Positions 1 through 64,000 of a stretch of DNA of 64,000 nt are shown here, in pieces. Origin of the DNA: Cellulomonas flavigena DSM 20109. GTDB lineage: Bacteria > Actinomycetota > Actinomycetes > Actinomycetales > Cellulomonadaceae. The DNA lies in NCBI RefSeq assembly GCF_000092865.1, contig NC_014151.1, forward strand, positions 186,001 through 250,000. Direction: 5' to 3'. Position 1 is the stretch's first letter. Each line of letters begins with the position of its first letter. The position numbers and the translations under genes are program-made. The notes under the pieces were generated by a model that saw only the letters and a program-made list of their open reading frames with translations, made no database searches and was not told the origin of the DNA.

Positions 1-760
1 CCAGGGCGGTCGTGGTGCGCACCGAGACACCGTGCGCGAGGTACAGGACGACGACGACGATGACGGTCGACCCGGACAGCGCGACCCCGAGCCCGTCATG
101 ACCCGCGACCAGGGCGGGCAGGACGTAGGCCCCGAGCACGAGGAACGCCAGCGCGAGGCCGACCAGCGCCCGGAGCCCCCGCAGGCCCGCGACGAGCGTC
201 GTGACCAGCGCGAACGCGAGCGCGAACGTCCCCAGGGGGAGGGTGCGGTCCATGTCGTGCCACGCCCACACCTCGGGCTCGCCGTCCTGCGCGGGGTAGC
301 GCTCGAGCAGCACGCGCGTGCCGGGCGGCACGTCCGTCGAGGTCACGCCGCTCGTGGCGAGGACGTCGACCTCGCGCCCGCCGGTGGTGCGCGCGGTGAC
401 CTCCAGGCAGTCGACCGTGGGCGGGACGGTCCCGTCGGGCAGGACGTCCTCGATGGTGCCGTCGCACGACCGCATGCGGGAGTCGACGACCTGCGCGCCG
501 ACGTAGTGGACGCCGGGGTCGACCAGGCCCGTCTCCGGCCCGTCGCCGCTGGGCCAGGTCAGCACCATCCCGACCGCCGCCGCGACGGCGGCGACGACCA
601 CGACCACGGCGAGCACGAGCCGCGTCGGCTCCCGCCGCGCACCTGGCCCGAGCGCGCTCGTGGGTGGCACCGACGGCGAGGCGGGCTGTGCGGACGGCGA
701 GTCGGGCTGTGCGGACGGCGAGTCGGGCTGTGGGGACGGCGTGGGTTCGTTCGAGCTCAC
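1..760 (-). CDS. YibE/F-family membrane protein (C-terminal part outside the window)
   Basis: The minus strand reads from a GTG at 760 for about 253 residues and runs off the window edge, so the C-terminal half is not seen. A GGGGAGG ribosome site lies about nine bases upstream of the start. A Pro/Ser/Gln-rich N-terminus, partly built by a 21-bp tandem repeat, precedes a membrane segment near residues 48-67, a soluble stretch of about 100 residues and several more hydrophobic helices that end in [11 protein letters not shown]. The complete protein at 10488-11780 has the same signature, so the two are paralogues. YibE/F proteins are multi-pass membrane proteins of unproven transport function. 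The gene lies downstream of the aztD-like gene on the same strand. Family assignment is firm and function is open. Confidence 0.85.
   Translation of the reverse strand, partial: MSSNEPTPSPQPDSPSAQPDSPSAQPASPSVPPTSALGPGARREPTRLVLAVVVVVAAVAAAVGMVLTWPSGDGPETGLVDPGVHYVGAQVVDSRMRSCDGTIEDVLPDGTVPPTVDCLEVTARTTGGREVDVLATSGVTSTDVPPGTRVLLERYPAQDGEPEVWAWHDMDRTLPLGTFALAFALVTTLVAGLRGLRALVGLALAFLVLGAYVLPALVAGHDGLGVALSGSTVIVVVVLYLAHGVSVRTTTAL
672..741. repeat. 21-bp tandem repeat, three copies, inside the YibE/F gene
   Basis: Units of 21 bases begin at 672, 693 and 714 and differ by only one or two bases; a partial unit follows. On the minus strand they encode a Pro-Ser-Ala-Gln-Pro-Asp-Ser type heptapeptide in the disordered N-terminus of the YibE/F protein. 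The unit is a multiple of three, so copy-number change would keep the frame. Confidence 0.8.
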
Positions 761-809
761 GCCCCGATCCTCCCCCGACCGCCACCCCGCCGGGGGCACG
801 ACGCCCCCA

Positions 810-896
810 CCCCAGCCCGCGAGAGAGCCATCCAGCCCCACCCCAGCCCGCGAGAGAGCAATCTGGTCACGAGGAGATGACGGGATTGCTCTCTCG
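810..896. terminator. hairpin with repeated arms between aztD and the YibE/F gene
   Basis: The 13-base arm CGAGAGAGCAATC at 851-863 is exactly complementary to 884-896, with a 20-base loop. A near-identical copy of the left arm with the same C-rich preceding block occurs at about 810-833. The hairpin lies just past the stop of the minus-strand aztD-like gene, so it may terminate that transcript. No T run follows, which is usual in very GC-rich genomes. The sequence resembles the repeat block at 37245-37425. Confidence 0.5.
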
Positions 897-910
897 GCCC
901 AGGGGGTGGG

Positions 911-2200
911 TCAGTGGGAGTGCGTGGGGGCTGTGCCGCCCGGGGCGACGGTGAGCTCGTCGGGGACGACGTCGAGGCGGGCCGAGCGGTAGACCTCGCC
1001 CGTCAGGACGTCGACGGCGTGGATGCTGCGGGTGGCGGGCTCGGTGACGTAGGCGGTGCCGTCGTGGACGCGGACCGCGGGACGCGGCGTCTGCCACTCG
1101 GCCGGCTCCTCCCACGGCGCGACGACGGGGACGGACCGGACCAGCGCACCGGTCTCGGGGTCGATGACGTGCAGCGCGCCGTCGGTGCCGAGTACGAGCG
1201 CCTCGCCGGCGTCGCCGCGCGCCAGGGGGCGGAACGTGTAGGACGCGGGCAGGTCGACGAGCCGCAGTGTGGCGGTGCGGGTGTCGACGAGGGACACGCG
1301 GGTGGGCCGCTCGAGGTCGGCGTCGGGGTCGGACTTGTAGTCGCCGAGCACGACGGGCGAGGCGTCGCTGCCGGCCTGGTTGCCGATGCGGCCGTACGGG
1401 TCCGGGCTCGTGACGTGCGTGAAGGTGCCGTCGCGGTAGAGCAGCACGCCGTTCTCGCAGCCGATGGCGACGACGTCGTCCGCGGCGACCGACTCGCCGT
1501 GGACGCCGGGGCACTCGTCGGACGCGGCGATCTCGCGGCCGTCGGCGTCGAGCGCCCGGGCGCCGGTGCGCGCGTCCTCGGTGCCGTCCGAGACGACGAG
1601 CGTGCCGTCGTGCAGCTCGACGGCCACGCCGTGGTGCGCGTGCGGCGTCGTGTGGGTACGGGCGCCGGCCGCGTCGTCGGGCCCGTGGGCGACGTCGCCG
1701 GCGTCGAGCGCGGTGACGGTGCCGGTGCCGTCGTCGAACAGCACCGTGCGGCCGTCGTGCACGACGACGTGGCCGGGGGTGACGGCCGGGTACGTGACGT
1801 CGGTGAGCAGCGGGTCGACCGTGAAGTGGTGCGCGTGGTCGCCGTGCTCGTCGCTCCACGTGCCCGCGTCGAGCAGGCGGAAGCCCTCGGCGGTGCTGAC
1901 GACGACGTGGCGACCGTCACCGGCCGGGTTGAGGCGCAGGTAGCCGTCGAGGGGCAGGTCGGCGACGACCTCGAGGGTCGTGGCGTCGAGCACCTGCACG
2001 CCGCCGTCGTAGGAGACGGCGAGGCGCGGGACCGCCGTCGCGCGCTCCTGGGCGGCGGGGGTCGTGGCCTGCGCGGTGGGGGTCGCGCCGGCGGGGGCGC
2101 CGTCGGCGGTGCCGGCGCAGGCTGCCAGGAGGGTGGTGGTCAGTGCCAGCGTGGCGGTGGCGGCAGCGCGGCGGGCGCGCGGGAGCGGTGCAGTGGTCAT
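911..2200 (-). CDS. aztD: AztD-like zinc metallochaperone lipoprotein
   Basis: The 429-residue product has a lipoprotein signal with the lipobox LLAAC (Cys28) and a beta-propeller type body with repeated short strands ending in a Val-Asp or Leu-Leu-Asp pattern. His-rich stretches such as HGDHAHHF (about residue 120) and HTTPHAHHG (about 185), plus a terminal HSH, suit metal binding. AztD proteins hand zinc to the solute-binding protein of the AztABC importer; none of those three genes is in this window. The nearby operator-like site at 2265-2283 resembles the one in front of the zinc-free ribosomal proteins, so induction by zinc shortage is inferred. A TAGGTT -10 element (2253-2258, minus) predicts a leader of about 45 bases. 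The family call rests on recognised sequence pattern, not on a search. Confidence 0.8.
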   Translation of the reverse strand: MTTAPLPRARRAAATATLALTTTLLAACAGTADGAPAGATPTAQATTPAAQERATAVPRLAVSYDGGVQVLDATTLEVVADLPLDGYLRLNPAGDGRHVVVSTAEGFRLLDAGTWSDEHGDHAHHFTVDPLLTDVTYPAVTPGHVVVHDGRTVLFDDGTGTVTALDAGDVAHGPDDAAGARTHTTPHAHHGVAVELHDGTLVVSDGTEDARTGARALDADGREIAASDECPGVHGESVAADDVVAIGCENGVLLYRDGTFTHVTSPDPYGRIGNQAGSDASPVVLGDYKSDPDADLERPTRVSLVDTRTATLRLVDLPASYTFRPLARGDAGEALVLGTDGALHVIDPETGALVRSVPVVAPWEEPAEWQTPRPAVRVHDGTAYVTEPATRSIHAVDVLTGEVYRSARLDVVPDELTVAPGGTAPTHSH

Positions 2201-2252
2201 GGCGTGGCTGGGCGTGGCGCCCTGTCCTCTCGGTGGGGTTTGAGCGCCGCGA

Positions 2253-2283
2253 ACCTAGCAATAGTGAGACCCAAGATCAATAA
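2253..2283. promoter_or_regulatory. candidate Zur operator and -10 element of aztD
   Basis: TGAGACCCAAGATCA at 2265-2279, followed by ATAA, matches 15 of 19 positions of the sequence at 9361-9379 in front of the MRF/ribosomal divergon. Both fit the outer TGA and TCA of the actinobacterial 7-1-7 Zur box, although the inner arms are poor palindromes. A TAGGTT -10 element on the minus strand lies at 2253-2258, so a bound repressor would block it. The shared sequence is seen; the Zur assignment is inferred. Confidence 0.5.
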
Positions 2284-2320
2284 GACGGGACGGGCGCCCG
2301 CCCGGCCGGCGGCGAGACCT

Positions 2321-2920
2321 TCAGCGCAGGTCGAGGACCATCCGGTGCCCCCACGGGTACGACGCGTCGGTGACGAACCCCAGGTGCTCGTAGAACGCGA
2401 TCGCCCGCCGGTTGCGGACGTCCACCCCCAGGTGCACCCCGGGCACCCCGCGCGCCCGCAGCTCGCCGGCCAGCGTCTCGATCAGCCGACGCCCCCAGCC
2501 CTGCCCCTGCAGTCGCGGCAGCAGGTCGATGTGCAGGTGGGCCGGCGCGGTGTCCGGCGGTCGCGACGGACGGGGGTCGTGGACGCGCCCGACGAGCACG
2601 TGGTCCTCGGTGCCGTCGCCCGGGTCCGCGCGCTGCGCGTACCGCTCGCGCAGCACGGGCCACCACGCGCGCTCGCACCACTCGTCGAACGCCGAGGTGT
2701 CCGCCGTCGCGACGACGTACCCGCCCACGCCGCGGCCGTCGACGACGACCCACGTCAGACCCGGGTCGGCCGTCGGGTACGGCCCGCAGTACACGTGCGC
2801 GAGCAGGTCGGGGTCGCGGTACAGCGACGACGCGTCCCGGCCGGCCGCACCCGTCAGCAGGCACACGCGGTACATGCCCGGCAGGTCGCTGGGGTGGAAG
2901 GGACGCAGCGTCGCGGTCAC
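2321..2920 (-). CDS. GNAT-family N-acetyltransferase
   Basis: The product of about 199 residues shows the GNAT acetyl-CoA loop in the form LPRLQGQGWGRRLI, followed by the C-terminal motif NRRAIAFYEHLGF that is typical of the family. The GTG at 2920 is preferred because an AGGG ribosome site lies at suitable spacing; an in-frame GTG at 2926 is an alternative and a longer reading frame extends to 2992. The acetyl acceptor cannot be predicted. The gene lies between aztD and tRNA-Gly and reads away from the tRNA; no operon partner is evident. Confidence 0.85.
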   Translation of the reverse strand: MTATLRPFHPSDLPGMYRVCLLTGAAGRDASSLYRDPDLLAHVYCGPYPTADPGLTWVVVDGRGVGGYVVATADTSAFDEWCERAWWPVLRERYAQRADPGDGTEDHVLVGRVHDPRPSRPPDTAPAHLHIDLLPRLQGQGWGRRLIETLAGELRARGVPGVHLGVDVRNRRAIAFYEHLGFVTDASYPWGHRMVLDLR

Positions 2921-2978
2921 GCGCACGACCCTGCCACTGCCGGGCACCCGCGGCACGGCACGCCCCGGCGCGTCCGGG

Positions 2979-3009
2979 TTGAAGGAGCACACCGCGCAGC
3001 GGGTAGGAT
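2979..3009 (+). promoter_or_regulatory. promoter of tRNA-Gly
   Basis: TTGAAG at 2979-2984 and TAGGAT at 3004-3009 are separated by 19 bases, slightly longer than ideal, and lie 28 bases before the mature tRNA. They are the best -35/-10 pair visible upstream of the tRNA. Confidence 0.5.
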
Positions 3010-3036
3010 CGTCGCCGCAGCGCCTCAGGGCGCCGC

Positions 3037-3107
3037 GCGGGTGTAGTTCAATGGTAGAACTTCAGCTTCCCAAGCTGAGAGCGCGGGTTCGATTCCCGTC
3101 ACCCGCT
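3037..3107 (+). tRNA. tRNA-Gly (anticodon CCC)
   Basis: A full cloverleaf is visible. The acceptor arms are GCGGGTG and CACCCGC, the D arm is closed by GTTC and GAAC, the anticodon stem TCAGC/GCTGA encloses the loop TTCCCAA with anticodon CCC, and the T arm contains TTCGATT. The discriminator is T at 3107 and the CCA end is not encoded. The length of 71 bases is normal for glycine tRNA. It decodes GGG. Confidence 0.95.
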
Positions 3108-3149
3108 CCCCTTTCCCTGCACTCATGTCCGGCGCCGTTCCGGACCGGC

Positions 3150-4331
3150 TCACGCGAACCTCAGCCGGTCCATCATGAGGTCGGCCTCGTCCAGCACGTC
3201 GCCGGCAGCCCACGCCATGTCCCGCCGGGACTCGGTGATGCGCCGCAGGACGCCCGCCTCCTCCAGGCGCCCGATCGCCGCGTAGGCGCGGGCCGTCGAC
3301 ACCCCCGTCAGGCGTGCCACGTCGCCGGCGTCCACGACGGGGTGCTGCGGCAGCAGCCGGAGCAGCGTCTCCACGGCGGAACCGGCGCGGGCGTGCACCC
3401 GTTCCTGCCAGACGTCCGGCAGCTCGCGCAGGCGCTCGGCGGACACCGTCGCCTCGCGCGCCGACCGGCGGGTCGCGTCCGCGAGGAACAGCACGAAGGG
3501 CTCGACGTGTCCGTCCCGGTAGTCGTTGACGAGCCCGAAGTACCGTTCCCGCTCCGCGACGATCGCCGAGGCGACGGGCACTGCCATCTGACGGGTCAGC
3601 GAGCGGTACCGCCACAACGCGTTGATCAGGGATCGTCCGACGCGCCCGTTGCCGTCGGTGAACGGGTGGATGGACTCGAACTGGGCGTGCGCGACCGCCG
3701 CCTGGACGATCGGGTCGAGGTCCGTGCGACGCATGAAACGCACGAGGTCGTCCATCAACCCCGGCACGCGTGCAGGGGTGGGCGGGACGTGAACGGCGCC
3801 GCGGGGTGAGCGGTGGGAGCCGCCGATCCAGTTCTGCACCGTCCGCAGCTCGCCCGCGTGCCACTTCTCCTCGGGGTCGTCGGCCATCAGCGGCCGGTGC
3901 GCGGCGAGGATGTCGGCCAGGTCCACACCGTCCCCGGAGCGGTCGATCATCAGCGTGAGGCCGTCGATGGCACCCTTGACGGTACGCGCGGTCCGGGGCG
4001 CGCGGATGCCGAGCTGGGCGCGGGCGAGCTGGTCGACCGTGGTCAGCTCCTCCTCGATGCGCGAGGAGGCGATCGCCTCGGTCCGCAGCAGGAAGGGCTC
4101 GAGCGTGGTGACCTGACCGGCGTGGTTCCGCTCGAGGACCGCGACCTCGACGGCCGCAGCCCGGGCGTGCTCGATCGTGTCGCCGCCGACCGTCACGCGC
4201 AGGTCGGCGATGAGAGGCGGGATGGCTGCGTCGTACGTCGGAATCTCCGCGCGCCGTCCGCTCGCAGGGACCCAGGGCAGCGTCTCGCGGGTGTGGACGG
4301 GGAACGTGCGCGTGGTCTCGGCGTCCGTCAT
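3150..4331 (-). CDS. Fic-family protein with C-terminal winged helix
   Basis: The 393-residue protein carries the Fic active site HPFTDGNGRVGR with catalytic His222, which transfers AMP or another nucleotide to target hydroxyls. An upstream motif SSRIEE (residues 89-94) matches the inhibitory helix of class II Fic proteins, except that the usual Gly/Asn after the Glu is Glu. The last 70 residues look like a winged helix (ARLTGVSTARAYAAIGRLEEAGVL), so the protein may bind DNA. The start has a GGAGGTG ribosome site. Two tandem palindromic elements directly in front of the gene suggest autoregulation. It stands alone and no antitoxin gene is adjacent. The cellular target is unknown. Confidence 0.92.
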   Translation of the reverse strand: MTDAETTRTFPVHTRETLPWVPASGRRAEIPTYDAAIPPLIADLRVTVGGDTIEHARAAAVEVAVLERNHAGQVTTLEPFLLRTEAIASSRIEEELTTVDQLARAQLGIRAPRTARTVKGAIDGLTLMIDRSGDGVDLADILAAHRPLMADDPEEKWHAGELRTVQNWIGGSHRSPRGAVHVPPTPARVPGLMDDLVRFMRRTDLDPIVQAAVAHAQFESIHPFTDGNGRVGRSLINALWRYRSLTRQMAVPVASAIVAERERYFGLVNDYRDGHVEPFVLFLADATRRSAREATVSAERLRELPDVWQERVHARAGSAVETLLRLLPQHPVVDAGDVARLTGVSTARAYAAIGRLEEAGVLRRITESRRDMAWAAGDVLDEADLMMDRLRFA

Positions 4332-4344
4332 GTCGCACCTCCGT

Positions 4345-4418
4345 CAAGCGAGAACACTGGCACCATATTCTCGGTTGTGCCCAACAAGCGAGAACAAACT
4401 CGGCGTTGTTCTCGCTTG
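4345..4418. promoter_or_regulatory. tandem palindromic operator of the Fic gene
   Basis: The 12-mer CAAGCGAGAACA occurs at 4345-4356 and again at 4385-4396. Each copy is followed about ten bases later by an inverted partner: TATTCTCGGTTG (4366-4377, imperfect) and TGTTCTCGCTTG (4407-4418, perfect). The two dyads are offset by 40-41 bases, close to four DNA turns. They cover the promoter region of the Fic gene, and the winged helix of Fic itself is the natural candidate for binding. Confidence 0.75.
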
Positions 4419-4578
4419 TGGCGTCCGGCCCGGTGAGCACCGTGTGGCGGCGGTCGGGCGTACCTCCCACGTCACGAACCGCATACCCCCAGGTCACGGA
4501 CCGGCCACGCCGGACACGGAAGTCCATCGGTCCGGTCACGACCGGATGACGTCACCCATATGCCTCCCGCCCCGCCCC

Positions 4579-4584
4579 TAGCGT
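4579..4584 (+). promoter_or_regulatory. -10 element of the VWA lipoprotein gene
   Basis: TAGCGT, the most frequent -10 sequence in this window, lies 37 bases before the ATG. The predicted leader of about 30 bases contains a GGGGAGG ribosome site. No good -35 is visible. Confidence 0.45.
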
Positions 4585-4621
4585 CACGCCCACCACGACG
4601 AGCAGGACGGGGAGGGCCGAG

Positions 4622-6124
4622 ATGGGCGAGCACGGCAGGGTGACGGGTCTGGTGGCCATGGTGTGCGGGGTGGCGGTCGCGCTGGGGGCGTGCTCGGCCG
4701 GCGGTTCCGCGGACGGGACGGCCGACTGGGAGGGCAGCGGCGCGTACCAGCCCGGCCCGTACCAGGAGGACCTGCCGTACCCCGAGCCCGGCCCCACGGG
4801 GCCGACCGCCGCCGGCATGACCGACCCGGCGCGCGACGCGCTGTCGACGTTCGCGCTCGACGTGGACACCGGCGCGTACACCCGGTTCCGCGACGCGGTG
4901 CGGCAGGGGTTCTCCGTGGACCCGTTCGGGGTGCGGACCGAGGAGTTCGTCAACTACTTCGCGCAGGACTACGAGCCGCCCGCCGAGGGGCTGGGTGTGA
5001 GCATCGACGCGACCGCGCTGCCGTTCCGGCCCGACCACCGGCTCGTGCGCGTGGGCATCAGCAGCGCGCCGGCGTCGGCGGTGTCGCGGGCCGACGCGGA
5101 CCTCGTGCTCGTCGTGGACTGCTCCGGCTCGATGGACGAGGCCGGGAAGATGGAGACCACGAAGTACGCGCTGCGCACCCTGGTGTCGTCGCTGCGGCGC
5201 ACCGACCGCGTCGCGATGGTCTGCTACTCCACCGAGGCCGACGTCTACCTCGAGCCCACGCCCGTCGCCGAGCGTGAGGGCGTGCTCGCCGCGATCGACC
5301 GGCTGGCGCCGCGGGACTCGACGAACGCCGCCGCCGGCCTGGCGCTCGGGTACGACCTGGCGATGTCGATGCGCACCGAGGGGCGCCTCACGCGCGTCGT
5401 CCTGGTCAGCGACGGTGTCGCGAACGTCGGCGAGACGGACCCCGAGGGCATCCTCGCGCGCATCTCGTCGCAGGCGAAGGCCGGGATCAGCCTCATCTCG
5501 GTGGGGGTGGGCATCACGACGTACAACGACCACCTGCTCGAGCAGCTCGCCGACCAGGGCGACGGCTGGCACGTGTACGTCGACGGCGAGGCGGAGGCCG
5601 AGCGGGTGTTCGCCACCGGCCTGACGGGCTCGCTCGTCGTGGCCGGGACGGACGCCCGCGCGCAGGTCGAGTTCGACCCCGCGCAGGTCGCCGGGTACCG
5701 GCTCCTGGGCTACGAGAACAGGGCGGTGGCCGACGAGGACTTCCGTAACGACGCGGTCGACGGCGGCGAGGTCTTCGCCGGTCGCTCCACGACCGCGCTC
5801 TACGAGGTCGCCATGCGCGAGGGGGCCGGGGACGGGGCGTTCGTGCGGGCCACCGTCCGCTACCTCGACGACGACGGGCGGCCCGTGGAGCGTGACGCGT
5901 CGCTGAGCCGTGACGACTGCGCGGCGTCGCCCCGCGAGGCCTCGCCGCGGCTGCGGCAGGACCTCGTGGTCGCGCTGCTCACCGACCACCTCACCGACGG
6001 TCCGTGGTCGCAGGAGATCGCCCCGGCGGACGTGCGCGCCGAGGCGCGCACGTTGCTCGGGGTGCTCGACGGCGACCGGGCCGTCCAGGAGCTCGTGGAG
6101 CTCGTGGACCGGGCCACCACCTGA
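4622..6124 (+). CDS. YfbK-type von Willebrand factor A lipoprotein
   Basis: The 500-residue product begins with a lipoprotein signal (LGAC, Cys24) and a Gly/Pro/Tyr-rich linker. An N-terminal YfbK-type domain (LSTFALDVDTGAYTRFRDAV) precedes a VWA domain with the metal-binding MIDAS motif DCSGSMD (Asp166, Ser168, Ser170) and a later SDGVAN loop. A C-terminal YfbK domain ends near residue 497. The protein should sit on the outer face of the membrane and bind a partner through the metal site; the partner is unknown. The gene is flanked by long non-coding stretches, so it seems to be monocistronic. Family call is strong. Confidence 0.88.
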   Translation: MGEHGRVTGLVAMVCGVAVALGACSAGGSADGTADWEGSGAYQPGPYQEDLPYPEPGPTGPTAAGMTDPARDALSTFALDVDTGAYTRFRDAVRQGFSVDPFGVRTEEFVNYFAQDYEPPAEGLGVSIDATALPFRPDHRLVRVGISSAPASAVSRADADLVLVVDCSGSMDEAGKMETTKYALRTLVSSLRRTDRVAMVCYSTEADVYLEPTPVAEREGVLAAIDRLAPRDSTNAAAGLALGYDLAMSMRTEGRLTRVVLVSDGVANVGETDPEGILARISSQAKAGISLISVGVGITTYNDHLLEQLADQGDGWHVYVDGEAEAERVFATGLTGSLVVAGTDARAQVEFDPAQVAGYRLLGYENRAVADEDFRNDAVDGGEVFAGRSTTALYEVAMREGAGDGAFVRATVRYLDDDGRPVERDASLSRDDCAASPREASPRLRQDLVVALLTDHLTDGPWSQEIAPADVRAEARTLLGVLDGDRAVQELVELVDRATT

Positions 6125-6494
6125 CCTGCCCGACCGGGTGAGCACGTCCCCACATTCGTCCCACGATATGGACGCAGATGTGAGGATGATGTGAAGCCGG
6201 GACCTTCGGGACGTCACCCACGCGGCCCAGGTGCGCACGCTCGCAAGCGCGTCGACGCCCTGTCGGCGCTGGTCAGAGGCCTGGTCTCGGATCGGTTACG
6301 CCACCTGGGCGGTCCCCTGGGCCGCTGCTACGTTGGCTGCGGCCCAGGGGGAGGGGCGATGTCCGTCCGACGTCGCGGCCCCCCCGCACCGCCGCACCGG
6401 GTCGTGGTCGCGTCACGCACTGCGTGACGTCCGGTGCGCGGGCACGTGCTCCGGGTCCGGGGCCGCGGCCGCGGCACCGACCCGAGGAGCACCC
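6125..6494. other. 370-bp non-coding stretch with two dyads
   Basis: No reading frame here has convincing coding character. A hairpin with a perfect 12-bp stem (CCCCTGGGCCGC at 6314-6325 with 6339-6350, 13-base loop) lies in the middle. A compact palindrome with 8-base arms (GTCACGCA at 6413-6420, TGCGTGAC at 6422-6429) lies 66 bases before the next start codon and looks like a protein-binding site. No clear -35/-10 pair is seen. Confidence 0.6.
6413..6429. promoter_or_regulatory. operator-like palindrome upstream of the 6495 lipoprotein gene
   Basis: Two perfect 8-base arms, GTCACGCA and TGCGTGAC, meet around a single base. The site is compact and lies 66 bases upstream of the start codon, suiting a dimeric regulator. 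The regulator is unknown. Confidence 0.45.
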
Positions 6495-7031
6495 GTGACC
6501 CGCTCGACCTCCGTCCGTCGCACCCGTCGCACGGCTGTCGTCGCCGCCGCGGCGGCCGCCGTCCTGCTCGCCGCCGGCTGCGCGTCCACCGCCAGCGCCG
6601 GGGGCAGCGACGAGCCCGCCCAGGCCGCCACCTACGCCGGCACCACCACCACGTTCGGCGAGTCGTACACGTACGCCAACGGCCTCGTGGTCGAGGTGAA
6701 GGCGCCCGCCGCGTTCGTCCCCTCCGAGGGTGCCGACGTCGCCGGCGCCGAGGGCGAGGCCGTGCGCGTGCGCGTCAACCTCATCAACGGCACCAGCAAC
6801 GAGTTCGTCCCGGACAAGCTCGGCGTGACCGTCGTGTCCGGCGGTGTCGAGGCCACGCAGATCCTCGACCCGGGCTCGCGCATCGAGCTCACGGGCCCCA
6901 GCCGGCCGCTGGGCCGTGCGGACGTCGTCGCGTTCGACCTCGCGTTCGTCGTGGAGGACCCCGAGGACGTCACGCTCACGCTGACGCCCGCCCTCGGCGG
7001 CTACGACCCGGTCGTCTACACGATCGGCTGA
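6495..7031 (+). CDS. small lipoprotein with a DUF4352-like domain
   Basis: Starting at the GTG at 6495, which has a GAGGAGC ribosome site, the product has 178 residues. A Lys/Arg-poor but Arg-rich N-terminus and an Ala-rich hydrophobic segment end in the lipobox AAGC. The rest is a beta-rich domain beginning TFGESYTYANGLVVEV and ending with paired strands that resemble telokin/DUF4352 immunoglobulin-like proteins. It is clearly related to the product of 7469-8158 (shared pattern FG-TY-G-L-V and a terminal LTPAL-GYDP/GYGP). The role is unknown; such proteins are surface-exposed. The longer frame upstream of 6495 lacks coding character. Confidence 0.78.
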   Translation: MTRSTSVRRTRRTAVVAAAAAAVLLAAGCASTASAGGSDEPAQAATYAGTTTTFGESYTYANGLVVEVKAPAAFVPSEGADVAGAEGEAVRVRVNLINGTSNEFVPDKLGVTVVSGGVEATQILDPGSRIELTGPSRPLGRADVVAFDLAFVVEDPEDVTLTLTPALGGYDPVVYTIG

Positions 7032-7037
7032 GCGGGC

Positions 7038-7079
7038 GCCGACGACCGGGCCGGGGGTCCGCCGGGCCCGGTCGTCGGC
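7038..7079 (+). terminator. terminator hairpin after the 6495 lipoprotein gene
   Basis: GCCGACGACCGGGCC at 7038-7052 pairs perfectly with 7065-7079, a 15-bp stem with a 12-base loop that starts seven bases after the stop codon. Confidence 0.75.
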
Positions 7080-7152
7080 AGCAGACGGCGGCCCGAGCGG
7101 GGCTGCGGCGGTCACTGCTGCACGCCCATCGGCGTCGGTGGACGACGTGGGC

Positions 7153-7188
7153 ACGAGGGGTGGCACCGGCTTCGGTGCCACCCCTCGT
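7153..7188. terminator. second hairpin with tetraloop
   Basis: Bases 7153-7168 pair perfectly with 7173-7188 around the loop GCTT, giving a 16-bp stem. It lies 122 bases after the stop codon. It could be a back-up terminator or belong to an unseen short transcript. Confidence 0.6.
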
Positions 7189-7468
7189 CGTGTGCGTGGG
7201 CCCCTGGCGGGCGGCGAAGTCAAACCCACCGGTCACAAGGTGAGAGCCTGATGTGAATTGCCGTCGGCGAAGCGTTTAGGCACGTCGGATCGGACAAAAC
7301 GGACGATAACTTCACCGTGTCGACGACGCATGCGGAGCGTCTCGTCCCCCTCCATCCGGCGCCGCGCGGTCGCGCCCGCGTGTCGCCGCCGTCGGGAGGG
7401 TCCGTCATGGCGGCGTGCCCGGGTGACCCGGTCGCGTCCGCTGCCGCCGAGCCCAGGGAGACCTACGC

Positions 7469-8158
7469 GTGACCACCGAAAGCCCCCACGGCAAGCGGGC
7501 GCTCGCCCCGACCCTCAGCTCCGTCCCCACACCGCGCTCCGGCGTCCCGACGACCGGCTTCGGTGTGTCGGCCATCAACACCCGCCCGGAGCTCGACCGT
7601 CCCGTCGAGGAGCCCGAGCGGCGCAGCCGCGCCGTCCTGGTGGCCGGTGCCCTCGTCGCCGCGGCCGCCGTCGTCGCGGCGGTCGTGGCCTTCCGGATCA
7701 TGGTGCCCTCGATCCCCAGCGCCGAGGCGGCCGGAGCGAGCGTCGCGCGCGAGGAGGTGCGCGAGCGCCCCGGCAGCGTCGTGATGTTCGGCCAGGTGCA
7801 CACCTACGGCGACGGGCTCGAGATCGCCGTCAACCCGCCGCAGCGGTACGAGCCGAGCGGTAACGCGACGGGCGTCGAGGGCGGCGTCCCGGTGAAGATG
7901 CAGGTCGTCGTCACGAACCGGACCGACGCGGCGTTCCGGCCGAACACCGTGCAGGTGAGCGCGACATCGGCGGGGCAGCCGGGCACCGCGATCTGGGACC
8001 CGGACCAGGGCATCGCCCTGACCGGCCCGGACGTGTCCATCCCGGCCGGGGCCTCCCTCCACTTCAACCTCGCGTTCACGGTCGCCGACCCGGGTGACGT
8101 GACGGTCGAGCTCACGCCGGCACTGTTCGGCTACGGACCCACGGTGGTGCAGCGTTGA
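7469..8158 (+). CDS. membrane-anchored DUF4352-like protein, paralogue of the 6495 product
   Basis: The 229-residue protein has a cytoplasmic N-terminus of about 55 residues, one membrane segment (about 56-75, AVLVAGALVAAAAVVAAVV) and an external domain of about 150 residues. That domain starts FGQVHTYGDGLEIAV and ends VELTPALFGYGPTVV, matching the neighbouring lipoprotein in pattern. The two genes therefore encode the same external domain with different membrane anchors: a lipid in one and a helix in the other. A GTG start at 7469 is supported by a GGGAGA sequence upstream. Function is unknown. Confidence 0.78.
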   Translation: MTTESPHGKRALAPTLSSVPTPRSGVPTTGFGVSAINTRPELDRPVEEPERRSRAVLVAGALVAAAAVVAAVVAFRIMVPSIPSAEAAGASVAREEVRERPGSVVMFGQVHTYGDGLEIAVNPPQRYEPSGNATGVEGGVPVKMQVVVTNRTDAAFRPNTVQVSATSAGQPGTAIWDPDQGIALTGPDVSIPAGASLHFNLAFTVADPGDVTVELTPALFGYGPTVVQR

Positions 8159-8180
8159 GGGGCGCGAGCACGGCGTGAGG

Positions 8181-8219
8181 ACGGCGGGTGCCGGGCAGGA
8201 GGAGCCCGGCACCCGCCGT
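8181..8219. terminator. bidirectional terminator between convergent genes
   Basis: Bases 8181-8196 pair perfectly with 8204-8219, a 16-bp stem with a seven-base loop. It lies in the 68-bp gap between the plus-strand gene ending at 8158 and the minus-strand gene ending at 8227, so it can serve both. Confidence 0.85.
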
Positions 8220-8226
8220 CAGGTTG

Positions 8227-9321
8227 TCAGGCCGGGGCGCGGTCGCCGAGCCACGGCGCGAGGACGTCGGGCCGCCCGAGCCACGGCTCGTAGCCACGCC
8301 GCACCTCCGGCTCGCTGAGGACCAGCTCCGCGAACGCCTCGCGCAGCGCCGGTGCCTCGTCCCCCGTCCCCGTCACGACCAGCCGCGTGTCGGGCGTGCG
8401 GTGACCCCACGGCCCCGCGGCGCCGATGCTCAGCTGCCCGCCGGCGCCCTCCCACACGCACATCGTGTCGGGGCGGCTGGGCACGTGGAACCGCCCACGG
8501 CTGCGCACGCGCGGGCTCCCCAGGCGCTCGACGCCGTGCAGCAGGCGCTCGGGGTGGAACGGGCGGTCCGTGTGCAGGTCCAGGGTCCACACGCCGTTGC
8601 GGGTCGGGGCGCCGGGCACGGGCGCGACGTGCGCCGGGTCCAGGCGGCGCTCCGCGGTGGTGGGCGCGTGGTCGACCGCGGTGAGGTCCGGCAGTCGCAC
8701 GCGGTGGCGGCCGTCGACGCGCCGGCCGTCGGTGGCGCGGACGTGGTCCAGCAGGTCCGACGCGACGGCGTGGACGCTGCTCGACCCCTCGACGAGGACG
8801 ACGTCGGCGTGCCCGACCTGCGCCGCCAGCGCCTCGCCGACGGACCGGCGGTCGTCGTGGGTGAGCGCCAGGCCGCGCTCGTCGAGCAGGTCGTCCCCGA
8901 GCAGGTCGTGCTCGAGGGTCGCGAGGTCCACGGTCGTCACCGTGGTGCCCAGTCGCAGCGCGGCGAGGGTGTCGCCGGGGCGCATGGCCCAGCCGAGCGC
9001 GCGCACGACGGGCAGCGGCTCGGCGCTCACCGGGAGCGCGAGGACCACGGTGTCCCACGGGCCGTCGGCGAGGCGGTGCAGGGTGGGCACCGCGTCCTCC
9101 CGCACGGCGCACGACAGGCAGGCGTGCTCGAGCGGCAGGACCTCGTCCTCCAGCACGCCGGTCGCGTCGGCGACCACCCGCCGCAGCGTGCCCTCCTCGT
9201 CGTCGTGGATGTCGTGCCGGACGGCGACGGTGCGCGGTGCGTCGAGCAGCAGCGACATGAGGGTCGCGTCGCGTTCGACCGGGTCGACGCTCGACAGGAC
9301 GACGACGGGGGTGCGGGGCAT
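8227..9321 (-). CDS. mrf: MRF-like CobW/COG0523 family protein
   Basis: The 364-residue protein has the COG0523 layout: an N-terminal nucleotide-fold region, a CLSC metal-type motif in EHACLSCAVRED, and a C-terminal CobW domain (about 265-350). In mycobacteria the relative in this position is MRF, which recruits the hibernation factor to ribosomes carrying zinc-free proteins. The divergent zinc-free ribosomal operon here supports that reading. The usual P-loop GxxGSGKTT is replaced by SSVDPVERDATL, so GTP binding by a classical Walker A motif is doubtful. The ATG at 9321 has an overlapping GGAGGAG site; an in-frame TTG at 9336 is less likely. The operator-like site at 9361-9379 lies just upstream. 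Confidence 0.8.
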   Translation of the reverse strand: MPRTPVVVLSSVDPVERDATLMSLLLDAPRTVAVRHDIHDDEEGTLRRVVADATGVLEDEVLPLEHACLSCAVREDAVPTLHRLADGPWDTVVLALPVSAEPLPVVRALGWAMRPGDTLAALRLGTTVTTVDLATLEHDLLGDDLLDERGLALTHDDRRSVGEALAAQVGHADVVLVEGSSSVHAVASDLLDHVRATDGRRVDGRHRVRLPDLTAVDHAPTTAERRLDPAHVAPVPGAPTRNGVWTLDLHTDRPFHPERLLHGVERLGSPRVRSRGRFHVPSRPDTMCVWEGAGGQLSIGAAGPWGHRTPDTRLVVTGTGDEAPALREAFAELVLSEPEVRRGYEPWLGRPDVLAPWLGDRAPA

Positions 9322-9360
9322 GGGCTCCTCCTGCAAGGTGCGAACAGTTCTCAGTATGGA

Positions 9361-9386
9361 CGAGAACCATAATCAATAACTAGCGT
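9361..9386. promoter_or_regulatory. candidate Zur operator and -10 element of the MRF/ribosomal divergon
   Basis: CGAGAACCATAATCA at 9361-9375 followed by ATAA matches 15 of 19 positions of the site in front of aztD. Read on the minus strand it fits a 7-1-7 Zur box at about 10 of 15 positions. A TAGCGT -10 element for rpmB follows at 9381-9386, only eight bases before the ATG, so the transcript has almost no leader. Binding here could repress both divergent genes. Confidence 0.6.
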
Positions 9387-9394
9387 CGTGCGCC

Positions 9395-9631
9395 ATGAGC
9401 AACCACTGCCAGGTCCTGGGCAAGGCGCCGACCTTCGGGCGCACCGTGTCCCACTCGGGCCGCCGCACACCCCGGCGCTTCGTGCCCAACATCCAGCGCC
9501 GCCGCTACTGGGTGCCCTCGCTCGGGCGCCACGTGCGCCTGCGCGTGTCCACGGACGGCATCAAGGTCATCGACCGCCGCGGCATCGACGTCGTCGTCGC
9601 GGGCATCCTGCGCCGCGGGGAGAAGGTCTGA
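9395..9631 (+). CDS. rpmB: 50S ribosomal protein L28, zinc-independent form
   Basis: The 78-residue protein has the L28 core [20 protein letters not shown]. The zinc-binding form carries two Cys pairs; here only Cys5 remains and its partner is Leu, so the zinc site is lost. Such paralogues replace the zinc-bound copies when zinc is scarce. The gene is the first of a tightly packed operon and shares an operator-like region with the divergent MRF-like gene. Its stop overlaps the ATG of the next gene by one base. Confidence 0.95.
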
Positions 9632-9798
9632 TGGCCAAGCGCCTGGACCTGCGGCCCGTCATCAAGCTGCGGTCCACCGGCGGCACCGGGTTCACCTACG
9701 TGACCCGCAAGAACCGCCGCACCACCCCCGACCGGCTCGTCCTGCGCAAGTACGACCCGCAGCTGCGCCGGCACGTCGACTTCCGCGAGGAGCGCTGA
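9631..9798 (+). CDS. rpmG: 50S ribosomal protein L33, zinc-independent form
   Basis: The 55-residue product has the L33 pattern [20 protein letters not shown] followed by [16 protein letters not shown]. No cysteine is present, whereas zinc-binding L33 has a Cys pair near each end of the ribbon. The ATG overlaps the rpmB stop (TGATG), implying translational coupling. It is the second gene of the zinc-free ribosomal operon. Confidence 0.95.
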
Positions 9799-9799
9799 C

Positions 9800-10105
9800 A
9801 TGGCCAAGACGTCCAAGATCGCCCGCGACGCCCAGCGCCGCGAGGTCGTCGCCCGGTACGCCGCCCGCCGTGCCGAGCTGCGCGCCACCTCGGTGAACCC
9901 GCACCTCACCGAGGACGAGCGGATCGCCGCGCGCGCCGAGCTGCACGCCCAGCCGCGCGACGCGAGCCCCGTGCGCCTGCGCAACCGTGACCTGGCCGAC
10001 GGCCGCCCGCGCGGCCACCTGCGCAGGTTCGGGCTCTCCCGCGTGCGGTTCCGTGACATGGCGCTGCGCGGCGAGCTGCCCGGCGTCACCACGTCGAGCT
10101 GGTGA
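9800..10105 (+). CDS. rpsN: 30S ribosomal protein S14, zinc-independent form
   Basis: The 101-residue protein is the long S14 type, with the C-terminal [20 protein letters not shown] signature and no cysteine. The short 61-residue zinc type has four Cys. It begins one base after the rpmG stop. Its own TGA overlaps a GTG (GTGA) that opens the L31-like remnant downstream, suggesting that translational coupling once linked the two. Confidence 0.95.
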
Positions 10106-10218
10106 GGGGACACCCGCAGCGCACGGTCATGGACACCGCCGGACGCGTCGAGAAGTTCCACCGGCGCTACGGCACCCCGCAGCGAAAGCAGCCGTCGGAT
10201 CAGGAGGACAGCAGATGA
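10102..10218 (+). pseudogene. rpmE2: remnant of type B ribosomal protein L31 (C-terminal part)
   Basis: Between rpsN and rpmJ a short frame from the GTG at 10102 (or the ATG at 10129) encodes up to 38 residues. The segment [18 protein letters not shown] is the conserved C-terminus of type B L31, and the HP shortly before it fits the HPFW motif of that protein with some residues missing. About the first two thirds of a normal L31 of about 80-90 residues is absent, so an internal deletion has fused its tail to the end of rpsN. The frame is still open and overlaps rpmJ by ATGA, so a short peptide may still be made. Identification is from the recognised motif only. Confidence 0.75.
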
Positions 10219-10337
10219 AGGTGCGTGCGTCGCTCGCGTCGCTGAAGAAGAAGGACGGGTCGATCGTCGTGCGGCGGCACGGCAAGACCTTCGTCATCAA
10301 CAAGCGCAACCCGCGGTGGAAGGCGAGGCAGGGCTGA
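10215..10337 (+). CDS. rpmJ: 50S ribosomal protein L36, zinc-independent form
   Basis: The 40-residue protein has the L36 pattern [16 protein letters not shown] followed by [23 protein letters not shown]. The three Cys and one His that bind zinc in ordinary L36 are missing. The ATG overlaps the stop of the L31 remnant (ATGA), and its own stop overlaps the rpmF start (TGATG). It belongs to the zinc-free ribosomal operon. Confidence 0.95.
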
Positions 10338-10522
10338 TGGCCGTCCCCAAGCGCAGGACGTCGCGCTCGCGCACCCGCTCGCGCCGCGCGCAGTGGGTCG
10401 CGACGCCCACCCCCCTGACGCGCGTGCGGGTCGACGGCCGTGACGTCGTCGTGCCCCCGCGCCTGGTACCCGCGCTGCGGCGCGGGCTCATCGACCCGCA
10501 GGGGCTGCCTCCGGCGCCGTGA
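10337..10522 (+). CDS. rpmF: 50S ribosomal protein L32, zinc-independent form
   Basis: The 61-residue product begins [20 protein letters not shown], the L32 signature, and lacks the four cysteines of the zinc-bound form. A frame beginning 21 bases earlier is less likely because the L32 start is conserved. It is the last gene of the ribosomal operon. Its last 35 bases overlap the 3' end of the convergent YibE/F gene. Confidence 0.93.
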
Positions 10523-11780
10523 GCCGGTCGTCCGTCGCCGCGTCCTGGTCCGGGGCGGCGGCGCTGAGCCGCACGAACGTCGCTGCCAGTGCCGTCGTCA
10601 CCGGGATCGCCAGCACCAGCCCGATCGACCCGACCAGTGTGCGGACCACCTCCTCGGCGATCTCCCCGCTGGTCAGCAGGCCCAGCAGGTCCCGGTCGGA
10701 CAGGCTGACCAGGAGGACCAGCGGCAGGGCCGCGCCGACGTACGCGAAGACGATCGTGTAGACGGTCGACGCGATGTGGTCGCGCCCGATGCGCATCCCC
10801 TGCGAGAACAGCGAGCGCCACGGCCGTCCCGGGCTCGCCGCGTGCAGCTCCCACACCGCCGACGCCTGCGTGATCGTCACGTCGTTGAGCACCCCGAGCC
10901 CGGCCAGGACCATCCCGCAGACGAGCACCGACCGCAGCCGCACGTCGGGGGCCACCGACATCAGGTCGAGCGCGTACTCCCCGGACAGGCCCGTCAGGTG
11001 CGCGGCGCCGCCGGCCCACGCCGCGATCGCCGCGGTCGCGACGAGCCCCACGAGCGTCCCGGCCAGCGCGGTGGACGTCCGCACCGACACCCCGTGCGCC
11101 AGGTACAGCACGGCGAACATGATGACGACGCTGGTCACGAGCGCGACGGGGACGGCAGGCCGGCCGGTCAGCAGGGCCGGCAGCGTGAAGCCGGCCACGA
11201 CCCCGAGCCCGAGGCCCATGCCGACGAGCGCGGCCAGACCGCGCCAGCGGGCCACGACCACGACGAGCAGCACGAAGAGCCCGGCGAGCAGCGCCATGGG
11301 CGGCCCGCGGACGAGGTCGACGAACACGTGCTGGGTGGTCATGGCGTCGGGGTCGGCGGTCGGGTCGAACGCGATGGCCGCGACCTGCAGGCGCGCGGCG
11401 CGCACCACGTCACCCGGCGTCAGCTCCGGCACGTACTCGGTGGGCACCTGCAGCCCGACCTCGGTCCCGTCCGCCAGGCGCACGGTCGCCTGGTCCTGCT
11501 CGGGGGAGGCCGGATGGACCTCGACGACCTCGCCCCGGACGTAGGTGACGCCCGGCCCGTCGGTGGCGAACTGCGGGGGGCGCGCCTCGGGGTCGGGCCA
11601 GAGCCACCACGCGCCGACGGCGGTGAGCACGGCCACCGGCACGAGCAGCAGGGCCAGGAGCGTGCGGGCGCGGCGAGCGGACGCGGGGCGCAGCACGAGG
11701 GGGCCGTGCGCGTGGGCGTGACCGTCCGCGGTCCTCACGTCGCGCTCCTGCGTCGGTGTCGCGTCGTCCGTCCTCGTCAC
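10488..11780 (-). CDS. YibE/F-family multi-pass membrane protein
   Basis: From the GTG at 11780, with GAGG eight bases upstream, the product has 430 residues. It has a cytoplasmic N-terminus with HAHAH, one membrane helix, an extracytoplasmic beta-rich part of about 100 residues, and then seven or more helices with the signatures [15 protein letters not shown] and [17 protein letters not shown]. The second half is typical of YibE/F. It is a paralogue of the truncated protein at 1-760. Its position against the zinc-free ribosomal operon, and that of its paralogue next to aztD, suggest a link to metal homeostasis, but the family has no proven substrate. The antisense frame that continues far upstream is not real. 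Confidence 0.88.
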
Positions 11781-11909
11781 CGGGCCAGCCTCGACGATCC
11801 CGACGGCGGGACCGACCGCGGCACGCCGTGGGTGCGCAGGGCGGTCCCGACGCGCCGCCGTCGGTGGCACGTCGCGGCACGTCGGCGCGGCGTGCGTCAG
11901 ACTTCCGGG

Positions 11910-14456
11910 ATGACCGACCTGCTCTCGTCGCCGCGCCCCGTGGGCGACGGGACGGTCGTGCACCGCCCGGACTGGACGTGGCTGCCGCCCGGCACGGCCC
12001 CCACGGAGGCCGACCTCGCGCGCGCCGCCCGCCAGGCCGAGCAGCTCCTCGCCGCGCACGGGGTCACCTACGGTGCCGAGGCGGTGGACGGCGACCACCC
12101 CTGGCGCCTGGACCCCGAGCCCGTCGTCGTCGACGAGCCCGAGTGGACGCGCCTCGAGGCCGCGCTCACGCAGCGTGCGGAGCTGCTCGACGCGGTCCTG
12201 CACGACCTGTACGGCCCGCGTCGCCTGCTCGACGACCGCATCCTGCCGCCGACGACCGTGCTCGCCCACCCCGGGTTCCTGCGCGCCGTCGACGGGCTGC
12301 GGCTGCCCGGGGGGCGCGAGCTGGTCCTGTCCGCCACCGACCTCGTGCGCGACCGCGCCGGGGAGTGGTGCGTCGTCGCCGACCGCACCCAGGCGCCGTC
12401 GGGCGCCGGGTACGCGATGGAGGACCGGCGCATCACCGCGCAGGTGCTCGCGCCCGTCTACCGGCAGGCGCCCATCGCGCGGCTCGGGCCGTTCTTCCAC
12501 GCGCTGCGCAAGGCCCTGCGCGAGGTCGCGCCGCCCACCGCGGGCGACGAGCCGCGTGCGGTCCTGCTCTCCCCCGGCCCCGCGAGCGAGACGGCGTTCG
12601 ACCAGGCGTACCTCGCCTCGATGCTCGGTCTCCCGCTCGTCGAGGGCAGCGACCTCGTGGTGCGGGCGGGCCGCGTGTACCTGCAGGGCATCGACGGGCT
12701 CGAGCACGTCGACGTCGTGCTGCGGCGCGTCGACGGCGACTGGTGCGACCCGCTCGACCTGCGCGCCGGCTCCCGCCTCGGCGTGCCCGGGCTCGTGCAC
12801 GCCGTGCGGCAGGGCACCGTGAGCGTCGTCAACCCGCTCGGCACGTCCGTGCTGGACAACCCCGCGCTGCTCGCGTACCTGCCGCGGCTCGCGCGCGCCG
12901 TGCTCGACCAGGACCTCACGCTGGCGTCCGCGCCCACGTGGTGGTGCGGCGAGGAGCGCGCGCTGCGGCACGTGCTCGGGCGCCTCGACCGGCTCGTGCT
13001 CAAGCCGGTCGTGCACGGTGCGGAGAGCACGACCGTGGTCGGCGAGCGGCTGAGCGCGGCCGAGCGCGAGGACCTCGCGGCGCGCATCACCGCCGAGCCG
13101 TGGCGGTGGGTCGGCCAGGAGCGCGTCGGACCGGAGGAGCCCGGGTCCCGCGCCGCGGTCCTGCGGACCTTCGCGGTCGCGCACGCCGGGTCGTACACCG
13201 TGATGTCCGGGGGGCTTGCGCGCGTCGCCGACGACCCCGTGGTCACGTCGTCCGCCCCGGGCGCGGTGGCCAAGGACGTCTGGGTGCTCACCTCCCGGCC
13301 CGCCGCGACGGGCGCGGTGCTGCGGGAGGACGACGCCGCGGCCGGTGGCCGCACGCTCGCCTACGGCATCTCGCCGCGCGCCGCCGAGAACCTCTACTGG
13401 ATGGGCCGCTACGCCGAGCGCGCCGAGGACGGTGTGCGCGTGCTGCGGGCCGTCGCCGACCGGTGGGACGACTACCACCGCACGCCCGGCACGGCGGGCG
13501 GCCAGGCCCTGGCGGTGCTCCTGCAGGCGCTCACCCCCGCGGCCCTGCCCGACGGCGGCGAGGCCGCGGTCCCCGCGCCCGAGCACGTCGGACCGCGCGT
13601 GCCGGCGCTGCGCGACCTGCTGCTCGACCGCCGCACCCCCGGCTCCGTCGCACGTGCCGTGCACCGGCTGCGCACCTCGGCCGCGACCGTGCGCGACCAG
13701 CTCTCCACCGACACGTTCGGCCCGATCGCGCGCATCGAGAGCACGCTGCGCGACGAGCGCGCGCGGCTGCGGGCGCGCCGGCAGCCCGACGCCGGTCTCG
13801 CGGCGCCCGCGTCCGTCACCGCGGGTCTGCGCCCCACGCTCGACGGCGTCCTGGAGAGCCTGCTCGCGATCTCCGGCATCGCCGCCGAGGGCCTCACACG
13901 GGACGTCGGGTGGCACCTGCTCGACGCGGGCCGCCGCATCGAGCGCGCGCAGCGGCTCGTGGCCATGCTCCGGGCGACCCTCGTCGAGCACCGGCCCGCC
14001 GAGGTCGAGGACCTGCTGCTCGAGTCCGTGCTGCTGGCCACCGAGTCCGCGATCACCTACCGCCGTCGGCACCAGTCGCGCACCGACGTCGCGCGCGTCC
14101 TCGACCTCCTCGTCCACGACCGCACCAACCCGCGCTCGCTGGCGTTCGCGCTCGACCGGCTGCTCGCGGACCTCGAGGCGGTGCCCGCGCCGCGGTCCGC
14201 CACGCAGCGCGACCACCTGCTGCACGGCGTCGCCGGGCTCGTCGCCGAGCTCGACACCGTCGTCGTCGGCAACGAGGTGTCCGACGACGGGCGGCGCGTA
14301 CGGCTCGCCGACGCGCTGGACTCGATGCTGTGGCGGCTGCGCGAGGCGTCCGACGAGATCGAGCGCGTGCACTTCGTGCGGCCCGCGCCGAGCCGGGCGC
14401 TCGACGACGTGTGGGGCGCGGGCACGGACGACCGGACCGGGGAGGAGGAGCGGTGA
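11910..14456 (+). CDS. circularly permuted ATP-grasp / alpha-E fusion protein
   Basis: The 848-residue product joins two modules that are often separate genes. Residues about 1-490 are a circularly permuted ATP-grasp type 2 protein (COG2308), recognised by LHDLYGPRRLLDDRILPP and GYAMEDRRITAQVLAPVY. Residues about 490-845 are an alpha-E domain (COG2307), beginning at SPRAAENLYWMGRYAERAEDGVRVL. ATP-grasp enzymes form peptide-like amide bonds, and comparative genomics links this pair with transglutaminase-like proteases in an uncharacterised peptide modification system. The GTGA overlap with the next gene supports a two-gene operon. The substrate is unknown. Confidence 0.9.
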   Translation: MTDLLSSPRPVGDGTVVHRPDWTWLPPGTAPTEADLARAARQAEQLLAAHGVTYGAEAVDGDHPWRLDPEPVVVDEPEWTRLEAALTQRAELLDAVLHDLYGPRRLLDDRILPPTTVLAHPGFLRAVDGLRLPGGRELVLSATDLVRDRAGEWCVVADRTQAPSGAGYAMEDRRITAQVLAPVYRQAPIARLGPFFHALRKALREVAPPTAGDEPRAVLLSPGPASETAFDQAYLASMLGLPLVEGSDLVVRAGRVYLQGIDGLEHVDVVLRRVDGDWCDPLDLRAGSRLGVPGLVHAVRQGTVSVVNPLGTSVLDNPALLAYLPRLARAVLDQDLTLASAPTWWCGEERALRHVLGRLDRLVLKPVVHGAESTTVVGERLSAAEREDLAARITAEPWRWVGQERVGPEEPGSRAAVLRTFAVAHAGSYTVMSGGLARVADDPVVTSSAPGAVAKDVWVLTSRPAATGAVLREDDAAAGGRTLAYGISPRAAENLYWMGRYAERAEDGVRVLRAVADRWDDYHRTPGTAGGQALAVLLQALTPAALPDGGEAAVPAPEHVGPRVPALRDLLLDRRTPGSVARAVHRLRTSAATVRDQLSTDTFGPIARIESTLRDERARLRARRQPDAGLAAPASVTAGLRPTLDGVLESLLAISGIAAEGLTRDVGWHLLDAGRRIERAQRLVAMLRATLVEHRPAEVEDLLLESVLLATESAITYRRRHQSRTDVARVLDLLVHDRTNPRSLAFALDRLLADLEAVPAPRSATQRDHLLHGVAGLVAELDTVVVGNEVSDDGRRVRLADALDSMLWRLREASDEIERVHFVRPAPSRALDDVWGAGTDDRTGEEER

Positions 14457-15379
14457 GCGCACGCAGCTACGACCTGGTGCACCGCACCACCTACGAGTAC
14501 GCCCAGCCCGTCACCGACTCCTACGGGCGCACCACGATGACGCCGCGCGACCTGCCCGACCAGCGCGTCGTGGCCACGTCCCTGACGATCGACCCCGAGC
14601 CTGCCGACACGGGCCGGCACGTCGACTGGTTCGGCAACACGACCACGTACTTCGGCGTGACGCGCGCCCACACGCGGCTCGTCGTGACGTCCCGCTCGAC
14701 GCTCGAGGTCAGCCGCGTCGCCCCGCCGCGCGACGCGCTGCCGGACGTCGGCTGGCGGGCCGTCGCACGCAGCGTGACGACCGCGGACCTGGGCGTGCTG
14801 CGCACCGACGCCGCGGGTGTCGTCGAGCTGCGTGAGGCCGTGCTGCCGTCCGCGCACGTGCGGTTCGTCGACGAGGTCCGCGACTGGGCGGCTCCGTCGT
14901 TCACCGAGGAGCGCCCGCTGGCCGACGTCGTCGTGGACCTGGTGCACCGCATCCGCACCGAGCTGACGTACCGCTCGGGGTCGACGACGGTCCACACCAC
15001 CCAGGCGCAGCTGCTCGCGCAGGGTGCCGGCGTGTGCCAGGACTTCGCGCACCTCATGATCGCGGCGCTGCGCGTGCACGGCGTGCCGGCCAGGTACGCG
15101 TCGGGGTACATCGAGACGCGGCCGCGTCCCGGCCGCCCCAAGCTGCGCGGCGCCGACGCGTCGCACGCGTGGGTGTCGGTGTGGCTGCCCGGCCACGGCT
15201 GGCTCGACGCCGACCCGACCAACGACCAGCTCGTCGACGACCGGTACGTCGTGCTCGGCTGGGGCCGGGACTACCACGACGTCCCGCCGCTGCGCGGGGT
15301 CATCTTCACCGAGGGGGGTGGTGCGACGCCGCGCGTCGAGGTGGACCTGGTGCCGTCGGGCTCGGAGCCGTTCGTCTAG
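14453..15379 (+). CDS. transglutaminase-like cysteine protease family protein
   Basis: The 308-residue protein has a bacterial transglutaminase-type N-terminal domain (about 1-85, YDLVHRTTYEYAQPVTDSYG) and a papain-like transglutaminase core. The catalytic triad is visible as GVCQDFAHL (Cys), SHAWVSVWLP (His) and WLDADPTND (Asp). No signal peptide is present. It follows the ATP-grasp/alpha-E gene by GTGA overlap with a GGAGGAGGAG ribosome site, a pairing seen in many bacteria. The enzyme probably hydrolyses or transfers the peptide made by its partner; this is inference. Confidence 0.92.
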   Translation: MSARSYDLVHRTTYEYAQPVTDSYGRTTMTPRDLPDQRVVATSLTIDPEPADTGRHVDWFGNTTTYFGVTRAHTRLVVTSRSTLEVSRVAPPRDALPDVGWRAVARSVTTADLGVLRTDAAGVVELREAVLPSAHVRFVDEVRDWAAPSFTEERPLADVVVDLVHRIRTELTYRSGSTTVHTTQAQLLAQGAGVCQDFAHLMIAALRVHGVPARYASGYIETRPRPGRPKLRGADASHAWVSVWLPGHGWLDADPTNDQLVDDRYVVLGWGRDYHDVPPLRGVIFTEGGGATPRVEVDLVPSGSEPFV

Positions 15380-15388
15380 TCCCCGGCG

Positions 15389-16291
15389 TCAGCGGGGCCG
15401 CGCGCGCTCCTCGACCTCCGCGTGCGGCACCAGGAACCCGCCGGCGTCGACGACCGTCCCGCCGACCGCGCGCCACAGCGCCGCGACGACGCGCGCGATG
15501 CCCGGTGCCACGCGCTGCCGCGCGATGACGTGCAGCTGCGACGGGTGCGGCACCTCGAGCTCCATCGGGTCCGGCGGCCGCCACGTCACCCGGTAGGACC
15601 ACGGGCCGTGCTCGCGCCAGTCGAGCGTCGAGAGCACCGCCGGCACCTCGCGCGAGCGCCCGCACCGGACCTCGACCGCACCGTCGTACTCGTACGACGC
15701 GGTCACGATGAAGCCGATCGCGCCGCCGGGCGGGGCGTCGAGGGTCAGCCGGCTGCCGGACAGCGAGGGCCGCACGAGCGGCAGCGCGTCGTCGGGGCTC
15801 AGCGGCACGGCGGACCACAGCGTGAGGTCGACGGCCGCTGCCGGGTCGGGGACGACGGCGCGGTCGCGTGCCGCGGGCAGGATGCCGCCGCCCGCGCGCC
15901 GGGCCACGGCGGTCGCCCAGCCGGCGACCAGGTCGGGGCCGACGGTGGCGCCCGCGACGGGCCCGGTGGGCAGGCCGTACAGGTCGCTGGGCCGCGCGGG
16001 CAGGCCGAGCGCCCTGGCCTCCGCGGCCTCCACGGGGTGCGGGCCGACGACCTCCGCAACGCCGTCGAGGCTCAGGACCCCCGCGGGGTCCGGCGCCGCG
16101 AGCGCGATGCCACGGAAGCGGGCGCCGGTCGGCCGCGCCGCGGTCGCGGCCTGGGCCGCCGTGGCGGGCTCACGGGACCAGGCGGCGGCCGGGAACCACG
16201 CGCGGGCGTACTCCAGGACGGGGGTGCCGCGGGGGACGGCGAGCACGTGGCTGCCGTCCAGGGCGACGGGTGCCGCGGGCGAGCCGGTCAT
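15389..16291 (-). CDS. conserved hypothetical protein
   Basis: From the ATG at 16291 the product has 300 residues and no membrane segment or recognised motif. It is rich in Ala, Pro and Gly, with a middle section of short beta strands (GAIGFIVTASYEYDGAVEVRCGR, here in part) and a tail of basic and acidic residues. A frame to 16309 is slightly longer. It is convergent with the transglutaminase gene, with only nine bases between the two stops. I do not recognise the family. Confidence 0.65.
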   Translation of the reverse strand: MTGSPAAPVALDGSHVLAVPRGTPVLEYARAWFPAAAWSREPATAAQAATAARPTGARFRGIALAAPDPAGVLSLDGVAEVVGPHPVEAAEARALGLPARPSDLYGLPTGPVAGATVGPDLVAGWATAVARRAGGGILPAARDRAVVPDPAAAVDLTLWSAVPLSPDDALPLVRPSLSGSRLTLDAPPGGAIGFIVTASYEYDGAVEVRCGRSREVPAVLSTLDWREHGPWSYRVTWRPPDPMELEVPHPSQLHVIARQRVAPGIARVVAALWRAVGGTVVDAGGFLVPHAEVEERARPR

Positions 16292-16361
16292 GGGCCGGAA
16301 CGTACACACCGATTGCTGCCGCCATGTTTCACGACGGCCCCGCGACGAGATCCGAAGCGGT

Positions 16362-16922
16362 TCAGGCTCGCACGTCGTGCAGGTGGTGGACGACGTCGTG
16401 CAGGAAGTACTGGCCGAGGGTCCGCACGGTGAACAGCGACCCGTTGCTGCGCCGGCCGGTGCGCTCCCACTGGTCGGCCGCGACCGCGTCGAACCGGTCG
16501 GCGGTCACCGCCGCGGCGGCCGCGAGCTCGTCGGCGACCACCACGGGATCCTGCAGGTCGTACCGGTCGGTGACGGCGGTGGCGTCCTGGTCCCAGTTGG
16601 CGAACAGCGGGTCGTCCTGGTCGGTCATGAGGCGCACGCGCTCGTCGAACACCCGCATGACGTCGCGCACGTGCGCGCCGTACTCCAGGGGCGACCACAC
16701 GCCGGGGGCGGGGCGCTCGCGCGCGTCGTCGCGGTGCAGCGCCGCCACCCAGCGGGGCACCAGGTCGCGCACCGTGCCGCCGATGCCCGGCGGGTCGACG
16801 TCGGAGGCGGCGAAGCCGCACTCCGGGCAGCGCTGCTGGACCACCCACGTCCAGTCCTTGGCGTCCGGCTCGATGGCCGGGGGCGGCGCGGGCACGGGCT
16901 CGGGATGGCGGTCGGTGTCCAC
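16362..16922 (-). CDS. DinB-like protein with an N-terminal CxxC
   Basis: The 186-residue protein has a CPECG motif near residue 32, then a four-helix DinB/mycothiol-dependent enzyme fold recognised by the metal-ligand pattern EYGAHVRDVM and the C-terminal YFLHDVVHHLHDV. Such proteins in actinobacteria bind a metal through three His and often use mycothiol; the reaction cannot be predicted. The GTG at 16922 is the most plausible start because upstream codons lack coding character. It lies on the same strand as the preceding hypothetical gene but 70 bases away. Confidence 0.82.
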   Translation of the reverse strand: MDTDRHPEPVPAPPPAIEPDAKDWTWVVQQRCPECGFAASDVDPPGIGGTVRDLVPRWVAALHRDDARERPAPGVWSPLEYGAHVRDVMRVFDERVRLMTDQDDPLFANWDQDATAVTDRYDLQDPVVVADELAAAAAVTADRFDAVAADQWERTGRRSNGSLFTVRTLGQYFLHDVVHHLHDVRA

Positions 16923-17348
16923 GCGGCCACCGTAGCGGCGGGCACGCCGACGCAGAACCCCGCGTGCCTTGGGGGGCCGCACCTCAGGCGCCGGGTGATG
17001 GTCGGGCGGCGCGCCCCCTCCCGCGCGCCGCCCGACCGGGCACCTGGGCGACGGACTCCCACGAGAGGCGTCGCCGTCGATGCCATCGGCACAGACGGTA
17101 GCCCGCGGACCGTTGCACGACCGTTGCACGACGAGATCCGTGACGCGGGCAGCGGGTGAAGGTCGGTGCGGGGCGGCGACGCCGGTCAGCGCGCGCGTCG
17201 GGGACGTGGCGGTGGTGGGTCCGTAAGCGCTTCGACCTGCGCCGTGCGCGAACGCCACGCCCGGGCCACGACGAAATCCGTCGCTGCGCCCGGGCGTCGG
17301 GCACCGTGCCCTGGGGGGCACCCAGGGGTGGGTGTGCCCGTGCGCTCG
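16923..17348. other. 426-bp non-coding stretch
   Basis: No convincing gene is seen. A strong hairpin occupies 17000-17037. The decamer ACCGTTGCAC is directly repeated at about 17109 and 17120. The stretch separates two minus-strand genes, so it holds the 3' end of the GAF regulator transcript and the promoter of the DinB-like gene. Confidence 0.5.
17000..17037. terminator. 15-bp hairpin
   Basis: GGTCGGGCGGCGCGC at 17000-17014 pairs perfectly with 17023-17037 around an eight-base loop. It most likely ends transcription of the minus-strand GAF regulator, although it lies about 310 bases beyond that stop codon. Confidence 0.5.
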
Positions 17349-18671
17349 TCAGCGCAGCGCGCGGTCGAGCTGAGCGAGCCGCGTGTGCGCGCGCAGGTGG
17401 GCGGCGGACCCGATGGGCGCGACGCGCGCGAGGGTCTGCCACGCCTGCCAGTCGTCGGCGCCCTGCTCGCTGGCCGTCCAGCGGCCGACGAGCTCCGGGT
17501 CGCCCGACGCGAGCGTCGCCGCACGGACCTCGTCGCGCACGGTCGCGCGCAGCCGCGCGACGCCCGGTGCCGCCGAGCGCGGCAGCACGGACCCGCCGTA
17601 CGCGCTGAGCGCGCCGGCGACGTCCCCCACCGCCAGGGAGGTCCGCACGGTGTCGACGTCGGTCTCGAGGGGTGCGGTGAGCCGGTACGGCCGTGACTCC
17701 GACAGCAGCGGGCCGACGAGACGGCGCAGTCGGGAGATCTCGGCGCGCACGGTGACCTCGGACAGCTCGGACTCGGAGAGCAGCACGGCGAGCTCGTCGC
17801 CGCGCAGGCCCGCGGGGTGCTCGGCCAGCAGCAGCAGGATCTCGGCGTGCCGGCAGGTCAGGCGCCGCCGGCCGGAGGGCAGGTGCAGCGTGCCGCCGTG
17901 TGCGCCGAGCACGCTCAGCCGCGCGCCGGGCGCGGTCGCGGCGGACGTCGCGAGGCTCGCCTCGATCGCGGCGACGGTCGCCCGCACCAGCGCCAGGGCC
18001 ATCCACGACGCGGCATCGTCCCGGCCCGTCACGTCCAGGACTCCCAGCAGGCGGCCGTGGGGGTCGTGCACGGGCACGGCCGCGCAGTTCCACGGGTGGA
18101 CGACGCGCGCCCAGTGCTCGGTGCCGACGACCTGCAGCGCGCGCCGGGTGGCCAGTGCCGTGCCGAGCGCGTTGGTGCCGACGGCGTCCTCCCGCCACGC
18201 GGCGCCCTCGACGAAGCCGACGTCGTCGAGCGGGCGGCGCAGCGCGTGGTCGCCGTCGACCCACAGCAGCCGCCCGGCCTCGTCGCTCAGCGCGGTGACC
18301 CACCCGGCCTCGGGGTCGACGAGCAGCCGCTGGACGATCGGCACGGCGCCGGACAGCGGGTGCGAGCTGCGCAGCTCGGCGAGGGCGGGGCCGTTGATGT
18401 CGACCGGGGGTGTCGGGAGCTCGGGGTCGACGCCCACCCGGCGGCTGCGGCGCCAGGAGTCGGCCACGATCGGTCGGACGAGCCGGCCGGGGTCGTCGCC
18501 CGTCGTCACGAACCGCTCGTGGGCGGCGCGCACGAGGGCGGTGGGGCGGGTCACCGCGTCGTCGGCCTGCCAGTCACCGGGGCGCGTCGCGGGGATCGGG
18601 GCGGGCACGCCGCCGGCCGGCGCCGAGCCCGTGAAGGGCCCGTCCTGCGCGGGGTGGGCGTGTCGGCTCAT
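17349..18671 (-). CDS. GAF-domain transcriptional regulator (AcoR-like N-terminus)
   Basis: The product of about 440 residues has an N-terminal part like the sensory half of AcoR-type activators (SWRRSRRVGVDPE followed by a GAF domain, about 70-240) and a C-terminal winged-helix region (about 270-345, LTCRHAEILLLLAEHPAGLRG). It lacks the AAA+ domain of sigma-54 activators. Actinobacteria use such proteins to control aldehyde or alcohol dehydrogenases; none lies adjacent. The ATG at 18671 is chosen; an in-frame GTG at 18707 is possible. It is divergent from a TetR gene across a perfect-looking palindrome, so the two may share control. Confidence 0.82.
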   Translation of the reverse strand: MSRHAHPAQDGPFTGSAPAGGVPAPIPATRPGDWQADDAVTRPTALVRAAHERFVTTGDDPGRLVRPIVADSWRRSRRVGVDPELPTPPVDINGPALAELRSSHPLSGAVPIVQRLLVDPEAGWVTALSDEAGRLLWVDGDHALRRPLDDVGFVEGAAWREDAVGTNALGTALATRRALQVVGTEHWARVVHPWNCAAVPVHDPHGRLLGVLDVTGRDDAASWMALALVRATVAAIEASLATSAATAPGARLSVLGAHGGTLHLPSGRRRLTCRHAEILLLLAEHPAGLRGDELAVLLSESELSEVTVRAEISRLRRLVGPLLSESRPYRLTAPLETDVDTVRTSLAVGDVAGALSAYGGSVLPRSAAPGVARLRATVRDEVRAATLASGDPELVGRWTASEQGADDWQAWQTLARVAPIGSAAHLRAHTRLAQLDRALR

Positions 18672-18745
18672 GAGCGTGCGGGATGCCTTCGTGCGGGGTC
18701 GTTTCACGTGACGCGACGCATTGTAGGCGAAAGCGACGAACCGCC

Positions 18746-18768
18746 GTGAGGAATGTCACATTTCTCAC
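18746..18768. promoter_or_regulatory. 23-bp palindrome between divergent regulators
   Basis: Arms GTGAGGAATGT and ACATTTCTCAC surround a single central base and differ at one position. The site lies 56 bases before the TetR start and 75 bases from the GAF regulator start. Length and symmetry fit a TetR-type operator. Confidence 0.7.
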
Positions 18769-18823
18769 CAGCCCCTCAGATGCCGGTCGCGATTTTCCTG
18801 ACGCGCCGTGCGAAGATGTCAGC

Positions 18824-19429
18824 ATGCCGAAGATCATCGGGGCGTCGCTCCACGAGCACCGCGAGCAGACGCGCCGTCGTCTGTTCGGCGCCCTGTCGAC
18901 GCTCATGAGCGAGCGCGGCTTCGACGCCATCACCCTCGCCGACATCGCCGCCGCCGCGGGCGTCGGCCGGACCGCGGTGTACAACCACTTCCCGGACAAG
19001 GAGTCGCTGCTCCTGGGCTTCATCACCCACGAGACCGAGCAGTACGCCGCAGGGCTCCAGGCGTCGCTCGACGACATCGACGACCCCGTCGAGCAGCTGC
19101 GCGCCTACGTCCGCGCGCAGGCGTCGCTCACCCGGGTCTACCACGTCGCCCCCGGCCCCGAGCTGCGCTCGGTGCTCTCGCGCGGCGCGCAGCAGCGGGT
19201 CCGCGAGCACGTCGGCGTCGTCGAGCAGATCCTGCGGCGCATCCTCGCCGCCGGTATCGCCTCCGGAGAGCTCCCCGAGCAGGACCTCGCCACCACGGTG
19301 CCGCTGGTCAACGCGTGCCTCACCGGGCGCAACCTGCCCGACGGTGCCGACGAGCGCGAGCAGGCGATCGCCCAGACCGAGGCGTTCGTGCTGCGCGCGG
19401 TCGGGGCCCGCGTGCCGGTGACGGCCTGA
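18824..19429 (+). CDS. TetR-family transcriptional regulator
   Basis: The 201-residue protein has the TetR helix-turn-helix near residues 25-50 (ITLADIAAAAGVGRTAVYNHFPDKESLL) and an all-helical ligand-binding half. The ATG at 18824 is preferred because it directly precedes the conserved part. The palindrome just upstream is a likely own operator. Downstream, the methyltransferase gene begins 26 bases later on the same strand but may be independent. The ligand is unknown. Confidence 0.9.
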   Translation: MPKIIGASLHEHREQTRRRLFGALSTLMSERGFDAITLADIAAAAGVGRTAVYNHFPDKESLLLGFITHETEQYAAGLQASLDDIDDPVEQLRAYVRAQASLTRVYHVAPGPELRSVLSRGAQQRVREHVGVVEQILRRILAAGIASGELPEQDLATTVPLVNACLTGRNLPDGADEREQAIAQTEAFVLRAVGARVPVTA

Positions 19430-19455
19430 GCGCGCGGCGCGGCGGACGCCCCGGC

Positions 19456-20784
19456 GTGCCGCGCGGCGAGGACCGCCGCGGGTCGACGGGCGGCGGCCGC
19501 GGCGCGAGCAGCAGCGGACGCGGTGAGCGCGGTGCGACGGACGGCCGCCCCGCAGGCGGCCGCGCCGGCGCGACGAGCGGTCACCGGTCCGGGTCGACGG
19601 GCACGGGCCGCCCGGTCGCGACCCCCGGGGGGCGCCGTGACCGCCACGGCCGGGCCGGCACGTCGCGCGAGCGCGGGCCGGCGCCCGCGTCGACGCGCGT
19701 CGAGCTGACGTACCTGCCCGGGCTGCGCGACGTCCTGGCCGCCGAGGTCGCCGAGGTGCTGCCTGCGGCGCGCGGCGTGCGCGACGTGCCGGGTCGCGAT
19801 GACGCCGTCGTCCTGACGCTGGCCGGGGCGCTCGCGGACGTCGCACGGCTGCGCACCGCCGTGGCCGCGTGGGTCCTGGTCCACCTCGACGTGCCGCGGC
19901 CGAAGTCCTTCGCGAGCCCGGAGCACCTGCGTCGTGTGGTCGACGCGGTGTACGCGTCGCTCCGCGTCGCGGGCTCGTCGACGTTCCGGTTCGAGGCGGC
20001 GGGGGCCGACTCGGCCGTGTTCGCACGCCTCGCCGGGCTCCTGCACGACGCGACCGGCCTGATCCACGACCCCGCCGCGGGCGACCTCGTCGTGCGCGTG
20101 CGTCGCGGGGCGCGGCCCCCCGCCGGGGCCGGCCGTGCGGCCGAGGACCGTGACCCGGGCTGGGACGTGCTCGTGCGCGTCGGGCCGCGCCCGCTGTCCG
20201 CGCGGACGTGGCGCGTCGCGGACTTCCCGGGCGCGGCCAACGCCACGATCGCCGCGGCCGTCGCCCGGCTGGCGGGCGTGCGCGCCGAGGACCGCGTGCT
20301 CAACCTCATGGCGGGTTCCGGCACGCTCCTCGTCGAGCGGCTGCTCGCGGGCCCGGCGGCGGCGGCCGTCGCGGTCGATCTCGACGTCGCCGCGCACGAC
20401 GCCGCGCGTCTGAACCTCGAGGCCGCCGGCCTGCTGACGCGCCGGCCGCGCCCCGCGCTGCTGACGTGCGACGCGACCGACCCCGTCGCGCTGCAGGCGG
20501 CCGTCACCGAGCCGCTCGGCGGCACCGCGGACGTGGTGCTCGCCGACCCGCCGTGGGGCACGCTGCACGGCTCGCACGCGGACGCCCCGCGGCTGCACGC
20601 CGGGTTGCTGCGGGCCGCCCACGCGGTGAGCGCGCCGGGTGCGCGGCTCGTCGTGCTCACGCACGAGGTCAAGGTGATGGAGCGCGTGGTGCGTGACACC
20701 GCGGACCTGTGGGTGCCGCGCTCGGTGACGCGTGTCTACGCCAAGGGGCACCACCCGCGGATCCACGTCCTCGACCGCCGCTGA
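19456..20784 (+). CDS. SAM-dependent RNA methyltransferase (THUMP/TrmN type) with an RG-rich tail
   Basis: From the GTG at 19456 the product has 442 residues. The first 80 or so are a disordered Arg/Gly/Ser-rich segment with repeated RG and GGR units. A THUMP-like region (about 80-220) precedes a Rossmann methyltransferase with LNLMAGSGTLLVERL for SAM binding and the catalytic motif DVVLADPPWG. The DPPW motif points to N-methylation of guanine or adenine in RNA, as in TrmN or RlmL-like enzymes. No later in-frame start would remove only the tail, which supports the tail being translated. The exact target base is not predictable. Confidence 0.82.
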   Translation: MPRGEDRRGSTGGGRGASSSGRGERGATDGRPAGGRAGATSGHRSGSTGTGRPVATPGGRRDRHGRAGTSRERGPAPASTRVELTYLPGLRDVLAAEVAEVLPAARGVRDVPGRDDAVVLTLAGALADVARLRTAVAAWVLVHLDVPRPKSFASPEHLRRVVDAVYASLRVAGSSTFRFEAAGADSAVFARLAGLLHDATGLIHDPAAGDLVVRVRRGARPPAGAGRAAEDRDPGWDVLVRVGPRPLSARTWRVADFPGAANATIAAAVARLAGVRAEDRVLNLMAGSGTLLVERLLAGPAAAAVAVDLDVAAHDAARLNLEAAGLLTRRPRPALLTCDATDPVALQAAVTEPLGGTADVVLADPPWGTLHGSHADAPRLHAGLLRAAHAVSAPGARLVVLTHEVKVMERVVRDTADLWVPRSVTRVYAKGHHPRIHVLDRR

Positions 20785-20825
20785 CGCCCGGGAGCGGGCG
20801 CGTCGACGTGCTGGTCGCGGCTCCG

Positions 20826-20847
20826 ACCCGGGACGGTCGTCCCGGGT
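20826..20847. terminator. short hairpin after the methyltransferase gene
   Basis: ACCCGGGAC at 20826-20834 pairs with 20839-20847 around the loop GGTC. It lies 42 bases after the stop codon and touches the operator-like site of the next gene. Confidence 0.5.
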
Positions 20848-20857
20848 GAAACGGTTC
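20848..20857. promoter_or_regulatory. LacI-type operator-like site upstream of the first AA10 gene
   Basis: GAAACGGTTC is a ten-base palindrome with one mismatch. Related sites, GAAACGTTTC and GAGACGTTTC, precede the second AA10 gene and the GH43 gene. The site lies 139 bases before the ATG. LacI-family proteins commonly recognise such A/C/G/T-centred palindromes in polysaccharide utilisation genes. Confidence 0.5.
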
Positions 20858-20995
20858 GCACACTCGCGTGGCGCGCGTCGAGGCTCCACGGTGGTCGGGC
20901 CCTCGGGTGCCTTGTCGTCCCGGGATCGGATCGTTCCGATCCCGCCGGACTCGCGCGGACCAGGCGCCGAACGTCACCGACACCAGGAGACATGC

Positions 20996-22084
20996 ATGTT
21001 CATCCCCACCCGGAGCCGGTTCGGCCGACTCGCTCGGCTCGCCCTCGCCGTCCCCCTCGCCCTCGCGGCCACCGGCATCGTCGCCACGTCCGCCTCCGCC
21101 CACGGCTCCGTCACCGACCCGCCGTCGCGCAACTACGGCTGCTGGGAGCGCGAGGGCGGCACGCACATGGACCCCGCCATGGCGCAGCGCGACCCCATGT
21201 GCTGGCAGGCCTTCCAGGCCAACCCCAACACCATGTGGAACTGGAACGGCAACTTCCGTGAGGGCGTCGGCGGCCGCCACGAGCAGGTCATCCCCGACGA
21301 CCAGCTCTGCTCGGCCGGCAAGACGCAGAACGGCCTGTACGCGTCGCTCGACACCCCCGGCCCGTGGATCATGAAGACGGTCCCGCACAACTTCACGCTC
21401 ACGCTGACGGACGGCGCCATGCACGGTGCCGACTACATGCGCATCTACGTGTCGAAGGCGGGTTACGACCCGACGACCGACCCGCTGGGCTGGGACGACA
21501 TCGAGCTGATCAAGGAGACGGGCCGCTACGGCACGACCGGTCTCTACCAGGCGGACGTCTCCATCCCGTCCAACCGCACGGGCCGCGCGGTGCTGTTCAC
21601 GATCTGGCAGGCCTCGCACCTCGACCAGCCGTACTACATCTGCTCGGACATCAACATCAACGGGACCGCGCCGACGCAGCAGCCGACGCAGCAGCCGACG
21701 CAGCAGCCCACCCAGCAGCCGACGCAGCAGCCCACCCAGCAGCCCACCCAGCAGCCGACGCAGCAGCCGACGCAGCAGCCCACGCAGCAGCCCACGCAGA
21801 ACCCGGGCACCGGTGCCTGCACCGCGACGGTCAAGGCCGCCAGCACGTGGGGCAACGGCTGGCAGGGTGAGGTCACCGTGACGGCCGGCTCCAGCGCGAT
21901 CAACGGCTGGAAGGTCACCGTCGGTGGCGCGTCGATCACGCAGGCATGGAGCGGCTCCTACAGCGGTGGGACGTTCTCCAACGCCGAGTGGAACGGCAAG
22001 CTCGCGGCAGGTGCCTCGACGACGGCCGGCTTCATCGCCTCGGGTACGCCCGGCACGCTGACGGCCACCTGCACCGCGGCCTGA
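20996..22084 (+). CDS. secreted lytic polysaccharide monooxygenase, AA10-CBM2
   Basis: The 362-residue precursor has a signal peptide cleaved after ATSASA, so His36 becomes the N-terminus and forms the histidine brace for copper together with a second His in DGAMHGADYMRIY. The AA10 domain spans about 36-225 and has the pattern typical of cellulose-active members (SRNYGCWE, NGNFREG, GLYQADVSIPSN). A linker of ten PTQQ repeats (226-269) leads to a CBM2 (about 270-362) with exposed Trp residues. It oxidatively cuts crystalline cellulose or chitin outside the cell, using a copper centre. The ATG at 20996 has an AGGAG site seven bases upstream. Confidence 0.95.
   Translation: MFIPTRSRFGRLARLALAVPLALAATGIVATSASAHGSVTDPPSRNYGCWEREGGTHMDPAMAQRDPMCWQAFQANPNTMWNWNGNFREGVGGRHEQVIPDDQLCSAGKTQNGLYASLDTPGPWIMKTVPHNFTLTLTDGAMHGADYMRIYVSKAGYDPTTDPLGWDDIELIKETGRYGTTGLYQADVSIPSNRTGRAVLFTIWQASHLDQPYYICSDININGTAPTQQPTQQPTQQPTQQPTQQPTQQPTQQPTQQPTQQPTQQPTQNPGTGACTATVKAASTWGNGWQGEVTVTAGSSAINGWKVTVGGASITQAWSGSYSGGTFSNAEWNGKLAAGASTTAGFIASGTPGTLTATCTAA
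21671..21802 (+). repeat. 12-bp tandem repeat encoding the PTQQ linker
   Basis: Ten units encoding Pro-Thr-Gln-Gln and a final Pro-Thr-Gln-Asn unit are arranged head to tail. Units differ at wobble bases (ccgacg, cccacc or cccacg before cagcag), so the array has aged by point mutation. It links the catalytic domain to CBM2. Confidence 0.95.
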
Positions 22085-22210
22085 CGCACCACTGACCCGC
22101 CGGCGCACGTGCCGGCGGTGCACCACCGCGGGGGCACGACCCGCGGCAGCACGGCCCCGACGGCCGGGCGCGACCACCCCTCTGGCCGCGCCCGGCCGTC
22201 ACCTTCCCCG

Positions 22211-22314
22211 CCGGGTGCGGGGGATCCGGACCGAGTGCGGGGGGAACGACCCCCGCACCCGGCGCGGAACCCCCGCACCCGACGTCGTCGTGGGGGCCGG
22301 GTGTCGGGGAGAAT
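22211..22314. promoter_or_regulatory. GTGCGGGGG inverted-repeat cluster and -10 of the NHL-thioredoxin gene
   Basis: CCGGGTGCGGGGG at 22211-22223 is exactly complementary to 22250-22262, and a partial copy, GTGCGGGGG at 22235-22243, can pair with the same right arm. A further CCCCCGCACCCG stands at 22270-22281. The block lies about 130 bases after the AA10 stop, so it may terminate that transcript. The -10-like GAGAAT at 22309-22314 sits six bases before the GTG of the next gene, predicting a leaderless message. Confidence 0.5.
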
Positions 22315-22320
22315 GCGGGG

Positions 22321-24240
22321 GTGACGTCGACCTCTGCGCCCCGCCTGCCCCGTGTCCGCGCGTCCGAGCTCGTCGGTCGCGGCTGGCTCAACACCGGCGG
22401 CAAGGACGTGACCCTCGCGGACCTGCGCGGCAAGGTCGTCGTCCTCGACTTCTGGACGTTCTGCTGCATCAACTGCCTGCACGTCCTCGACGAGCTGCGG
22501 GAGATCGAGGAGCGTCACCGCGACGTCCTCGTCATCGTCGGCGTGCACTCGCCCAAGTTCGTCCACGAGGCCGACCCGGTCGCGCTCGCGGCGGCCGTCG
22601 AGCGGTACGAGGTGCACCACCCGGTGCTCGACGACCCGGACCTCGTGACGTGGCAGGCGTTCACCGCCCGCGCGTGGCCGACGCTCGTCGTCATCGACCC
22701 CGAGGGGTACGTCGTGGCGCAGATGGCCGGCGAGGGGCACGCGCACGCCGTCGAGACGCTGGTGCGCGACCTCGTCGCCGAGCACGAGGCCAAGGGCACG
22801 CTGCACCGCGGCGACGGCCCGTACGTCGCGCCGACGCCCCAGCCGACCACCCTGCGGTTCCCCGCCAAGGCCGTCGAGCTGCCGGGGGGCACGTTCCTGG
22901 TGGCGGACGCCGGGCACCACACCCTCACCGAGGTCGCGGCCGACGGCGAGACGCTCGTGCGTCGCATCGGGTCCGGCGAGCGCGGGCTGGTGGACGGCGG
23001 CCCCGACGACGCGCGGTTCTCCGAGCCCAACGGCCTGGGGCTCGTGCCGGACGAGCTGCGTGGGCGCGTCGGGTACGACGTGCTCGTCGCCGACACGGTC
23101 AACCATGCGCTGCGCGGGGTGCGCCTGTCCGACGGGCACGTGACGACCCTCGCCGGCACGGGCGAGCAGTACATGGTCGGGGCCGTCGACAACGTCCGGC
23201 CGGCCGACGGGGACACCGCGAACCCCGCCGGGTCCGGCGTCGGCGACCGGTGGGCGGCGCGGCAGGTGAAGCTGTCCTCGCCGTGGGACGTGGCGTGGTC
23301 GACCGAGCTCGCGGCGTTCGTCGTCGCGATGGCCGGCAACCACACGCTGTGGGCGTTCGACCCCGTCGGTGGGACGGTCACGCACCTCGCCGGGACGATG
23401 AACGAGGGTCTCGTCGACGGGACGCCGCAGGAGGCGTGGTTCGCGCAGCCCTCCGGGCTGTCGGTCGACGCCGCCGGACGGCTGTGGCTGGCCGACGCCG
23501 AGACGTCAGCGCTGCGGTGGGTCGACCCCGCCGACGCGTCCGTGCACTCCGTCGTCGGGACCGGGCTGTTCGACTTCGGCCACCGCGACGGCGCCGCCGA
23601 CCAGGCGCTGTTCCAGCACCCCCTGGGTGTCGCCGCGCTGCCTGACGGCTCCGTGCTGGTCGCCGACACCTACAACGGCGCGCTGCGCCGCTGGCAGCCG
23701 GGCGAGGGTGACGCACCGGGCACCGTGACCACGCTGGCGACCGACCTGGCCGAGCCGAGCGGGCTCGTGCTGCCGTCCGGTGACACCGACCACGTGCTCG
23801 TCGTCGAGTCCGCCGCGCACCGCCTGACGCGCGTGCCGCTGCCCGCGGGTGCGGGCGAGCAGGTCGACGGCGGCGCGCACCGCACGCAGCGGCCCGTCAC
23901 CGAGATCGGCACCGACGTCGCGCTCGAGGTCGTGTTCCACCCGGCCGCCGGTCAGAAGCTCGACGACCGCTGGGGCCCGTCGACGTCGCTGCAGGTCTCG
24001 GCCACGCCGCCGGAGCTGCTGCTCGGCGGCGGCGGGAACGACGTCACGCTCACCCGCACGCTCCGCCTCGACCCGACGGTCGGCGAGGGGGTCCTGCACG
24101 TGACGGCGCGCGCGGCGAGCTGCGACGCCGACCCGGCGATCGAGCACCCGGCCTGCCACCTGGCCGCGCAGGACTGGGGTGTGCCGGTGCGGGTCGCGAC
24201 CGGCGGCGACGCGACCCTCGTCCTGCCGCTGCACGGCTGA
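22321..24240 (+). CDS. thioredoxin-like / NHL-repeat protein (NHLRC2 type)
   Basis: The 639-residue protein combines a thioredoxin fold (about 15-160) with an NHL beta-propeller (about 170-500) and a C-terminal beta domain. The redox motif is CxxC at Cys49-Ile-Asn-Cys52, preceded by another Cys. The propeller shows repeated LVADxxNHALR and [13 protein letters not shown] units. There is no signal peptide, so it is probably cytoplasmic. Relatives from bacteria to human NHLRC2 share this order, and their biochemical role is unsettled. The GTG at 22321 has no ribosome site but is six bases after a -10-like element, fitting leaderless translation. Confidence 0.9.
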
Positions 24241-24292
24241 GGCTCCGTGCTCGGACGGCGGCAGCCCACGCGACGCGTCCGGGACAGCCCGG

Positions 24293-25735
24293 TCAGACCG
24301 GGGTCACGTCCAGGACGGCGATCGCGACCAGGGCGTTGAGCGCGGTCTGCACCTGACGGCCCGTCGACGCGTTGACCGACACCGCGATCTCGACGACCCA
24401 CTCGTCGCGCTCGATGCTCAGCGTGCGGGTCTCGGGGGAGTCCGCCGCACTGCCGCCGCGCGCCACCGTGGTGAACGTCTGCGAGCCGGGCATGCGCTCG
24501 CGGACCGCCCACGAGTCGCCGCCGAGGGTCTCGGTCGCCGCCGCGGCGAACGCGCACAGCCGCGGCACGACGGCCGGGGCGGCGGCGCCGATCGCGACGG
24601 CACTGCTCGACGTCAGCCGCTCGACCGCCTGCACCGGGTCCGCGATGGGCGGGGTCGTGCGGGCACGGGCGCGGGCCCGCCGGCGCTTGGCCTGGTACTG
24701 CGCCTGGTCGGCGCGGCGGAACAGGTGGCGCGCCTCGACCGAGCCCATGACGGCGGTCGAGGCGATGCCGTAGGAGATCGCCGCGCCGTGCGGCAGCGGG
24801 AACTTGGCCACCGTCGTGGACATCGCGGTCGCGACGGTCTCGCGCGGCTGGTCGACGGTGACGAGGCAGAACTCGTCACCGCCGATGCGCGCGGCCGTCG
24901 CGCCGGGGATCGCGTCCGCGGCACGGCGCAGCACGTCCGCGACGGCGCGCAGCAGGTCGTCGCCGGCGTCGTGGCCGAGCTCGTCGTTGACGCGCTTGAG
25001 GCCGTCGACGTCGCACATGACGACGCACGTCTCGCGGCCCGACGCGAGCGCCGCCTCGGCCGCCTGGTCGGCGGTGCGGCGGTTGGCCAGGCCCGTGAGC
25101 GGGTCGTCGGCGATCATGTGGCGCATCTGCTGCTCGAGGTCGACGCGTGCGATCGCTCCCGCGGCGAGCGCGGCGAGCACCTCGGCGGTCGCGACCTCGT
25201 CGACGTGGAACAGCGGTGCGTCGAAGTCGCGGACGACGGTGAGCTGGCCCCAGACCGCGTCGTTGACGACGACCGGCGAGGTCAGCGCGGACGCGGCGCC
25301 GACCTCGCGCAGCATCTCGACCTCCACGCGGTCGCCCGCCGACGTGTCGCCGGGGCGCACCGAGCGGCCCTGCGCGTCGAACGCGTGCGCGACCCAGCTC
25401 TCGCGGTTGCGCAGCAGCGCGCGCAGCGCGGGACGCTCGTCGGCGCGGTACGTGCTGGACAGGAACTGGTGCCAGCGGGGGTCGTTCTCGGGGGACTCGA
25501 GGTGGACGACGCGGCACGTCTCCTGCGTGATGCGGGCGACCGTGCACGCGTCGGCGCCGAGCACGTCCATCGCCGCCTGCGCGGCCGCCTCGACGACCTC
25601 GTCGACGTGCCGGCAGGCGTCGAACCGGTGCGCGGCGACGGCGAGTCCGCGCACGCCACCGAGGTCCGCAGCCGAGAGACCACCTCGGTGCGCACCCTTG
25701 GCGGTCGAGCCCCTGCGCGTCACGCAGCCCATCAT
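24293..25735 (-). CDS. GAF-GGDEF diguanylate cyclase
   Basis: The 480-residue soluble protein has a GAF sensor (about 30-190), a GGDEF domain with intact active site GGDEF (285-289) and a C-terminal region of about 120 residues without recognised motif. The intact active site implies synthesis of cyclic di-GMP. The RxxD product-inhibition site expected five residues earlier is absent, so feedback by that route is unlikely. No membrane helix is seen. The gene is convergent with the NHL gene and divergent from the second AA10 gene. Confidence 0.9.
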
Positions 25736-25842
25736 CGGGCCTCCACCCCCGATCCGCCGAGTGCCGATCGTGAGAGGTCGGTGAGATCACTCGTCCGCGT
25801 GGCGGGCCCTTGGTCACTTGGCAAGCGATGTCTGCCGTGCTG

Positions 25843-25852
25843 GAAACGTTTC
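25843..25852. promoter_or_regulatory. LacI-type operator-like palindrome upstream of the second AA10 gene
   Basis: GAAACGTTTC is a perfect ten-base palindrome 109 bases upstream of the AA10 start and 108 bases from the divergent GGDEF gene. It matches the sites before the other two CAZyme genes. Confidence 0.55.
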
Positions 25853-25960
25853 GGAGGCTTGTCCGGCCTGCGGGGCCTCCGCACTCTGTGCAGCACGCTG
25901 CACGAACAGTGCCCGCCCCCAGCGGCGACCCCCGCCGCTCGCGTGAGAGGGAACCCCCGC

Positions 25961-27163
<1,203 letters not shown>

Positions 27164-27246
27164 CGCCCGGACACCACCGACGCGCTCGTACCCTCCCGGG
27201 TGCGGGCGCGTCGTGCGTCCGGCGGGACGCGGTCCGCGGGGGAGGC

Positions 27247-27486
27247 TCAGCCCCCGGCGGTCACGGGCCCTGACATGCGCACGTGCACGCTCACGCCGCG
27301 CACGCTCGTCGGGACGTCGGCGAACCGGGGACGCACCCCGCTCCCCTTCTCGGGCTCGCGGACACGCACGAGCACCCCGTAGCCGCCGGCCTCGGGCGCG
27401 ATGCCGATGCCCGCGACGTCGGGACGCCCGGCGAGCGTCCGTTTCAGCTCGTCCTTGGCGCGTCGTGCCTCGTCCAGATCGGCCAC
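27247..27486 (-). CDS. small protein related to the N-terminal part of the adjacent serine protease
   Basis: From the GTG at 27486, which has GGGAGG eight bases upstream, the product has 79 residues. It begins VADLDEARRAKDEL and contains VAGIGIAPEAGGYGVLVRV. The protease encoded just upstream begins MDHDEARKAKAH and contains LAVGLAPAPDGGFGIALRY at the same distance, so this is a free-standing copy of that N-terminal segment. It follows the protease gene by 47 bases on the same strand and is probably cotranscribed. It could be a propeptide-like inhibitor or partner; this is speculative. Confidence 0.65.
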   Translation of the reverse strand: MADLDEARRAKDELKRTLAGRPDVAGIGIAPEAGGYGVLVRVREPEKGSGVRPRFADVPTSVRGVSVHVRMSGPVTAGG

Positions 27487-27533
27487 TGCCAGCACCTCCC
27501 GCGTCGTCCCGGGGCGCCGGCGCCGCGTCCGCG

Positions 27534-28571
27534 TCAGGCGAGGAGCGTCGCGTCGAGCGCCGTCAGGACGGCATCGATGGGGTTGACGTACGTCAGCCCA
27601 CGCCCATTGTCGCCCCCGTACTCGGAACCGGCAAAGAGCAGACCGAGTGCCACCCCGTCCTCGCGGTAGACCAGCGACCCCGAGTCCCCGCCGCGCGAGA
27701 ACGGACCGGTGCCCAGGCCCTCGACCTCGATCTGGTCGTCGAAGCGCAGGTCGCCCAGCTCGTCGCCGTAGCCGACCACGATGTCGTCGAGCTCGATCGC
27801 CGTCACGCGGCCGCGGGTGACGGACGTCGTCCGGCCGATCTTCACCACCGGCTCGCCACCGAGCGCGCGGGCGGTGGTCGTGATGCGGCCGACGGGGTAC
27901 GTCGGGTCGACCTCCGGGTCGTCGAGCAGCGCGATCGCGGCGTCGACCATGGCGGTCGTCCCGGCGACGAGCGGCGCGAAGGCGGCCAGCGTGCCCACCC
28001 GGTCGGCCGGGGCACCGCCGCCGTCGGCGGGGCCGGGCTGCACGATCAGGTCGCCCGGGCGCGCGGACGGCGAGCCGGCGAGGACGTGGTGGTTCGACAG
28101 TGCGTGCACCACGCCGTCGACGAGCACGAACGCGCCCAGCGTGCCGGCCGTGACGTCGACGTGCGCGATCGAGACGCCCGGCCGCAGCGGCCGGACGCGT
28201 CCCGTCTCGCCCAGGGCCTGCGCGGTGACGACCGGTGGCCGCGGGCCCGGGACCGCCGCGCTGCCGACCTCGGTGCCCGCGCCGGTGGCACCCGTCAGCG
28301 CCCGGATCTCGCCCGTGCGGCGCAGGTCCACGACCTTGCCGACCTCGCCGATCTCAGCCGCCACCTGGTGGGCGATCGAGCGCACGTCCGGGGCGCCGAG
28401 CCGGTAGCGCAGGGCGATCCCGAAGCCGCCGTCCGGGGCGGGGGCGAGCCCGACGGCCAGCGGCGCGGCGACCTCACCCTCGGTCGTCGACGGCCGCACC
28501 ACGCCCTCGACGAGCGTGCGTGCCACCGCCACCGCGTGCGCCTTCGCCTTGCGTGCCTCGTCGTGGTCCAT
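27534..28571 (-). CDS. chymotrypsin-fold serine protease
   Basis: The 345-residue protein has an N-terminal domain of about 100 residues and then a chymotrypsin-like protease. The triad is visible as His in SNHHVLAG, Asp in MVDAAIALL and Ser in GGDSGSLVY. No signal peptide is seen from the ATG at 28571, which follows a GGGGGA ribosome site, so the location is unclear. Proteins of this kind occur in polymer-degrading actinobacteria and the natural substrate is unknown. A small gene copying the N-terminal domain follows. Confidence 0.82.
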   Translation of the reverse strand: MDHDEARKAKAHAVAVARTLVEGVVRPSTTEGEVAAPLAVGLAPAPDGGFGIALRYRLGAPDVRSIAHQVAAEIGEVGKVVDLRRTGEIRALTGATGAGTEVGSAAVPGPRPPVVTAQALGETGRVRPLRPGVSIAHVDVTAGTLGAFVLVDGVVHALSNHHVLAGSPSARPGDLIVQPGPADGGGAPADRVGTLAAFAPLVAGTTAMVDAAIALLDDPEVDPTYPVGRITTTARALGGEPVVKIGRTTSVTRGRVTAIELDDIVVGYGDELGDLRFDDQIEVEGLGTGPFSRGGDSGSLVYREDGVALGLLFAGSEYGGDNGRGLTYVNPIDAVLTALDATLLA

Positions 28572-28714
28572 GGGTCCCCCTTCGTCGTCGCCACCAGCCC
28601 CCTGCTGCGCGCGGGCGCCCATTGTGTCCGGTGCGTCCGACACGCGCCGTCCGCGATCGTCCTGCGGACGCTCGGCACCGTCCCCTCGTCCCCGCCGTCC
28701 GGCGCCGGGAACGG

Positions 28715-28749
28715 CGACGCCCCACCCGGGAGACCGGGGTGGGGCGTCG
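28715..28749. terminator. terminator hairpin after the DUF6458 gene
   Basis: CGACGCCCCACC at 28715-28726 pairs with 28738-28749. It lies 17 bases past the stop of the minus-strand gene that ends at 28766 and before the protease gene. Confidence 0.7.
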
Positions 28750-28765
28750 TGGTCGGGCGTGCGCG

Positions 28766-28990
28766 TCAGGCCGGCGGGACGGGCGGGTTGTCGTGACGCT
28801 CGATGACCTCACGGTGCGAGGTGTTGGCACGCTGGTTGGTCATCGCGATCGCGAGGATCAGCGCGAGGGCACCCGCGCCCATGCAGATGTAGCCGATGAC
28901 CGTCAGGTCGACACCCTCGATGCGGTCGGAGACGCCGAACGAGAGGATCGCCCCGATCACCAGGAGTGCGATGCCGGTACCGATACCCAT
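28766..28990 (-). CDS. DUF6458-like small membrane protein
   Basis: From the ATG at 28990, with a GAAGGAG ribosome site, the product has 74 residues with two membrane segments (about 3-20 and 30-50) and a charged cytoplasmic tail. The start MGIGTGIALLVIGAILSFGV is characteristic of a small actinobacterial family of unknown function. It appears monocistronic. Confidence 0.8.
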   Translation of the reverse strand: MGIGTGIALLVIGAILSFGVSDRIEGVDLTVIGYICMGAGALALILAIAMTNQRANTSHREVIERHDNPPVPPA

Positions 28991-29143
28991 GTCGCTCCTT
29001 CGTCGTGCCTCGGTGCGGGCCACCGTGACCCACCTGGTGGCCGAGTCTGGTCCCACCCGGGGGGTCTCGCACGTCGAACGCCCGGCCGCGGGGCCGTCCG
29101 GGGGACGCACGTGCGGGCGTCGTCACGGGTGGCCGGAGGGCGT

Positions 29144-29191
29144 CCGAGACGTTTCGGCGGGTGTCCGGGGGTGCGCCCGCCTGGCTAGCGT
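29144..29191 (+). promoter_or_regulatory. LacI-type palindrome and -10 element of the GH43 gene
   Basis: CCGAGACGTTTCGG at 29144-29157 is a 14-bp palindrome with one mismatch and shares its core with the sites before both AA10 genes. The -10 element TAGCGT at 29186-29191 is six bases before the ATG, so the message should be leaderless. Confidence 0.6.
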
Positions 29192-29197
29192 CCGGCC

Positions 29198-30994
29198 ATG
29201 GTGGTCACCGGTCGTGCTGTCGCCCGTGCCCTGTCGCGGCGGACCCGCGCCCGCCGCCCGGCGACGCTCCCCGTCGCGGTCGCGGCGTCGCTCGCGTTCG
29301 TCGTCGGTCTGCTCGCGCCGGTGACCGCGACCGCCGGCGCGCCGCCCGGCGTGCCGCTGCCCGACGGCGCGCTCGCGGCGGTGGGCGACCTCACGCCCGT
29401 GCACGACCCCGCGCTCGTCGTCGAGGGCGACACCTGGCACGTCCTCGGCACGGGGCGCGTCGACCGCGAGAACGGCGGCACGATCCAGCACTGGGTGTCC
29501 CGCGACGCGGGCGTGACCTGGAACTACGCGCGGACGATCTGGCCGTCGGTGCCGACGTGGCTCGACCAGCGGATCAGCGGGCTGGAGAACCTCTGGGCGC
29601 CCGAGGTCGTCGAGCACGACGGCACGTACTACCTCTACTACTCGGCGTCGCGGTTCGGCACGAACACGTCCGTGACGGCGCTGGCGACGAACACCACGCT
29701 CGACCCGGCGGACCCCGCGTACCGGTGGGTCGACCAGGGTGAGGTGATCTCGTCGCCGCAGTCCGGGCTGCCCGGGGGCATGGCGTTCAACGCGATCGAC
29801 GCGGGTGTGGTCGACGTCGACGGCCGGCCCTGGATGGCGATCGGGTCGTTCTGGCACGGGATCTTCCTCGTCGAGCTCTCGTGGCCCAGCGGCAAGCCCG
29901 TGCCGTCCTGGCGCACGACCGCCCGGCACCTCGCCGCCGGCCGCCCCGACGGGAACGCCGTCGAGGCGCCCTACCTGTACGCCCGCGACGGCTGGTACTA
30001 CCTGTTCGTCTCCGAGGGTGCGTGCTGCCGCGGGACCGACTCGACCTACCGGATCTCGGTGGGGCGCTCGCGCGACGTGACCGGCCCGTACGTCGACCGG
30101 AACGGGCGTGACCTCGTCGCCGGCGGCGGCAGCGTGCTCCTCGAGCGGCACGGCGTGCAGGCCGGGCCCGGCGGGCAGTCGGTCTCGCAGGACGTCCTGG
30201 CGTACCACTACTACGCGACGAACGACGGCGGGACGCCCACCCTCGGCCTGCAGAAGCTGCGGTGGGTGGAGGGCTGGCCCGTCGCGGACACGCGTGCCGC
30301 CGCGGCCACCGTCACCGCGCAGCCCGCCGACGGGTCCGTCGGCCTCGGCGGCACGACGACGCTCACGCTGGGTGCGTCCGGCTCGCCGGCACCCGTCGCC
30401 GTGTGGCAGACGTCCGCCGACGGCGGCCGCACCTGGCAGTACGCCGGCAACCAGCGCGTCGTCGACGGGCGCTCGACGCACGTGCTGCGCGACGTGCGCG
30501 TGGAGACGCAGGTGCGGGCGTACCTGGTGAACGCGACGGGGACGGTGCTGACGCGGGCAGCGAGGGTGCGGCCGTCGCCGACGTCGATGCCGAGCCCAAC
30601 GCCGAGCCCGACGTCGAGCGTGACGCCGAGCCCGACGCCCTCGCCGACCGTCGAGCCGAGCCCGACGCTCCCGGCCGCGGCGACGTGCGCGGTCGCGTAC
30701 GCGGCGACCTCCTGGGGCGACGGGTTCACCGCATCGGTGCGGCTCACCAACACCGGCTCGGCCCCGCTGACGTGGACGCTGACGTTCGACCTCGCCGACG
30801 GTCAGCGCGTGGCGCAGGGCTGGAGCGCGACGTGGGCCCAGACCGGCACGACGGTCCGTGCGAGCGGTGCGTCGTGGAACGCCACGCTCGCCCCCGGGGC
30901 GACGGCCGACATCGGCTTCAACGGCACCCACACGGGCAGCACCCCGGCGCCGACGTCCTTCACGGTCGCCGGCACCCCCTGCACGTCGGCCTGA
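29198..30994 (+). CDS. secreted GH43 arabinanase with Ig-like domain and CBM2
   Basis: The 598-residue precursor has a long signal peptide (to about residue 46), a five-bladed GH43 domain (about 50-370), a short Ig-like domain (about 370-455), a Pro/Ser/Thr linker and a C-terminal CBM2 (about 493-598). GH43 catalytic residues are placed by VHDPALV (Asp, base), NAIDAGVV (Asp) and VEAPYLY (Glu, acid). The pattern LENLWAPEVVEHDGTYYLYYS is typical of endo-1,5-alpha-L-arabinanases. It would cleave arabinan side chains of pectin outside the cell while CBM2 holds it to cellulose. Exact specificity is inferred. Confidence 0.9.
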   Translation: MVVTGRAVARALSRRTRARRPATLPVAVAASLAFVVGLLAPVTATAGAPPGVPLPDGALAAVGDLTPVHDPALVVEGDTWHVLGTGRVDRENGGTIQHWVSRDAGVTWNYARTIWPSVPTWLDQRISGLENLWAPEVVEHDGTYYLYYSASRFGTNTSVTALATNTTLDPADPAYRWVDQGEVISSPQSGLPGGMAFNAIDAGVVDVDGRPWMAIGSFWHGIFLVELSWPSGKPVPSWRTTARHLAAGRPDGNAVEAPYLYARDGWYYLFVSEGACCRGTDSTYRISVGRSRDVTGPYVDRNGRDLVAGGGSVLLERHGVQAGPGGQSVSQDVLAYHYYATNDGGTPTLGLQKLRWVEGWPVADTRAAAATVTAQPADGSVGLGGTTTLTLGASGSPAPVAVWQTSADGGRTWQYAGNQRVVDGRSTHVLRDVRVETQVRAYLVNATGTVLTRAARVRPSPTSMPSPTPSPTSSVTPSPTPSPTVEPSPTLPAAATCAVAYAATSWGDGFTASVRLTNTGSAPLTWTLTFDLADGQRVAQGWSATWAQTGTTVRASGASWNATLAPGATADIGFNGTHTGSTPAPTSFTVAGTPCTSA

Positions 30995-31015
30995 ACCTGC
31001 GCCGTGCGCGGACGG

Positions 31016-31021
31016 TAGGTT
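31016..31021 (+). promoter_or_regulatory. -10 element of the NUDIX gene
   Basis: TAGGTT ends seven bases before the ATG at 31029, and no ribosome site is present, so a leaderless message is predicted. Confidence 0.5.
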
Positions 31022-31028
31022 CGCGCGC

Positions 31029-31580
31029 ATGGGCTGGCGGACCGTCTCCTCGCGCGTCGTGTACGAGAACCCCTGGATCCGGGTGCGCGAGGACGACGCG
31101 CTCGCGCCCGACGGGCGCCCGGCGCGGTACGGCGTGGTCGAGCTGCGGCCGTCGGTGTTCGTCGTCGCGCTCACCGACGACGACGAGGTCGTGCTCGTCA
31201 CGACCGACCGCTACACCACCGGACCGCACTCGATCGAGGTGCCGGCGGGCGGCACCGACGGCCAGGAGCCGCTGGTCGCCGCGCAGCGCGAGCTCGCCGA
31301 GGAGACCGGCCTCGTCGCGCGCGAGTGGACGCGGGTCGGCACGGTCGACGCGCTCAACGGGATCGCGCGGGCCGTCGAGCACGTGTTCGTCGCGCGGGGC
31401 CTGTCGCCCGCCGTGGACACCGCCACCACGCGCCACGAGCAGGCCGCCGAGGGCATCACCGACGTGCGGACCGTCCCGTTCGCCGAGGTGCTGCAGATGA
31501 TGAGGACCGGCAGGATCCGCGACGGCGAGACCGTCGCCGCGATGGCGCTCGCGGCGCTGCACCTGGGCCGCCTGGCCTGA
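31029..31580 (+). CDS. NUDIX hydrolase, ADP-ribose pyrophosphatase-like
   Basis: The 183-residue protein has the NUDIX core AAQRELAEETGL preceded by PAGGTDGQEP. The layout (N-terminal beta domain, PAG before the box, Glu-rich helix) fits ADP-ribose or sugar-nucleotide pyrophosphatases. The box is one residue shorter than the usual spacing and its first Glu position may be Gln, so metal binding may differ slightly. The gene follows GH43 by 34 bases but has its own -10 element. Confidence 0.85.
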   Translation: MGWRTVSSRVVYENPWIRVREDDALAPDGRPARYGVVELRPSVFVVALTDDDEVVLVTTDRYTTGPHSIEVPAGGTDGQEPLVAAQRELAEETGLVAREWTRVGTVDALNGIARAVEHVFVARGLSPAVDTATTRHEQAAEGITDVRTVPFAEVLQMMRTGRIRDGETVAAMALAALHLGRLA

Positions 31581-31650
31581 GGGCGACGGGCGGCGACGAC
31601 GACGGTCATGTCCCCGCCCTGGCGCGGCGGTCGCTGCCGGCCCGCTCCGG

Positions 31651-32676
31651 TCAGCGGGACGGTGGCGCCGTCGAGTCCCGCACGACGAGCGACGTTGCGA
31701 GCTCGATGTGGTGCGAGTCCGGCTCGCGGCCGGAGGCCATGGCCAGCACCGTGCGCAGCGCGACGCGGCCGATGTCGTCGAGCGGCTGGTGCACGCACGT
31801 CAGCGGCGGGTTGGTCCACGCGGCGACGTACGTGTCGTCGTACCCGACGACCGACAGGTCCCGTGGCACCGCCAGCCCCAGCAGGCGTGCGGCCTCCAGC
31901 ACGCCGAGCGCCTGCGCGTCGCTGCTCGCGACGACCGCGGTGGGCGGGTCGGGCAGGCGCAGCAGCTCGTCGGCGGTCTGCCGGGCGGCGTCGTGGTCGA
32001 ACGCGACGTGCCGGACGAGCGCGGGGTCGACGGGCACGCCGGCGCGCTGGCACGCGGACCGGTAGCCGTCGACGCGCGCGACGGCGCTGATCGACACCTC
32101 GGGTCCGCCGATCATGGCGATGCGCGTGTGCCCCAGACCCAGCAGGTGCTCGGTGGCCGTGCGGCCCCCGCTCCAGTTCGTGGACCCGACGGACACCAGC
32201 TCGGGCGTCGTCAGGTGCAGCGGGTCGATGACGACGACGGGCAGGCGGGCCCGCGCGATGGCCGCGTAGGTCGTCTCGGTGACCTGCGCCGTGACGACGA
32301 TCGCGCCGGTCCGACGCGCGGCCACGAGCCGCCGCGTCCACGTCGCCGGGGGTGTGGGGCGTGCGCCGCCGCCGCGGCTCAGGCGGGACACGGCGACGTC
32401 CGCGTCCGCGTCCTCCGCGGCGAGGGTGACGCCGCGCAGCACCTCCATCGCGTACGGGCTGTCGAGCTTGTCGACGAGGAACTCGACCGTGCGGCGTACC
32501 TCGGGGCGCCGCTCGCCGGGGGCGCGGTAGCCGAGCTGCGCGACGGCGGCCTCGACGCGCTCGCGGGTGGCGGGGGCGACGTCGTGCCGGTTGAGGACCT
32601 TGGAGGCGGTGGCGATGGAGACCCCGGCGAGCTCCGCGACGGCGGTGAGCGTGGGGCGGCGCTCGGGTGCTGGCAT
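31651..32676 (-). CDS. LacI-family transcriptional regulator of the tetrose-type operon
   Basis: The 341-residue protein has an N-terminal LacI helix-turn-helix (TLTAVAELAGVSIATASKVLN, here residues about 9-29) and a periplasmic-binding-protein-like ligand domain ending in the typical TCVHQPLDDIG. It is divergent from a four-gene catabolic operon, and the intergenic region has several GAAAACT-type elements overlapping the operon promoter. It therefore probably represses the operon until its sugar or sugar phosphate accumulates. The ATG at 32676 has GGACG upstream. Confidence 0.9.
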   Translation of the reverse strand: MPAPERRPTLTAVAELAGVSIATASKVLNRHDVAPATRERVEAAVAQLGYRAPGERRPEVRRTVEFLVDKLDSPYAMEVLRGVTLAAEDADADVAVSRLSRGGGARPTPPATWTRRLVAARRTGAIVVTAQVTETTYAAIARARLPVVVIDPLHLTTPELVSVGSTNWSGGRTATEHLLGLGHTRIAMIGGPEVSISAVARVDGYRSACQRAGVPVDPALVRHVAFDHDAARQTADELLRLPDPPTAVVASSDAQALGVLEAARLLGLAVPRDLSVVGYDDTYVAAWTNPPLTCVHQPLDDIGRVALRTVLAMASGREPDSHHIELATSLVVRDSTAPPSR

Positions 32677-32700
32677 GGTGCGTCCTTCCGTCCTCGGGCC

Positions 32701-32831
32701 GAAACTAGTCCGCGGGAGCCGAAAACTCCACTCGCTCGGGCGGCCCCCGTTGCGCCTTCCGGGCCTGCCGTTGACAGGACACAGGGCGAAAACTAGCGTG
32801 AAAACCACGGCACGGTGACCGAAAAGTTTTC
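32701..32831. promoter_or_regulatory. operon promoter with LacI-type operators
   Basis: On the plus strand TTGACA (32771-32776) and TAGCGT (32794-32799) are separated by exactly 17 bases, the best promoter in the window. Operator-like elements are GAAACTAG (32701), GAAAACTCC (32721), GAAAACTAG (32788, overlapping the -10) and the palindrome GAAAAGTTTTC (32821-32831). They fit repression of the operon and autoregulation of the divergent LacI gene. Confidence 0.75.
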
Positions 32832-32911
32832 TGCCGACGAGGTCGAGGCTCCGGGCGCCCGCCGCCGCACCGCGCGACGACGCGCACCGACGACGAAGAG
32901 GTCTTGCCCGC

Positions 32912-33877
32912 ATGAGCACGCCCGCCACCCGTCCCACCAGCGCGCAGTGGCCGATCGCCGCCGCCATGCTCCCGTTCCCCGCGTCGCAGGACGCGCCGGC
33001 GGACACCTGGGTCGACCACCTCGCCGAGGTCGCGTACGAGGGTTTCACCGAGGTCGACCTCACGGACTCCTGGGTGCAGCCGGGCGACCTGGCGCCGGCC
33101 CGGCTCGAGGAGCTGCGTGACGCACTGGTCACGGTCGGGCTCGACCCCGTCGCGCTCTCCGCGATCCGCCGCTCGGTCATCGACCCGCGGACGGGCGACG
33201 AGAACCTCGCCTACTCGCACCGCACCATCGACGCGGCCGCAGCGCTCGGCGTCCGCGTCGTCAGCGTCGGGCTGCACCGCCCCCTGCTGCCCGCCCAGCG
33301 CGAGGCGTTCTGGTTCTGGACCGAGGAGGGCCCGCACGACCCGACGGACCCCGAGACGTGGGACCGCGCGGTGACGCGGCTGCGCGAGCTCGGCCGGCAC
33401 GCCGCCGAGGTGGGCGTCGAGCTGTCGCTCGAGATGTACGAGGACACGCTGCTCGGCACGGCGGAGTCCGCCGTCCGGCTCGTCCACGACATCGGGGAGG
33501 CGAACGTCGGCCTCAACCCCGACCTCGGCAACCTCGTCCGCCTGCACCGCCCGATCGAGGACTTCCAGGCCGCCGTCGCCGCGTGCCTCCCCGTCTCCAA
33601 CTACTGGCACGTCAAGAGCTACTTCCGTGACGAGGACCGCGCCACCGGTACGTACGTCGCGCTGCCCGCCCCCATGGAGATGGGCGCGGTGAGCTACCGG
33701 ACCGCGATCCGCACGGCCGTCGAGTCCGGGTTCACCGGCCCGTTCTGCGTCGAGCACTACGGCGGCGACGGCCTGTCCGTCTCCGCGCGCAACGCGCGGT
33801 ACATCCGCCGCATGCTGGCCGTCGCCACCGGCGAGGCCCGCGCGTCCGTCCTCGCGGCCGCGGCGGCGCAGCGATGA
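32912..33877 (+). CDS. sugar phosphate isomerase/epimerase (TIM barrel)
   Basis: The 321-residue protein is an AP-endonuclease-2-like TIM barrel of the xylose isomerase superfamily. Metal ligands are suggested by Glu in LSLEMYEDT, Asp in LNPDLGN, His in WHVKSY and Glu in CVEHYGGD. It is the first gene of the LacI-controlled operon and is followed with a four-base overlap. Related enzymes isomerise or racemise tetrulose phosphates in erythritol pathways (EryC type), which fits the neighbours. The exact substrate is not known. Confidence 0.83.
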   Translation: MSTPATRPTSAQWPIAAAMLPFPASQDAPADTWVDHLAEVAYEGFTEVDLTDSWVQPGDLAPARLEELRDALVTVGLDPVALSAIRRSVIDPRTGDENLAYSHRTIDAAAALGVRVVSVGLHRPLLPAQREAFWFWTEEGPHDPTDPETWDRAVTRLRELGRHAAEVGVELSLEMYEDTLLGTAESAVRLVHDIGEANVGLNPDLGNLVRLHRPIEDFQAAVAACLPVSNYWHVKSYFRDEDRATGTYVALPAPMEMGAVSYRTAIRTAVESGFTGPFCVEHYGGDGLSVSARNARYIRRMLAVATGEARASVLAAAAAQR

Positions 33878-34761
33878 GCGCCCGCGTCGCGGTCCTCGGC
33901 CTGGGGGCCATGGGGCTGCCCATGGCCACCGCGCTCGCGCGGACGTTCGACGTCGTCGCGTACGACATCGCCGACGAGCGGGTCGGGCTCGCGGTCGAGG
34001 CCGGCGCGACGGGCGCGGCGAGCGTCGCCGAGGCGTGCACCGGCACCGACGTCGTGGTCGTCGGTGTGCGGGACGGCGCGCAGCTCGACGCGCTCGTGCT
34101 CGGCGACGGCGGCGTCGCAGCGTCCCTGCCGGCGGGTGCCGTGGTCGTCGTGACGTCGACGGTCGGCGAGGACGCCGTGCGCTCGACCGCCGCCGCGCTC
34201 GCGGCCCGCGGCATCCTCACGGTCGACGCACCCGTCTCCGGCGGGCCCGTGCGGGCCGGCACCGGCGACCTGCTCGTCATGGTCGGTGCCGACGACGACG
34301 CCCTGGCCGCCGCGCGCCCGGTGCTCGACGCGCTCTCGTCGTCCCTCACCGTCGTCGGCGGCATCGGTGCAGGTCAGCAGCTCAAGACCGTCAACCAGCT
34401 GTTGTGCGGCATCCACACCGCCGCGGCGTCCGAGGCCCTTGCGCTCGCGCACCGCCTGGGCCTGGACCTCGACGCGTGCATCGAGGTGCTCGGGCAGGGA
34501 GCCGCCGCGTCGTTCATGCTGGCCGACCGCGGCCCGCGGATCGCGCAGCAGCTGCGCGGCGAGACCCCGCCGCTGCGCTCGCGGCTCGACGTCATCGGCA
34601 AGGACATGGGCATCGTCGGGGACCTCACGCGCCGCCTCAAGGTCGCGACGCCCGTCGCCGCGGCCGCCGAGCAGCTCTACCGGCAGGTGTCCGCCGCCGG
34701 CCTCGACGCGGCCGACGACTCGGTCGTCGCGACGCGCCTGCTGCGGGAGGAGACATGGTGA
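33874..34761 (+). CDS. 3-hydroxyisobutyrate-dehydrogenase-like oxidoreductase
   Basis: The 295-residue protein begins with an NAD(P)-binding loop, VLGLGAMGLPMATAL, and has the substrate motif DAPVSGGPVRAGTG and the catalytic Lys in GAGQQLKTVNQLL. This beta-hydroxyacid dehydrogenase family includes the threonate dehydrogenase LtnD. In this operon it probably oxidises a four-carbon sugar acid or a related hydroxyacid. It overlaps the upstream isomerase gene by four bases and the kinase gene by seven. No DUF1537 kinase or aldolase of the threonate route is present, so its place in the pathway is uncertain. Confidence 0.85.
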   Translation: MSARVAVLGLGAMGLPMATALARTFDVVAYDIADERVGLAVEAGATGAASVAEACTGTDVVVVGVRDGAQLDALVLGDGGVAASLPAGAVVVVTSTVGEDAVRSTAAALAARGILTVDAPVSGGPVRAGTGDLLVMVGADDDALAAARPVLDALSSSLTVVGGIGAGQQLKTVNQLLCGIHTAAASEALALAHRLGLDLDACIEVLGQGAAASFMLADRGPRIAQQLRGETPPLRSRLDVIGKDMGIVGDLTRRLKVATPVAAAAEQLYRQVSAAGLDAADDSVVATRLLREETW

Positions 34762-36593
34762 GGCCGCTGGCCGACGACCCGGCACGGTTCGTCGACGACG
34801 CGCTCGACGGGTTCGTCGACCTGTACGCCGACCAGGTGCGGCGCGTGCCGGGCGGGGTCGTGCGAGCCGTCGCCGCGCCGCGCTCCGAGGTCGCCGTGGT
34901 GGTGGGCGGCGGGTCCGGGCACTACCCGGCGTTCTGCGGGCTCGTCGGCCCGGGGTACGCGCACGGGGCCGTCGTCGGCAACGTGTTCACGTCCCCCTCG
35001 ACGGCCGACGCGGTGTCCGTGGGTGCTGCCGCCGCGGGTGACGCGGGCGTGCTGCTGCTCACCGGCAACTACGCCGGCGACGTCATGAACTTCACGCTCG
35101 CGCGCGACGAGCTGCGGGCCCGCGGCGTCACGGCCGAGTACCTCGTCGTCACCGACGACGTCGCGTCCGCACCCGCCGGCGACGAGGCGCGCCGCCGCGG
35201 CATCGCCGGCGACCACGTCGTCTTCAAGGTCGCCGGGGCCGCCGCCGCCGAGGGCCGGTCGTTCGACGACGTCGTGGCCGCCGCTCGCCACGCCAACGAC
35301 CGCACCCGCACCCTCGGCGTCGCCTTCGACGGCTGCACCCTGCCCGGCGCCGACGCGCCGCTGTTCACCGTGCCCGAGGGCACCGTCGGCCTGGGCGTCG
35401 GCATCCACGGCGAGCCCGGCATCGGCGAGATGCCCGCGTGCACCGCGAGCGAGCTCGCCGCCGCCCTGGTCGAACCGCTGCTCGCCGAGCGTCCCGCCGG
35501 TGCGGGCCCGCGCGTGGGCGTCGTGCTCAACGGCCTGGGCCGCACCAAGTACGAGGAGCTCTTCGTGCTGTGGCGGGCCGTGCGCCCGCTGCTCGACGCC
35601 GCGGGCCTGCAGGTCGTGCAGCCCGACGTCGGCGAGCTCGTGACCAGCCTCGACATGTCCGGGTGCTCGCTCACGCTCGTGTGGCTCGACGACGACCTGG
35701 AGCGCTGGTGGTGCGCGCCCGCGCACACGCCCGCGTACCGGCGGGGCGTCGTGGGGGTGGCCGGGTCGGGTCGCGCCGGGTCCGCGGGTGACGAGGGCAC
35801 GACGGTCGGTGGCTCGTCGTCGCCGACCGCCGCCGGGACCCCGGGTGCGGCGACGGTCGGCACCGGTGCGACGGCCGACGGGTCGTCGGCGCCCGCCGCG
35901 TCGGGCGCCGCACAGGCCGCGCGCGTCGTCGACGAGGCGGACGCTGCCGAGGCCCGGCTCGTCGTCGCCGCGCTGCACCGGGTCGCCGGGACGCTGCGGG
36001 ACCTGGAGCCCGAGCTGGGTCGTCTGGACGCCGTCGCCGGCGACGGCGACCACGGACGCGGCATGGTGCGCGGCTCGAGCGCCGCCGCCGCGGCCGCGCA
36101 GGCCGCCGCCGCGGCCGGTCACGGTGCCGTCGCGTGCCTGCGCGACGCGGGCCGGGCGTGGGCCGACAAGGCCGGCGGGACGTCGGGCGTGCTGTGGGGC
36201 GCGGGCATCGGCGCGGTCGCGCACGCGCTCGCTGCGCGGCCCGTCGCGGACCCGTCGGCACGGCTCGCCGCGGCCGTCCGCGCGGGCATCGCGGCCGTCG
36301 TCGCGCTGGGCGGTGCGCAGCCGGGCGACAAGACGATGGTCGACGCGGCCGAGCCGTTCGCCGCCGCGCTCGAGCAGGGTGCGGCCGCCGGCCAGGACCC
36401 GGCCGTCGTCTGGGACGCCGCGCTCGACGCGGCCCTCACCGCCGCACAGGCCACCGCCGACCTGCGCCCGCGCCTGGGCCGTGCGCGCCCGCTCGCCGAG
36501 CGCAGCGTCGGCACGCCGGACCCGGGCGCGGTGTCGTTCGTCGCCGTCGCCGGTGCCGTCCGGTCCGTCGTCGTCCCGGGGGAGGGCTCATGA
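34755..36593 (+). CDS. fused DhaK-DhaL kinase (dihydroxyacetone/erythrulose kinase family)
   Basis: The 612-residue protein joins a DhaK domain (about 1-335) to a DhaL domain (about 395-610) by a Gly/Ser/Thr/Ala-rich linker. The DhaK part has [12 protein letters not shown] and the His of [12 protein letters not shown] that binds the ketose covalently. The DhaL part has the nucleotide/metal motif [12 protein letters not shown]. Single-chain ATP-dependent kinases of this type phosphorylate dihydroxyacetone or erythrulose. The RpiB-like neighbour favours a tetrulose. The ATG at 34755 overlaps the preceding gene by seven bases. Confidence 0.9.
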
Positions 36594-37105
36594 GCGTCGC
36601 GAGGATCGTGGTCGGGGCCGACGAGGCAGGGCTGGCGTACAAGGACGCGCTCGCGGACCTGCTGCGCGCGGACCCGCGCGTCGAGGTCGTCGAGGACGTC
36701 GGCGTGCACGCGGACGACGACACCGCGTACCCGCACGTCGCCGTCGCCGCGGCGCGTCGCGTCGCCGAGGGCGGGGCCGACCGCGCGCTGCTCGTCTGCG
36801 GCACGGGCCTGGGCATGGCGATCGCCGCCAACAAGGTGCGCGGGGTGCGCGCGGTGACCGCGCACGACACTTTCTCCGTGCAGCGCTCCGTGCTGTCCAA
36901 CGACGCGCAGGTGCTGTGCCTCGGTCAGCGCGTCATCGGGCTGGAGCTCGCCAAGACCCTCGTGCGCGAGTGGCTCGCGCACGAGTTCGACCCCGCGTCC
37001 GCGTCCGCCGCCAAGGTCGACGCGATCCGCGGGTACGAGACCGCGGAGCCTGGGGAGGGCTCCGCCGGGATCGACGGCACCGCCAGGGGAGGCGGGAGCT
37101 GCTGA
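36590..37105 (+). CDS. RpiB/LacA-family isomerase (erythrulose-4-phosphate isomerase type)
   Basis: The 171-residue protein has the RpiB active-site motif [22 protein letters not shown] with its catalytic Cys and the [15 protein letters not shown] segment that is characteristic of EryI/DerI tetrulose-4-phosphate isomerases rather than housekeeping RpiB. It would turn D-erythrulose-4-phosphate into erythrose-4-phosphate for the pentose phosphate pathway. It overlaps the kinase gene by ATGA and is the last gene of the operon. The tail beyond residue 150 is disordered and Gly-rich. Confidence 0.86.
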
Positions 37106-37167
37106 AGGGGCGGGCGGTCACGCGTGGCGGTGAGGGGAGCACCGCGCGACCGCCCGCTCCGGCGCGA

Positions 37168-37206
37168 CGGGCGGTCCGGCCTCGGTGACGGGGGCCGGAC
37201 CGCCCG
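37168..37206 (+). terminator. terminator hairpin of the tetrose-type operon
   Basis: Bases 37168-37181 pair perfectly with 37193-37206 (14 bp, loop of 11). It lies 63 bases past the last stop codon of the operon. Confidence 0.75.
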
Positions 37207-37244
37207 CCCGTCTCCGCTCCCCCACCCCCACCCCACCCTCGCCC

Positions 37245-37425
37245 GCGAGCCGTCGATCCAGCCCACTCCTGGGACGCGAGCCAGCGATCCCACCCCCCAC
37301 CCCCCACCCGGGCGCGAGCCGTCGATCCAGCCCCACTCGCCGGGGGCTCCCCGCCCCCACCCGGGCGTGAGCCGTCGATCCGGCCCTGCCGGGGCGCGAC
37401 GAATCGGCTCTCTCGCGCCCTCGGG
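37245..37425. repeat. C-rich array of GCGAGCCGTCGATCC-like units
   Basis: Copies GCGAGCCGTCGATCCA (37245-37260), GCGAGCCAGCGATCC (37276-37290), GCGAGCCGTCGATCCA (37314-37329) and GTGAGCCGTCGATCC (37367-37381) are separated by C-rich spacers of unequal length. The block ends in ATCGGCTCTCTCGCG, which resembles the ATTGCTCTCTCGG end of the repeat at 810-896. Unequal spacing and imperfect units argue against CRISPR. Confidence 0.7.
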
Positions 37426-37442
37426 GGGAGCCGGCGACCGGG

Positions 37443-37772
37443 TCAGTGTGTGAGCTTGAGGCCGATGACGCAGCCGACGATCCCGAGGATGAGCAGGATC
37501 TTCACCAGGCTCGCGGGCTCGGTGCCCGTGAGCATCGCGTACGTGACGGTGAGGGCGGCGCCGATGCCGACCCACACGGCGTACGACGTGCCGGTGGGGA
37601 GCGTGCGCATCGCGTAGGCGAGCCCGCCCATGGACGCGATCAGCGCGACGCCGAACAGGACGGTCGGGCCGGGGCGCGTGAAGCCCTCGGAGCGGCCGAG
37701 CGCCGAGGCCCAGACGGCCTCCAGCACACCGGACAGCACGAGCACGACCCACGCGAGAGAGGTGGCGGACAC
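37443..37772 (-). CDS. gdx: SMR-family guanidinium exporter (Gdx/SugE type)
   Basis: The 109-residue protein has four membrane segments and the small multidrug resistance pattern WVVLVLSGVLEAVWASALGRS with the conserved membrane Glu, then TGTSYAVWVGIGAALTV. The WASALG sequence and the upstream guanidine-III riboswitch place it with the guanidinium/proton antiporters rather than with the promiscuous EmrE type. It would expel guanidinium from the cytoplasm. The GTG at 37772 follows a GGAGG site that lies immediately downstream of the aptamer. Confidence 0.9.
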   Translation of the reverse strand: MSATSLAWVVLVLSGVLEAVWASALGRSEGFTRPGPTVLFGVALIASMGGLAYAMRTLPTGTSYAVWVGIGAALTVTYAMLTGTEPASLVKILLILGIVGCVIGLKLTH

Positions 37773-37787
37773 GGATGACCTCCGTCG

Positions 37788-37830
37788 GCTGCCGTCTTGT
37801 CGCTCTCCGGGTACGGCGCCCCTCGTCCGG
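37788..37830 (-). promoter_or_regulatory. guanidine-III riboswitch
   Basis: On the minus strand the 43-base segment has, in order, CCGG, ACGAGG, GCGCCGTAC, CCGG, GACAAGACGG and C. These are the paired and conserved elements of the guanidine-III (mini-ykkC III) pseudoknot as I recall it from the Thermobifida aptamer. The hairpin CCGG/CCGG encloses the loop, whose GCCGT can pair with the 3' ACGGC to form the pseudoknot. The GGAGG ribosome site of the SMR gene follows within five bases (37779-37783), so ligand binding probably controls access to it. Confidence 0.88.
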
Positions 37831-37909
37831 GGACCCGCGCTGACGTCGGGTCCGGCCCCATGCTCGCACGCGGGACCCGCACTCGGCGGAGAAGGGGGCG
37901 GTGTCGGGG

Positions 37910-39808
37910 TCAGGCGGCTGTGGCGGTGGGGGCGAACTGGGTGCGGTACAGGTCGGCATAGAGGCCGCCGGACGCGAGCAGGTCGACGTGCGTGCCCGTC
38001 TGGACGACGCGTCCGGCCTCGACGACGACGATGAGGTCCGCCTGCCGCACGGTGGACAGCCGGTGCGCGATGACCAGGGACGTCCGCCCGACGAGCGCCT
38101 CGTCGAGTGCCGCCTGCACCGCGGCCTCGGACTCCGAGTCGAGGTGGGCCGTCGCCTCGTCGAGGACGACGACGTCGGGGGCCTTGAGCAGCAGTCGGGC
38201 GATGGCCAGGCGCTGGCGCTCGCCGCCGGACAGGCGGTAGCCGCGGTCGCCGACGACGGTGTGGATGCCGTCGGGCAGGGACGCGACCAGGTCCCACACG
38301 TGCGCGGCGCGCAGGGCGCGCTCGATGTCGTCGTCGGTCGCGTCGGGGCGGGCGAAGCGCAGGTTGCCGGCGATGGTGTCGTGGAAGAGGTGCGCCTCCT
38401 GGCTGACGACGCCCACGGTGTCGCGCAGGGACGCGGCGCTGACGTCGCGCAGGTCCTGCCCGGCGATGCGCACGGCGCCGCGCGTCGGGTCGTACATGCG
38501 CGTGACGAGCTGGGAGATCGTCGTCTTGCCGGCGCCGGACGGGCCGACGAGCGCGACCATCGCGCCCGCGGGGACGTGGAACGTCACGTCGCGCAGGGTG
38601 TCGGCGTGGGCGTCGCGGCCGAGCGCGGCGACGGACTCGAGGGACGCCAGCGAGACCTCGTCGGCCGACGGGTAGCGGAAGCCGACGCGCTCGAGGTCGA
38701 GGCTCGCACCGCGGGCGGCGACGGCCGTGCGCAGGTCGGTCGCGCCGGGCTTCTCGGCGACCATCGGCTCGAGGTCGAGGACCTCGAGGACGCGCTCGAA
38801 CGACACGAGCGCGGTCATGACGTCGACCTGCACGTTCGACATGGCCGTCAGCGGGCCGTAGAGGCGGCCGAGGTACGCGGCGAGCGCGACGACGACACCG
38901 ACGGTGAGCTCGCCTCGGATCGCCAGCAGGCCACCGACGCCGTAGACGACGGCCGTGGCGACGGCCGCGACGGTGGTGAGACCGATGCGGAACCATGTCG
39001 AGTACAGGGCGCGCTTGACGCCGATGTCGCGGACGCGGCCGGTCTGCTCGGCGTAGGCCGCGGACTCGCGGACCGGGTCGCCGAAGATCTTGACGAGGTG
39101 GGCGCCGGCGACGTTGAACCGCTCGGTCATGGTCTGGGACGCGTCGGCGTTGAGCTCGTAGGACTCGCGCGTGATCGCCGCGATCCGGCGCCCGAACCAC
39201 CGCGCGGGCAGCACGAACACGGGCACGAGGACGAGCGAGAGCAGCGTGAGCTGCCAGGACATCGTGAGCATCGCGGCGAGCACGAACACCACGGTCAGCG
39301 AGTTGCTGACCACGTTGGACAGCGTGGACGTGAACGCCTGCTGGGCGCCGAGCACGTCGCCGTTGAGCCGCTGGACGAGCGCGCCGGTCTTGGCGCGGCT
39401 GAAGAACGCGAGCGGCATGCGCTGCACGTGGTCGAACACGGCGGTGCGCAGGTCGTGGATGAGGCCCTCGCCGATGCGCGCGGACACCCAGCGCTCGGCG
39501 ACGCCGAGGACGGCGGAGACGACCGCGAGACCGGCGACGACGGCGGCGATGCCGACGACGGTGCCGGTGCGTCCGGCGGTGATGCCGTCGTCGATGAGCC
39601 GCTGGAACAGCCAGGGCGTCACGGCGCCGACGGCGGCGCTCAGGGCGATGAGGACGAGGAACACCGCGAGCCGGCCGCGGTACGGGTGGGCGAACGCGAG
39701 GATGCGGCGCAGGGTGCCGGGGGCCAGGCGCTGCCGGGCGACGTCACGGTCGCGGCTGAAGCCGCGCATGCCGGGGTTGCCGCCGGGGAGGGGTCCGGGG
39801 TGGGCCAT
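37910..39808 (-). CDS. ABC exporter, fused membrane and ATPase domains
   Basis: The 632-residue half-transporter has a six-helix export domain (about 45-335) and an ATPase domain (about 375-625) with Walker A GPSGAGKTT, signature LSGGERQR and Walker B VVVLDEAT. It would work as a homodimer; substrate is unknown, with lipids or drugs most usual. The ATG at 39808 has GGAGG upstream. It is divergent from a MarR gene, and the intergenic inverted repeat suggests that MarR controls both, as is common for drug exporters. Confidence 0.93.
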   Translation of the reverse strand: MAHPGPLPGGNPGMRGFSRDRDVARQRLAPGTLRRILAFAHPYRGRLAVFLVLIALSAAVGAVTPWLFQRLIDDGITAGRTGTVVGIAAVVAGLAVVSAVLGVAERWVSARIGEGLIHDLRTAVFDHVQRMPLAFFSRAKTGALVQRLNGDVLGAQQAFTSTLSNVVSNSLTVVFVLAAMLTMSWQLTLLSLVLVPVFVLPARWFGRRIAAITRESYELNADASQTMTERFNVAGAHLVKIFGDPVRESAAYAEQTGRVRDIGVKRALYSTWFRIGLTTVAAVATAVVYGVGGLLAIRGELTVGVVVALAAYLGRLYGPLTAMSNVQVDVMTALVSFERVLEVLDLEPMVAEKPGATDLRTAVAARGASLDLERVGFRYPSADEVSLASLESVAALGRDAHADTLRDVTFHVPAGAMVALVGPSGAGKTTISQLVTRMYDPTRGAVRIAGQDLRDVSAASLRDTVGVVSQEAHLFHDTIAGNLRFARPDATDDDIERALRAAHVWDLVASLPDGIHTVVGDRGYRLSGGERQRLAIARLLLKAPDVVVLDEATAHLDSESEAAVQAALDEALVGRTSLVIAHRLSTVRQADLIVVVEAGRVVQTGTHVDLLASGGLYADLYRTQFAPTATAA

Positions 39809-39857
39809 GGGGGACCTCCAGGGGTCGGAGGGCGCGGGCCGAGCCGCGTCTGATGCT

Positions 39858-39911
39858 GAGGTTACCTCACGATGAGCAATATTCACCTCTCGGGTATTCC
39901 CCGGTAACCTC
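39858..39911. promoter_or_regulatory. MarR-type inverted repeat and divergent -10 elements
   Basis: GAGGTTACC at 39858-39866 and GGTAACCTC at 39903-39911 are exact inverted copies 36 bases apart. Each contains a TAACCT -10 element for the gene it faces: the ABC exporter on the minus strand and the MarR gene on the plus strand. The MarR GTG at 39918 is seven bases after its -10, so its message is predicted leaderless. Confidence 0.65.
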
Positions 39912-39917
39912 GGAACC

Positions 39918-40472
39918 GTGCAGCAGCGGACGGACGGCCACCACGACGACGGGCACGACGGTGCGCCCACGTCCCGGACCGCGTCGTCCGACCCCGCGAC
40001 GTCCACGGTGCGGCACCTCCGCCCGGGGCGCGACCCGGAGCGCCCGCTCCCGCCCGCCGAGGAGCTGCTCGAGCTCCTGCACGACGTGCTGCGCGCCGTC
40101 CGTCGCGACACCGCCGACCGGCTCGGGCCCGGCGCCGCGCCGGGTCAGCTGCGCATGCTCCGGGTGCTCGACCGCTGCGAGCGCCCCTGCCGCCTCGGTG
40201 AGCTCGCCGAGGCGCTCGACGTCGCGCCGCGGTCGGTGACGACGAAGGTCGACCAGGCGGAGGCCGACGGGTGGATCCGCCGGATCCCCGACCCGCGCGA
40301 CCGGCGCGCGACCCTCGTCGAGCTCACCGACGCCGGCCACGACCTGCTCGACCGCGCGGCCCGGCAGCGGCACGCGGGCGTCCGCGCCCGGCTCGACGCG
40401 CTCGACCCCGACGAGCAGCGCACGCTGCTCGACCTGCTGCGCCGGGTCGCGGGGGCGACGCCGGGCGACTGA
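39918..40472 (+). CDS. MarR-family transcriptional regulator
   Basis: The 184-residue protein has a disordered N-terminus of about 45 residues and a MarR winged helix (about 60-150), with the recognition region LGELAEALDVAPRSVTTKVDQ and the wing PDPRDRRATLVELTD. The GTG at 39918 lacks a ribosome site and fits leaderless translation. It is divergent from the ABC exporter gene and probably represses it. Confidence 0.9.
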   Translation: MQQRTDGHHDDGHDGAPTSRTASSDPATSTVRHLRPGRDPERPLPPAEELLELLHDVLRAVRRDTADRLGPGAAPGQLRMLRVLDRCERPCRLGELAEALDVAPRSVTTKVDQAEADGWIRRIPDPRDRRATLVELTDAGHDLLDRAARQRHAGVRARLDALDPDEQRTLLDLLRRVAGATPGD

Positions 40473-40527
40473 TCGTCGTGCGGGTCGTCCGCGTGCGGGC
40501 CGTGCGCGGCGGTGCGACCGTCGTCGT

Positions 40528-40941
40528 ATGGCCGACCGTCCTCGCCTGTCCGTGACCTCGGTGACCGTCGGGTCACCGGACCCTCGCGCCTCCGCGCGGT
40601 TCTGGGCGCAGCTGTTGGGGCACCGGATCACCGCGGACGACCCGCCCGGCCCCGACGAGCCGGCCGAGGGCGGGTGGGCGCGGGTCTCGCCACCCGCGGG
40701 CGTCGACGGGCTGACCCTCGCGTTCGAGCACGAGCGGCAGTGGCGGCCTCCCGTGTGGCCCGCGCGCCCCGGTGAGCAGCTGGCGACGCAGCACGTCGAC
40801 GTGCACGTGCGCGACGGGGACCTCGACGCGGCGGTCGCGTGGGCGGTCGCGTGCGGTGCCCGTCTGGCCGAGCACCAGCCGCAGGACGACGTCCGGGTCC
40901 TGTTCGCCCCCGACGGCCACCCGTTCTGCCTGTTCCTGTGA
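40528..40941 (+). CDS. VOC (glyoxalase/bleomycin resistance) superfamily protein
   Basis: The 137-residue protein has two beta-alpha-beta-beta-beta modules typical of the VOC fold, recognised by VGSPDPRASARFWAQLLG and the terminal LFAPDGHPFCLFL. Related actinobacterial proteins are annotated glyoxalase-like; substrate is unknown. It lies 55 bases after the MarR gene. Confidence 0.85.
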   Translation: MADRPRLSVTSVTVGSPDPRASARFWAQLLGHRITADDPPGPDEPAEGGWARVSPPAGVDGLTLAFEHERQWRPPVWPARPGEQLATQHVDVHVRDGDLDAAVAWAVACGARLAEHQPQDDVRVLFAPDGHPFCLFL

Positions 40942-40953
40942 GAGCGGCCCCGC

Positions 40954-41011
40954 GTGGTCGTACCTGTGACCACGTCGCGGTCCGGCCGAGTCGGATCTGA
41001 CCACTTCCCGG
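40954..41011. repeat. 58-bp repeat, copy next to the AbiE pair
   Basis: Three conserved blocks occur with equal spacing in this copy and at 56839-56896: GTGGTCG, then GTGACCACGTC(G/A)CGG, then TGACCACTT(C/T)CCGG. The blocks flank a 17-base centre that is not conserved. The element lies between the VOC gene and the AbiEi promoter. Confidence 0.75.
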
Positions 41012-41079
41012 TGGGCGGATCTCAGCCCGGGGAATCGCGGAGGAGGCGTTCATCCGGGTGCCTATGACTGTGCATTTAA

Positions 41080-41098
41080 TAGTCCACAGGACTAACAT
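41080..41098 (+). promoter_or_regulatory. operator and -10 element of the AbiE pair
   Basis: TAGTCC and GGACTA (41080-41085 and 41089-41094) form a 15-bp palindrome around ACA. Its right arm overlaps the -10 element TAACAT (41093-41098), which ends seven bases before the GTG at 41106. AbiEi antitoxins of this type repress their own promoters, so this is the likely operator. Confidence 0.65.
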
Positions 41099-41105
41099 CT
41101 GCACT

Positions 41106-41726
41106 GTGAGTGTGGATGCGCTGACCCGGATCTCGCGGGCGCCCATGCGGACCGTCCGAGCGCGGGATCTTGCCGACGTCTACGCGTACCCCGCACCTGC
41201 GCTGGCCGATCTCGCTCGACGCGACCTCGTCCGGCGTCTGGCCCACGGCGTCTACTGTGCGGTGCCGCCGGAGCACGTCGGCACCGGCTGGTTCCCGACC
41301 GTGGAGGCGGCGGCCGCGGCGGTCGCGACGGCCTTCTACGGCGATCGGGTGCCCGTGCTGACCGGGGTGTCGGCAGCGCGGGTCCACCAGGCGTGGCCGC
41401 GAGCGGTGAGCGACGGGTACGTGGCGGTCCCGGCCCGGCACCGCCCCTTGAGCCTCGCCGACCGACCGGGCGCGATCCGTTTCGTCACCCGCGCCGTCGA
41501 GACGCTGGATGCCGTCGCCGTACCCACCGAGCTCGGCGCTGCCCTCGTCACCACTCCGGAGCAGACGGTTCTCGACCTGGCCAGGTCCGATCCGCACGGC
41601 GACGTGGCGGACGTCGAGGCGGCCATCGACGCGATGTGGGACACCTGCGACGTCCAGGTGCTGGCGGGCATCGCGGCCCGGCATCGCATGCGGGCGACGT
41701 TCGAGCGCGTCGCGGCGGATCGATGA
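41106..41726 (+). CDS. abiEi: AbiEi-type antitoxin of a type IV toxin-antitoxin pair
   Basis: The 206-residue protein starts with a winged-helix region (LARRDLVRRLAHGVYCAV) and continues with the AbiEi C-terminal fold, recognised by TGVSAARVHQAWPRAV and TTPEQTVLDLARS. In such pairs the antitoxin represses the operon and counteracts the nucleotidyltransferase toxin without binding it. The GTG at 41106 is preferred over an ATG at 41058 because the promoter palindrome and -10 lie between them. It overlaps the toxin gene by ATGA. Confidence 0.87.
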   Translation: MSVDALTRISRAPMRTVRARDLADVYAYPAPALADLARRDLVRRLAHGVYCAVPPEHVGTGWFPTVEAAAAAVATAFYGDRVPVLTGVSAARVHQAWPRAVSDGYVAVPARHRPLSLADRPGAIRFVTRAVETLDAVAVPTELGAALVTTPEQTVLDLARSDPHGDVADVEAAIDAMWDTCDVQVLAGIAARHRMRATFERVAADR

Positions 41727-42475
41727 GCACGCAGATCGAGGAGTGGCACCGCGTCGCGGCGCAGTTCGGTGTCGGGACCGAGCAGGTGCGGCGCGACCAC
41801 CTGATCTCCCACGTGCTCGCTGCGCTCGCGAGCTCTCTGTCCACCGACGACGTCGTGTTCTTCGGGGGTACGGCGCTGTCGCGGACGTTCCTGGTGGACG
41901 CGAGGCTGTCCGAGGACGTCGACCTCATCGCGCTCGCGCCACGCACGGACGTCGCCAGGGCGATCGAGGTAGCCGTGGCGCGAGGATTGGCACGCACGCA
42001 CGGACGTGTCTCCTGGCGACCGGCGTTGACGGCCACGATGGGGAGCCGGCCTGCGGTGCTCGTCGCGGGGGAGTCCCTCGGCGTCCAGGTGCAGCTCGTG
42101 CCCGGGTCCGGTTATCTCTGGCCGACGGAGGTCAGGGCGATCGAGCAGCGCTACGCGGATGCTCCGGCGGCACGCCTCCGGACGCTCACGGCACCGGGCT
42201 TCGCCGCCGCAAAGCTGGCGGCGTGGATGGACCGCGGTGCGTCGCGTGACCTGTACGACATGTGGGCGCTGTCCGAGCGCGGCTACATCGGCCCTGAAGC
42301 GGTGGACGTCTTCAGGCGCGTCGGTCCGACGGCGCGCGCACCCGAGAACTGGGTCTTCTCGTCCGGTCCGACACAGTCCTCGTGGGAGCACGACCTGGCC
42401 CACCAGACGGTCCTCAGGGTGACGGCGTCCGAGGCGTTGGCGCGCGTCGCCGACGCCTGGGCGCGCGCACGGTGA
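41723..42475 (+). CDS. abiEii: AbiEii-type nucleotidyltransferase toxin
   Basis: The 250-residue protein has the nucleotidyltransferase motifs FFGGTALSRTFL and the metal-binding SEDVDLIAL, and a later Lys in AAAKLAAWMDRGASRDLYDMW, all typical of AbiEii. Such toxins modify tRNA with nucleotides and can stop phage growth by halting the host. Pairing by ATGA overlap with an AbiEi-like gene completes the module. The trigger here is unknown. Confidence 0.9.
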   Translation: MSTQIEEWHRVAAQFGVGTEQVRRDHLISHVLAALASSLSTDDVVFFGGTALSRTFLVDARLSEDVDLIALAPRTDVARAIEVAVARGLARTHGRVSWRPALTATMGSRPAVLVAGESLGVQVQLVPGSGYLWPTEVRAIEQRYADAPAARLRTLTAPGFAAAKLAAWMDRGASRDLYDMWALSERGYIGPEAVDVFRRVGPTARAPENWVFSSGPTQSSWEHDLAHQTVLRVTASEALARVADAWARAR

Positions 42476-42500
42476 CGTCCGCCGCGCTGTCACCGACGCC

Positions 42501-43376
42501 TCAGCCCGGTGCCACCACCTGCAGCGCCACCGCACCGACGGCGGTCGCGCCGCCCACCAGCTCCTCCGCCGCGTCCCACCAGCGGTCGACCACGGCCCCG
42601 GCGTCGTAACCGAGCGCGGTGAGCCCTCCGACGACCACGGCCACCCCCGTCCCGTAGGCGGCGTACGCGGTGAGCGGGGCGACGAGCGCGCGCTCGCGCC
42701 ACGACCCGGTGGTCCCCAGGACGGGCACCGCGAAGTGGCCGCCGCGGCTCCACACCTCGTCGAGGACGGGCGTCCGGCGCCACCAGCGCGGCGGCCGCGG
42801 CTCCCACGGCCACAGCAGCGGCACGCCGGCGTCGGTGAGCATGTCCCCGGCGACGTGCACGGCGGCACCCAGGCCGACGGCGACGGGCAGCCAGTCCCAC
42901 TCGGTGGGGGCGGCGACGGTGATGAACGCGGCGAGCGCGAGCGCCAGCGGCCACGAGTCGCGACGACGGCGCGTGAGGCGCAGCGCCTGGGCGGCGAACG
43001 CGACGAGCAGCACCGACATCAGGCCCGCGCCGACGGCGAGGTCGCCCAGCGCCTCCGTCGCGACGGTGACCTGCCCGGCTGCCCAGGCGACGCCCGTGAG
43101 CGCCGCGATGCCCAGTAGCGAGTGGGTGCCGTTGCGGTGCCCGCCGGACACCTTGCCGACCACGTCGCACACCCACTGGGACACCGGGCGCAGGGAGTTC
43201 GCGACCGTCGCGTCGTGGTGGTCCGCGTCCGGGGCGAGCGCGGCGCCCGCGCAGACGAGCGCGCCGGTGAGGACGCCGAGCGGCGACGTCGGGTACCAGC
43301 CGAGCGTCCACGGCGCGGTCGAGGCGACGGCGACCCACGCGGCGGCGCCGCACAGGGCGTGGTGCGCGCCCTTCAC
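42501..43376 (-). CDS. YdjM-like membrane-bound metal-dependent hydrolase family protein
   Basis: The 291-residue protein has about seven membrane segments with the DUF457 signature: APDADHHDATV near residue 50 and GHRNGTHSLLG near residue 80, where His and Asp could bind metal. The family includes E. coli YdjM, an SOS-induced inner-membrane protein of unknown substrate. The start is GTG at 43376. It is convergent with the AbiE pair, with 25 bases between stops. Confidence 0.82.
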   Translation of the reverse strand: MKGAHHALCGAAAWVAVASTAPWTLGWYPTSPLGVLTGALVCAGAALAPDADHHDATVANSLRPVSQWVCDVVGKVSGGHRNGTHSLLGIAALTGVAWAAGQVTVATEALGDLAVGAGLMSVLLVAFAAQALRLTRRRRDSWPLALALAAFITVAAPTEWDWLPVAVGLGAAVHVAGDMLTDAGVPLLWPWEPRPPRWWRRTPVLDEVWSRGGHFAVPVLGTTGSWRERALVAPLTAYAAYGTGVAVVVGGLTALGYDAGAVVDRWWDAAEELVGGATAVGAVALQVVAPG

Positions 43377-43583
43377 CGGGCGGCCCGGACGGCGGTGGAC
43401 GGGGCGGGGCGGCGCTCGGCCAGTCGCACGCGGTACTCCTGTGCAGGTCGGCAGGGGTGGGCGGGTCCACCTCAGCCGATCGGGTGACGAGCGTCAAACG
43501 TCCGGTGTGTCCGGGTGCCGCGTGCCCGGGAGTCGACGCCGAGACGTGACCTGGAACCCCCACGGGACTCCCGCTGCGCCCGC

Positions 43584-43589
43584 TACGTT
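43584..43589 (+). promoter_or_regulatory. -10 element of the 43596 gene
   Basis: TACGTT ends six bases before the GTG start and no ribosome site is visible, which predicts a leaderless message. Confidence 0.45.
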
Positions 43590-43595
43590 CCGTGC

Positions 43596-44171
43596 GTGAC
43601 CACGCAGCTCGGCGACACCGCCACCCACCCGTCCCCCGCCGTCTACCTGCCCGGGCCGGGCCCGCGTGCGGGCGCTGCCCTCAACATGGTGGTGGCCGTC
43701 GGCGCGCTCGTCGGCGGTGTGGTGGGGCTCGTCGTGGAGGTCGGCAACGGGTTCACCGGCACCGCGCAGCGGTACGGCTCGGAGTTCCCCGTGTGGATCG
43801 TGTGGGCGGCGGGAGTCGCGCTGGGTGGCTGGATGCTCGTTCAGCGTGCCCGTCGCGCGCCGTGGTACCGCGGCTGGTCGATGATCGAGATGGTCGAGCG
43901 GCCCGACGGGATCGTGCTGTTCGTCGGCCGGCTGGGGCGCCGCCACGAGGGCCTGCAGGTGAACCGCGGCGAGACCGTCACGCTGAGCGCCGACCAGGCG
44001 AGCAGGACGACCTTCCACTACGTGGTGAGCACCCGCTCGGGGTCGATGACGTTCTCCGCCGACGGCTACGTCCACAAGCTCACGATGCAGCCCCTCGAGG
44101 AGGCGGCGGCACGGCACGGCATCACCGTCCTCACGACGGGACACGCGGACCGGATCCCGCGCCGCGTGTGA
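43596..44171 (+). CDS. small membrane protein of unknown function
   Basis: The 191-residue product has two membrane segments (about 31-53 and 67-86) and a cytoplasmic domain of about 100 residues beginning at a YRGWSMIEMVERPDGI stretch, with alternating strands that resemble a pleckstrin- or YcxB-like fold only loosely. I do not recognise the family. It stands alone between a divergent metal-hydrolase-like gene and a sigma factor gene. Confidence 0.7.
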   Translation: MTTQLGDTATHPSPAVYLPGPGPRAGAALNMVVAVGALVGGVVGLVVEVGNGFTGTAQRYGSEFPVWIVWAAGVALGGWMLVQRARRAPWYRGWSMIEMVERPDGIVLFVGRLGRRHEGLQVNRGETVTLSADQASRTTFHYVVSTRSGSMTFSADGYVHKLTMQPLEEAAARHGITVLTTGHADRIPRRV

Positions 44172-44245
44172 CCGCGGCGCGGTAACGCCCGGGCGGGTGC
44201 CGGACACGTGGCGGGTGACCCCTGTCCCGCCACGGAGGGAGGCCC

Positions 44246-44866
44246 GTGAGCCCGCCACCGCCCGGTGACGCCGACGCACGCCGCGTACGGTTCACCGACC
44301 TGTTCGACCGCACCCACGCGCCGCTGCTCGCGTATGCCGTCCGCCGCGTCGCCGATCCGGCCGACGCTGCCGACGTCGTCGCCGAGACGTTCCTGGTGGC
44401 CTGGCGTCGCCTCGACGACGTCCCGGCGGGCGAGGCGGCGCGGCCCTGGCTGTACGGCGTCGCGCGCCGCGTGCTGGCGAACCACTACCGCGGTGAGCGG
44501 CGACGGCTGGCGCTCGCGGACCGGCTGCGCGAGCAGGTCGTCGAGGCCGTCGCGCCGCACGAGCCCGTCGACCCCGTGCTGCTCCGTGCGATGGACGCCC
44601 TGCCGCCCGACGACCGCGAGCTCCTGCGTCTGGTCGCGTGGGAGGAGCTCGCGCGCGACGAGATCGCGCTCGTCCTCGGCGTCCCGCGCGCCACGGTCCG
44701 CGTCCGGCTGCACCGCGCCCGGCGACGGCTGATGGCGCAGCTCGCGGCGCTCGGCGAGGCGCGCGAGGACCCGGACCCACCTCCCACCGTGCAACGCACG
44801 GACGACATCGGACACGTCAGGAGCGGATGGGCGAGCGCCCGTCCCGGACCTCAGGAGGCGAGATGA
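44246..44866 (+). CDS. ECF-type RNA polymerase sigma factor
   Basis: The 206-residue protein has sigma region 2 (about 20-85, with DVVAETFLVAWRRLDDVP) and region 4 (about 115-165, LPPDDRELLRLVAWEELARDEIALVLGVPRATVRVRLHRARRRL, given here only by its ends). Region 3 is absent, as in ECF factors. The GTG at 44246 has GGAGGGAGG upstream. It overlaps by ATGA a gene for a single-pass membrane protein that is probably its partner. Target promoters are unknown. Confidence 0.9.
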   Translation: MSPPPPGDADARRVRFTDLFDRTHAPLLAYAVRRVADPADAADVVAETFLVAWRRLDDVPAGEAARPWLYGVARRVLANHYRGERRRLALADRLREQVVEAVAPHEPVDPVLLRAMDALPPDDRELLRLVAWEELARDEIALVLGVPRATVRVRLHRARRRLMAQLAALGEAREDPDPPPTVQRTDDIGHVRSGWASARPGPQEAR

Positions 44867-46035
44867 ACGACGACCTGGTGCGGCGCCTGCGGGCGGCGGA
44901 CCCGGCGGCGCGCCTGCACCTGCGGGCGGACGACGCGATGCGGGAGGCGATCATGACCACGGACGTCACGACGGACAGGGCGGCGCAGGTGGCGCGAGGG
45001 CGCCGGCTGCGGCGCGGGCTGGTCTCGGGAGGGCTGGCGACGGTGCTCGTCGGCGGCGGGGTCGCGTACGCCGGGGTGGTGAACGACTGGTACCGCGGTG
45101 GTGGTGCGCACGACGGGCTCACCTGCCTGACGCAGTGGGGCGGCCCCGAGGACGAGCGGTCCGGGGGGCCCGTGCTCAGCGGCGACCTCGTGGCCGACTG
45201 CCGGCGGTACCAGGAGGAGACCGGGCTGGCGGCCATCGAGGACGCGGTCGCGTTCCGGCACCAGGGGGTCCTCTACGTGGCGCCGCGCGGTGAGGTGCCC
45301 GCCGACGCGACGCTCGTCGCGGCGGGTCCGGACGACCTCGCGCTGCAGGAGCTCGAGTCGAGCCTCATGGACTGGGTGGACGGTCTCGGGTCGCTGTGCC
45401 TCGACGAGTCCGCGGCCGTCGCGGCGGCGCGTGCCGAGCTGGACCGGCTGGGGCTCGACGACTGGTCCGTCCGCACGCAGGCGTCGGTCCCCGTGGGGGC
45501 GGGCCAGGAGCCGGATCCCGGTGCCGGGTCGTGCGCCGACATCACCTACGCGTACGACACGGCGGACGAGGAGGTGGTCGACCCGGGTCTTCCGGACCCG
45601 GTCGCCGAGCCGGCGGACGCGCCCGTGCCGAGTGCGCACCCGGAGTCGGTCCCGTCCGGCGCCCGGCCGAAGACGCCGGCGTCGACGACCTCCGCGTCGG
45701 CCGCACCCGCGCCGTCACCCACGGCGGGCGACCTGGAGTGGCCGTACGGCCAGGTGCCGCGCACGCTCGCGGTCCTGCCGCACAGCAGGGCGCCCCGCGA
45801 CAGCCTGCGCGAGCACAGCGTCCCGTTCGTGTACGACCTGCGTGACCTGCTGCGGGAGCGGGTCGCGGACGCGTGCGTCGAGCTGGACGAGGCCGAGCGG
45901 ATCGTGACGGAGGCGATCGGCGACGAGCACCACTGGCCGACCGTCGTGATCGAGGACGGGGAGGTGCAGTGCACGCGCGTCGACCTGGCGGTGGGCGGCT
46001 CGATCCAGGTGAGCCTGCGCGGCCCGCGGGGGTGA
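44863..46035 (+). CDS. membrane protein, probable anti-sigma partner of the ECF factor
   Basis: The 390-residue protein has a cytoplasmic N-terminus of about 45 residues with a conserved-looking NDDLVRRLRAADPAARL start, one membrane helix (about 47-67) and a large external part. The external part has two similar sections separated by a Pro/Ala/Ser-rich linker (about 230-285). Overlap with the sigma gene and the topology suit an anti-sigma factor that senses an extracellular signal, but the zinc HxxxCxxC motif of ZAS anti-sigma factors is absent. The role is therefore inferred from context. Confidence 0.7.
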   Translation: MNDDLVRRLRAADPAARLHLRADDAMREAIMTTDVTTDRAAQVARGRRLRRGLVSGGLATVLVGGGVAYAGVVNDWYRGGGAHDGLTCLTQWGGPEDERSGGPVLSGDLVADCRRYQEETGLAAIEDAVAFRHQGVLYVAPRGEVPADATLVAAGPDDLALQELESSLMDWVDGLGSLCLDESAAVAAARAELDRLGLDDWSVRTQASVPVGAGQEPDPGAGSCADITYAYDTADEEVVDPGLPDPVAEPADAPVPSAHPESVPSGARPKTPASTTSASAAPAPSPTAGDLEWPYGQVPRTLAVLPHSRAPRDSLREHSVPFVYDLRDLLRERVADACVELDEAERIVTEAIGDEHHWPTVVIEDGEVQCTRVDLAVGGSIQVSLRGPRG

Positions 46036-46060
46036 GCTGCTCGGTCTGACGGTGACGCCC

Positions 46061-46104
46061 CGTCCCACCCCGGACCGGACGTGTGTCCGGTCCGGGGTGG
46101 GACG
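46061..46104 (+). terminator. 20-bp perfect hairpin after the sigma operon
   Basis: Bases 46061-46080 pair perfectly with 46085-46104 around the loop GTGT, the longest perfect stem seen in the window. It begins 26 bases after the stop codon and separates the sigma operon from the siderophore operon. Confidence 0.88.
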
Positions 46105-46129
46105 GGTGTTGCGTCCCGGCTTCCATGCC

Positions 46130-46164
46130 GTAGGTTAGGCGCGCCTTAGTGAGGCGAGCCTCAC
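46130..46164 (+). promoter_or_regulatory. iron box (DmdR/IdeR type) in front of desA
   Basis: GTAGGTTAGGCGCGCCTTA at 46130-46148 fits the DtxR-family consensus TTAGGTTAGGCTCACCTAA at most positions. A perfect dyad, GTGAGGC and GCCTCAC (46149-46155, 46158-46164), follows at once and may be a second half of the control region. Both precede the desA GTG at 46185. Repression by iron-loaded DmdR or IdeR is the known control of desferrioxamine operons. Confidence 0.75.
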
Positions 46165-46184
46165 CACACCGCAGGGGAGAACGC

Positions 46185-47639
46185 GTGCACGAGCTGCTGT
46201 CCGCCGCGAGCGCCGACGCCTACGTCGACGCCATGCGCGGCACCGTCGACCGGGTCGCCACCCGGTTCCGCACCACCACCCAGCCGTTCTCGGGCGCGTC
46301 CCGCGAGCAGCTCCAGGCCCTCGTCGACGCGGTCGACCTCGATGCCCCGGGCCGCGGCACCCCCGCGGCCCTGCGCGAGATCGACGAGCTGTTCGCGCAG
46401 CACGCCGTGTGGTTCCACGACCCCGCGTACACCGCGCACCTCAACTGCCCGGTCGCGCTGCCGGCCGTCGCGGCCGAGGCCGTGCTCGCGGCGGTCAACC
46501 CGAGCGTCGACACGTACGATCAGTCGACGGTCGGCACGCTCATGGAGCGCCGCCTGGTCGCGTGGACGGCCCGGCGCATCGGGTTCCTGGCCGGGGGCGG
46601 GGTGTTCACGTCCGGCGGCACGCAGTCCAACCTGCAGGCGCTGCTGCTGGCCCGCGAGCACGCGCTGGCCACGGCACCGGGGGTGCGGGCCTCGGACCTC
46701 GTGGTCCTCGCGACCGCGTCGAGCCACTTCTCGGTGCAGCGCGCCGCGTACCTGCTGGGCCTCGCGCCCGACGCGGTGCGGCTCGTGCCCGTCGACGAGC
46801 GCGGGCGGATGCGCCCCGACGCGCTGCGCATCGCGCTGCGGCACGTCGCCGACGACGGCCGGTACACCGCCGCCGTCGTCGCGACGGCCGGCACCACCGA
46901 CCGCGGCTGCCTCGACCCGCTCGCGGACGTCGCGGACATGTGCGACGCGGCCGACGTGTGGTTGCACGTCGACGCCGCGTACGGCTGCGGGCTGCTCGTC
47001 AGCCGCACGCGCCGGCACCTGCTCGACGGCATCGAGCGCGCCCGCTCGGTGACGGTCGACTTCCACAAGGCGTTCTTCCAGCCGGTGTCGTCGTCCGCGC
47101 TCGTCGTGCGGCACACCGCGGACCTGCGCCTGGTCGCGCACCACCACGACTACCTCAACCCCGCGGGGGAGGACGAGCCCAACCAGGTCGACGTGTCCCT
47201 GCAGACCACGCGCCGGTTCGACGCGCTCAAGCTGTGGGCGACCCTGCGCGCGCTCGGTGCCGACCGCCTCGGCGAGATGGTGGACGCGACCATCGACCTG
47301 GCCGCGGCCGTGCACGACCTCGTCGCGGACGACCCGGACCTGCGCCTGCTGGCGCCGACCGACCTGTCGACGGTGCTCTTCCGCTACCAGCCGGACGGGC
47401 TGGACGACGCCCACGCGGACGCGCTCGTCGGCGAGGTGCGCCGAGTGCTGTTCGGCTCGGGCCGCGCGCTCGTCGCCCGCACGACTCTCGACGGCCGCCC
47501 GTGCCTCAAGCTCACGCTGCTCAACCCGGCCACGACGGTGGCGGACGTGCGGCACGTGCTCGAGCTCGTCCGGCAGACGGCCGCTGCGCTCGTCGAGCGC
47601 GACGACCTGCTGCGCCCGGACGCGGCGGTGGCCCTGTGA
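46185..47639 (+). CDS. desA: lysine decarboxylase of desferrioxamine biosynthesis
   Basis: The 484-residue protein belongs to group II pyridoxal-phosphate decarboxylases, with FTSGGTQSNLQALLLAR, HVDAAYG and the cofactor Lys295 in DFHKAFFQP. As the first gene of a desABCD set it should decarboxylate lysine to cadaverine. The GTG at 46185 has GGGGAG upstream. It lies behind an iron box and overlaps desB by GTGA. Order and motifs make the call strong. Confidence 0.94.
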   Translation: MHELLSAASADAYVDAMRGTVDRVATRFRTTTQPFSGASREQLQALVDAVDLDAPGRGTPAALREIDELFAQHAVWFHDPAYTAHLNCPVALPAVAAEAVLAAVNPSVDTYDQSTVGTLMERRLVAWTARRIGFLAGGGVFTSGGTQSNLQALLLAREHALATAPGVRASDLVVLATASSHFSVQRAAYLLGLAPDAVRLVPVDERGRMRPDALRIALRHVADDGRYTAAVVATAGTTDRGCLDPLADVADMCDAADVWLHVDAAYGCGLLVSRTRRHLLDGIERARSVTVDFHKAFFQPVSSSALVVRHTADLRLVAHHHDYLNPAGEDEPNQVDVSLQTTRRFDALKLWATLRALGADRLGEMVDATIDLAAAVHDLVADDPDLRLLAPTDLSTVLFRYQPDGLDDAHADALVGEVRRVLFGSGRALVARTTLDGRPCLKLTLLNPATTVADVRHVLELVRQTAAALVERDDLLRPDAAVAL

Positions 47640-49006
47640 GCGCGGCGCAGGTGCGTCCCGACGCGCCCGTCCACGACCTCGTGGGCGTCGGCATCGGCCC
47701 GTTCAACCTGGGCCTCGCGGCGCTCGCCGCCCCGCTCGACCTCGACGCGGTCTTCCTCGACCGCGCCGACGAGTTCCGCTGGCACCCGGGCATGATGCTC
47801 GAGGGCGCGACCATCCAGGTCCCGTTCCTCGCAGACCTCGTGACGATGGCCGACCCGACCAGCCCGTACTCGTTCCTCGCGTGGCTCAAGGCCACCGGCC
47901 GGCTGTACGCGTTCTACATCCGCGAGTCGTTCTACCCGCTGCGCGCCGAGTACGACGCGTACTGCCGGTGGGTCGCCGAGCAGCTCCCGGCGCTGCGGTG
48001 GGGGCGCACGGTGACGTCGGTCGAGGTCGACCCGCACGACGCGGACCTGTACGTCGTCCACGCCGCCACGGCGAGCGGCGTCGAGTCGTACCGCACGCGG
48101 CACGTCGTGCTGGGCGTCGGCACGCAGCCCGTCGTCCCGGCGGCCCTGCGTGACCTCCCGGGCCCGGCGGTGCACTCGGCCGACTACCTCACGCACCGCG
48201 ACGCGCTGCAGGCGGCGGGGTCGGTGACGGTCGTCGGCTCGGGGCAGTCGGCGGCGGAGGTCTACCGCGACCTGCTCGAGGCGACGGGCCCGGGCGGGCC
48301 GCGCCTGGACTGGGTGACGCGCTCGCCGCGGTTCTTCCCCATGGAGTACACCAAGCTGACGCTCGAGATGACGTCGCCGGAGTACACCGACCACTTCCAC
48401 GCCCTGCCGGCGGAGCTGCGCGACCGCCTCACGCGCGAGCAGCGCGGCCTGTACAAGGGCATCAGCGGCGACCTCGTCGACGACATCTACGACACGCTCT
48501 ACCGCAAGAGCGCGACGGGCGCGGTGCCGACGACGCTGCTGTCGGACACCGAGGTGCTCGGCGCCACGTGGGACGGTGAGCGGTACACGCTGCGCCTGCG
48601 GCACGCGCAGCTCGGCGTCGAGCACGAGCGCACCACCGACGCGCTCGTGCTGGCCACGGGCTACGCGGCCCAGGTGCCCGACGTCGTCCTGGGCATCGCG
48701 CACCGCCTCGCGTGGGACGATCGCGGTCGGCTCGACGTCGCGCGGGACTACTCCGTCGACGGTGGCCGCAGGAGGGTGTTCGTGCAGAACGGCGAGGAGC
48801 ACACGCACGGCCTGACCGCGCCCGACCTCGGCTTCGGGGCGTGGCGCTCGTCCGCGATCCTCGCGGCCGTGTGCGGGCGTGAGGTGTACCCGCGCGAGCA
48901 GCGCATCGCGTTCCAGGAGTTCGGCGTCCCGACGGGGGCGCACCCGGCGCCCGCCGGGACGGTGACCGCGCCGCTCGCGACCGCCGCCGACGGGACTCCG
49001 CGGTGA
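47636..49006 (+). CDS. desB: cadaverine N-monooxygenase
   Basis: The 456-residue flavoprotein resembles lysine and ornithine N-hydroxylases: VGVGIGPFNLGLAALA binds FAD, VVGSGQSAAEVYRDL binds NADPH, and the C-terminal ATGY motif is present in VLATGYAAQVPD. In this operon it should make N-hydroxycadaverine. It overlaps desA and desC by GTGA. Confidence 0.94.
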   Translation: MSAAQVRPDAPVHDLVGVGIGPFNLGLAALAAPLDLDAVFLDRADEFRWHPGMMLEGATIQVPFLADLVTMADPTSPYSFLAWLKATGRLYAFYIRESFYPLRAEYDAYCRWVAEQLPALRWGRTVTSVEVDPHDADLYVVHAATASGVESYRTRHVVLGVGTQPVVPAALRDLPGPAVHSADYLTHRDALQAAGSVTVVGSGQSAAEVYRDLLEATGPGGPRLDWVTRSPRFFPMEYTKLTLEMTSPEYTDHFHALPAELRDRLTREQRGLYKGISGDLVDDIYDTLYRKSATGAVPTTLLSDTEVLGATWDGERYTLRLRHAQLGVEHERTTDALVLATGYAAQVPDVVLGIAHRLAWDDRGRLDVARDYSVDGGRRRVFVQNGEEHTHGLTAPDLGFGAWRSSAILAAVCGREVYPREQRIAFQEFGVPTGAHPAPAGTVTAPLATAADGTPR

Positions 49007-49632
49007 CGGGCTGGCGCGGCCAGCCGACCGAGCCGCTGTCCGCCGAGACGGTCCGCGACGAGGCATGGAAGCACATCGGCCCGATCCGCCTCGACCGCGT
49101 CGTCCCGGAGCGCGACGCCCTGGCGCTGCACCACTGGCTCACGCACCCGTCGTCGGCGTTCTGGCAGATGACGGAGCTGGGTCTCGACGAGGTGCTGGCG
49201 TACTCCCGGCGCGTGGCCGACGCGACCGACGAGCACGCGTGGATCGGCCGCATCGGCGGGCGCCCGCGGTTCATGGTCGAGACCTACGACCCGTCGCGCG
49301 TCCTGCTCGCCGGCCTCTACCGCGCCCGCACCGGCGACGTCGGCATGCACCTGCTCACCGCCCCGGCCGAGGGCCCGCGCCTGCACGGCCTCACCGACGC
49401 CGTCATGGCCGCGACCATGCGGTTCTGCTTCCGCACGCTGCGCGCCCAGCGCGTCGTCGTCGAGCCCGACGTCCGCAACACCGCGATCGCCGCCAAGAAC
49501 GCCGCCGCCGGCTTCCGCGTGGTCCGCGAGATCGACCTGCCCGGCAAGCGCGCGGCGCTGTCCGTCTGCACCCGCGAGGACTTCGCGGCCAGCCGACTCG
49601 GCGCCCGGACCATCCACGAGGACCCCCGATGA
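49003..49632 (+). CDS. desC: hydroxycadaverine N-acyltransferase
   Basis: The 209-residue protein is a GNAT enzyme of the siderophore type (IucB/RhbD-like), seen in RDEAWKHIGPIRLDRVVPERD, AFWQMTELGLDEV and the acyl-CoA region EPDVRNTAIAAKNAAAGFRVV. It should add acetyl or succinyl groups to N-hydroxycadaverine. Substrate tolerance of DesC sets which desferrioxamines form. It overlaps both neighbours by four bases. Confidence 0.93.
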   Translation: MTGWRGQPTEPLSAETVRDEAWKHIGPIRLDRVVPERDALALHHWLTHPSSAFWQMTELGLDEVLAYSRRVADATDEHAWIGRIGGRPRFMVETYDPSRVLLAGLYRARTGDVGMHLLTAPAEGPRLHGLTDAVMAATMRFCFRTLRAQRVVVEPDVRNTAIAAKNAAAGFRVVREIDLPGKRAALSVCTREDFAASRLGARTIHEDPR

Positions 49633-51437
49633 CCCTGACCGCCGTCGCACCCGCCCCCGTCCGGCCGCACACCGCCGACCACCTCACCCCCGAGCACATG
49701 GCCGCCGCCCAGCGGCACCTGGTGACCAAGGCCCTCGCGGAGTTCGCGCACGAGCGCCTGATCGCCCCGGCACTCGACCGGACCGTGCCGGCCGACGGCG
49801 ACGTGCGCGCCTACGTCCTCACGCTCGACGCCCCCGACGGGCACCGGGCCGTCTACCGCTTCCGGGCCCGGCGTCTCGCCCTCGAGCACTGGGCGATCGA
49901 CGCCGCGTCCCTCGAGCGCGAGGTCGACGGCAGCCCCGCGCCGCTCGACGTGCAGGACCTCGTGCTCGAGCTGCAGCCGCTGCTGCAGGTGCCGGACGAC
50001 ATGCTGCCGCTGTACCTCGAGGAGCTCGCCTCGACGCTCGCGAGCCACGCCTACCGGCGCGCGCGCCCGCAGCCGACGGTCGCGGAGCTGCTCGACGCGG
50101 ACCTGCTGACGGTCGAGTCCGCGATGACCGAGGGGCACCCGTGCTTCGTCGCGAACAACGGGCGCATCGGGTTCGGGGTCTCGGAGCACGCCGCCTATGC
50201 GCCTGAGGCGGCGCAGCCCGTGCGGCTGCTGTGGCTGGGCGTGCGGCGGGCCGTCAGCCACGTCGCGACGGGCGAGGGCCTGAGCGAGGAGACGCTGTAC
50301 CGGCACGAGCTCGACGACGCGACGCGCGACGCGTTCGCCGCACGGCTGCGCGACCTGGGGCTGGACCCCGCGGAGTACCGGTACCTGCCGGTGCACCCGT
50401 GGCAGTGGGAGCACCGCCTCGCGATCACGTTCGCGCCGGACGTCGCGCGGCGCGACCTCGTGCTGCTGGGGGAGTCCGACGACACCTACCGCCCGCAGCA
50501 GTCGGTGCGCACGCTCATGAACGTCGACCGGCCCGACCGGCACTACGTGAAGACGGCCGTCGCGATCCAGAACATGGGGTTCCTGCGCGGGCTGTCGCCG
50601 TACTACATGCGCACGACGCCCGCGATCAACGACTGGGTCGCGAGCCTCGTCGACACGGACACCGAGCTCGCCGCGTGCGGTGTGCGGCTGCTGCGCGAGC
50701 GCGCGTCGATCGGGTACACGGGTGACGCGTACCACCGCACCGCCGAGCCCTCGAAGCACCGGGCCATGGTCGCGGCGCTGTGGCGCGAGCAGCCGGTGCT
50801 CGCGCCCGGGCAGCGGGCCACGACGATGGCCGCGCTGCTGCACCGCGACGCCGCCGGCGACGCGTACGCGACGGCCGCCGTCCGCGCGTCCGGCCTCGAC
50901 CCCGTCGACTGGCTGCGCGCCTACCTGCGGGTCTACCTGCGCCCGCTCGTGCACTGCCTGCGCGCGTACGACCTGGCGTTCATGCCGCACGGCGAGAACG
51001 TCATCCTCGTCTGGGAGGACCATGTGCCCGTCGGCGCGTTCCTCAAGGACATCGGCGAGGAGATCGCCGTGCTGTCCGACCGGCCGCTGCCCGAGGACGT
51101 CGAGCGGGTGCGGACCGTGGTGGACGACGAGGAGAAGGCGCTGGCGATCTTCACCGACGTGTTCGACGGCGTGCTGCGGCACCTCGCGGCGGTCCTCGTG
51201 ACCGACGGCGTGCTGGCCGAGGACGCGTTCTGGGACCTCGTCGCCGAGACCATCGACGCGCACCTGGCCGACCACCCGGACCTGCCGTCGGGCGTGGACC
51301 TGCGTGCGCCGCGGTTCAAGCACTCGTGCCTCAACCGGCTGCAGCTGCGCAACACCGAGCACATGGTCGACCTCACCGACCTGTCGGGGTCGCTGATCTA
51401 CGCGGGCACGCTCGCCAACCCCGTCGCGCGGTCCTGA
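49629..51437 (+). CDS. desD: NIS siderophore synthetase (IucA/IucC family)
   Basis: The 602-residue protein has the IucA/IucC core, with VESAMTEGHPCFVANNGRIGF, YLPVHPWQWEH and SVRTLMNVDRPDRHYVKTAV, and the C-terminal FhuF-like part ending in SGSLIYAGTLANP. DesD joins hydroxamate units with ATP and closes the ring of desferrioxamine E. It completes the four-gene pathway. A penicillin-acylase-type gene follows after two bases. Confidence 0.95.
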   Translation: MTLTAVAPAPVRPHTADHLTPEHMAAAQRHLVTKALAEFAHERLIAPALDRTVPADGDVRAYVLTLDAPDGHRAVYRFRARRLALEHWAIDAASLEREVDGSPAPLDVQDLVLELQPLLQVPDDMLPLYLEELASTLASHAYRRARPQPTVAELLDADLLTVESAMTEGHPCFVANNGRIGFGVSEHAAYAPEAAQPVRLLWLGVRRAVSHVATGEGLSEETLYRHELDDATRDAFAARLRDLGLDPAEYRYLPVHPWQWEHRLAITFAPDVARRDLVLLGESDDTYRPQQSVRTLMNVDRPDRHYVKTAVAIQNMGFLRGLSPYYMRTTPAINDWVASLVDTDTELAACGVRLLRERASIGYTGDAYHRTAEPSKHRAMVAALWREQPVLAPGQRATTMAALLHRDAAGDAYATAAVRASGLDPVDWLRAYLRVYLRPLVHCLRAYDLAFMPHGENVILVWEDHVPVGAFLKDIGEEIAVLSDRPLPEDVERVRTVVDDEEKALAIFTDVFDGVLRHLAAVLVTDGVLAEDAFWDLVAETIDAHLADHPDLPSGVDLRAPRFKHSCLNRLQLRNTEHMVDLTDLSGSLIYAGTLANPVARS

Positions 51438-51439
51438 AC

Positions 51440-53668
51440 GTGTCCCACGGCCCCGACGTGCGCTTCGAGGTCTTCCGCGACACGTGGGGTGTGCCCCACG
51501 TGCGCGCGGACGACGAGCTCACGCTCGCCCACGGGCAGGGGTGGGTGACCGCGCGGGACCGGACGTGGCAGGTGCAGACCGACCGGTGGCGCGCCGAGGG
51601 ACGGCTGGCCGAGCACATCGGGGCCGGCGGGGTGGCGTGGGACGTCGTCGCGCACCGGCTCGACCTGCCGGGGCTCGCGCAGCGCGCGTACGACGCGCTG
51701 GCGGACGACGACCGGGCGTGGGTCGACTCCTACACGGCCGGCGTGAACGCCGGGCTGGCCTCGGCGGACCGGCCGGTGGAGGTCGACGAGCTCGACCGCG
51801 TCCTGGGCGGCACGACCCCCGACGACCCGTGGCCCGCGTGGGCGCCGCTCGGGGTGTTCCTCGTGAACCACGCGCTGTTCTCGACGTTCCCGCGCGTGCT
51901 GTGGCACGACCACGTCGTGCGGGCGGCGCGGGGGTCCGACCTGCTCGCCGACGTCGACCCGCTGGAGCTGGTGCGGTTGTTCGACCCGTCCGGGGACGGG
52001 CCGACGAGCGGGTCGAACGCGTGGGCCCTGCACGGGTCGCGCACCGCGTCCGGCGCTCCGCTGCTCGCGGGCGACCCGCACCGCGTGCTCGAGCTGCCCG
52101 GGCCCTACCAGCAGATCCGCCTCGCGTGCGGCGAGTACGACGTGCTGGGGCTCGCGTTCCCCGGCGTCCCCGGGCTGCCGCACTTCGGTCACACGGGCCC
52201 CGCCGCGTGGGGCATCACCAACGCCGTCGCGCACTCCGCGGAGACGTACCGCGAGCTGCTGCTGCACGACGGCGACGCGTGGCGGGCGATCGGCCCGGAC
52301 GGCAGCGAGCCCGTCGACGTCCGGACCGTGCAGGTGCGGGTGCGCGGTGGTGAGGCGCTGACGGTCGAGGCGCTGCGGACCGCGCGCGGGCCGGTCGTCG
52401 TGCGGGGCATGCCGCCGGGGCGTGCCGTCGACCAGGACGGCGTGGCGACCGGACCGGTGCCGCTGGCCGGGCTGGAGGAGGGGCGGTCGGTGCGGCTGCA
52501 GGCCGCCGAGGACGCGGACCTCGGCTTCGCGTGCCTGCGCCCGCTGCTGCGCGCCCGCACCGCCCGGGACGTCGCGGACGCGCTCGCGGGGTGGATCGAC
52601 CCGGTGAACCGGGTGGTCGCCGCGGACGCGGACGGGGACGTGCTGACGTTCGACGCGGGACGCGTGGCCGACCGTGCGCCGGACGACCGGTGGCTGTCGC
52701 TGCGCGCGTGGGACGCCACGCACGCGCCGCGGCCGTGGCGGCGGCTGGCCGCGCCGGTGGTGGTGGACGGGTTCGCCGTCGACGCGAACGACCGGCCGCT
52801 GTCCGCCGACCGCGACCACGGGGCGGTGTACTCGCCGGACCGGGGGGAGCGGATCCGGTCGCTGCTGGCGGGACGTGCGTCGTGGGACGTGCCCGACATG
52901 GCCGCGGTGCACGGGGACACGCACTGGGGGGGTGCGGCGCGCCTGCTGCGGCACGTCGCGGGTCTCGACGGGCTGAGCGCGGAGGCTGCCGCGGTCCGTG
53001 ACCGGCTGCTCGCGTGGGACCTGCACATGGATGCCAACTCGGCGGAGGCCGCGCTGCTCGCGGATCTGCGTGCGGCACTCGTCGCCCGGCTCGTCGAGGA
53101 GCCGGCGCTGCGCGCGCTCGACGCGCCCCACCACGCCGGGCCGGCGTTCGACGCGTGGTTCAGCCTGCGGGGGCGCATCGGCGCGGCGCTGCCGGCGCTG
53201 CTGGGCCGGGCGGACCTGGGGATCGACGGGCCGGCGCACGTGCGTGCGGCGTTGGAGTCGGTCGCGGCGGGTGGGGTCGGCGGCACGTGGGGTGACCGGC
53301 ACACGGTGCTGCCCGCGCACGTGCTGGCCGACGTCCCGGGCGCCGTCGTCCCCGGAGTCCCGGCGCTGCCGCTCGGGGGCGACCAGGACACCGTGCGCTG
53401 CACCGGGACCGTTCCGGGGGTCACCGACCGGGCCTTCCGCGGGTCGGTCGCCCGGTGGGTGTGGGACCTGGGTGACCGGTCACGCAGCCGCTGGGGCGTG
53501 CCCTTTGGGTCGTCCGGCGACCCGCGCAGCCCGCACTTCGCGGACCAGCACGCCACGTGGGCGGTGGCGGGGACCGTCGAGGTCGTCACGGACTGGGAGA
53601 CGCTGAGCCCGGAGCCGCTGCCGCCGCAGGTGGGCGTGCGCGGGGCCGGCGAGCGCACGCCGGGCTGA
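51440..53668 (+). CDS. penicillin-acylase-family Ntn hydrolase attached to the des operon
   Basis: The 742-residue protein is an N-terminal nucleophile hydrolase of the penicillin amidase family. The precursor should cut itself before Ser192 in TSGSNAWALHG, giving alpha and beta chains; LLAGDPHR and the later Asn in VDANDRPLS are further family residues. No signal peptide is seen, unlike secreted amidases such as PvdQ. It begins two bases after desD and is surely cotranscribed. An amidase gene (desG) has been described in some actinobacterial desferrioxamine loci and associated with aryl-acylated products; that is from memory and should be verified. Confidence 0.88.
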   Translation: MSHGPDVRFEVFRDTWGVPHVRADDELTLAHGQGWVTARDRTWQVQTDRWRAEGRLAEHIGAGGVAWDVVAHRLDLPGLAQRAYDALADDDRAWVDSYTAGVNAGLASADRPVEVDELDRVLGGTTPDDPWPAWAPLGVFLVNHALFSTFPRVLWHDHVVRAARGSDLLADVDPLELVRLFDPSGDGPTSGSNAWALHGSRTASGAPLLAGDPHRVLELPGPYQQIRLACGEYDVLGLAFPGVPGLPHFGHTGPAAWGITNAVAHSAETYRELLLHDGDAWRAIGPDGSEPVDVRTVQVRVRGGEALTVEALRTARGPVVVRGMPPGRAVDQDGVATGPVPLAGLEEGRSVRLQAAEDADLGFACLRPLLRARTARDVADALAGWIDPVNRVVAADADGDVLTFDAGRVADRAPDDRWLSLRAWDATHAPRPWRRLAAPVVVDGFAVDANDRPLSADRDHGAVYSPDRGERIRSLLAGRASWDVPDMAAVHGDTHWGGAARLLRHVAGLDGLSAEAAAVRDRLLAWDLHMDANSAEAALLADLRAALVARLVEEPALRALDAPHHAGPAFDAWFSLRGRIGAALPALLGRADLGIDGPAHVRAALESVAAGGVGGTWGDRHTVLPAHVLADVPGAVVPGVPALPLGGDQDTVRCTGTVPGVTDRAFRGSVARWVWDLGDRSRSRWGVPFGSSGDPRSPHFADQHATWAVAGTVEVVTDWETLSPEPLPPQVGVRGAGERTPG

Positions 53669-53695
53669 CGGCGGCGGGGCGCCCGGTCGCACCGC

Positions 53696-54670
53696 TCAGG
53701 CGGCGGCGTCCCACCACGCCAGGACGCGGGCCGCGTGGAACGTCAGCCACCGTGACGGCTCACCGGCCGGCACGTCGACCTCGAACCACGCCTTCCCCGG
53801 CAGGCGGTCCTGCTGCAGCCACGTGCCGTCGGGCTGCCGTGCGGTGCGCACGGTCTCGACGGCGTCGGCGAGGCGGGGGTCGGGCGGGGTGCCGTCGTGC
53901 AGGGCGGCGGCCCGGAAGTGGTCGAGCGCGTTCAGGGTGCTGAACCGCCACCGGAACGGGTAGCTCAGCACCGTCACCCACGGGCCGAGGGGTTCACCGG
54001 TCGTCACGCGACGCAGCAGCCGCCGCTGCAGCAGGTACTCCTCACCGGCGTGCCGCGCGTCGCGCAGCACGTCCGTGCCGCCCGTCATCGCCTCGTACGC
54101 GAGCAGGCCCTTGACCGTGTTCAGGGTCGAGTGCACGGACGACCGCGTCGACCCCTCGACCCACTCGCAGTTCCAGCCGCCGTCGGGCAGCCGGTGGGCC
54201 GGGAACCACTCCGCGAGCGCCGTGACGTCCGCTCCCAGCCACGCCCCGTTGGCGAGCGTGAACGCGTTGATGCAGCAGTCGACCTCGCCGTTCCAGTACG
54301 GCTCGTCGTTGTACTCCCAGCGGCTGTGCTGCTGCAGCCTGTCGGCCGTGCCGGCGAGCGCGGCCGCGTCGAGGCCCCAGTCGCGCAGCGTGTTCAAGGT
54401 CCAGGTCGTCGCCGTCCATGGCTGCCCCGCACCGGGCTGCGCCTCGGGCCCGTCGAAGTCGAAGCCACCGGGAAAGTACGCGCCCCCGGCCCACTGCCCG
54501 TCGGCGTCCTGCAGCGCGAGCAGCCGCGCCCCGAACCCCTCGGTGGCGACCCGCGCCCGGGTCGCCCGCCACACCGCCGCGGGCGCACCCGCGAGATCAC
54601 GCTCGACCTGCCAGCGCAGCGCCGGGTCGGAGTCGAGCAGCCAGTCCAGGAGGGCGCCGTCGAGGGTCAT
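53696..54670 (-). CDS. alpha/alpha-toroid (squalene-cyclase-like) protein
   Basis: The 324-residue soluble protein has repeated helical hairpins with QW-like motifs such as DGQWAGGAYFPGG, LPDGGWNCEWVEGS and QPDGTWLQQD, as in prenyltransferase and terpene cyclase toroids. It is half the usual length of squalene-hopene cyclase and lacks the DxDD motif, so cyclase activity is doubtful. The family is common in actinobacteria and unassigned. It is convergent with the penicillin-acylase gene. Confidence 0.8.
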   Translation of the reverse strand: MTLDGALLDWLLDSDPALRWQVERDLAGAPAAVWRATRARVATEGFGARLLALQDADGQWAGGAYFPGGFDFDGPEAQPGAGQPWTATTWTLNTLRDWGLDAAALAGTADRLQQHSRWEYNDEPYWNGEVDCCINAFTLANGAWLGADVTALAEWFPAHRLPDGGWNCEWVEGSTRSSVHSTLNTVKGLLAYEAMTGGTDVLRDARHAGEEYLLQRRLLRRVTTGEPLGPWVTVLSYPFRWRFSTLNALDHFRAAALHDGTPPDPRLADAVETVRTARQPDGTWLQQDRLPGKAWFEVDVPAGEPSRWLTFHAARVLAWWDAAA

Positions 54671-54813
54671 GATTCACGGTAGCGACGGGCTCTGACACCA
54701 GGAGCGGGAGCACGTACGGAGCCGTCGGTGGGCCGTCCGGCGCCACCGGAGTCGCCTTGGCGGTGCCGGTGGGGTGAGGAGACGACCACCTCCCGCCGCG
54801 GCTGGGCGACGAC

Positions 54814-54819
54814 TAGCCT
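54814..54819 (+). promoter_or_regulatory. -10 element of the MntA/HepT pair
   Basis: TAGCCT ends seven bases before the ATG at 54827, and no ribosome site exists between them, so the message is predicted leaderless. Confidence 0.55.
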
Positions 54820-54826
54820 GTTCGCC

Positions 54827-55123
54827 ATGATCCGCGTCGACGAGCGCCAGCACCACGCGCTTGTCGAGCTGTGCGCACGGTACGGGTTCGCGAGGCTCGA
54901 GGTCTTCGGGTCGGTCGCGCGCGGTGAGGACCGCGCTGACTCCGACATCGACGTGCTCTACGACCTGCTCCCCGGACGACACCTGACCTGGGAGGTCGTC
55001 GACGCCGCCGACGAGATGGCCGAGATCCTCGGGCGGCCCGTCGATCTCGTGTCACGCCGAGCAGTGCACCCGCTGCTGCGCGAGCGCATCGAGACGGAGG
55101 CTCGGGCGCTCTATGCGGCCTGA
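54827..55123 (+). CDS. mntA: MntA-type nucleotidyltransferase antitoxin
   Basis: The 98-residue protein has the minimal nucleotidyltransferase motif GSVARGEDRADSDIDVL (Gly28 to Leu44) with Asp40 and Asp42 as metal ligands. MntA proteins AMPylate a Tyr of their HEPN toxin and so neutralise it. It overlaps the downstream HEPN gene by 11 bases, the standard order. Confidence 0.92.
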   Translation: MIRVDERQHHALVELCARYGFARLEVFGSVARGEDRADSDIDVLYDLLPGRHLTWEVVDAADEMAEILGRPVDLVSRRAVHPLLRERIETEARALYAA

Positions 55124-55451
55124 CCTGCTCTTCGTCGCCGAGATGATCGACGCCGCTGCGCGGATTGCTGCGCTCACCTCGGGCCTCGACGCGGCCGCGG
55201 TCGAGCGAGATCTCACTGTGCGTGACGCTCTGCTGTGGAACTTCACCGTGCTCGGCGAGGCGGCGAACCAGGTGTCGCAGGAGACCCGGGCGCAGCACCC
55301 CCAGGTCCCGTGGCGGCGAGCCGCCGGACTGCGGAACAGGATCGTCCACGGCTACTGGTCCGCCGACGTCGACGTGCTGGTCTCGACGGCGCACGACGTG
55401 ATCCCCGACCTGCTGGTCCAGCTGGACACGGTGCGGGACTCGTTGAGGTGA
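55113..55451 (+). CDS. hepT: HepT-type HEPN ribonuclease toxin
   Basis: The 112-residue helical protein (DUF86) has the HEPN catalytic motif RX4HXY intact as RNRIVHGY: Arg74, His79 and Tyr81. His and Arg form the RNase site and Tyr81 is the residue AMPylated by MntA. The pair is therefore predicted functional. Such modules cleave tRNA or mRNA under stress or phage attack. It lies just left of an IS-like element. Confidence 0.93.
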   Translation: MRPDLLFVAEMIDAAARIAALTSGLDAAAVERDLTVRDALLWNFTVLGEAANQVSQETRAQHPQVPWRRAAGLRNRIVHGYWSADVDVLVSTAHDVIPDLLVQLDTVRDSLR

Positions 55452-55476
55452 GCGTCCCTTCAGGGTGGTTCGACAA

Positions 55477-56238
55477 CTAGGGCGTGTCTCCCAACTCCGC
55501 TGTGGTGACGGGGATGCTGTGCGCTGCCGCTGCACAAGAATGTCGGCATGCGCGTGTTCGTGGTTCCCTACGACGAGTGCTGGCCGAGCGCGTTCGAGTC
55601 CGTCCGGCGCGAGCTCGTAGCGGCCCTGGCACCCGGTACCGTCTCGGCGATCGAGCACGTGGGCAGCACCGCAGTGCCGGGGCTGCCGGCGAAGCCTGTC
55701 ATCGACGTCGACGTGGTGGCCGACGAGGCGCAGCTCGCAGGGGTGATCGCGGCACTGTGCGCGGCCGGGTACGTTCACCGGGGTGAGCGCGGCATCCCGG
55801 GGAGGCACGCCTTCGAGTCCCCTCCCCACGGTGTGCCGCGGCACGTGTACGTGTGCGTCGAGGGGTGCCTGGCGCTGCGTAACCATCTGGCGGTGCGCGA
55901 TGTGCTGCGCAATGACCCGCTTCTGCGGGCCGAGTACGCCGCCGTCAAGGAGGCCCTCGCGGGCCGCGACCTCGCGTCGGTCGAGGAGTACGTCGCCGGG
56001 AAGACTGCGGTCTTGCAGCAGGTCCTGAAGGCAAGCGGCATGACCGCGCACGAGCTGGAGTCTGTGGCGTCCATGAACGCCTGACGCCGCCTCCGGGAGC
56101 TTGTGCGCGCCACGCTCTGAGCACGACCTCAAGCAGGGCGCCTCAGGACGTGGACACGACGATGAGTGAGCCGCCGCTTCACGTCGCAGCCTTGGGCCAG
56201 CGCGCTGGGCGGCGTGAAGTTTGGGAGACGCGCCCTAG
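55477..56238. mobile_element. transposase-less IS-like element carrying a GrpB gene
   Basis: CTAG at 55477-55480 is followed by GGCGTGTCTCCCAACT; AGTTTGGGAGACGCGCC at 56218-56234 is followed by CTAG at 56235-56238. The two ends are inverted copies with one substitution and one inserted base. CTAG duplication with GG-starting ends fits the IS5 group of insertion sequences. The 754 bases between the duplications hold a GrpB gene and no recognisable transposase, so the element is non-autonomous or a decayed copy with cargo. Confidence 0.72.
55548..56084 (+). CDS. GrpB-family (UPF0157) nucleotidyltransferase-like protein
   Basis: The 178-residue protein has the GrpB core: an N-terminal WPSAFESVRREL helix, IEHVGSTAVPGLPAKPVIDVDV with the nucleotidyltransferase GS and D-x-D-like residues, and HVYVCVEGCLALRNHLAVRDVLR. 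The family belongs to the nucleotidyltransferase fold and its substrates are poorly known. The gene fills most of an IS-like element, with 67 bases on its left and 150 on its right inside the ends. No ribosome site is convincing. Confidence 0.88.
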   Translation: MRVFVVPYDECWPSAFESVRRELVAALAPGTVSAIEHVGSTAVPGLPAKPVIDVDVVADEAQLAGVIAALCAAGYVHRGERGIPGRHAFESPPHGVPRHVYVCVEGCLALRNHLAVRDVLRNDPLLRAEYAAVKEALAGRDLASVEEYVAGKTAVLQQVLKASGMTAHELESVASMNA

Positions 56239-56263
56239 CCGCGTTGGCCGTAGCGGTTGTCAG

Positions 56264-56533
56264 TCAGGACGCGCGCTTGCCGTACCGCTGGCGCGCCGCC
56301 TCGCCGCTCGTCCCCACCGCAGCGCCGATGACCTTCCATGACGTGTCCGAACGTCGGGCGTTCGCGACGGCCTCGGCGATCTCACGTTCAGCCTCGGCGC
56401 GCTTGAGGGCCGCGAGCCGCAGCTGCGTGAGAGGCGAGACGGTGTCACGGTCGCCGGGTTCCGGCTCGTACGACTCGAAGCGGTCGGCCAGGTCGTCGGC
56501 CTGCGCCATGATCTCGTCCAGCGAGCGGGGCAT
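56264..56533 (-). CDS. probable antitoxin of a toxin-antitoxin-like pair
   Basis: From the ATG at 56533, with GAGG eight bases upstream, the product has 89 residues; starts at 56539 or 56542 are possible. It is helical and charged, with an acidic N-terminal half (DEIMAQADDLADRFESYEPE) and a C-terminal helix-turn-helix-like end (SWKVIGAAVGTSGEAARQRYG). The gene follows the small gene at 56539-56769, overlapping its stop or lying a few bases away. The order, size and DNA-binding tail fit an antitoxin that represses its own operon; this is inferred. Confidence 0.65.
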   Translation of the reverse strand: MPRSLDEIMAQADDLADRFESYEPEPGDRDTVSPLTQLRLAALKRAEAEREIAEAVANARRSDTSWKVIGAAVGTSGEAARQRYGKRAS

Positions 56534-56538
56534 CGGCA

Positions 56539-56769
56539 TCACCTCAGGAACTTCGGTCGTGCTGGCATGGCGTGAACGACGTACAGGTCGTCATAGCGCT
56601 CGACGACGCCGACCTCGATGAGACCGCCGCTGCGGTCCGGACCGATGACCATCGTCATCCCGTCTCCCACGTCGAACAGGTCGACGTGATTGCGCAACGC
56701 GTGCTTGATCGACTCCTCGGAGACGCCGTGCCGGTAGGCGCTGTGGAGAACGATCGGCTCGCTGTCCAC
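56539..56769 (-). CDS. probable small toxin, BrnT-like layout
   Basis: The 76-residue protein has the short pattern HGVSEESIKHAL near residue 14 and strands TMVIGPDRSGGLIEVGVVE and YVVHAMPARPKFL. KHGVS-type starts with these strands occur in BrnT-like RelE-fold toxins, but similarity is only by pattern. The GTG at 56769 is six bases after a TAACTT -10 element (56776-56781, minus), so the message is predicted leaderless. The antitoxin-like gene follows at once. Confidence 0.65.
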   Translation of the reverse strand: MDSEPIVLHSAYRHGVSEESIKHALRNHVDLFDVGDGMTMVIGPDRSGGLIEVGVVERYDDLYVVHAMPARPKFLR

Positions 56770-56838
56770 GTCAACAAGTTACCTTGCACTCCGGTGCGGG
56801 ACAAGCAGCCGGGCGGCATCGGTGCACCGTCGGGGAAA

Positions 56839-56896
56839 GTGGTCGCATCGGTGACCACGTCACGGCGTCGGACCCGCAGGTGTGACCACTTTCCGG
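56839..56896. repeat. 58-bp repeat, copy next to the second toxin-antitoxin-like pair
   Basis: It has the same three conserved blocks and the same 17-base variable centre as 40954-41011. In this copy the outer blocks extend into a perfect 11-bp inverted repeat, GGAAAGTGGTC at 56834-56844 and GACCACTTTCC at 56884-56894. It lies between the toxin-like gene and the stop of the Fe-S protein gene. Confidence 0.75.
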
Positions 56897-56917
56897 CAGA
56901 GGCTCCGAGCGGAGTCG

Positions 56918-59242
56918 TCAGTCGGTGGTGAGGCGGTCGCGGAGCAGGACCGCGATGTCGGCGACCTCCGGGACGCCCACCTGCCCGCGAGCCGCGGGCG
57001 CGCCCGGCCCGGCCGGGGCGTTCGCGCCGGTCGTCGCCGCGCCCGGGGTGGGGTGCGTGCCGGTGGCGTCCGGCGTGGAGCCGTCCGCAGCGGGGCCGGC
57101 ACCGGAGCCCTGCGCACCCGAGCCGTCCGCCTCGGCCGACGCCCGCGCCTGTGCCGCCACCCCGTCGTGGAGCATCACCGTGCAGAACGGGCACGCCGTG
57201 GCGATCGCCGACGCGCCCGTCGCGACGGCCTCGGCGGCGCGCACGGTCCCGATGCGCTCGCCGATCGTCTCCTCCATCCACATGCGCGCGCCGCCGGCGC
57301 CGCAGCAGAACGACGTCTCGCGGTTGCGCGGCATCTCGGCGAGTGTGACGCCCGCGGCGGCGAGCAGGTCACGCGGCGGGGAGTACACCTGGTTGTGACG
57401 CCCCAGGTAGCAGGGGTCGTGGTAGGTCACGGTGGCGCCGTCGGCGTCCTCGCCCACCCCGGGCGCGAACCGCAGCCGGCCCTCGCGCACCAGCGTGTCG
57501 AGCAGCTGCGTGTGGTGCACCACCTCGTACCGGCCGCCCATCGCCGGGTACTCGCGGGAGAGCGTGTTGAAGCAGTGCGCGCAGGTGACGACGACGCGCG
57601 TGGCGCCCGCCTCGGTGAGGGTCTCGACGTTCTGCACGGCGAGCGTCTGGTAGAGCAGCTCGTTGCCGGCGCGGCGTGCGGGGTCGCCGGTGCACGTCTC
57701 GCCGTCCCCCAGCACCGCGAACGTCACGCCCGCGGCGTGCAGCAGCTCGGCCACCGCGCGCGTCGTGCGCTTGGCGCGGTCCTCGAAGGCACCGGCGCAG
57801 CCCACCCAGAACAGCCAGTCCACCTCCGCCGCGGACTCCACGTCGACGCCGACCACCGGCACGTCGAACTCCAGCCCCTTGGCCCACTCGAGGCGCTGCC
57901 GCGCGGGCAGCCCCCACGGGTTGCCGCGCCGCTCGAGCTTGGTGAACGTGCCGCCCAGCTCGGCGGGGAACGCGGACTCCATGAGGGTCTGGTAGCGGCG
58001 GATGTCGACGATGGTGTCGACGTGCTCGATGTCGACGGGGCACTGCTGCACGCACGCGCCGCACATGGTGCACGCCCACAGCACGTCGGGGTCGATGACA
58101 CCCGACGCGACGAGGTCCACGCCCAGGTGCGGGTCCGCCGCCGCCTCCGGCGAGGCGCCCGCCGCCCGTGCCGCCCGCACGTACGGCGCCGTCGCGGCCG
58201 CCTGGTCGCGCAGCGCGAGCGTCAGCAGCTTCGGGCTCAGCGGCTTGCCCGTGGCCCACGCCGGGCACTGGTCCTGGCAGCGGCCGCACTCGGTGCACGT
58301 CGCGACGTCGAGCAGGCCCTTCCACGGCAGGTCCTCGACGGCCCGCACGCCCAGCACCGCGTCGTCGGGGAGGTCCTCGACGGCCGTGAGGTCCAGGGCT
58401 TCGCCCGCCGGGTCACGCAGCGGGACCAGCGGCCCCAGCGCGGGGGAACCGTCGACCTCCCGGCGCGCGTACACGTTGACGACCGCCAGGAACCGGTGCC
58501 ACGCGACACCCATGGTCGGCGCCAGCCCGACCACCACGAACCACGTCATCGACACGAGGATCTTCACCAGCGCCACCACGACGACGGCCGTCTCCAGCGT
58601 CCCCGCGGCCACCGGCACCCACGACGCCCCGAACCACGCGGTGAGCGGGAAGTGCGCCGCGGTCGCCCACGCCTCGCCGTCCTGCACGCCCAGCGCGTAC
58701 TCCAGCCCGCGCAGCACCAGCACGGCCAGCACGACGAGCAGCACGGTCGCCTCGACGACGTACGCCCACACCTGGTTCGACCCGAAGAACCGGGACCGCC
58801 GCTGCTCCGCCTCCGGCTGCGACGCCCGCGGCCGCACCCGCTGCCGCAGCACGATCAGCGCCCCGATGCCCAGCAACCCCAGCCACGCGAACGCCTCGAC
58901 CGCCCACTCCATCGGCAGCCAGTGCCCCACCAGGGGCAGCCCGTACCGGGGGTCCACGAGCTGCCCGTACCCGGTCAGCAGCGTGACGACGAGCACGGGG
59001 AACGACACCATGACGAGCCAGTGCGCGACGCGCACCACGGGCCGCTGCTGGAACCGCCCGTGCCCGAGCACCTCGCGGACCAGGTTCGTCAGCCGGGGCC
59101 CGACCGGCGACCAGCGCCCGGGCAGCGGCCGCCCGGTGCGCACGGTCCGCACGATGACGACGACGCCGCGCGCGAACGCCGCCACCCCCACGACCGTCGC
59201 CACCGCAGCGAGCACGAGCGCCGTCACCTGGAGTCCGTCCAC
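56918..59242 (-). CDS. membrane-bound Fe-S oxidoreductase (heterodisulfide-reductase-related)
   Basis: The 774-residue protein has about six N-terminal membrane helices (to about 240), two ferredoxin-type clusters CTECGRCQDQCP and CTMCGACVQQCP (about 310-400), and two CCG-type cysteine-rich domains, including DPCYLGRH and SFCCGAGGARMW. The C-terminal 70 residues are Pro/Gly/Ala-rich. The layout matches actinobacterial (Fe-S)-binding proteins linked to electron transfer with acyl-CoA oxidation; the partner is not known. The GTG at 59242 lies six bases after TAGGTT (minus, 59249-59254), so it appears leaderless. Confidence 0.9.
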   Translation of the reverse strand: MDGLQVTALVLAAVATVVGVAAFARGVVVIVRTVRTGRPLPGRWSPVGPRLTNLVREVLGHGRFQQRPVVRVAHWLVMVSFPVLVVTLLTGYGQLVDPRYGLPLVGHWLPMEWAVEAFAWLGLLGIGALIVLRQRVRPRASQPEAEQRRSRFFGSNQVWAYVVEATVLLVVLAVLVLRGLEYALGVQDGEAWATAAHFPLTAWFGASWVPVAAGTLETAVVVVALVKILVSMTWFVVVGLAPTMGVAWHRFLAVVNVYARREVDGSPALGPLVPLRDPAGEALDLTAVEDLPDDAVLGVRAVEDLPWKGLLDVATCTECGRCQDQCPAWATGKPLSPKLLTLALRDQAAATAPYVRAARAAGASPEAAADPHLGVDLVASGVIDPDVLWACTMCGACVQQCPVDIEHVDTIVDIRRYQTLMESAFPAELGGTFTKLERRGNPWGLPARQRLEWAKGLEFDVPVVGVDVESAAEVDWLFWVGCAGAFEDRAKRTTRAVAELLHAAGVTFAVLGDGETCTGDPARRAGNELLYQTLAVQNVETLTEAGATRVVVTCAHCFNTLSREYPAMGGRYEVVHHTQLLDTLVREGRLRFAPGVGEDADGATVTYHDPCYLGRHNQVYSPPRDLLAAAGVTLAEMPRNRETSFCCGAGGARMWMEETIGERIGTVRAAEAVATGASAIATACPFCTVMLHDGVAAQARASAEADGSGAQGSGAGPAADGSTPDATGTHPTPGAATTGANAPAGPGAPAARGQVGVPEVADIAVLLRDRLTTD

Positions 59243-59636
59243 GCGGTCAACCTAGCCGGACAGGTCGCGGTCACGGCGCCCCGGTCCGTGACGCGGCGCA
59301 CCCACCTGACCGCTCGCCCGCCCGGTATGCCCCGACCTGCCCCCGGGGGAGGCGCCGTGCAGGCCGCTGACGTGGGCGCACGCCGTTCCGTTGGTAGGAT
59401 CGGGCCGTCCCCCCGCACCCACCACGACGCCACCCGACGACCCGTCCCGCGCAGCGCGAGCCCCGGCTCGGCACCGCCCGGGGCCCGACGTCGACGAGCG
59501 CCGTGCGTGGTCGCACCTTCACATCGACACAGGCGTCCTCCCGCAGCGTCGGGCACGCGCCACCGTCCCGTCGCCGCCGACAGGACGGACCACCTGACCG
59601 ACCGACCACCCGCCCCCGACACGGACGGAGCCGGAC
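59243..59636. other. 394-bp divergent intergenic region
   Basis: It holds the -10 element of the Fe-S gene at 59249-59254 on the minus strand. On the plus strand TAGGAT at 59395-59400 is the best -10 candidate for the mrp operon and would give a leader of about 230 bases, without a clear -35. No gene, repeat or convincing RNA structure is seen in the leader. Confidence 0.5.
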
Positions 59637-62600
59637 GTGCTGCTGCTGCTGATCCTCCACCTCGCAGCAGCCCTCGTCGCGCCCCTGCTGTTCACGTGGC
59701 TCGGCCGGCGCGCGTTCTGGACGCTCGCGCTGGCGCCCGCCTCCGCGGCCGTGTGGGCGCTGACGCAGACCGCCGAGGTGCAGGCCGGCGACGGCCCGGT
59801 CCAGGTGGTCGAGTGGATCCCCGCGCTCGGCATCGAGCTGAGCTTCCGGCTCGACACGCTCTCGTGGCTCATGACGGTGGTCGTCGGCGGTGTCGGCGCG
59901 CTCGTGCTGGTGTACTGCGCGGCGTACTTCTCGCCGACCGCGTCGGGCCTCGGGCGGTTCGGCGGCGTCTTCACGGCCTTCGCCGGCTCGATGCTCGGCC
60001 TCGTCACGGCCGACGACCTGCTCCTGATGTTCATGTTCTGGGAGCTGACGACCGTCACGTCGTACCTGCTCATCGGCCACTACGCCGACCGCAAGGCGAG
60101 CCGGCGCGCCGCCATGCAGGCGATCATCGTCACCACCGCGGGCGGCCTCGCGATGCTCGTCGGTGTCGTCATCCTGGGCCACGCGGCCGGCACCTACTCG
60201 ATGTCCGCGCTCGTGACGGACCCGCCCGCGGCGTCCCCCGCGATCATCGCCGCCGTGGCGTGCCTGCTCGCGGGCGCGGCGACGAAGTCCGCGCTCATCC
60301 CCTTCCACTTCTGGCTGCCCGCCGCCATGGCCGCGCCGACACCCGTCAGCGCGTACCTGCACGCCGCCGCGATGGTGAAGGCCGGCGTGTACCTGGTCGC
60401 CCGCTTCGCGCCCGCGTTCGCCGAGCTGCCCGTCTGGCGCTGGACGGTCGTCGTCCTGGGCGGCGGGACGCTGCTGCTCGGTGGGTACCGCGCGCTGCGG
60501 CAGCACGACCTCAAGCTCGTGCTCGCGTTCGGCACCGTCAGCCAGCTCGGGCTGATCATCCTGCTGGTCGGGCTCGGCACGCAGGCCACCGCGCTCGCGG
60601 GCCTGGCGATGCTCGGCGCGCACGCGATGTTCAAGGCGGCCCTGTTCCTGGTCGTCGGCACGGTCGACGTGGCCTGCGGCACGCGTGACCTGCGGCGGCT
60701 GTCGGGTGTGGGCCGCGCCCTGCCGTGGACGGCGCTCGCGGGCGGCCTGGCGACCGCGTCGATGATCGGGCTGCCGCCGTTCGCCGGGTACGTCGCCAAG
60801 GAGGCGGGCCTCGAAGCCCTCGTGCACCTCGAGGACGGCACGATCGGGACGGTCGTGCTCACGGTCGTCGTCCTCGGCTCGGCGCTGACCGTCGCGTACG
60901 GCCTGCGCTTCTGGTGGGGCGCGTTCGCGACGAAGCCCGCGCTGGTCCCGCAGTCGCAGACGCAGGACGAGCAGGGCGTCGCGACGACCACGTCGCTGGC
61001 CGCGGGCGGCGACGAGTCCGTCGAGCCCGCCCCGGTCTCCCGCCCGTCGTTCCTGCTCACCGCTCCCGCGCTGGTCCTGGCGTTCCTCGGCGTCGCGGTC
61101 GCGCTGCTCCCGCAGCTCGGCGAGCACCTGCTCGCGCCGTACGCCGCGACGTACCCCCTCGGCGAGCCCGGGCACCTCGTGCTGTGGGGCGGGTTCGGGC
61201 TCGTGCTGTGGCTCACGGTCGGCGTGCTCGGCGTCGGTGGCCTGCTGTTCCTCGTGCGGGACAGGGCCGAGCGGTGGCAGGCGCGCGCACCGCACGTCTT
61301 CGAGGCCGACCTCACGTACCGCCGTTCGATGCGCAAGCTCGACGACGTCGCCGCCGACGTCACCGCCGTCACCCAGCGTGGTTCGCTGCCCCTGTACCTC
61401 GGCGTCATCCTCTTCACCTGGGTCGCCGCCGTGGGCACCGCGCTCCTGGCGGGCACGTCGCTCCAGGTGGAGACACGCCCCTGGGACTACGCCGCGCAGA
61501 CGATCTTCGCGGCCGCCGCGATCGTCGCCGCAATCCTCGTCGCCCGCGCCCGTCGCCGGCTCAAGGCCGTCATCCTCGCCGGCATCAGCGGCTACGCCAC
61601 GGCCGGGATGTTCCTGCTGTACGGCGCGCCGGACCTCGCGGTCACGCAGGTGCTGGTCGAGACGATCACGCTCGTCGTGTTCGTGCTCGTGCTGCGCCGG
61701 CTCCCCCCGTACTTCTCCGACCGCCCGCTCGCCGGGTCGCGGTGGCTGCGCCTCGGCCTGGGCCTCGCGGTCGGCCTCACCGTCGCCGGGGTCGCGCTCG
61801 TCGCGCCGTCGGCGCGCGTGCACGCGCCGGTGTCGACGGACTTCGCGACCGAGGCCTACGAGTTCGGCGGCGGCAAGAACATCGTCAACGTCACGCTCGT
61901 CGACATCCGCGCGTGGGACACCATGGGCGAGCTCTCCGTGCTGCTCGTGGCCGCGACGGGCGTCGCGTCGCTCGTCTTCCTGTCGGCACGCGGTGGACGG
62001 ATCTTCCGCGAGCGGGAGGCTCCCGCCGACCGCGCGGTGTGGGGCGGCACCCCCGACCCGATGGCGGCCCTGCGGCGTCCCGGCACGGCGCCCGGGACCA
62101 CCGCGCCGACGGGCGCGCAGGCCATCGACGGCGGCGCGCCGGCCACGCCCTCGCGCGGCACGGGTCGCGCCGTCGGGTCCCGCGCGCGCGAGTGGCTGCG
62201 CGCCGGGCGCACGGTCGCGCCGCAGCGCCGCTCGGTGATCTTCGAGGTCGTCGTGCGCCTGCTGTTCCACACGATGATCGTGTACTCCGCGTTCCTGCTG
62301 TTCAGCGGCCACAACCAGCCCGGTGGCGGGTTCGCCGCAGGGCTCGTCACGGGGATCGCGCTCGCGGTGCGGTACCTCGCGGGCGGCCGCTACGAGCTGG
62401 GCGAGGCCGCGCCCGTCCAGCCGGGCGTCCTGCTCGGGATGGGTCTGTTCCTGTCCGCCGGTGTGGGGCTCGCGGCGCTGTTCGTGGGTGGCAACGTGCT
62501 GGAGTCCTGGATCCTGGAGTTCCGGCTGCCGGTCTGGGGCGACGTCAAGCTGGTGACCAGCCTGTTCTTCGACGTGGGCGTGTACCTCGTGGTCGTCGGG

Positions 62601-62753
62601 CTCGTGCTCGACATCCTGCGCAGCGTCGGCGCGGAGATCGACCGCCGTGCGGAGACGGGGGAGGACGAGGTCGCGGAGCACGCCGTCAGCGGCTACGACC
62701 ACGTCGTCGTCGCGCGCGGGTCCGGGTCGACCGGTGAGGGGACGGCACCGTGA
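59637..62753 (+). CDS. mrpA: Mrp Na+/H+ antiporter, fused subunits A and B
   Basis: The 1038-residue protein has the NuoL/MrpA-like part (about 1-500), with the proton channel segments LIPFHFWLPAAMAAPTPVSAYLH and MIGLPPFAGYVAKE, a second region (about 500-780) of MrpA-specific helices, and a C-terminal MrpB domain (about 865-1000) seen in VRLLFHTMIVYSAFLLF and SGHNQPGGGFAAGLV. A linker of about 80 residues, rich in Pro/Ala/Thr, joins the last two. The A-B fusion is usual in actinobacteria. Mrp complexes exchange sodium for protons. It overlaps mrpC by GTGA. Confidence 0.93.
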   Translation: MLLLLILHLAAALVAPLLFTWLGRRAFWTLALAPASAAVWALTQTAEVQAGDGPVQVVEWIPALGIELSFRLDTLSWLMTVVVGGVGALVLVYCAAYFSPTASGLGRFGGVFTAFAGSMLGLVTADDLLLMFMFWELTTVTSYLLIGHYADRKASRRAAMQAIIVTTAGGLAMLVGVVILGHAAGTYSMSALVTDPPAASPAIIAAVACLLAGAATKSALIPFHFWLPAAMAAPTPVSAYLHAAAMVKAGVYLVARFAPAFAELPVWRWTVVVLGGGTLLLGGYRALRQHDLKLVLAFGTVSQLGLIILLVGLGTQATALAGLAMLGAHAMFKAALFLVVGTVDVACGTRDLRRLSGVGRALPWTALAGGLATASMIGLPPFAGYVAKEAGLEALVHLEDGTIGTVVLTVVVLGSALTVAYGLRFWWGAFATKPALVPQSQTQDEQGVATTTSLAAGGDESVEPAPVSRPSFLLTAPALVLAFLGVAVALLPQLGEHLLAPYAATYPLGEPGHLVLWGGFGLVLWLTVGVLGVGGLLFLVRDRAERWQARAPHVFEADLTYRRSMRKLDDVAADVTAVTQRGSLPLYLGVILFTWVAAVGTALLAGTSLQVETRPWDYAAQTIFAAAAIVAAILVARARRRLKAVILAGISGYATAGMFLLYGAPDLAVTQVLVETITLVVFVLVLRRLPPYFSDRPLAGSRWLRLGLGLAVGLTVAGVALVAPSARVHAPVSTDFATEAYEFGGGKNIVNVTLVDIRAWDTMGELSVLLVAATGVASLVFLSARGGRIFREREAPADRAVWGGTPDPMAALRRPGTAPGTTAPTGAQAIDGGAPATPSRGTGRAVGSRAREWLRAGRTVAPQRRSVIFEVVVRLLFHTMIVYSAFLLFSGHNQPGGGFAAGLVTGIALAVRYLAGGRYELGEAAPVQPGVLLGMGLFLSAGVGLAALFVGGNVLESWILEFRLPVWGDVKLVTSLFFDVGVYLVVVGLVLDILRSVGAEIDRRAETGEDEVAEHAVSGYDHVVVARGSGSTGEGTAP

Positions 62754-63292
62754 GCGGCGTCCTCATGAGCCCCAACCTCGTCTTCGTCGTGACGATCGCG
62801 GTGATGTTCACCGTCGGCGTCTACCTCGTGCTGGAGCGCAGCCTGACGCGCATCCTGCTGGGCATCGTCCTGCTGAGCAACGGCACGAACCTGCTGATCC
62901 TCGTCGCGGGCGGGGCGGCCGGTGCGCCCCCGATCATCGGCGTCGCGAGCGACCGGCCCATGAGCGACCCGCTGCCGCAGGCGCTCATCCTCACGGCCAT
63001 CGTCATCACGCTCGGCCTGACGGCGTTCCTGCTGGCCATGGCCTACCGGTCGTGGCAGCTGCACCGCCACGACGAGGTGCAGGACGACGTCGAGGACCGC
63101 CGCATCGTGCGCCTCGCCGCGATCGACGAACGCGCCTTCGAGGACGACGACACCGAGTACGAGGGCGAGACCCTCGACGAGGAGGCCGCGAGCACCCGCG
63201 ACGAGACGGACCTGGGCGAGGCCTTCGGCGGCGCACCGGCCGAGCGGCCGCCGCCGGGCAGCGACACCACGCACAGGGAGGAGGGACGATGA
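62750..63292 (+). CDS. mrpC: Mrp antiporter subunit C
   Basis: The 180-residue protein has three membrane helices in the NuoK/MrpC pattern (YLVLERSLTRILLGIVLLSNGTNLL, then DPLPQALILTAIVITLG), followed by an acidic cytoplasmic tail of about 75 residues that is longer than in most MrpC proteins. GTGA and ATGA overlaps join it to mrpA and mrpD. Confidence 0.93.
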   Translation: MSGVLMSPNLVFVVTIAVMFTVGVYLVLERSLTRILLGIVLLSNGTNLLILVAGGAAGAPPIIGVASDRPMSDPLPQALILTAIVITLGLTAFLLAMAYRSWQLHRHDEVQDDVEDRRIVRLAAIDERAFEDDDTEYEGETLDEEAASTRDETDLGEAFGGAPAERPPPGSDTTHREEGR

Positions 63293-64000
63293 CCGACTGG
63301 AGCTGGCTCGTCCCGCTGCCCGTCGTGCTGCCGCTGTCGGCCGCCGGCCTGGCGCTCGCGCTGTACCGGCGCCCGCGCCTGCAGCGCATCGTGTCGCTCG
63401 CGACCCTCACGATCGTCGCGATCGTCTCGGCGGCGCTGCTCGTGCTCGCGGACGCCGGGCCCGTCGTGGTCGAGGTCGGCGACTGGGCCGCGCCCGTGGG
63501 CATCAGCCTGGTCGCCGACCGGCTCTCGGCGCTCATGCTCACGGTGTCGTCCGTCGTGATCCTGTGCGTTCTGGTCTACTCGCTCGCGCAGGGCCGCGAG
63601 GACGGTGAGCAGTTCGCGCCCATCTCGATCTTCCACCCCACGTACCTGGTGCTGTCCGCGGGCGTCGCCAACGCGTTCCTCTCCGGGGACCTGTTCAACA
63701 TCTACGTGGGCTTCGAGATCCTGCTCGCCGCGTCGTACGTGCTCATCACGCTGTCGGGCACCACCGAGCGCATCCGTGCGGGCACGATCTACGTGGTCGT
63801 CGCGATCCTGTCGTCCGTGCTGTTCCTCGTCGCCATCGCCGCCGTGTACGCCGCGGTGGGCACGGTGAACCTCGCGCAGCTCGCGATCCGCCTGCCGGAG
63901 GTCGACCCCGGCGTGCGGCTCGTGCTGCAGACCATGCTGCTGCTGGCGTTCGGCATCAAGGCGGCCGTCTTCCCGCTGTCGTCGTGGCTGCCGGACTCCT
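63289..64000 (+). CDS. mrpD: Mrp antiporter subunit D (3' end outside the window)
   Basis: About 237 residues are present and run off the window edge. They show NuoN/MrpD-like helices with DRLSALMLTVSSVVILCVL and SGDLFNIYVGFEILLAASYVLI, including the conserved Glu, and end at GIKAAVFPLSSWLPDS with the channel Lys. The ATG overlaps the mrpC stop (ATGA) and has GGAGGAGGG upstream. Confidence 0.93.
   Translation, partial: MTDWSWLVPLPVVLPLSAAGLALALYRRPRLQRIVSLATLTIVAIVSAALLVLADAGPVVVEVGDWAAPVGISLVADRLSALMLTVSSVVILCVLVYSLAQGREDGEQFAPISIFHPTYLVLSAGVANAFLSGDLFNIYVGFEILLAASYVLITLSGTTERIRAGTIYVVVAILSSVLFLVAIAAVYAAVGTVNLAQLAIRLPEVDPGVRLVLQTMLLLAFGIKAAVFPLSSWLPDS

Follow-up and report, generated by a model that had tools for sequence, protein, structure and literature searches.

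The window analysed here comprises 64,000 nucleotides, positions 186001–250000 of the single 4,123,179-base contig of Cellulomonas flavigena. At 9395–10522, on the plus strand, it carries an operon of ribosomal protein genes in the order L28, L33, S14, a 38-codon open frame, L36 type B and an L32-like protein (Table 1). The frame starts with GTG, encodes 38 aa and overlaps both neighbours by 4 nt, the rpsN stop with GTGA and the rpmJ start with ATGA, so that the earlier note on this DNA was correct in describing both overlaps as intact.

Table 1. Features of the operon and of the frame between rpsN and rpmJ (positions within the window)
Feature	Position	Strand	Basis
Promoter-like region with putative Zur-like box (~9362–9379) and -10-like TAACTA (9377–9382)	9357..9382	+	upstream alignment, 17 loci
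rpmB, L28 paralogue, one cysteine left	9395..9631	+	Pfam Ribosomal_L28, E 2.3e-23
rpmG, L33 paralogue, cysteine-free	9631..9798	+	Pfam Ribosomal_L33, E 5.7e-15
rpsN, S14, 101 aa, cysteine-free, end TGG TGA	9800..10105	+	NCBIfam PRK08881, E 5.5e-37
Stub of type B L31 gene, 38-codon open frame	10102..10218	+	Pfam end match and alignment to relatives
What is left of the rpsN stop and of the lost L31B gene's leader and ribosome-binding site	10102..10116	+	sequence letters
Deletion junction	10116..10117	+	alignment to L004, L006, L007
Retained L31 tail (18 residues)	10126..10179	+	alignment to relatives
rpmJ ribosome-binding site (AGGAGG), 7 nt upstream of ATG	10202..10207	+	sequence letters
rpmJ, L36 type B	10215..10337	+	NCBIfam type B L36 PRK00831, E 2.4e-20
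L32-like protein, cysteine-free	10337..10522	+	Pfam Ribosomal_L32p, E 2.2e-8, first 27 positions only

Upstream of rpmB we recognized, by resemblance, what we take to be a putative Zur box and promoter elements. With the rpmB start at 9395 and the -10-like hexamer at 9377–9382, the operon leader would be very short or absent. The Zur-like box is identical across C. flavigena and the three relatives L004, L006 and L007 (genomes G007, G029 and G053). The -35-like hexamer (9357–9362) is TGGACG here versus TTGACG in these relatives, and the operon promoter may be weaker in C. flavigena. A gene for a CobW-family GTPase lies at 8227–9336 on the minus strand, divergent from the operon; CobW-family genes often adjoin zinc-stress genes. 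Within the operon, S14 has Thr four residues before its end (TSSW) versus Lys (KSSW) in seven relatives compared, and S14 of a further locus, L015 (G008), has Thr at that position too. The second half of the L32-like protein is similar to that of its counterparts in L004, L006 and L007.

Profile searches aligned residues 6–24 of the 38-aa product with the final 19 positions of Pfam Ribosomal_L31 (E 1.3e-4; 22.6 bits, with a cut-off of 27 bits), and a genome-wide L31 search recovered the same position at E 0.0032. The score against the NCBIfam type B L31 model was 17.9 bits, with a family cut-off of 86, the match being limited to the end of the profile and short of full length. General L31 models of NCBIfam (best 8.5e-5) came slightly ahead of the type B model (0.0025), which hinted at a type A origin. 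The type B assignment follows from synteny, because a complete type B L31 gene of ~90 codons stands at exactly this place in L004, L006 and L007, and a type A origin is ruled out on the same grounds. Over 17 codons the stub protein is identical to those of L004 and L006, with 47 of 51 nt identical and all four differences at third positions. This identity in place, at both the protein and the nucleotide level, rules out a chance frame, and an unrelated small gene is ruled out by the L31B gene that the relatives carry there.

The C. flavigena frame is therefore a remnant of a type B L31 gene, as indicated by its homologous sequence, its disabling lesion and its syntenic place. The earlier note had proposed that the gap between rpsN and rpmJ encodes the L31 tail and represents a decayed type B L31, and the profile match and the alignment to relatives bear out both points. 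It had also placed the tail almost directly at the end of rpsN; the L31 end is indeed there, while the five leading codons match the old L31B leader and ribosome-binding site, with two changes in 15 nt when compared to L004. Clear homology to L31 is thus confined to the end of the gene, and the last dozen codons of the stub align poorly with relatives. The 38 residues are cysteine-free, the segment where zinc-binding cysteines would sit having been deleted.

Alignment to L004, L006 and L007 shows a gap of 178 nt in C. flavigena, which opens at the second base of the L31B start codon and closes after two bases of the codon that precedes SAR (or NAR); one further base is absent between 10125 and 10126. 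The start codon and ~59 of the 91 codons of L31B are lost, through the SHPFWT stretch, and the Shine-Dalgarno sequence of L31B is GAGGGG versus GAGGAG in the three relatives. In L004 and L006 the 10-mer AGCCACCCGT is present twice, once within the leader of L31B and again at its SHP motif, because of which the HP of the stub is assignable to neither copy in particular. In our reading, slippage or recombination between the two 10-nt copies of this direct repeat would leave the frame intact, and a second, small deletion of 12 nt together with two substitutions would then lead to the present sequence. A single deletion together with one lost base is an equally possible route. That the closest relatives are intact could also mean that L31B is intact in C. 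flavigena too and was misread or misassembled. We regard such an error as extremely improbable, since the genome is described as finished, with 65x Sanger and 454 coverage, Illumina polishing and an error rate of <1 in 100,000 (PMC3035266), the repeat is merely 10 nt long, and the stub has substitutions of its own.

The operon S14 was detected in 29 of 81 genomes of the genus (24/60, counted as matches below 1e-30, and 5/21). A full L31B is present in 26 of these 29, the exceptions being C. flavigena, G021 and G023, and in all 26 the gene lies between S14 and L36B with its stop overlapping the rpmJ start by 4 nt. Across a sample of 396 genomes of the order (S14 threshold E 1e-15, L31B threshold 1e-18), zinc-free S14 was found in 210 and L31B in 222. 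The lists, read by eye, contained 203 genomes with both, and seven of the 210 with S14 only: C. flavigena (G000), G021, G318, G393, G086, G438 and G453. S14 without L31B is uncommon in the order.

The loci without L31B differ in what is left of it. In G023 (locus L064), which is outside the order sample, the gap between S14 and rpmJ is a 13-codon frame, MKRHIHRPTEEER, with the 4-nt overlap onto rpmJ kept; by our reading it may represent the first and last L31B residues joined. Ten nucleotides are left between S14 and rpmJ in G021 (L032), and 3 nt between the S14 stop and rpmJ in G318 (L065). G086 (L069) has an N-terminal L31B stub of ~20 codons followed by a stop, 3' of S14, with no L36B within the stretch fetched; likewise, no same-strand L36B followed S14 in the stretches fetched from G393, G438 and G453. 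In L022 (G088), S14 adjoins L36B with no L31B between them, and L31B is found elsewhere in the genome. G021 and G023 group as sisters with 87% support, so the L31B losses in the genus number two or three.

The earlier note had also asked whether a full rpmE2 lies elsewhere in the genome. The genome-wide L31 search found no full L31B elsewhere in C. flavigena, which rules out that the gene has moved, and the sole full L31 of the genome is of the zinc-binding type, with four cysteines. For L36, L33, L28 and L32 the genome contains a second, cysteine-bearing copy each, with four cysteines in that of L28, and a second S14 at G000:C1:2951004 matches residues 34–101. As the zinc-free forms of the other operon proteins have been kept, L31 alone of the set has lost its zinc-free form; in the cellulose-degrading C. 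flavigena, the zinc-free L31 copy of the zinc-stress operon is mostly deleted. A zinc-starved cell would presumably be left with the zinc-binding L31A or with no L31.

The operon is a natural experiment: its five other zinc-free proteins have been retained and only L31B has been given up, on at least two occasions in the genus, which suggests that L31B is the most dispensable member of the operon there. Loss of L31B alone agrees with reports that L31 paralogues are not equivalent: N. gonorrhoeae without RpmE2 and RpmJ2 is described as growing better under zinc limitation, although work cited in the same paper reports that loss of alternative ribosomal proteins harms growth of several other bacteria at limited zinc (PMC13343924). 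In E. coli, bL31A and bL31B are reported to differ in growth and frame maintenance (PMC7363858).

Given the overlaps at both ends, we considered whether ribosomes that translate the stub pass from S14 to L36B through termination-reinitiation, with the frame kept by selection and the peptide without a role of its own. Overlaps of 4 nt are described as the most frequent arrangement, and in six gene pairs that were tested a gap of ~20 nt all but eliminated coupling (PMC10666635), so that an unread gap of 109 nt would uncouple rpmJ. An open linking frame is found in all three genus genomes that lack L31B and have S14 next to L36B, and at four of the five loci examined in which S14 adjoins L36B without L31B, namely these three and L022, with L065 as the exception. 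Although such coupling is plausible, the functional readings of the stub find no support in the sequence at this locus, and we consider it unlikely that the frame is kept for coupling.

First, the overlaps are inherent in codons that were there before the loss. In the genus, all 26 relatives whose L31B is intact have an rpsN that ends with TGGTGA, so GTGA is present there too, with the L31B start 13–40 nt 3' of the rpsN stop in the six intact relatives listed. The rpmJ start ATG AA contains ATGA by itself; two of the 26 intact relatives (L007 and L063) have a GTG start instead. With TGGTGA and ATG AA already in place, any stop-free stretch in the right phase gives an open frame from overlap to overlap. 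Among 104,000 simulated deletions resembling the one in the window, 28% yielded exactly the C. flavigena frame. In simulations of window-like deletions that allowed other starts, a linking frame began within 15 nt of the rpsN stop in 39% and within 45 nt in 59%; for random deletions the chance of a linking frame was 0.27–0.36. One of the two readings offered in the earlier note, a pure coupling device, thus finds no support in the overlaps, given these values and the TGGTGA of the intact relatives. The three linking frames of the genus are also weakened as evidence for selection by the sister relationship of G021 and G023, which may reduce them to two events. The remaining locus, L065, has no linking frame, but rpmJ lies so close to the S14 stop there that it needs none.

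Second, rpmJ has a strong and open ribosome-binding site of its own, and by eye no Shine-Dalgarno sequence precedes the GTG at 10102. The duplex energy of the rpmJ Shine-Dalgarno sequence, computed against an anti-Shine-Dalgarno sequence, is -11.5 kcal/mol, in a range of -6.6 to -12.6 over 29 genus loci. In folding predictions the rpmJ start region has a mean unpaired probability of 0.60, the fourth highest of the 29. Coupling would be indicated by a hidden start or by the lack of an own ribosome-binding site, and rpmJ has neither. Folding gave no support for the possibility that the rpmJ start is opened only with the help of the stub, and nothing in the sequence suggests that rpmJ depends on the stub.

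The retained 17 codons contain no amino-acid change and no stop, and two of the four third-position differences are unique to C. flavigena among eight loci. The branch leading to C. flavigena amounts to 0.17 changes per third position, in a tree where its placement has 68% support; a larger tree grouped C. flavigena with G053 (91% support). Under neutral drift over the whole branch, ~6.6 replacements would be expected at 38.7 replacement sites. That none is found implies either that the deletion occurred in roughly the last 45% of the branch (our estimate at the 5% level), or that the tail is constrained. On 17 codons of one genome, a young deletion and a constrained tail would both fit.

Another possibility is that the stub is made and binds the head of the 30S subunit like the L31 tail, with no bridging to the 50S subunit. 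In E. coli, the C domain of L31 is described as binding the 30S head, where it contacts S13 and S19 and reaches S14 and helix 41, and the N domain as binding 5S rRNA and L5 on the 50S subunit (PMC9966373). The stub keeps part of the C domain, the one on the 30S head, and its 17 retained codons are free of replacement changes. The N domain contacts that binding in E. coli also uses are gone, and nothing in the relatives aligns with the final dozen codons; we find a functional peptide improbable. A more specific possibility, which we hold to be very improbable, is that zinc-starved cells translate the stub and that its tail, lacking a 50S anchor, docks next to S14 on the 30S head. There it would occupy or weaken the L31 part of bridge B1b and lower subunit joining when zinc is short, a ribosomal protein turned by deletion into a regulator peptide. 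In E. coli, L31B is reported to repress translation of L31A, for which its N-terminal residues are required (PMC9825181); the stub lacks these residues, and such repression is not expected of it.

The frame is probably the leftover 3' end of the L31B gene (rpmE2), produced by ordinary decay through internal deletion, and most likely debris. The homology, the missing sequence, the lack of another L31B in the genome search and the intact neighbouring genes are direct observations. An internal deletion in the C. flavigena lineage would have taken the L31B start codon together with the segment that anchors L31 to the 50S subunit, through either of the routes given above, whose order of events is our reconstruction. 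The open frame and its two overlaps would be by-products of pre-existing codons. The rpmJ gene would be translated from its own ribosome-binding site, and some read-on from S14 through the stub is possible, although unneeded. The stub would then be debris that happens to link neighbouring genes, presumably without function. The locus is a clean test case for whether or not the frame of a pseudogene is kept open for translational coupling.

The closest solved chain to the L31B protein of a relative is 6dzi_g (E 1.1e-33), which we take to be a chain from Mycobacterium smegmatis. Among known zinc-free ribosomal operons, that of M. smegmatis is described as encoding bL28, bL33, uS14 and bS18, and ykgM-ykgO of E. 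coli as Zur-controlled (PMC7363858). C. flavigena likewise has L28, L33, S14, L36 and L32-like paralogues and a Zur-like box, with second copies elsewhere, and differs by the L31B stub, L36B and the L32-like gene; no S18 was found at the locus with one tblastn query over 3.3 kb. Titles and abstract beginnings in the open-licence literature contained no description of an L31B stub or of this operon in Cellulomonas. With type B L31 (rpmE2, ykgM, ytiA) the stub shares the tail motif and the place between S14 and L36B, but the start, the N domain and the SHPFWT stretch are absent from it, and its length is reduced by about two thirds. A shortened L31 is also known from E. coli, in which short bL31 is described as a protease 7 product without the last 8 residues (PMC9966373). 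That form is produced by cleavage while ribosomes are being prepared, in contrast to the gene deletion in C. flavigena, and it keeps the 50S anchor and loses the 30S end, whereas the C. flavigena stub keeps the opposite end.
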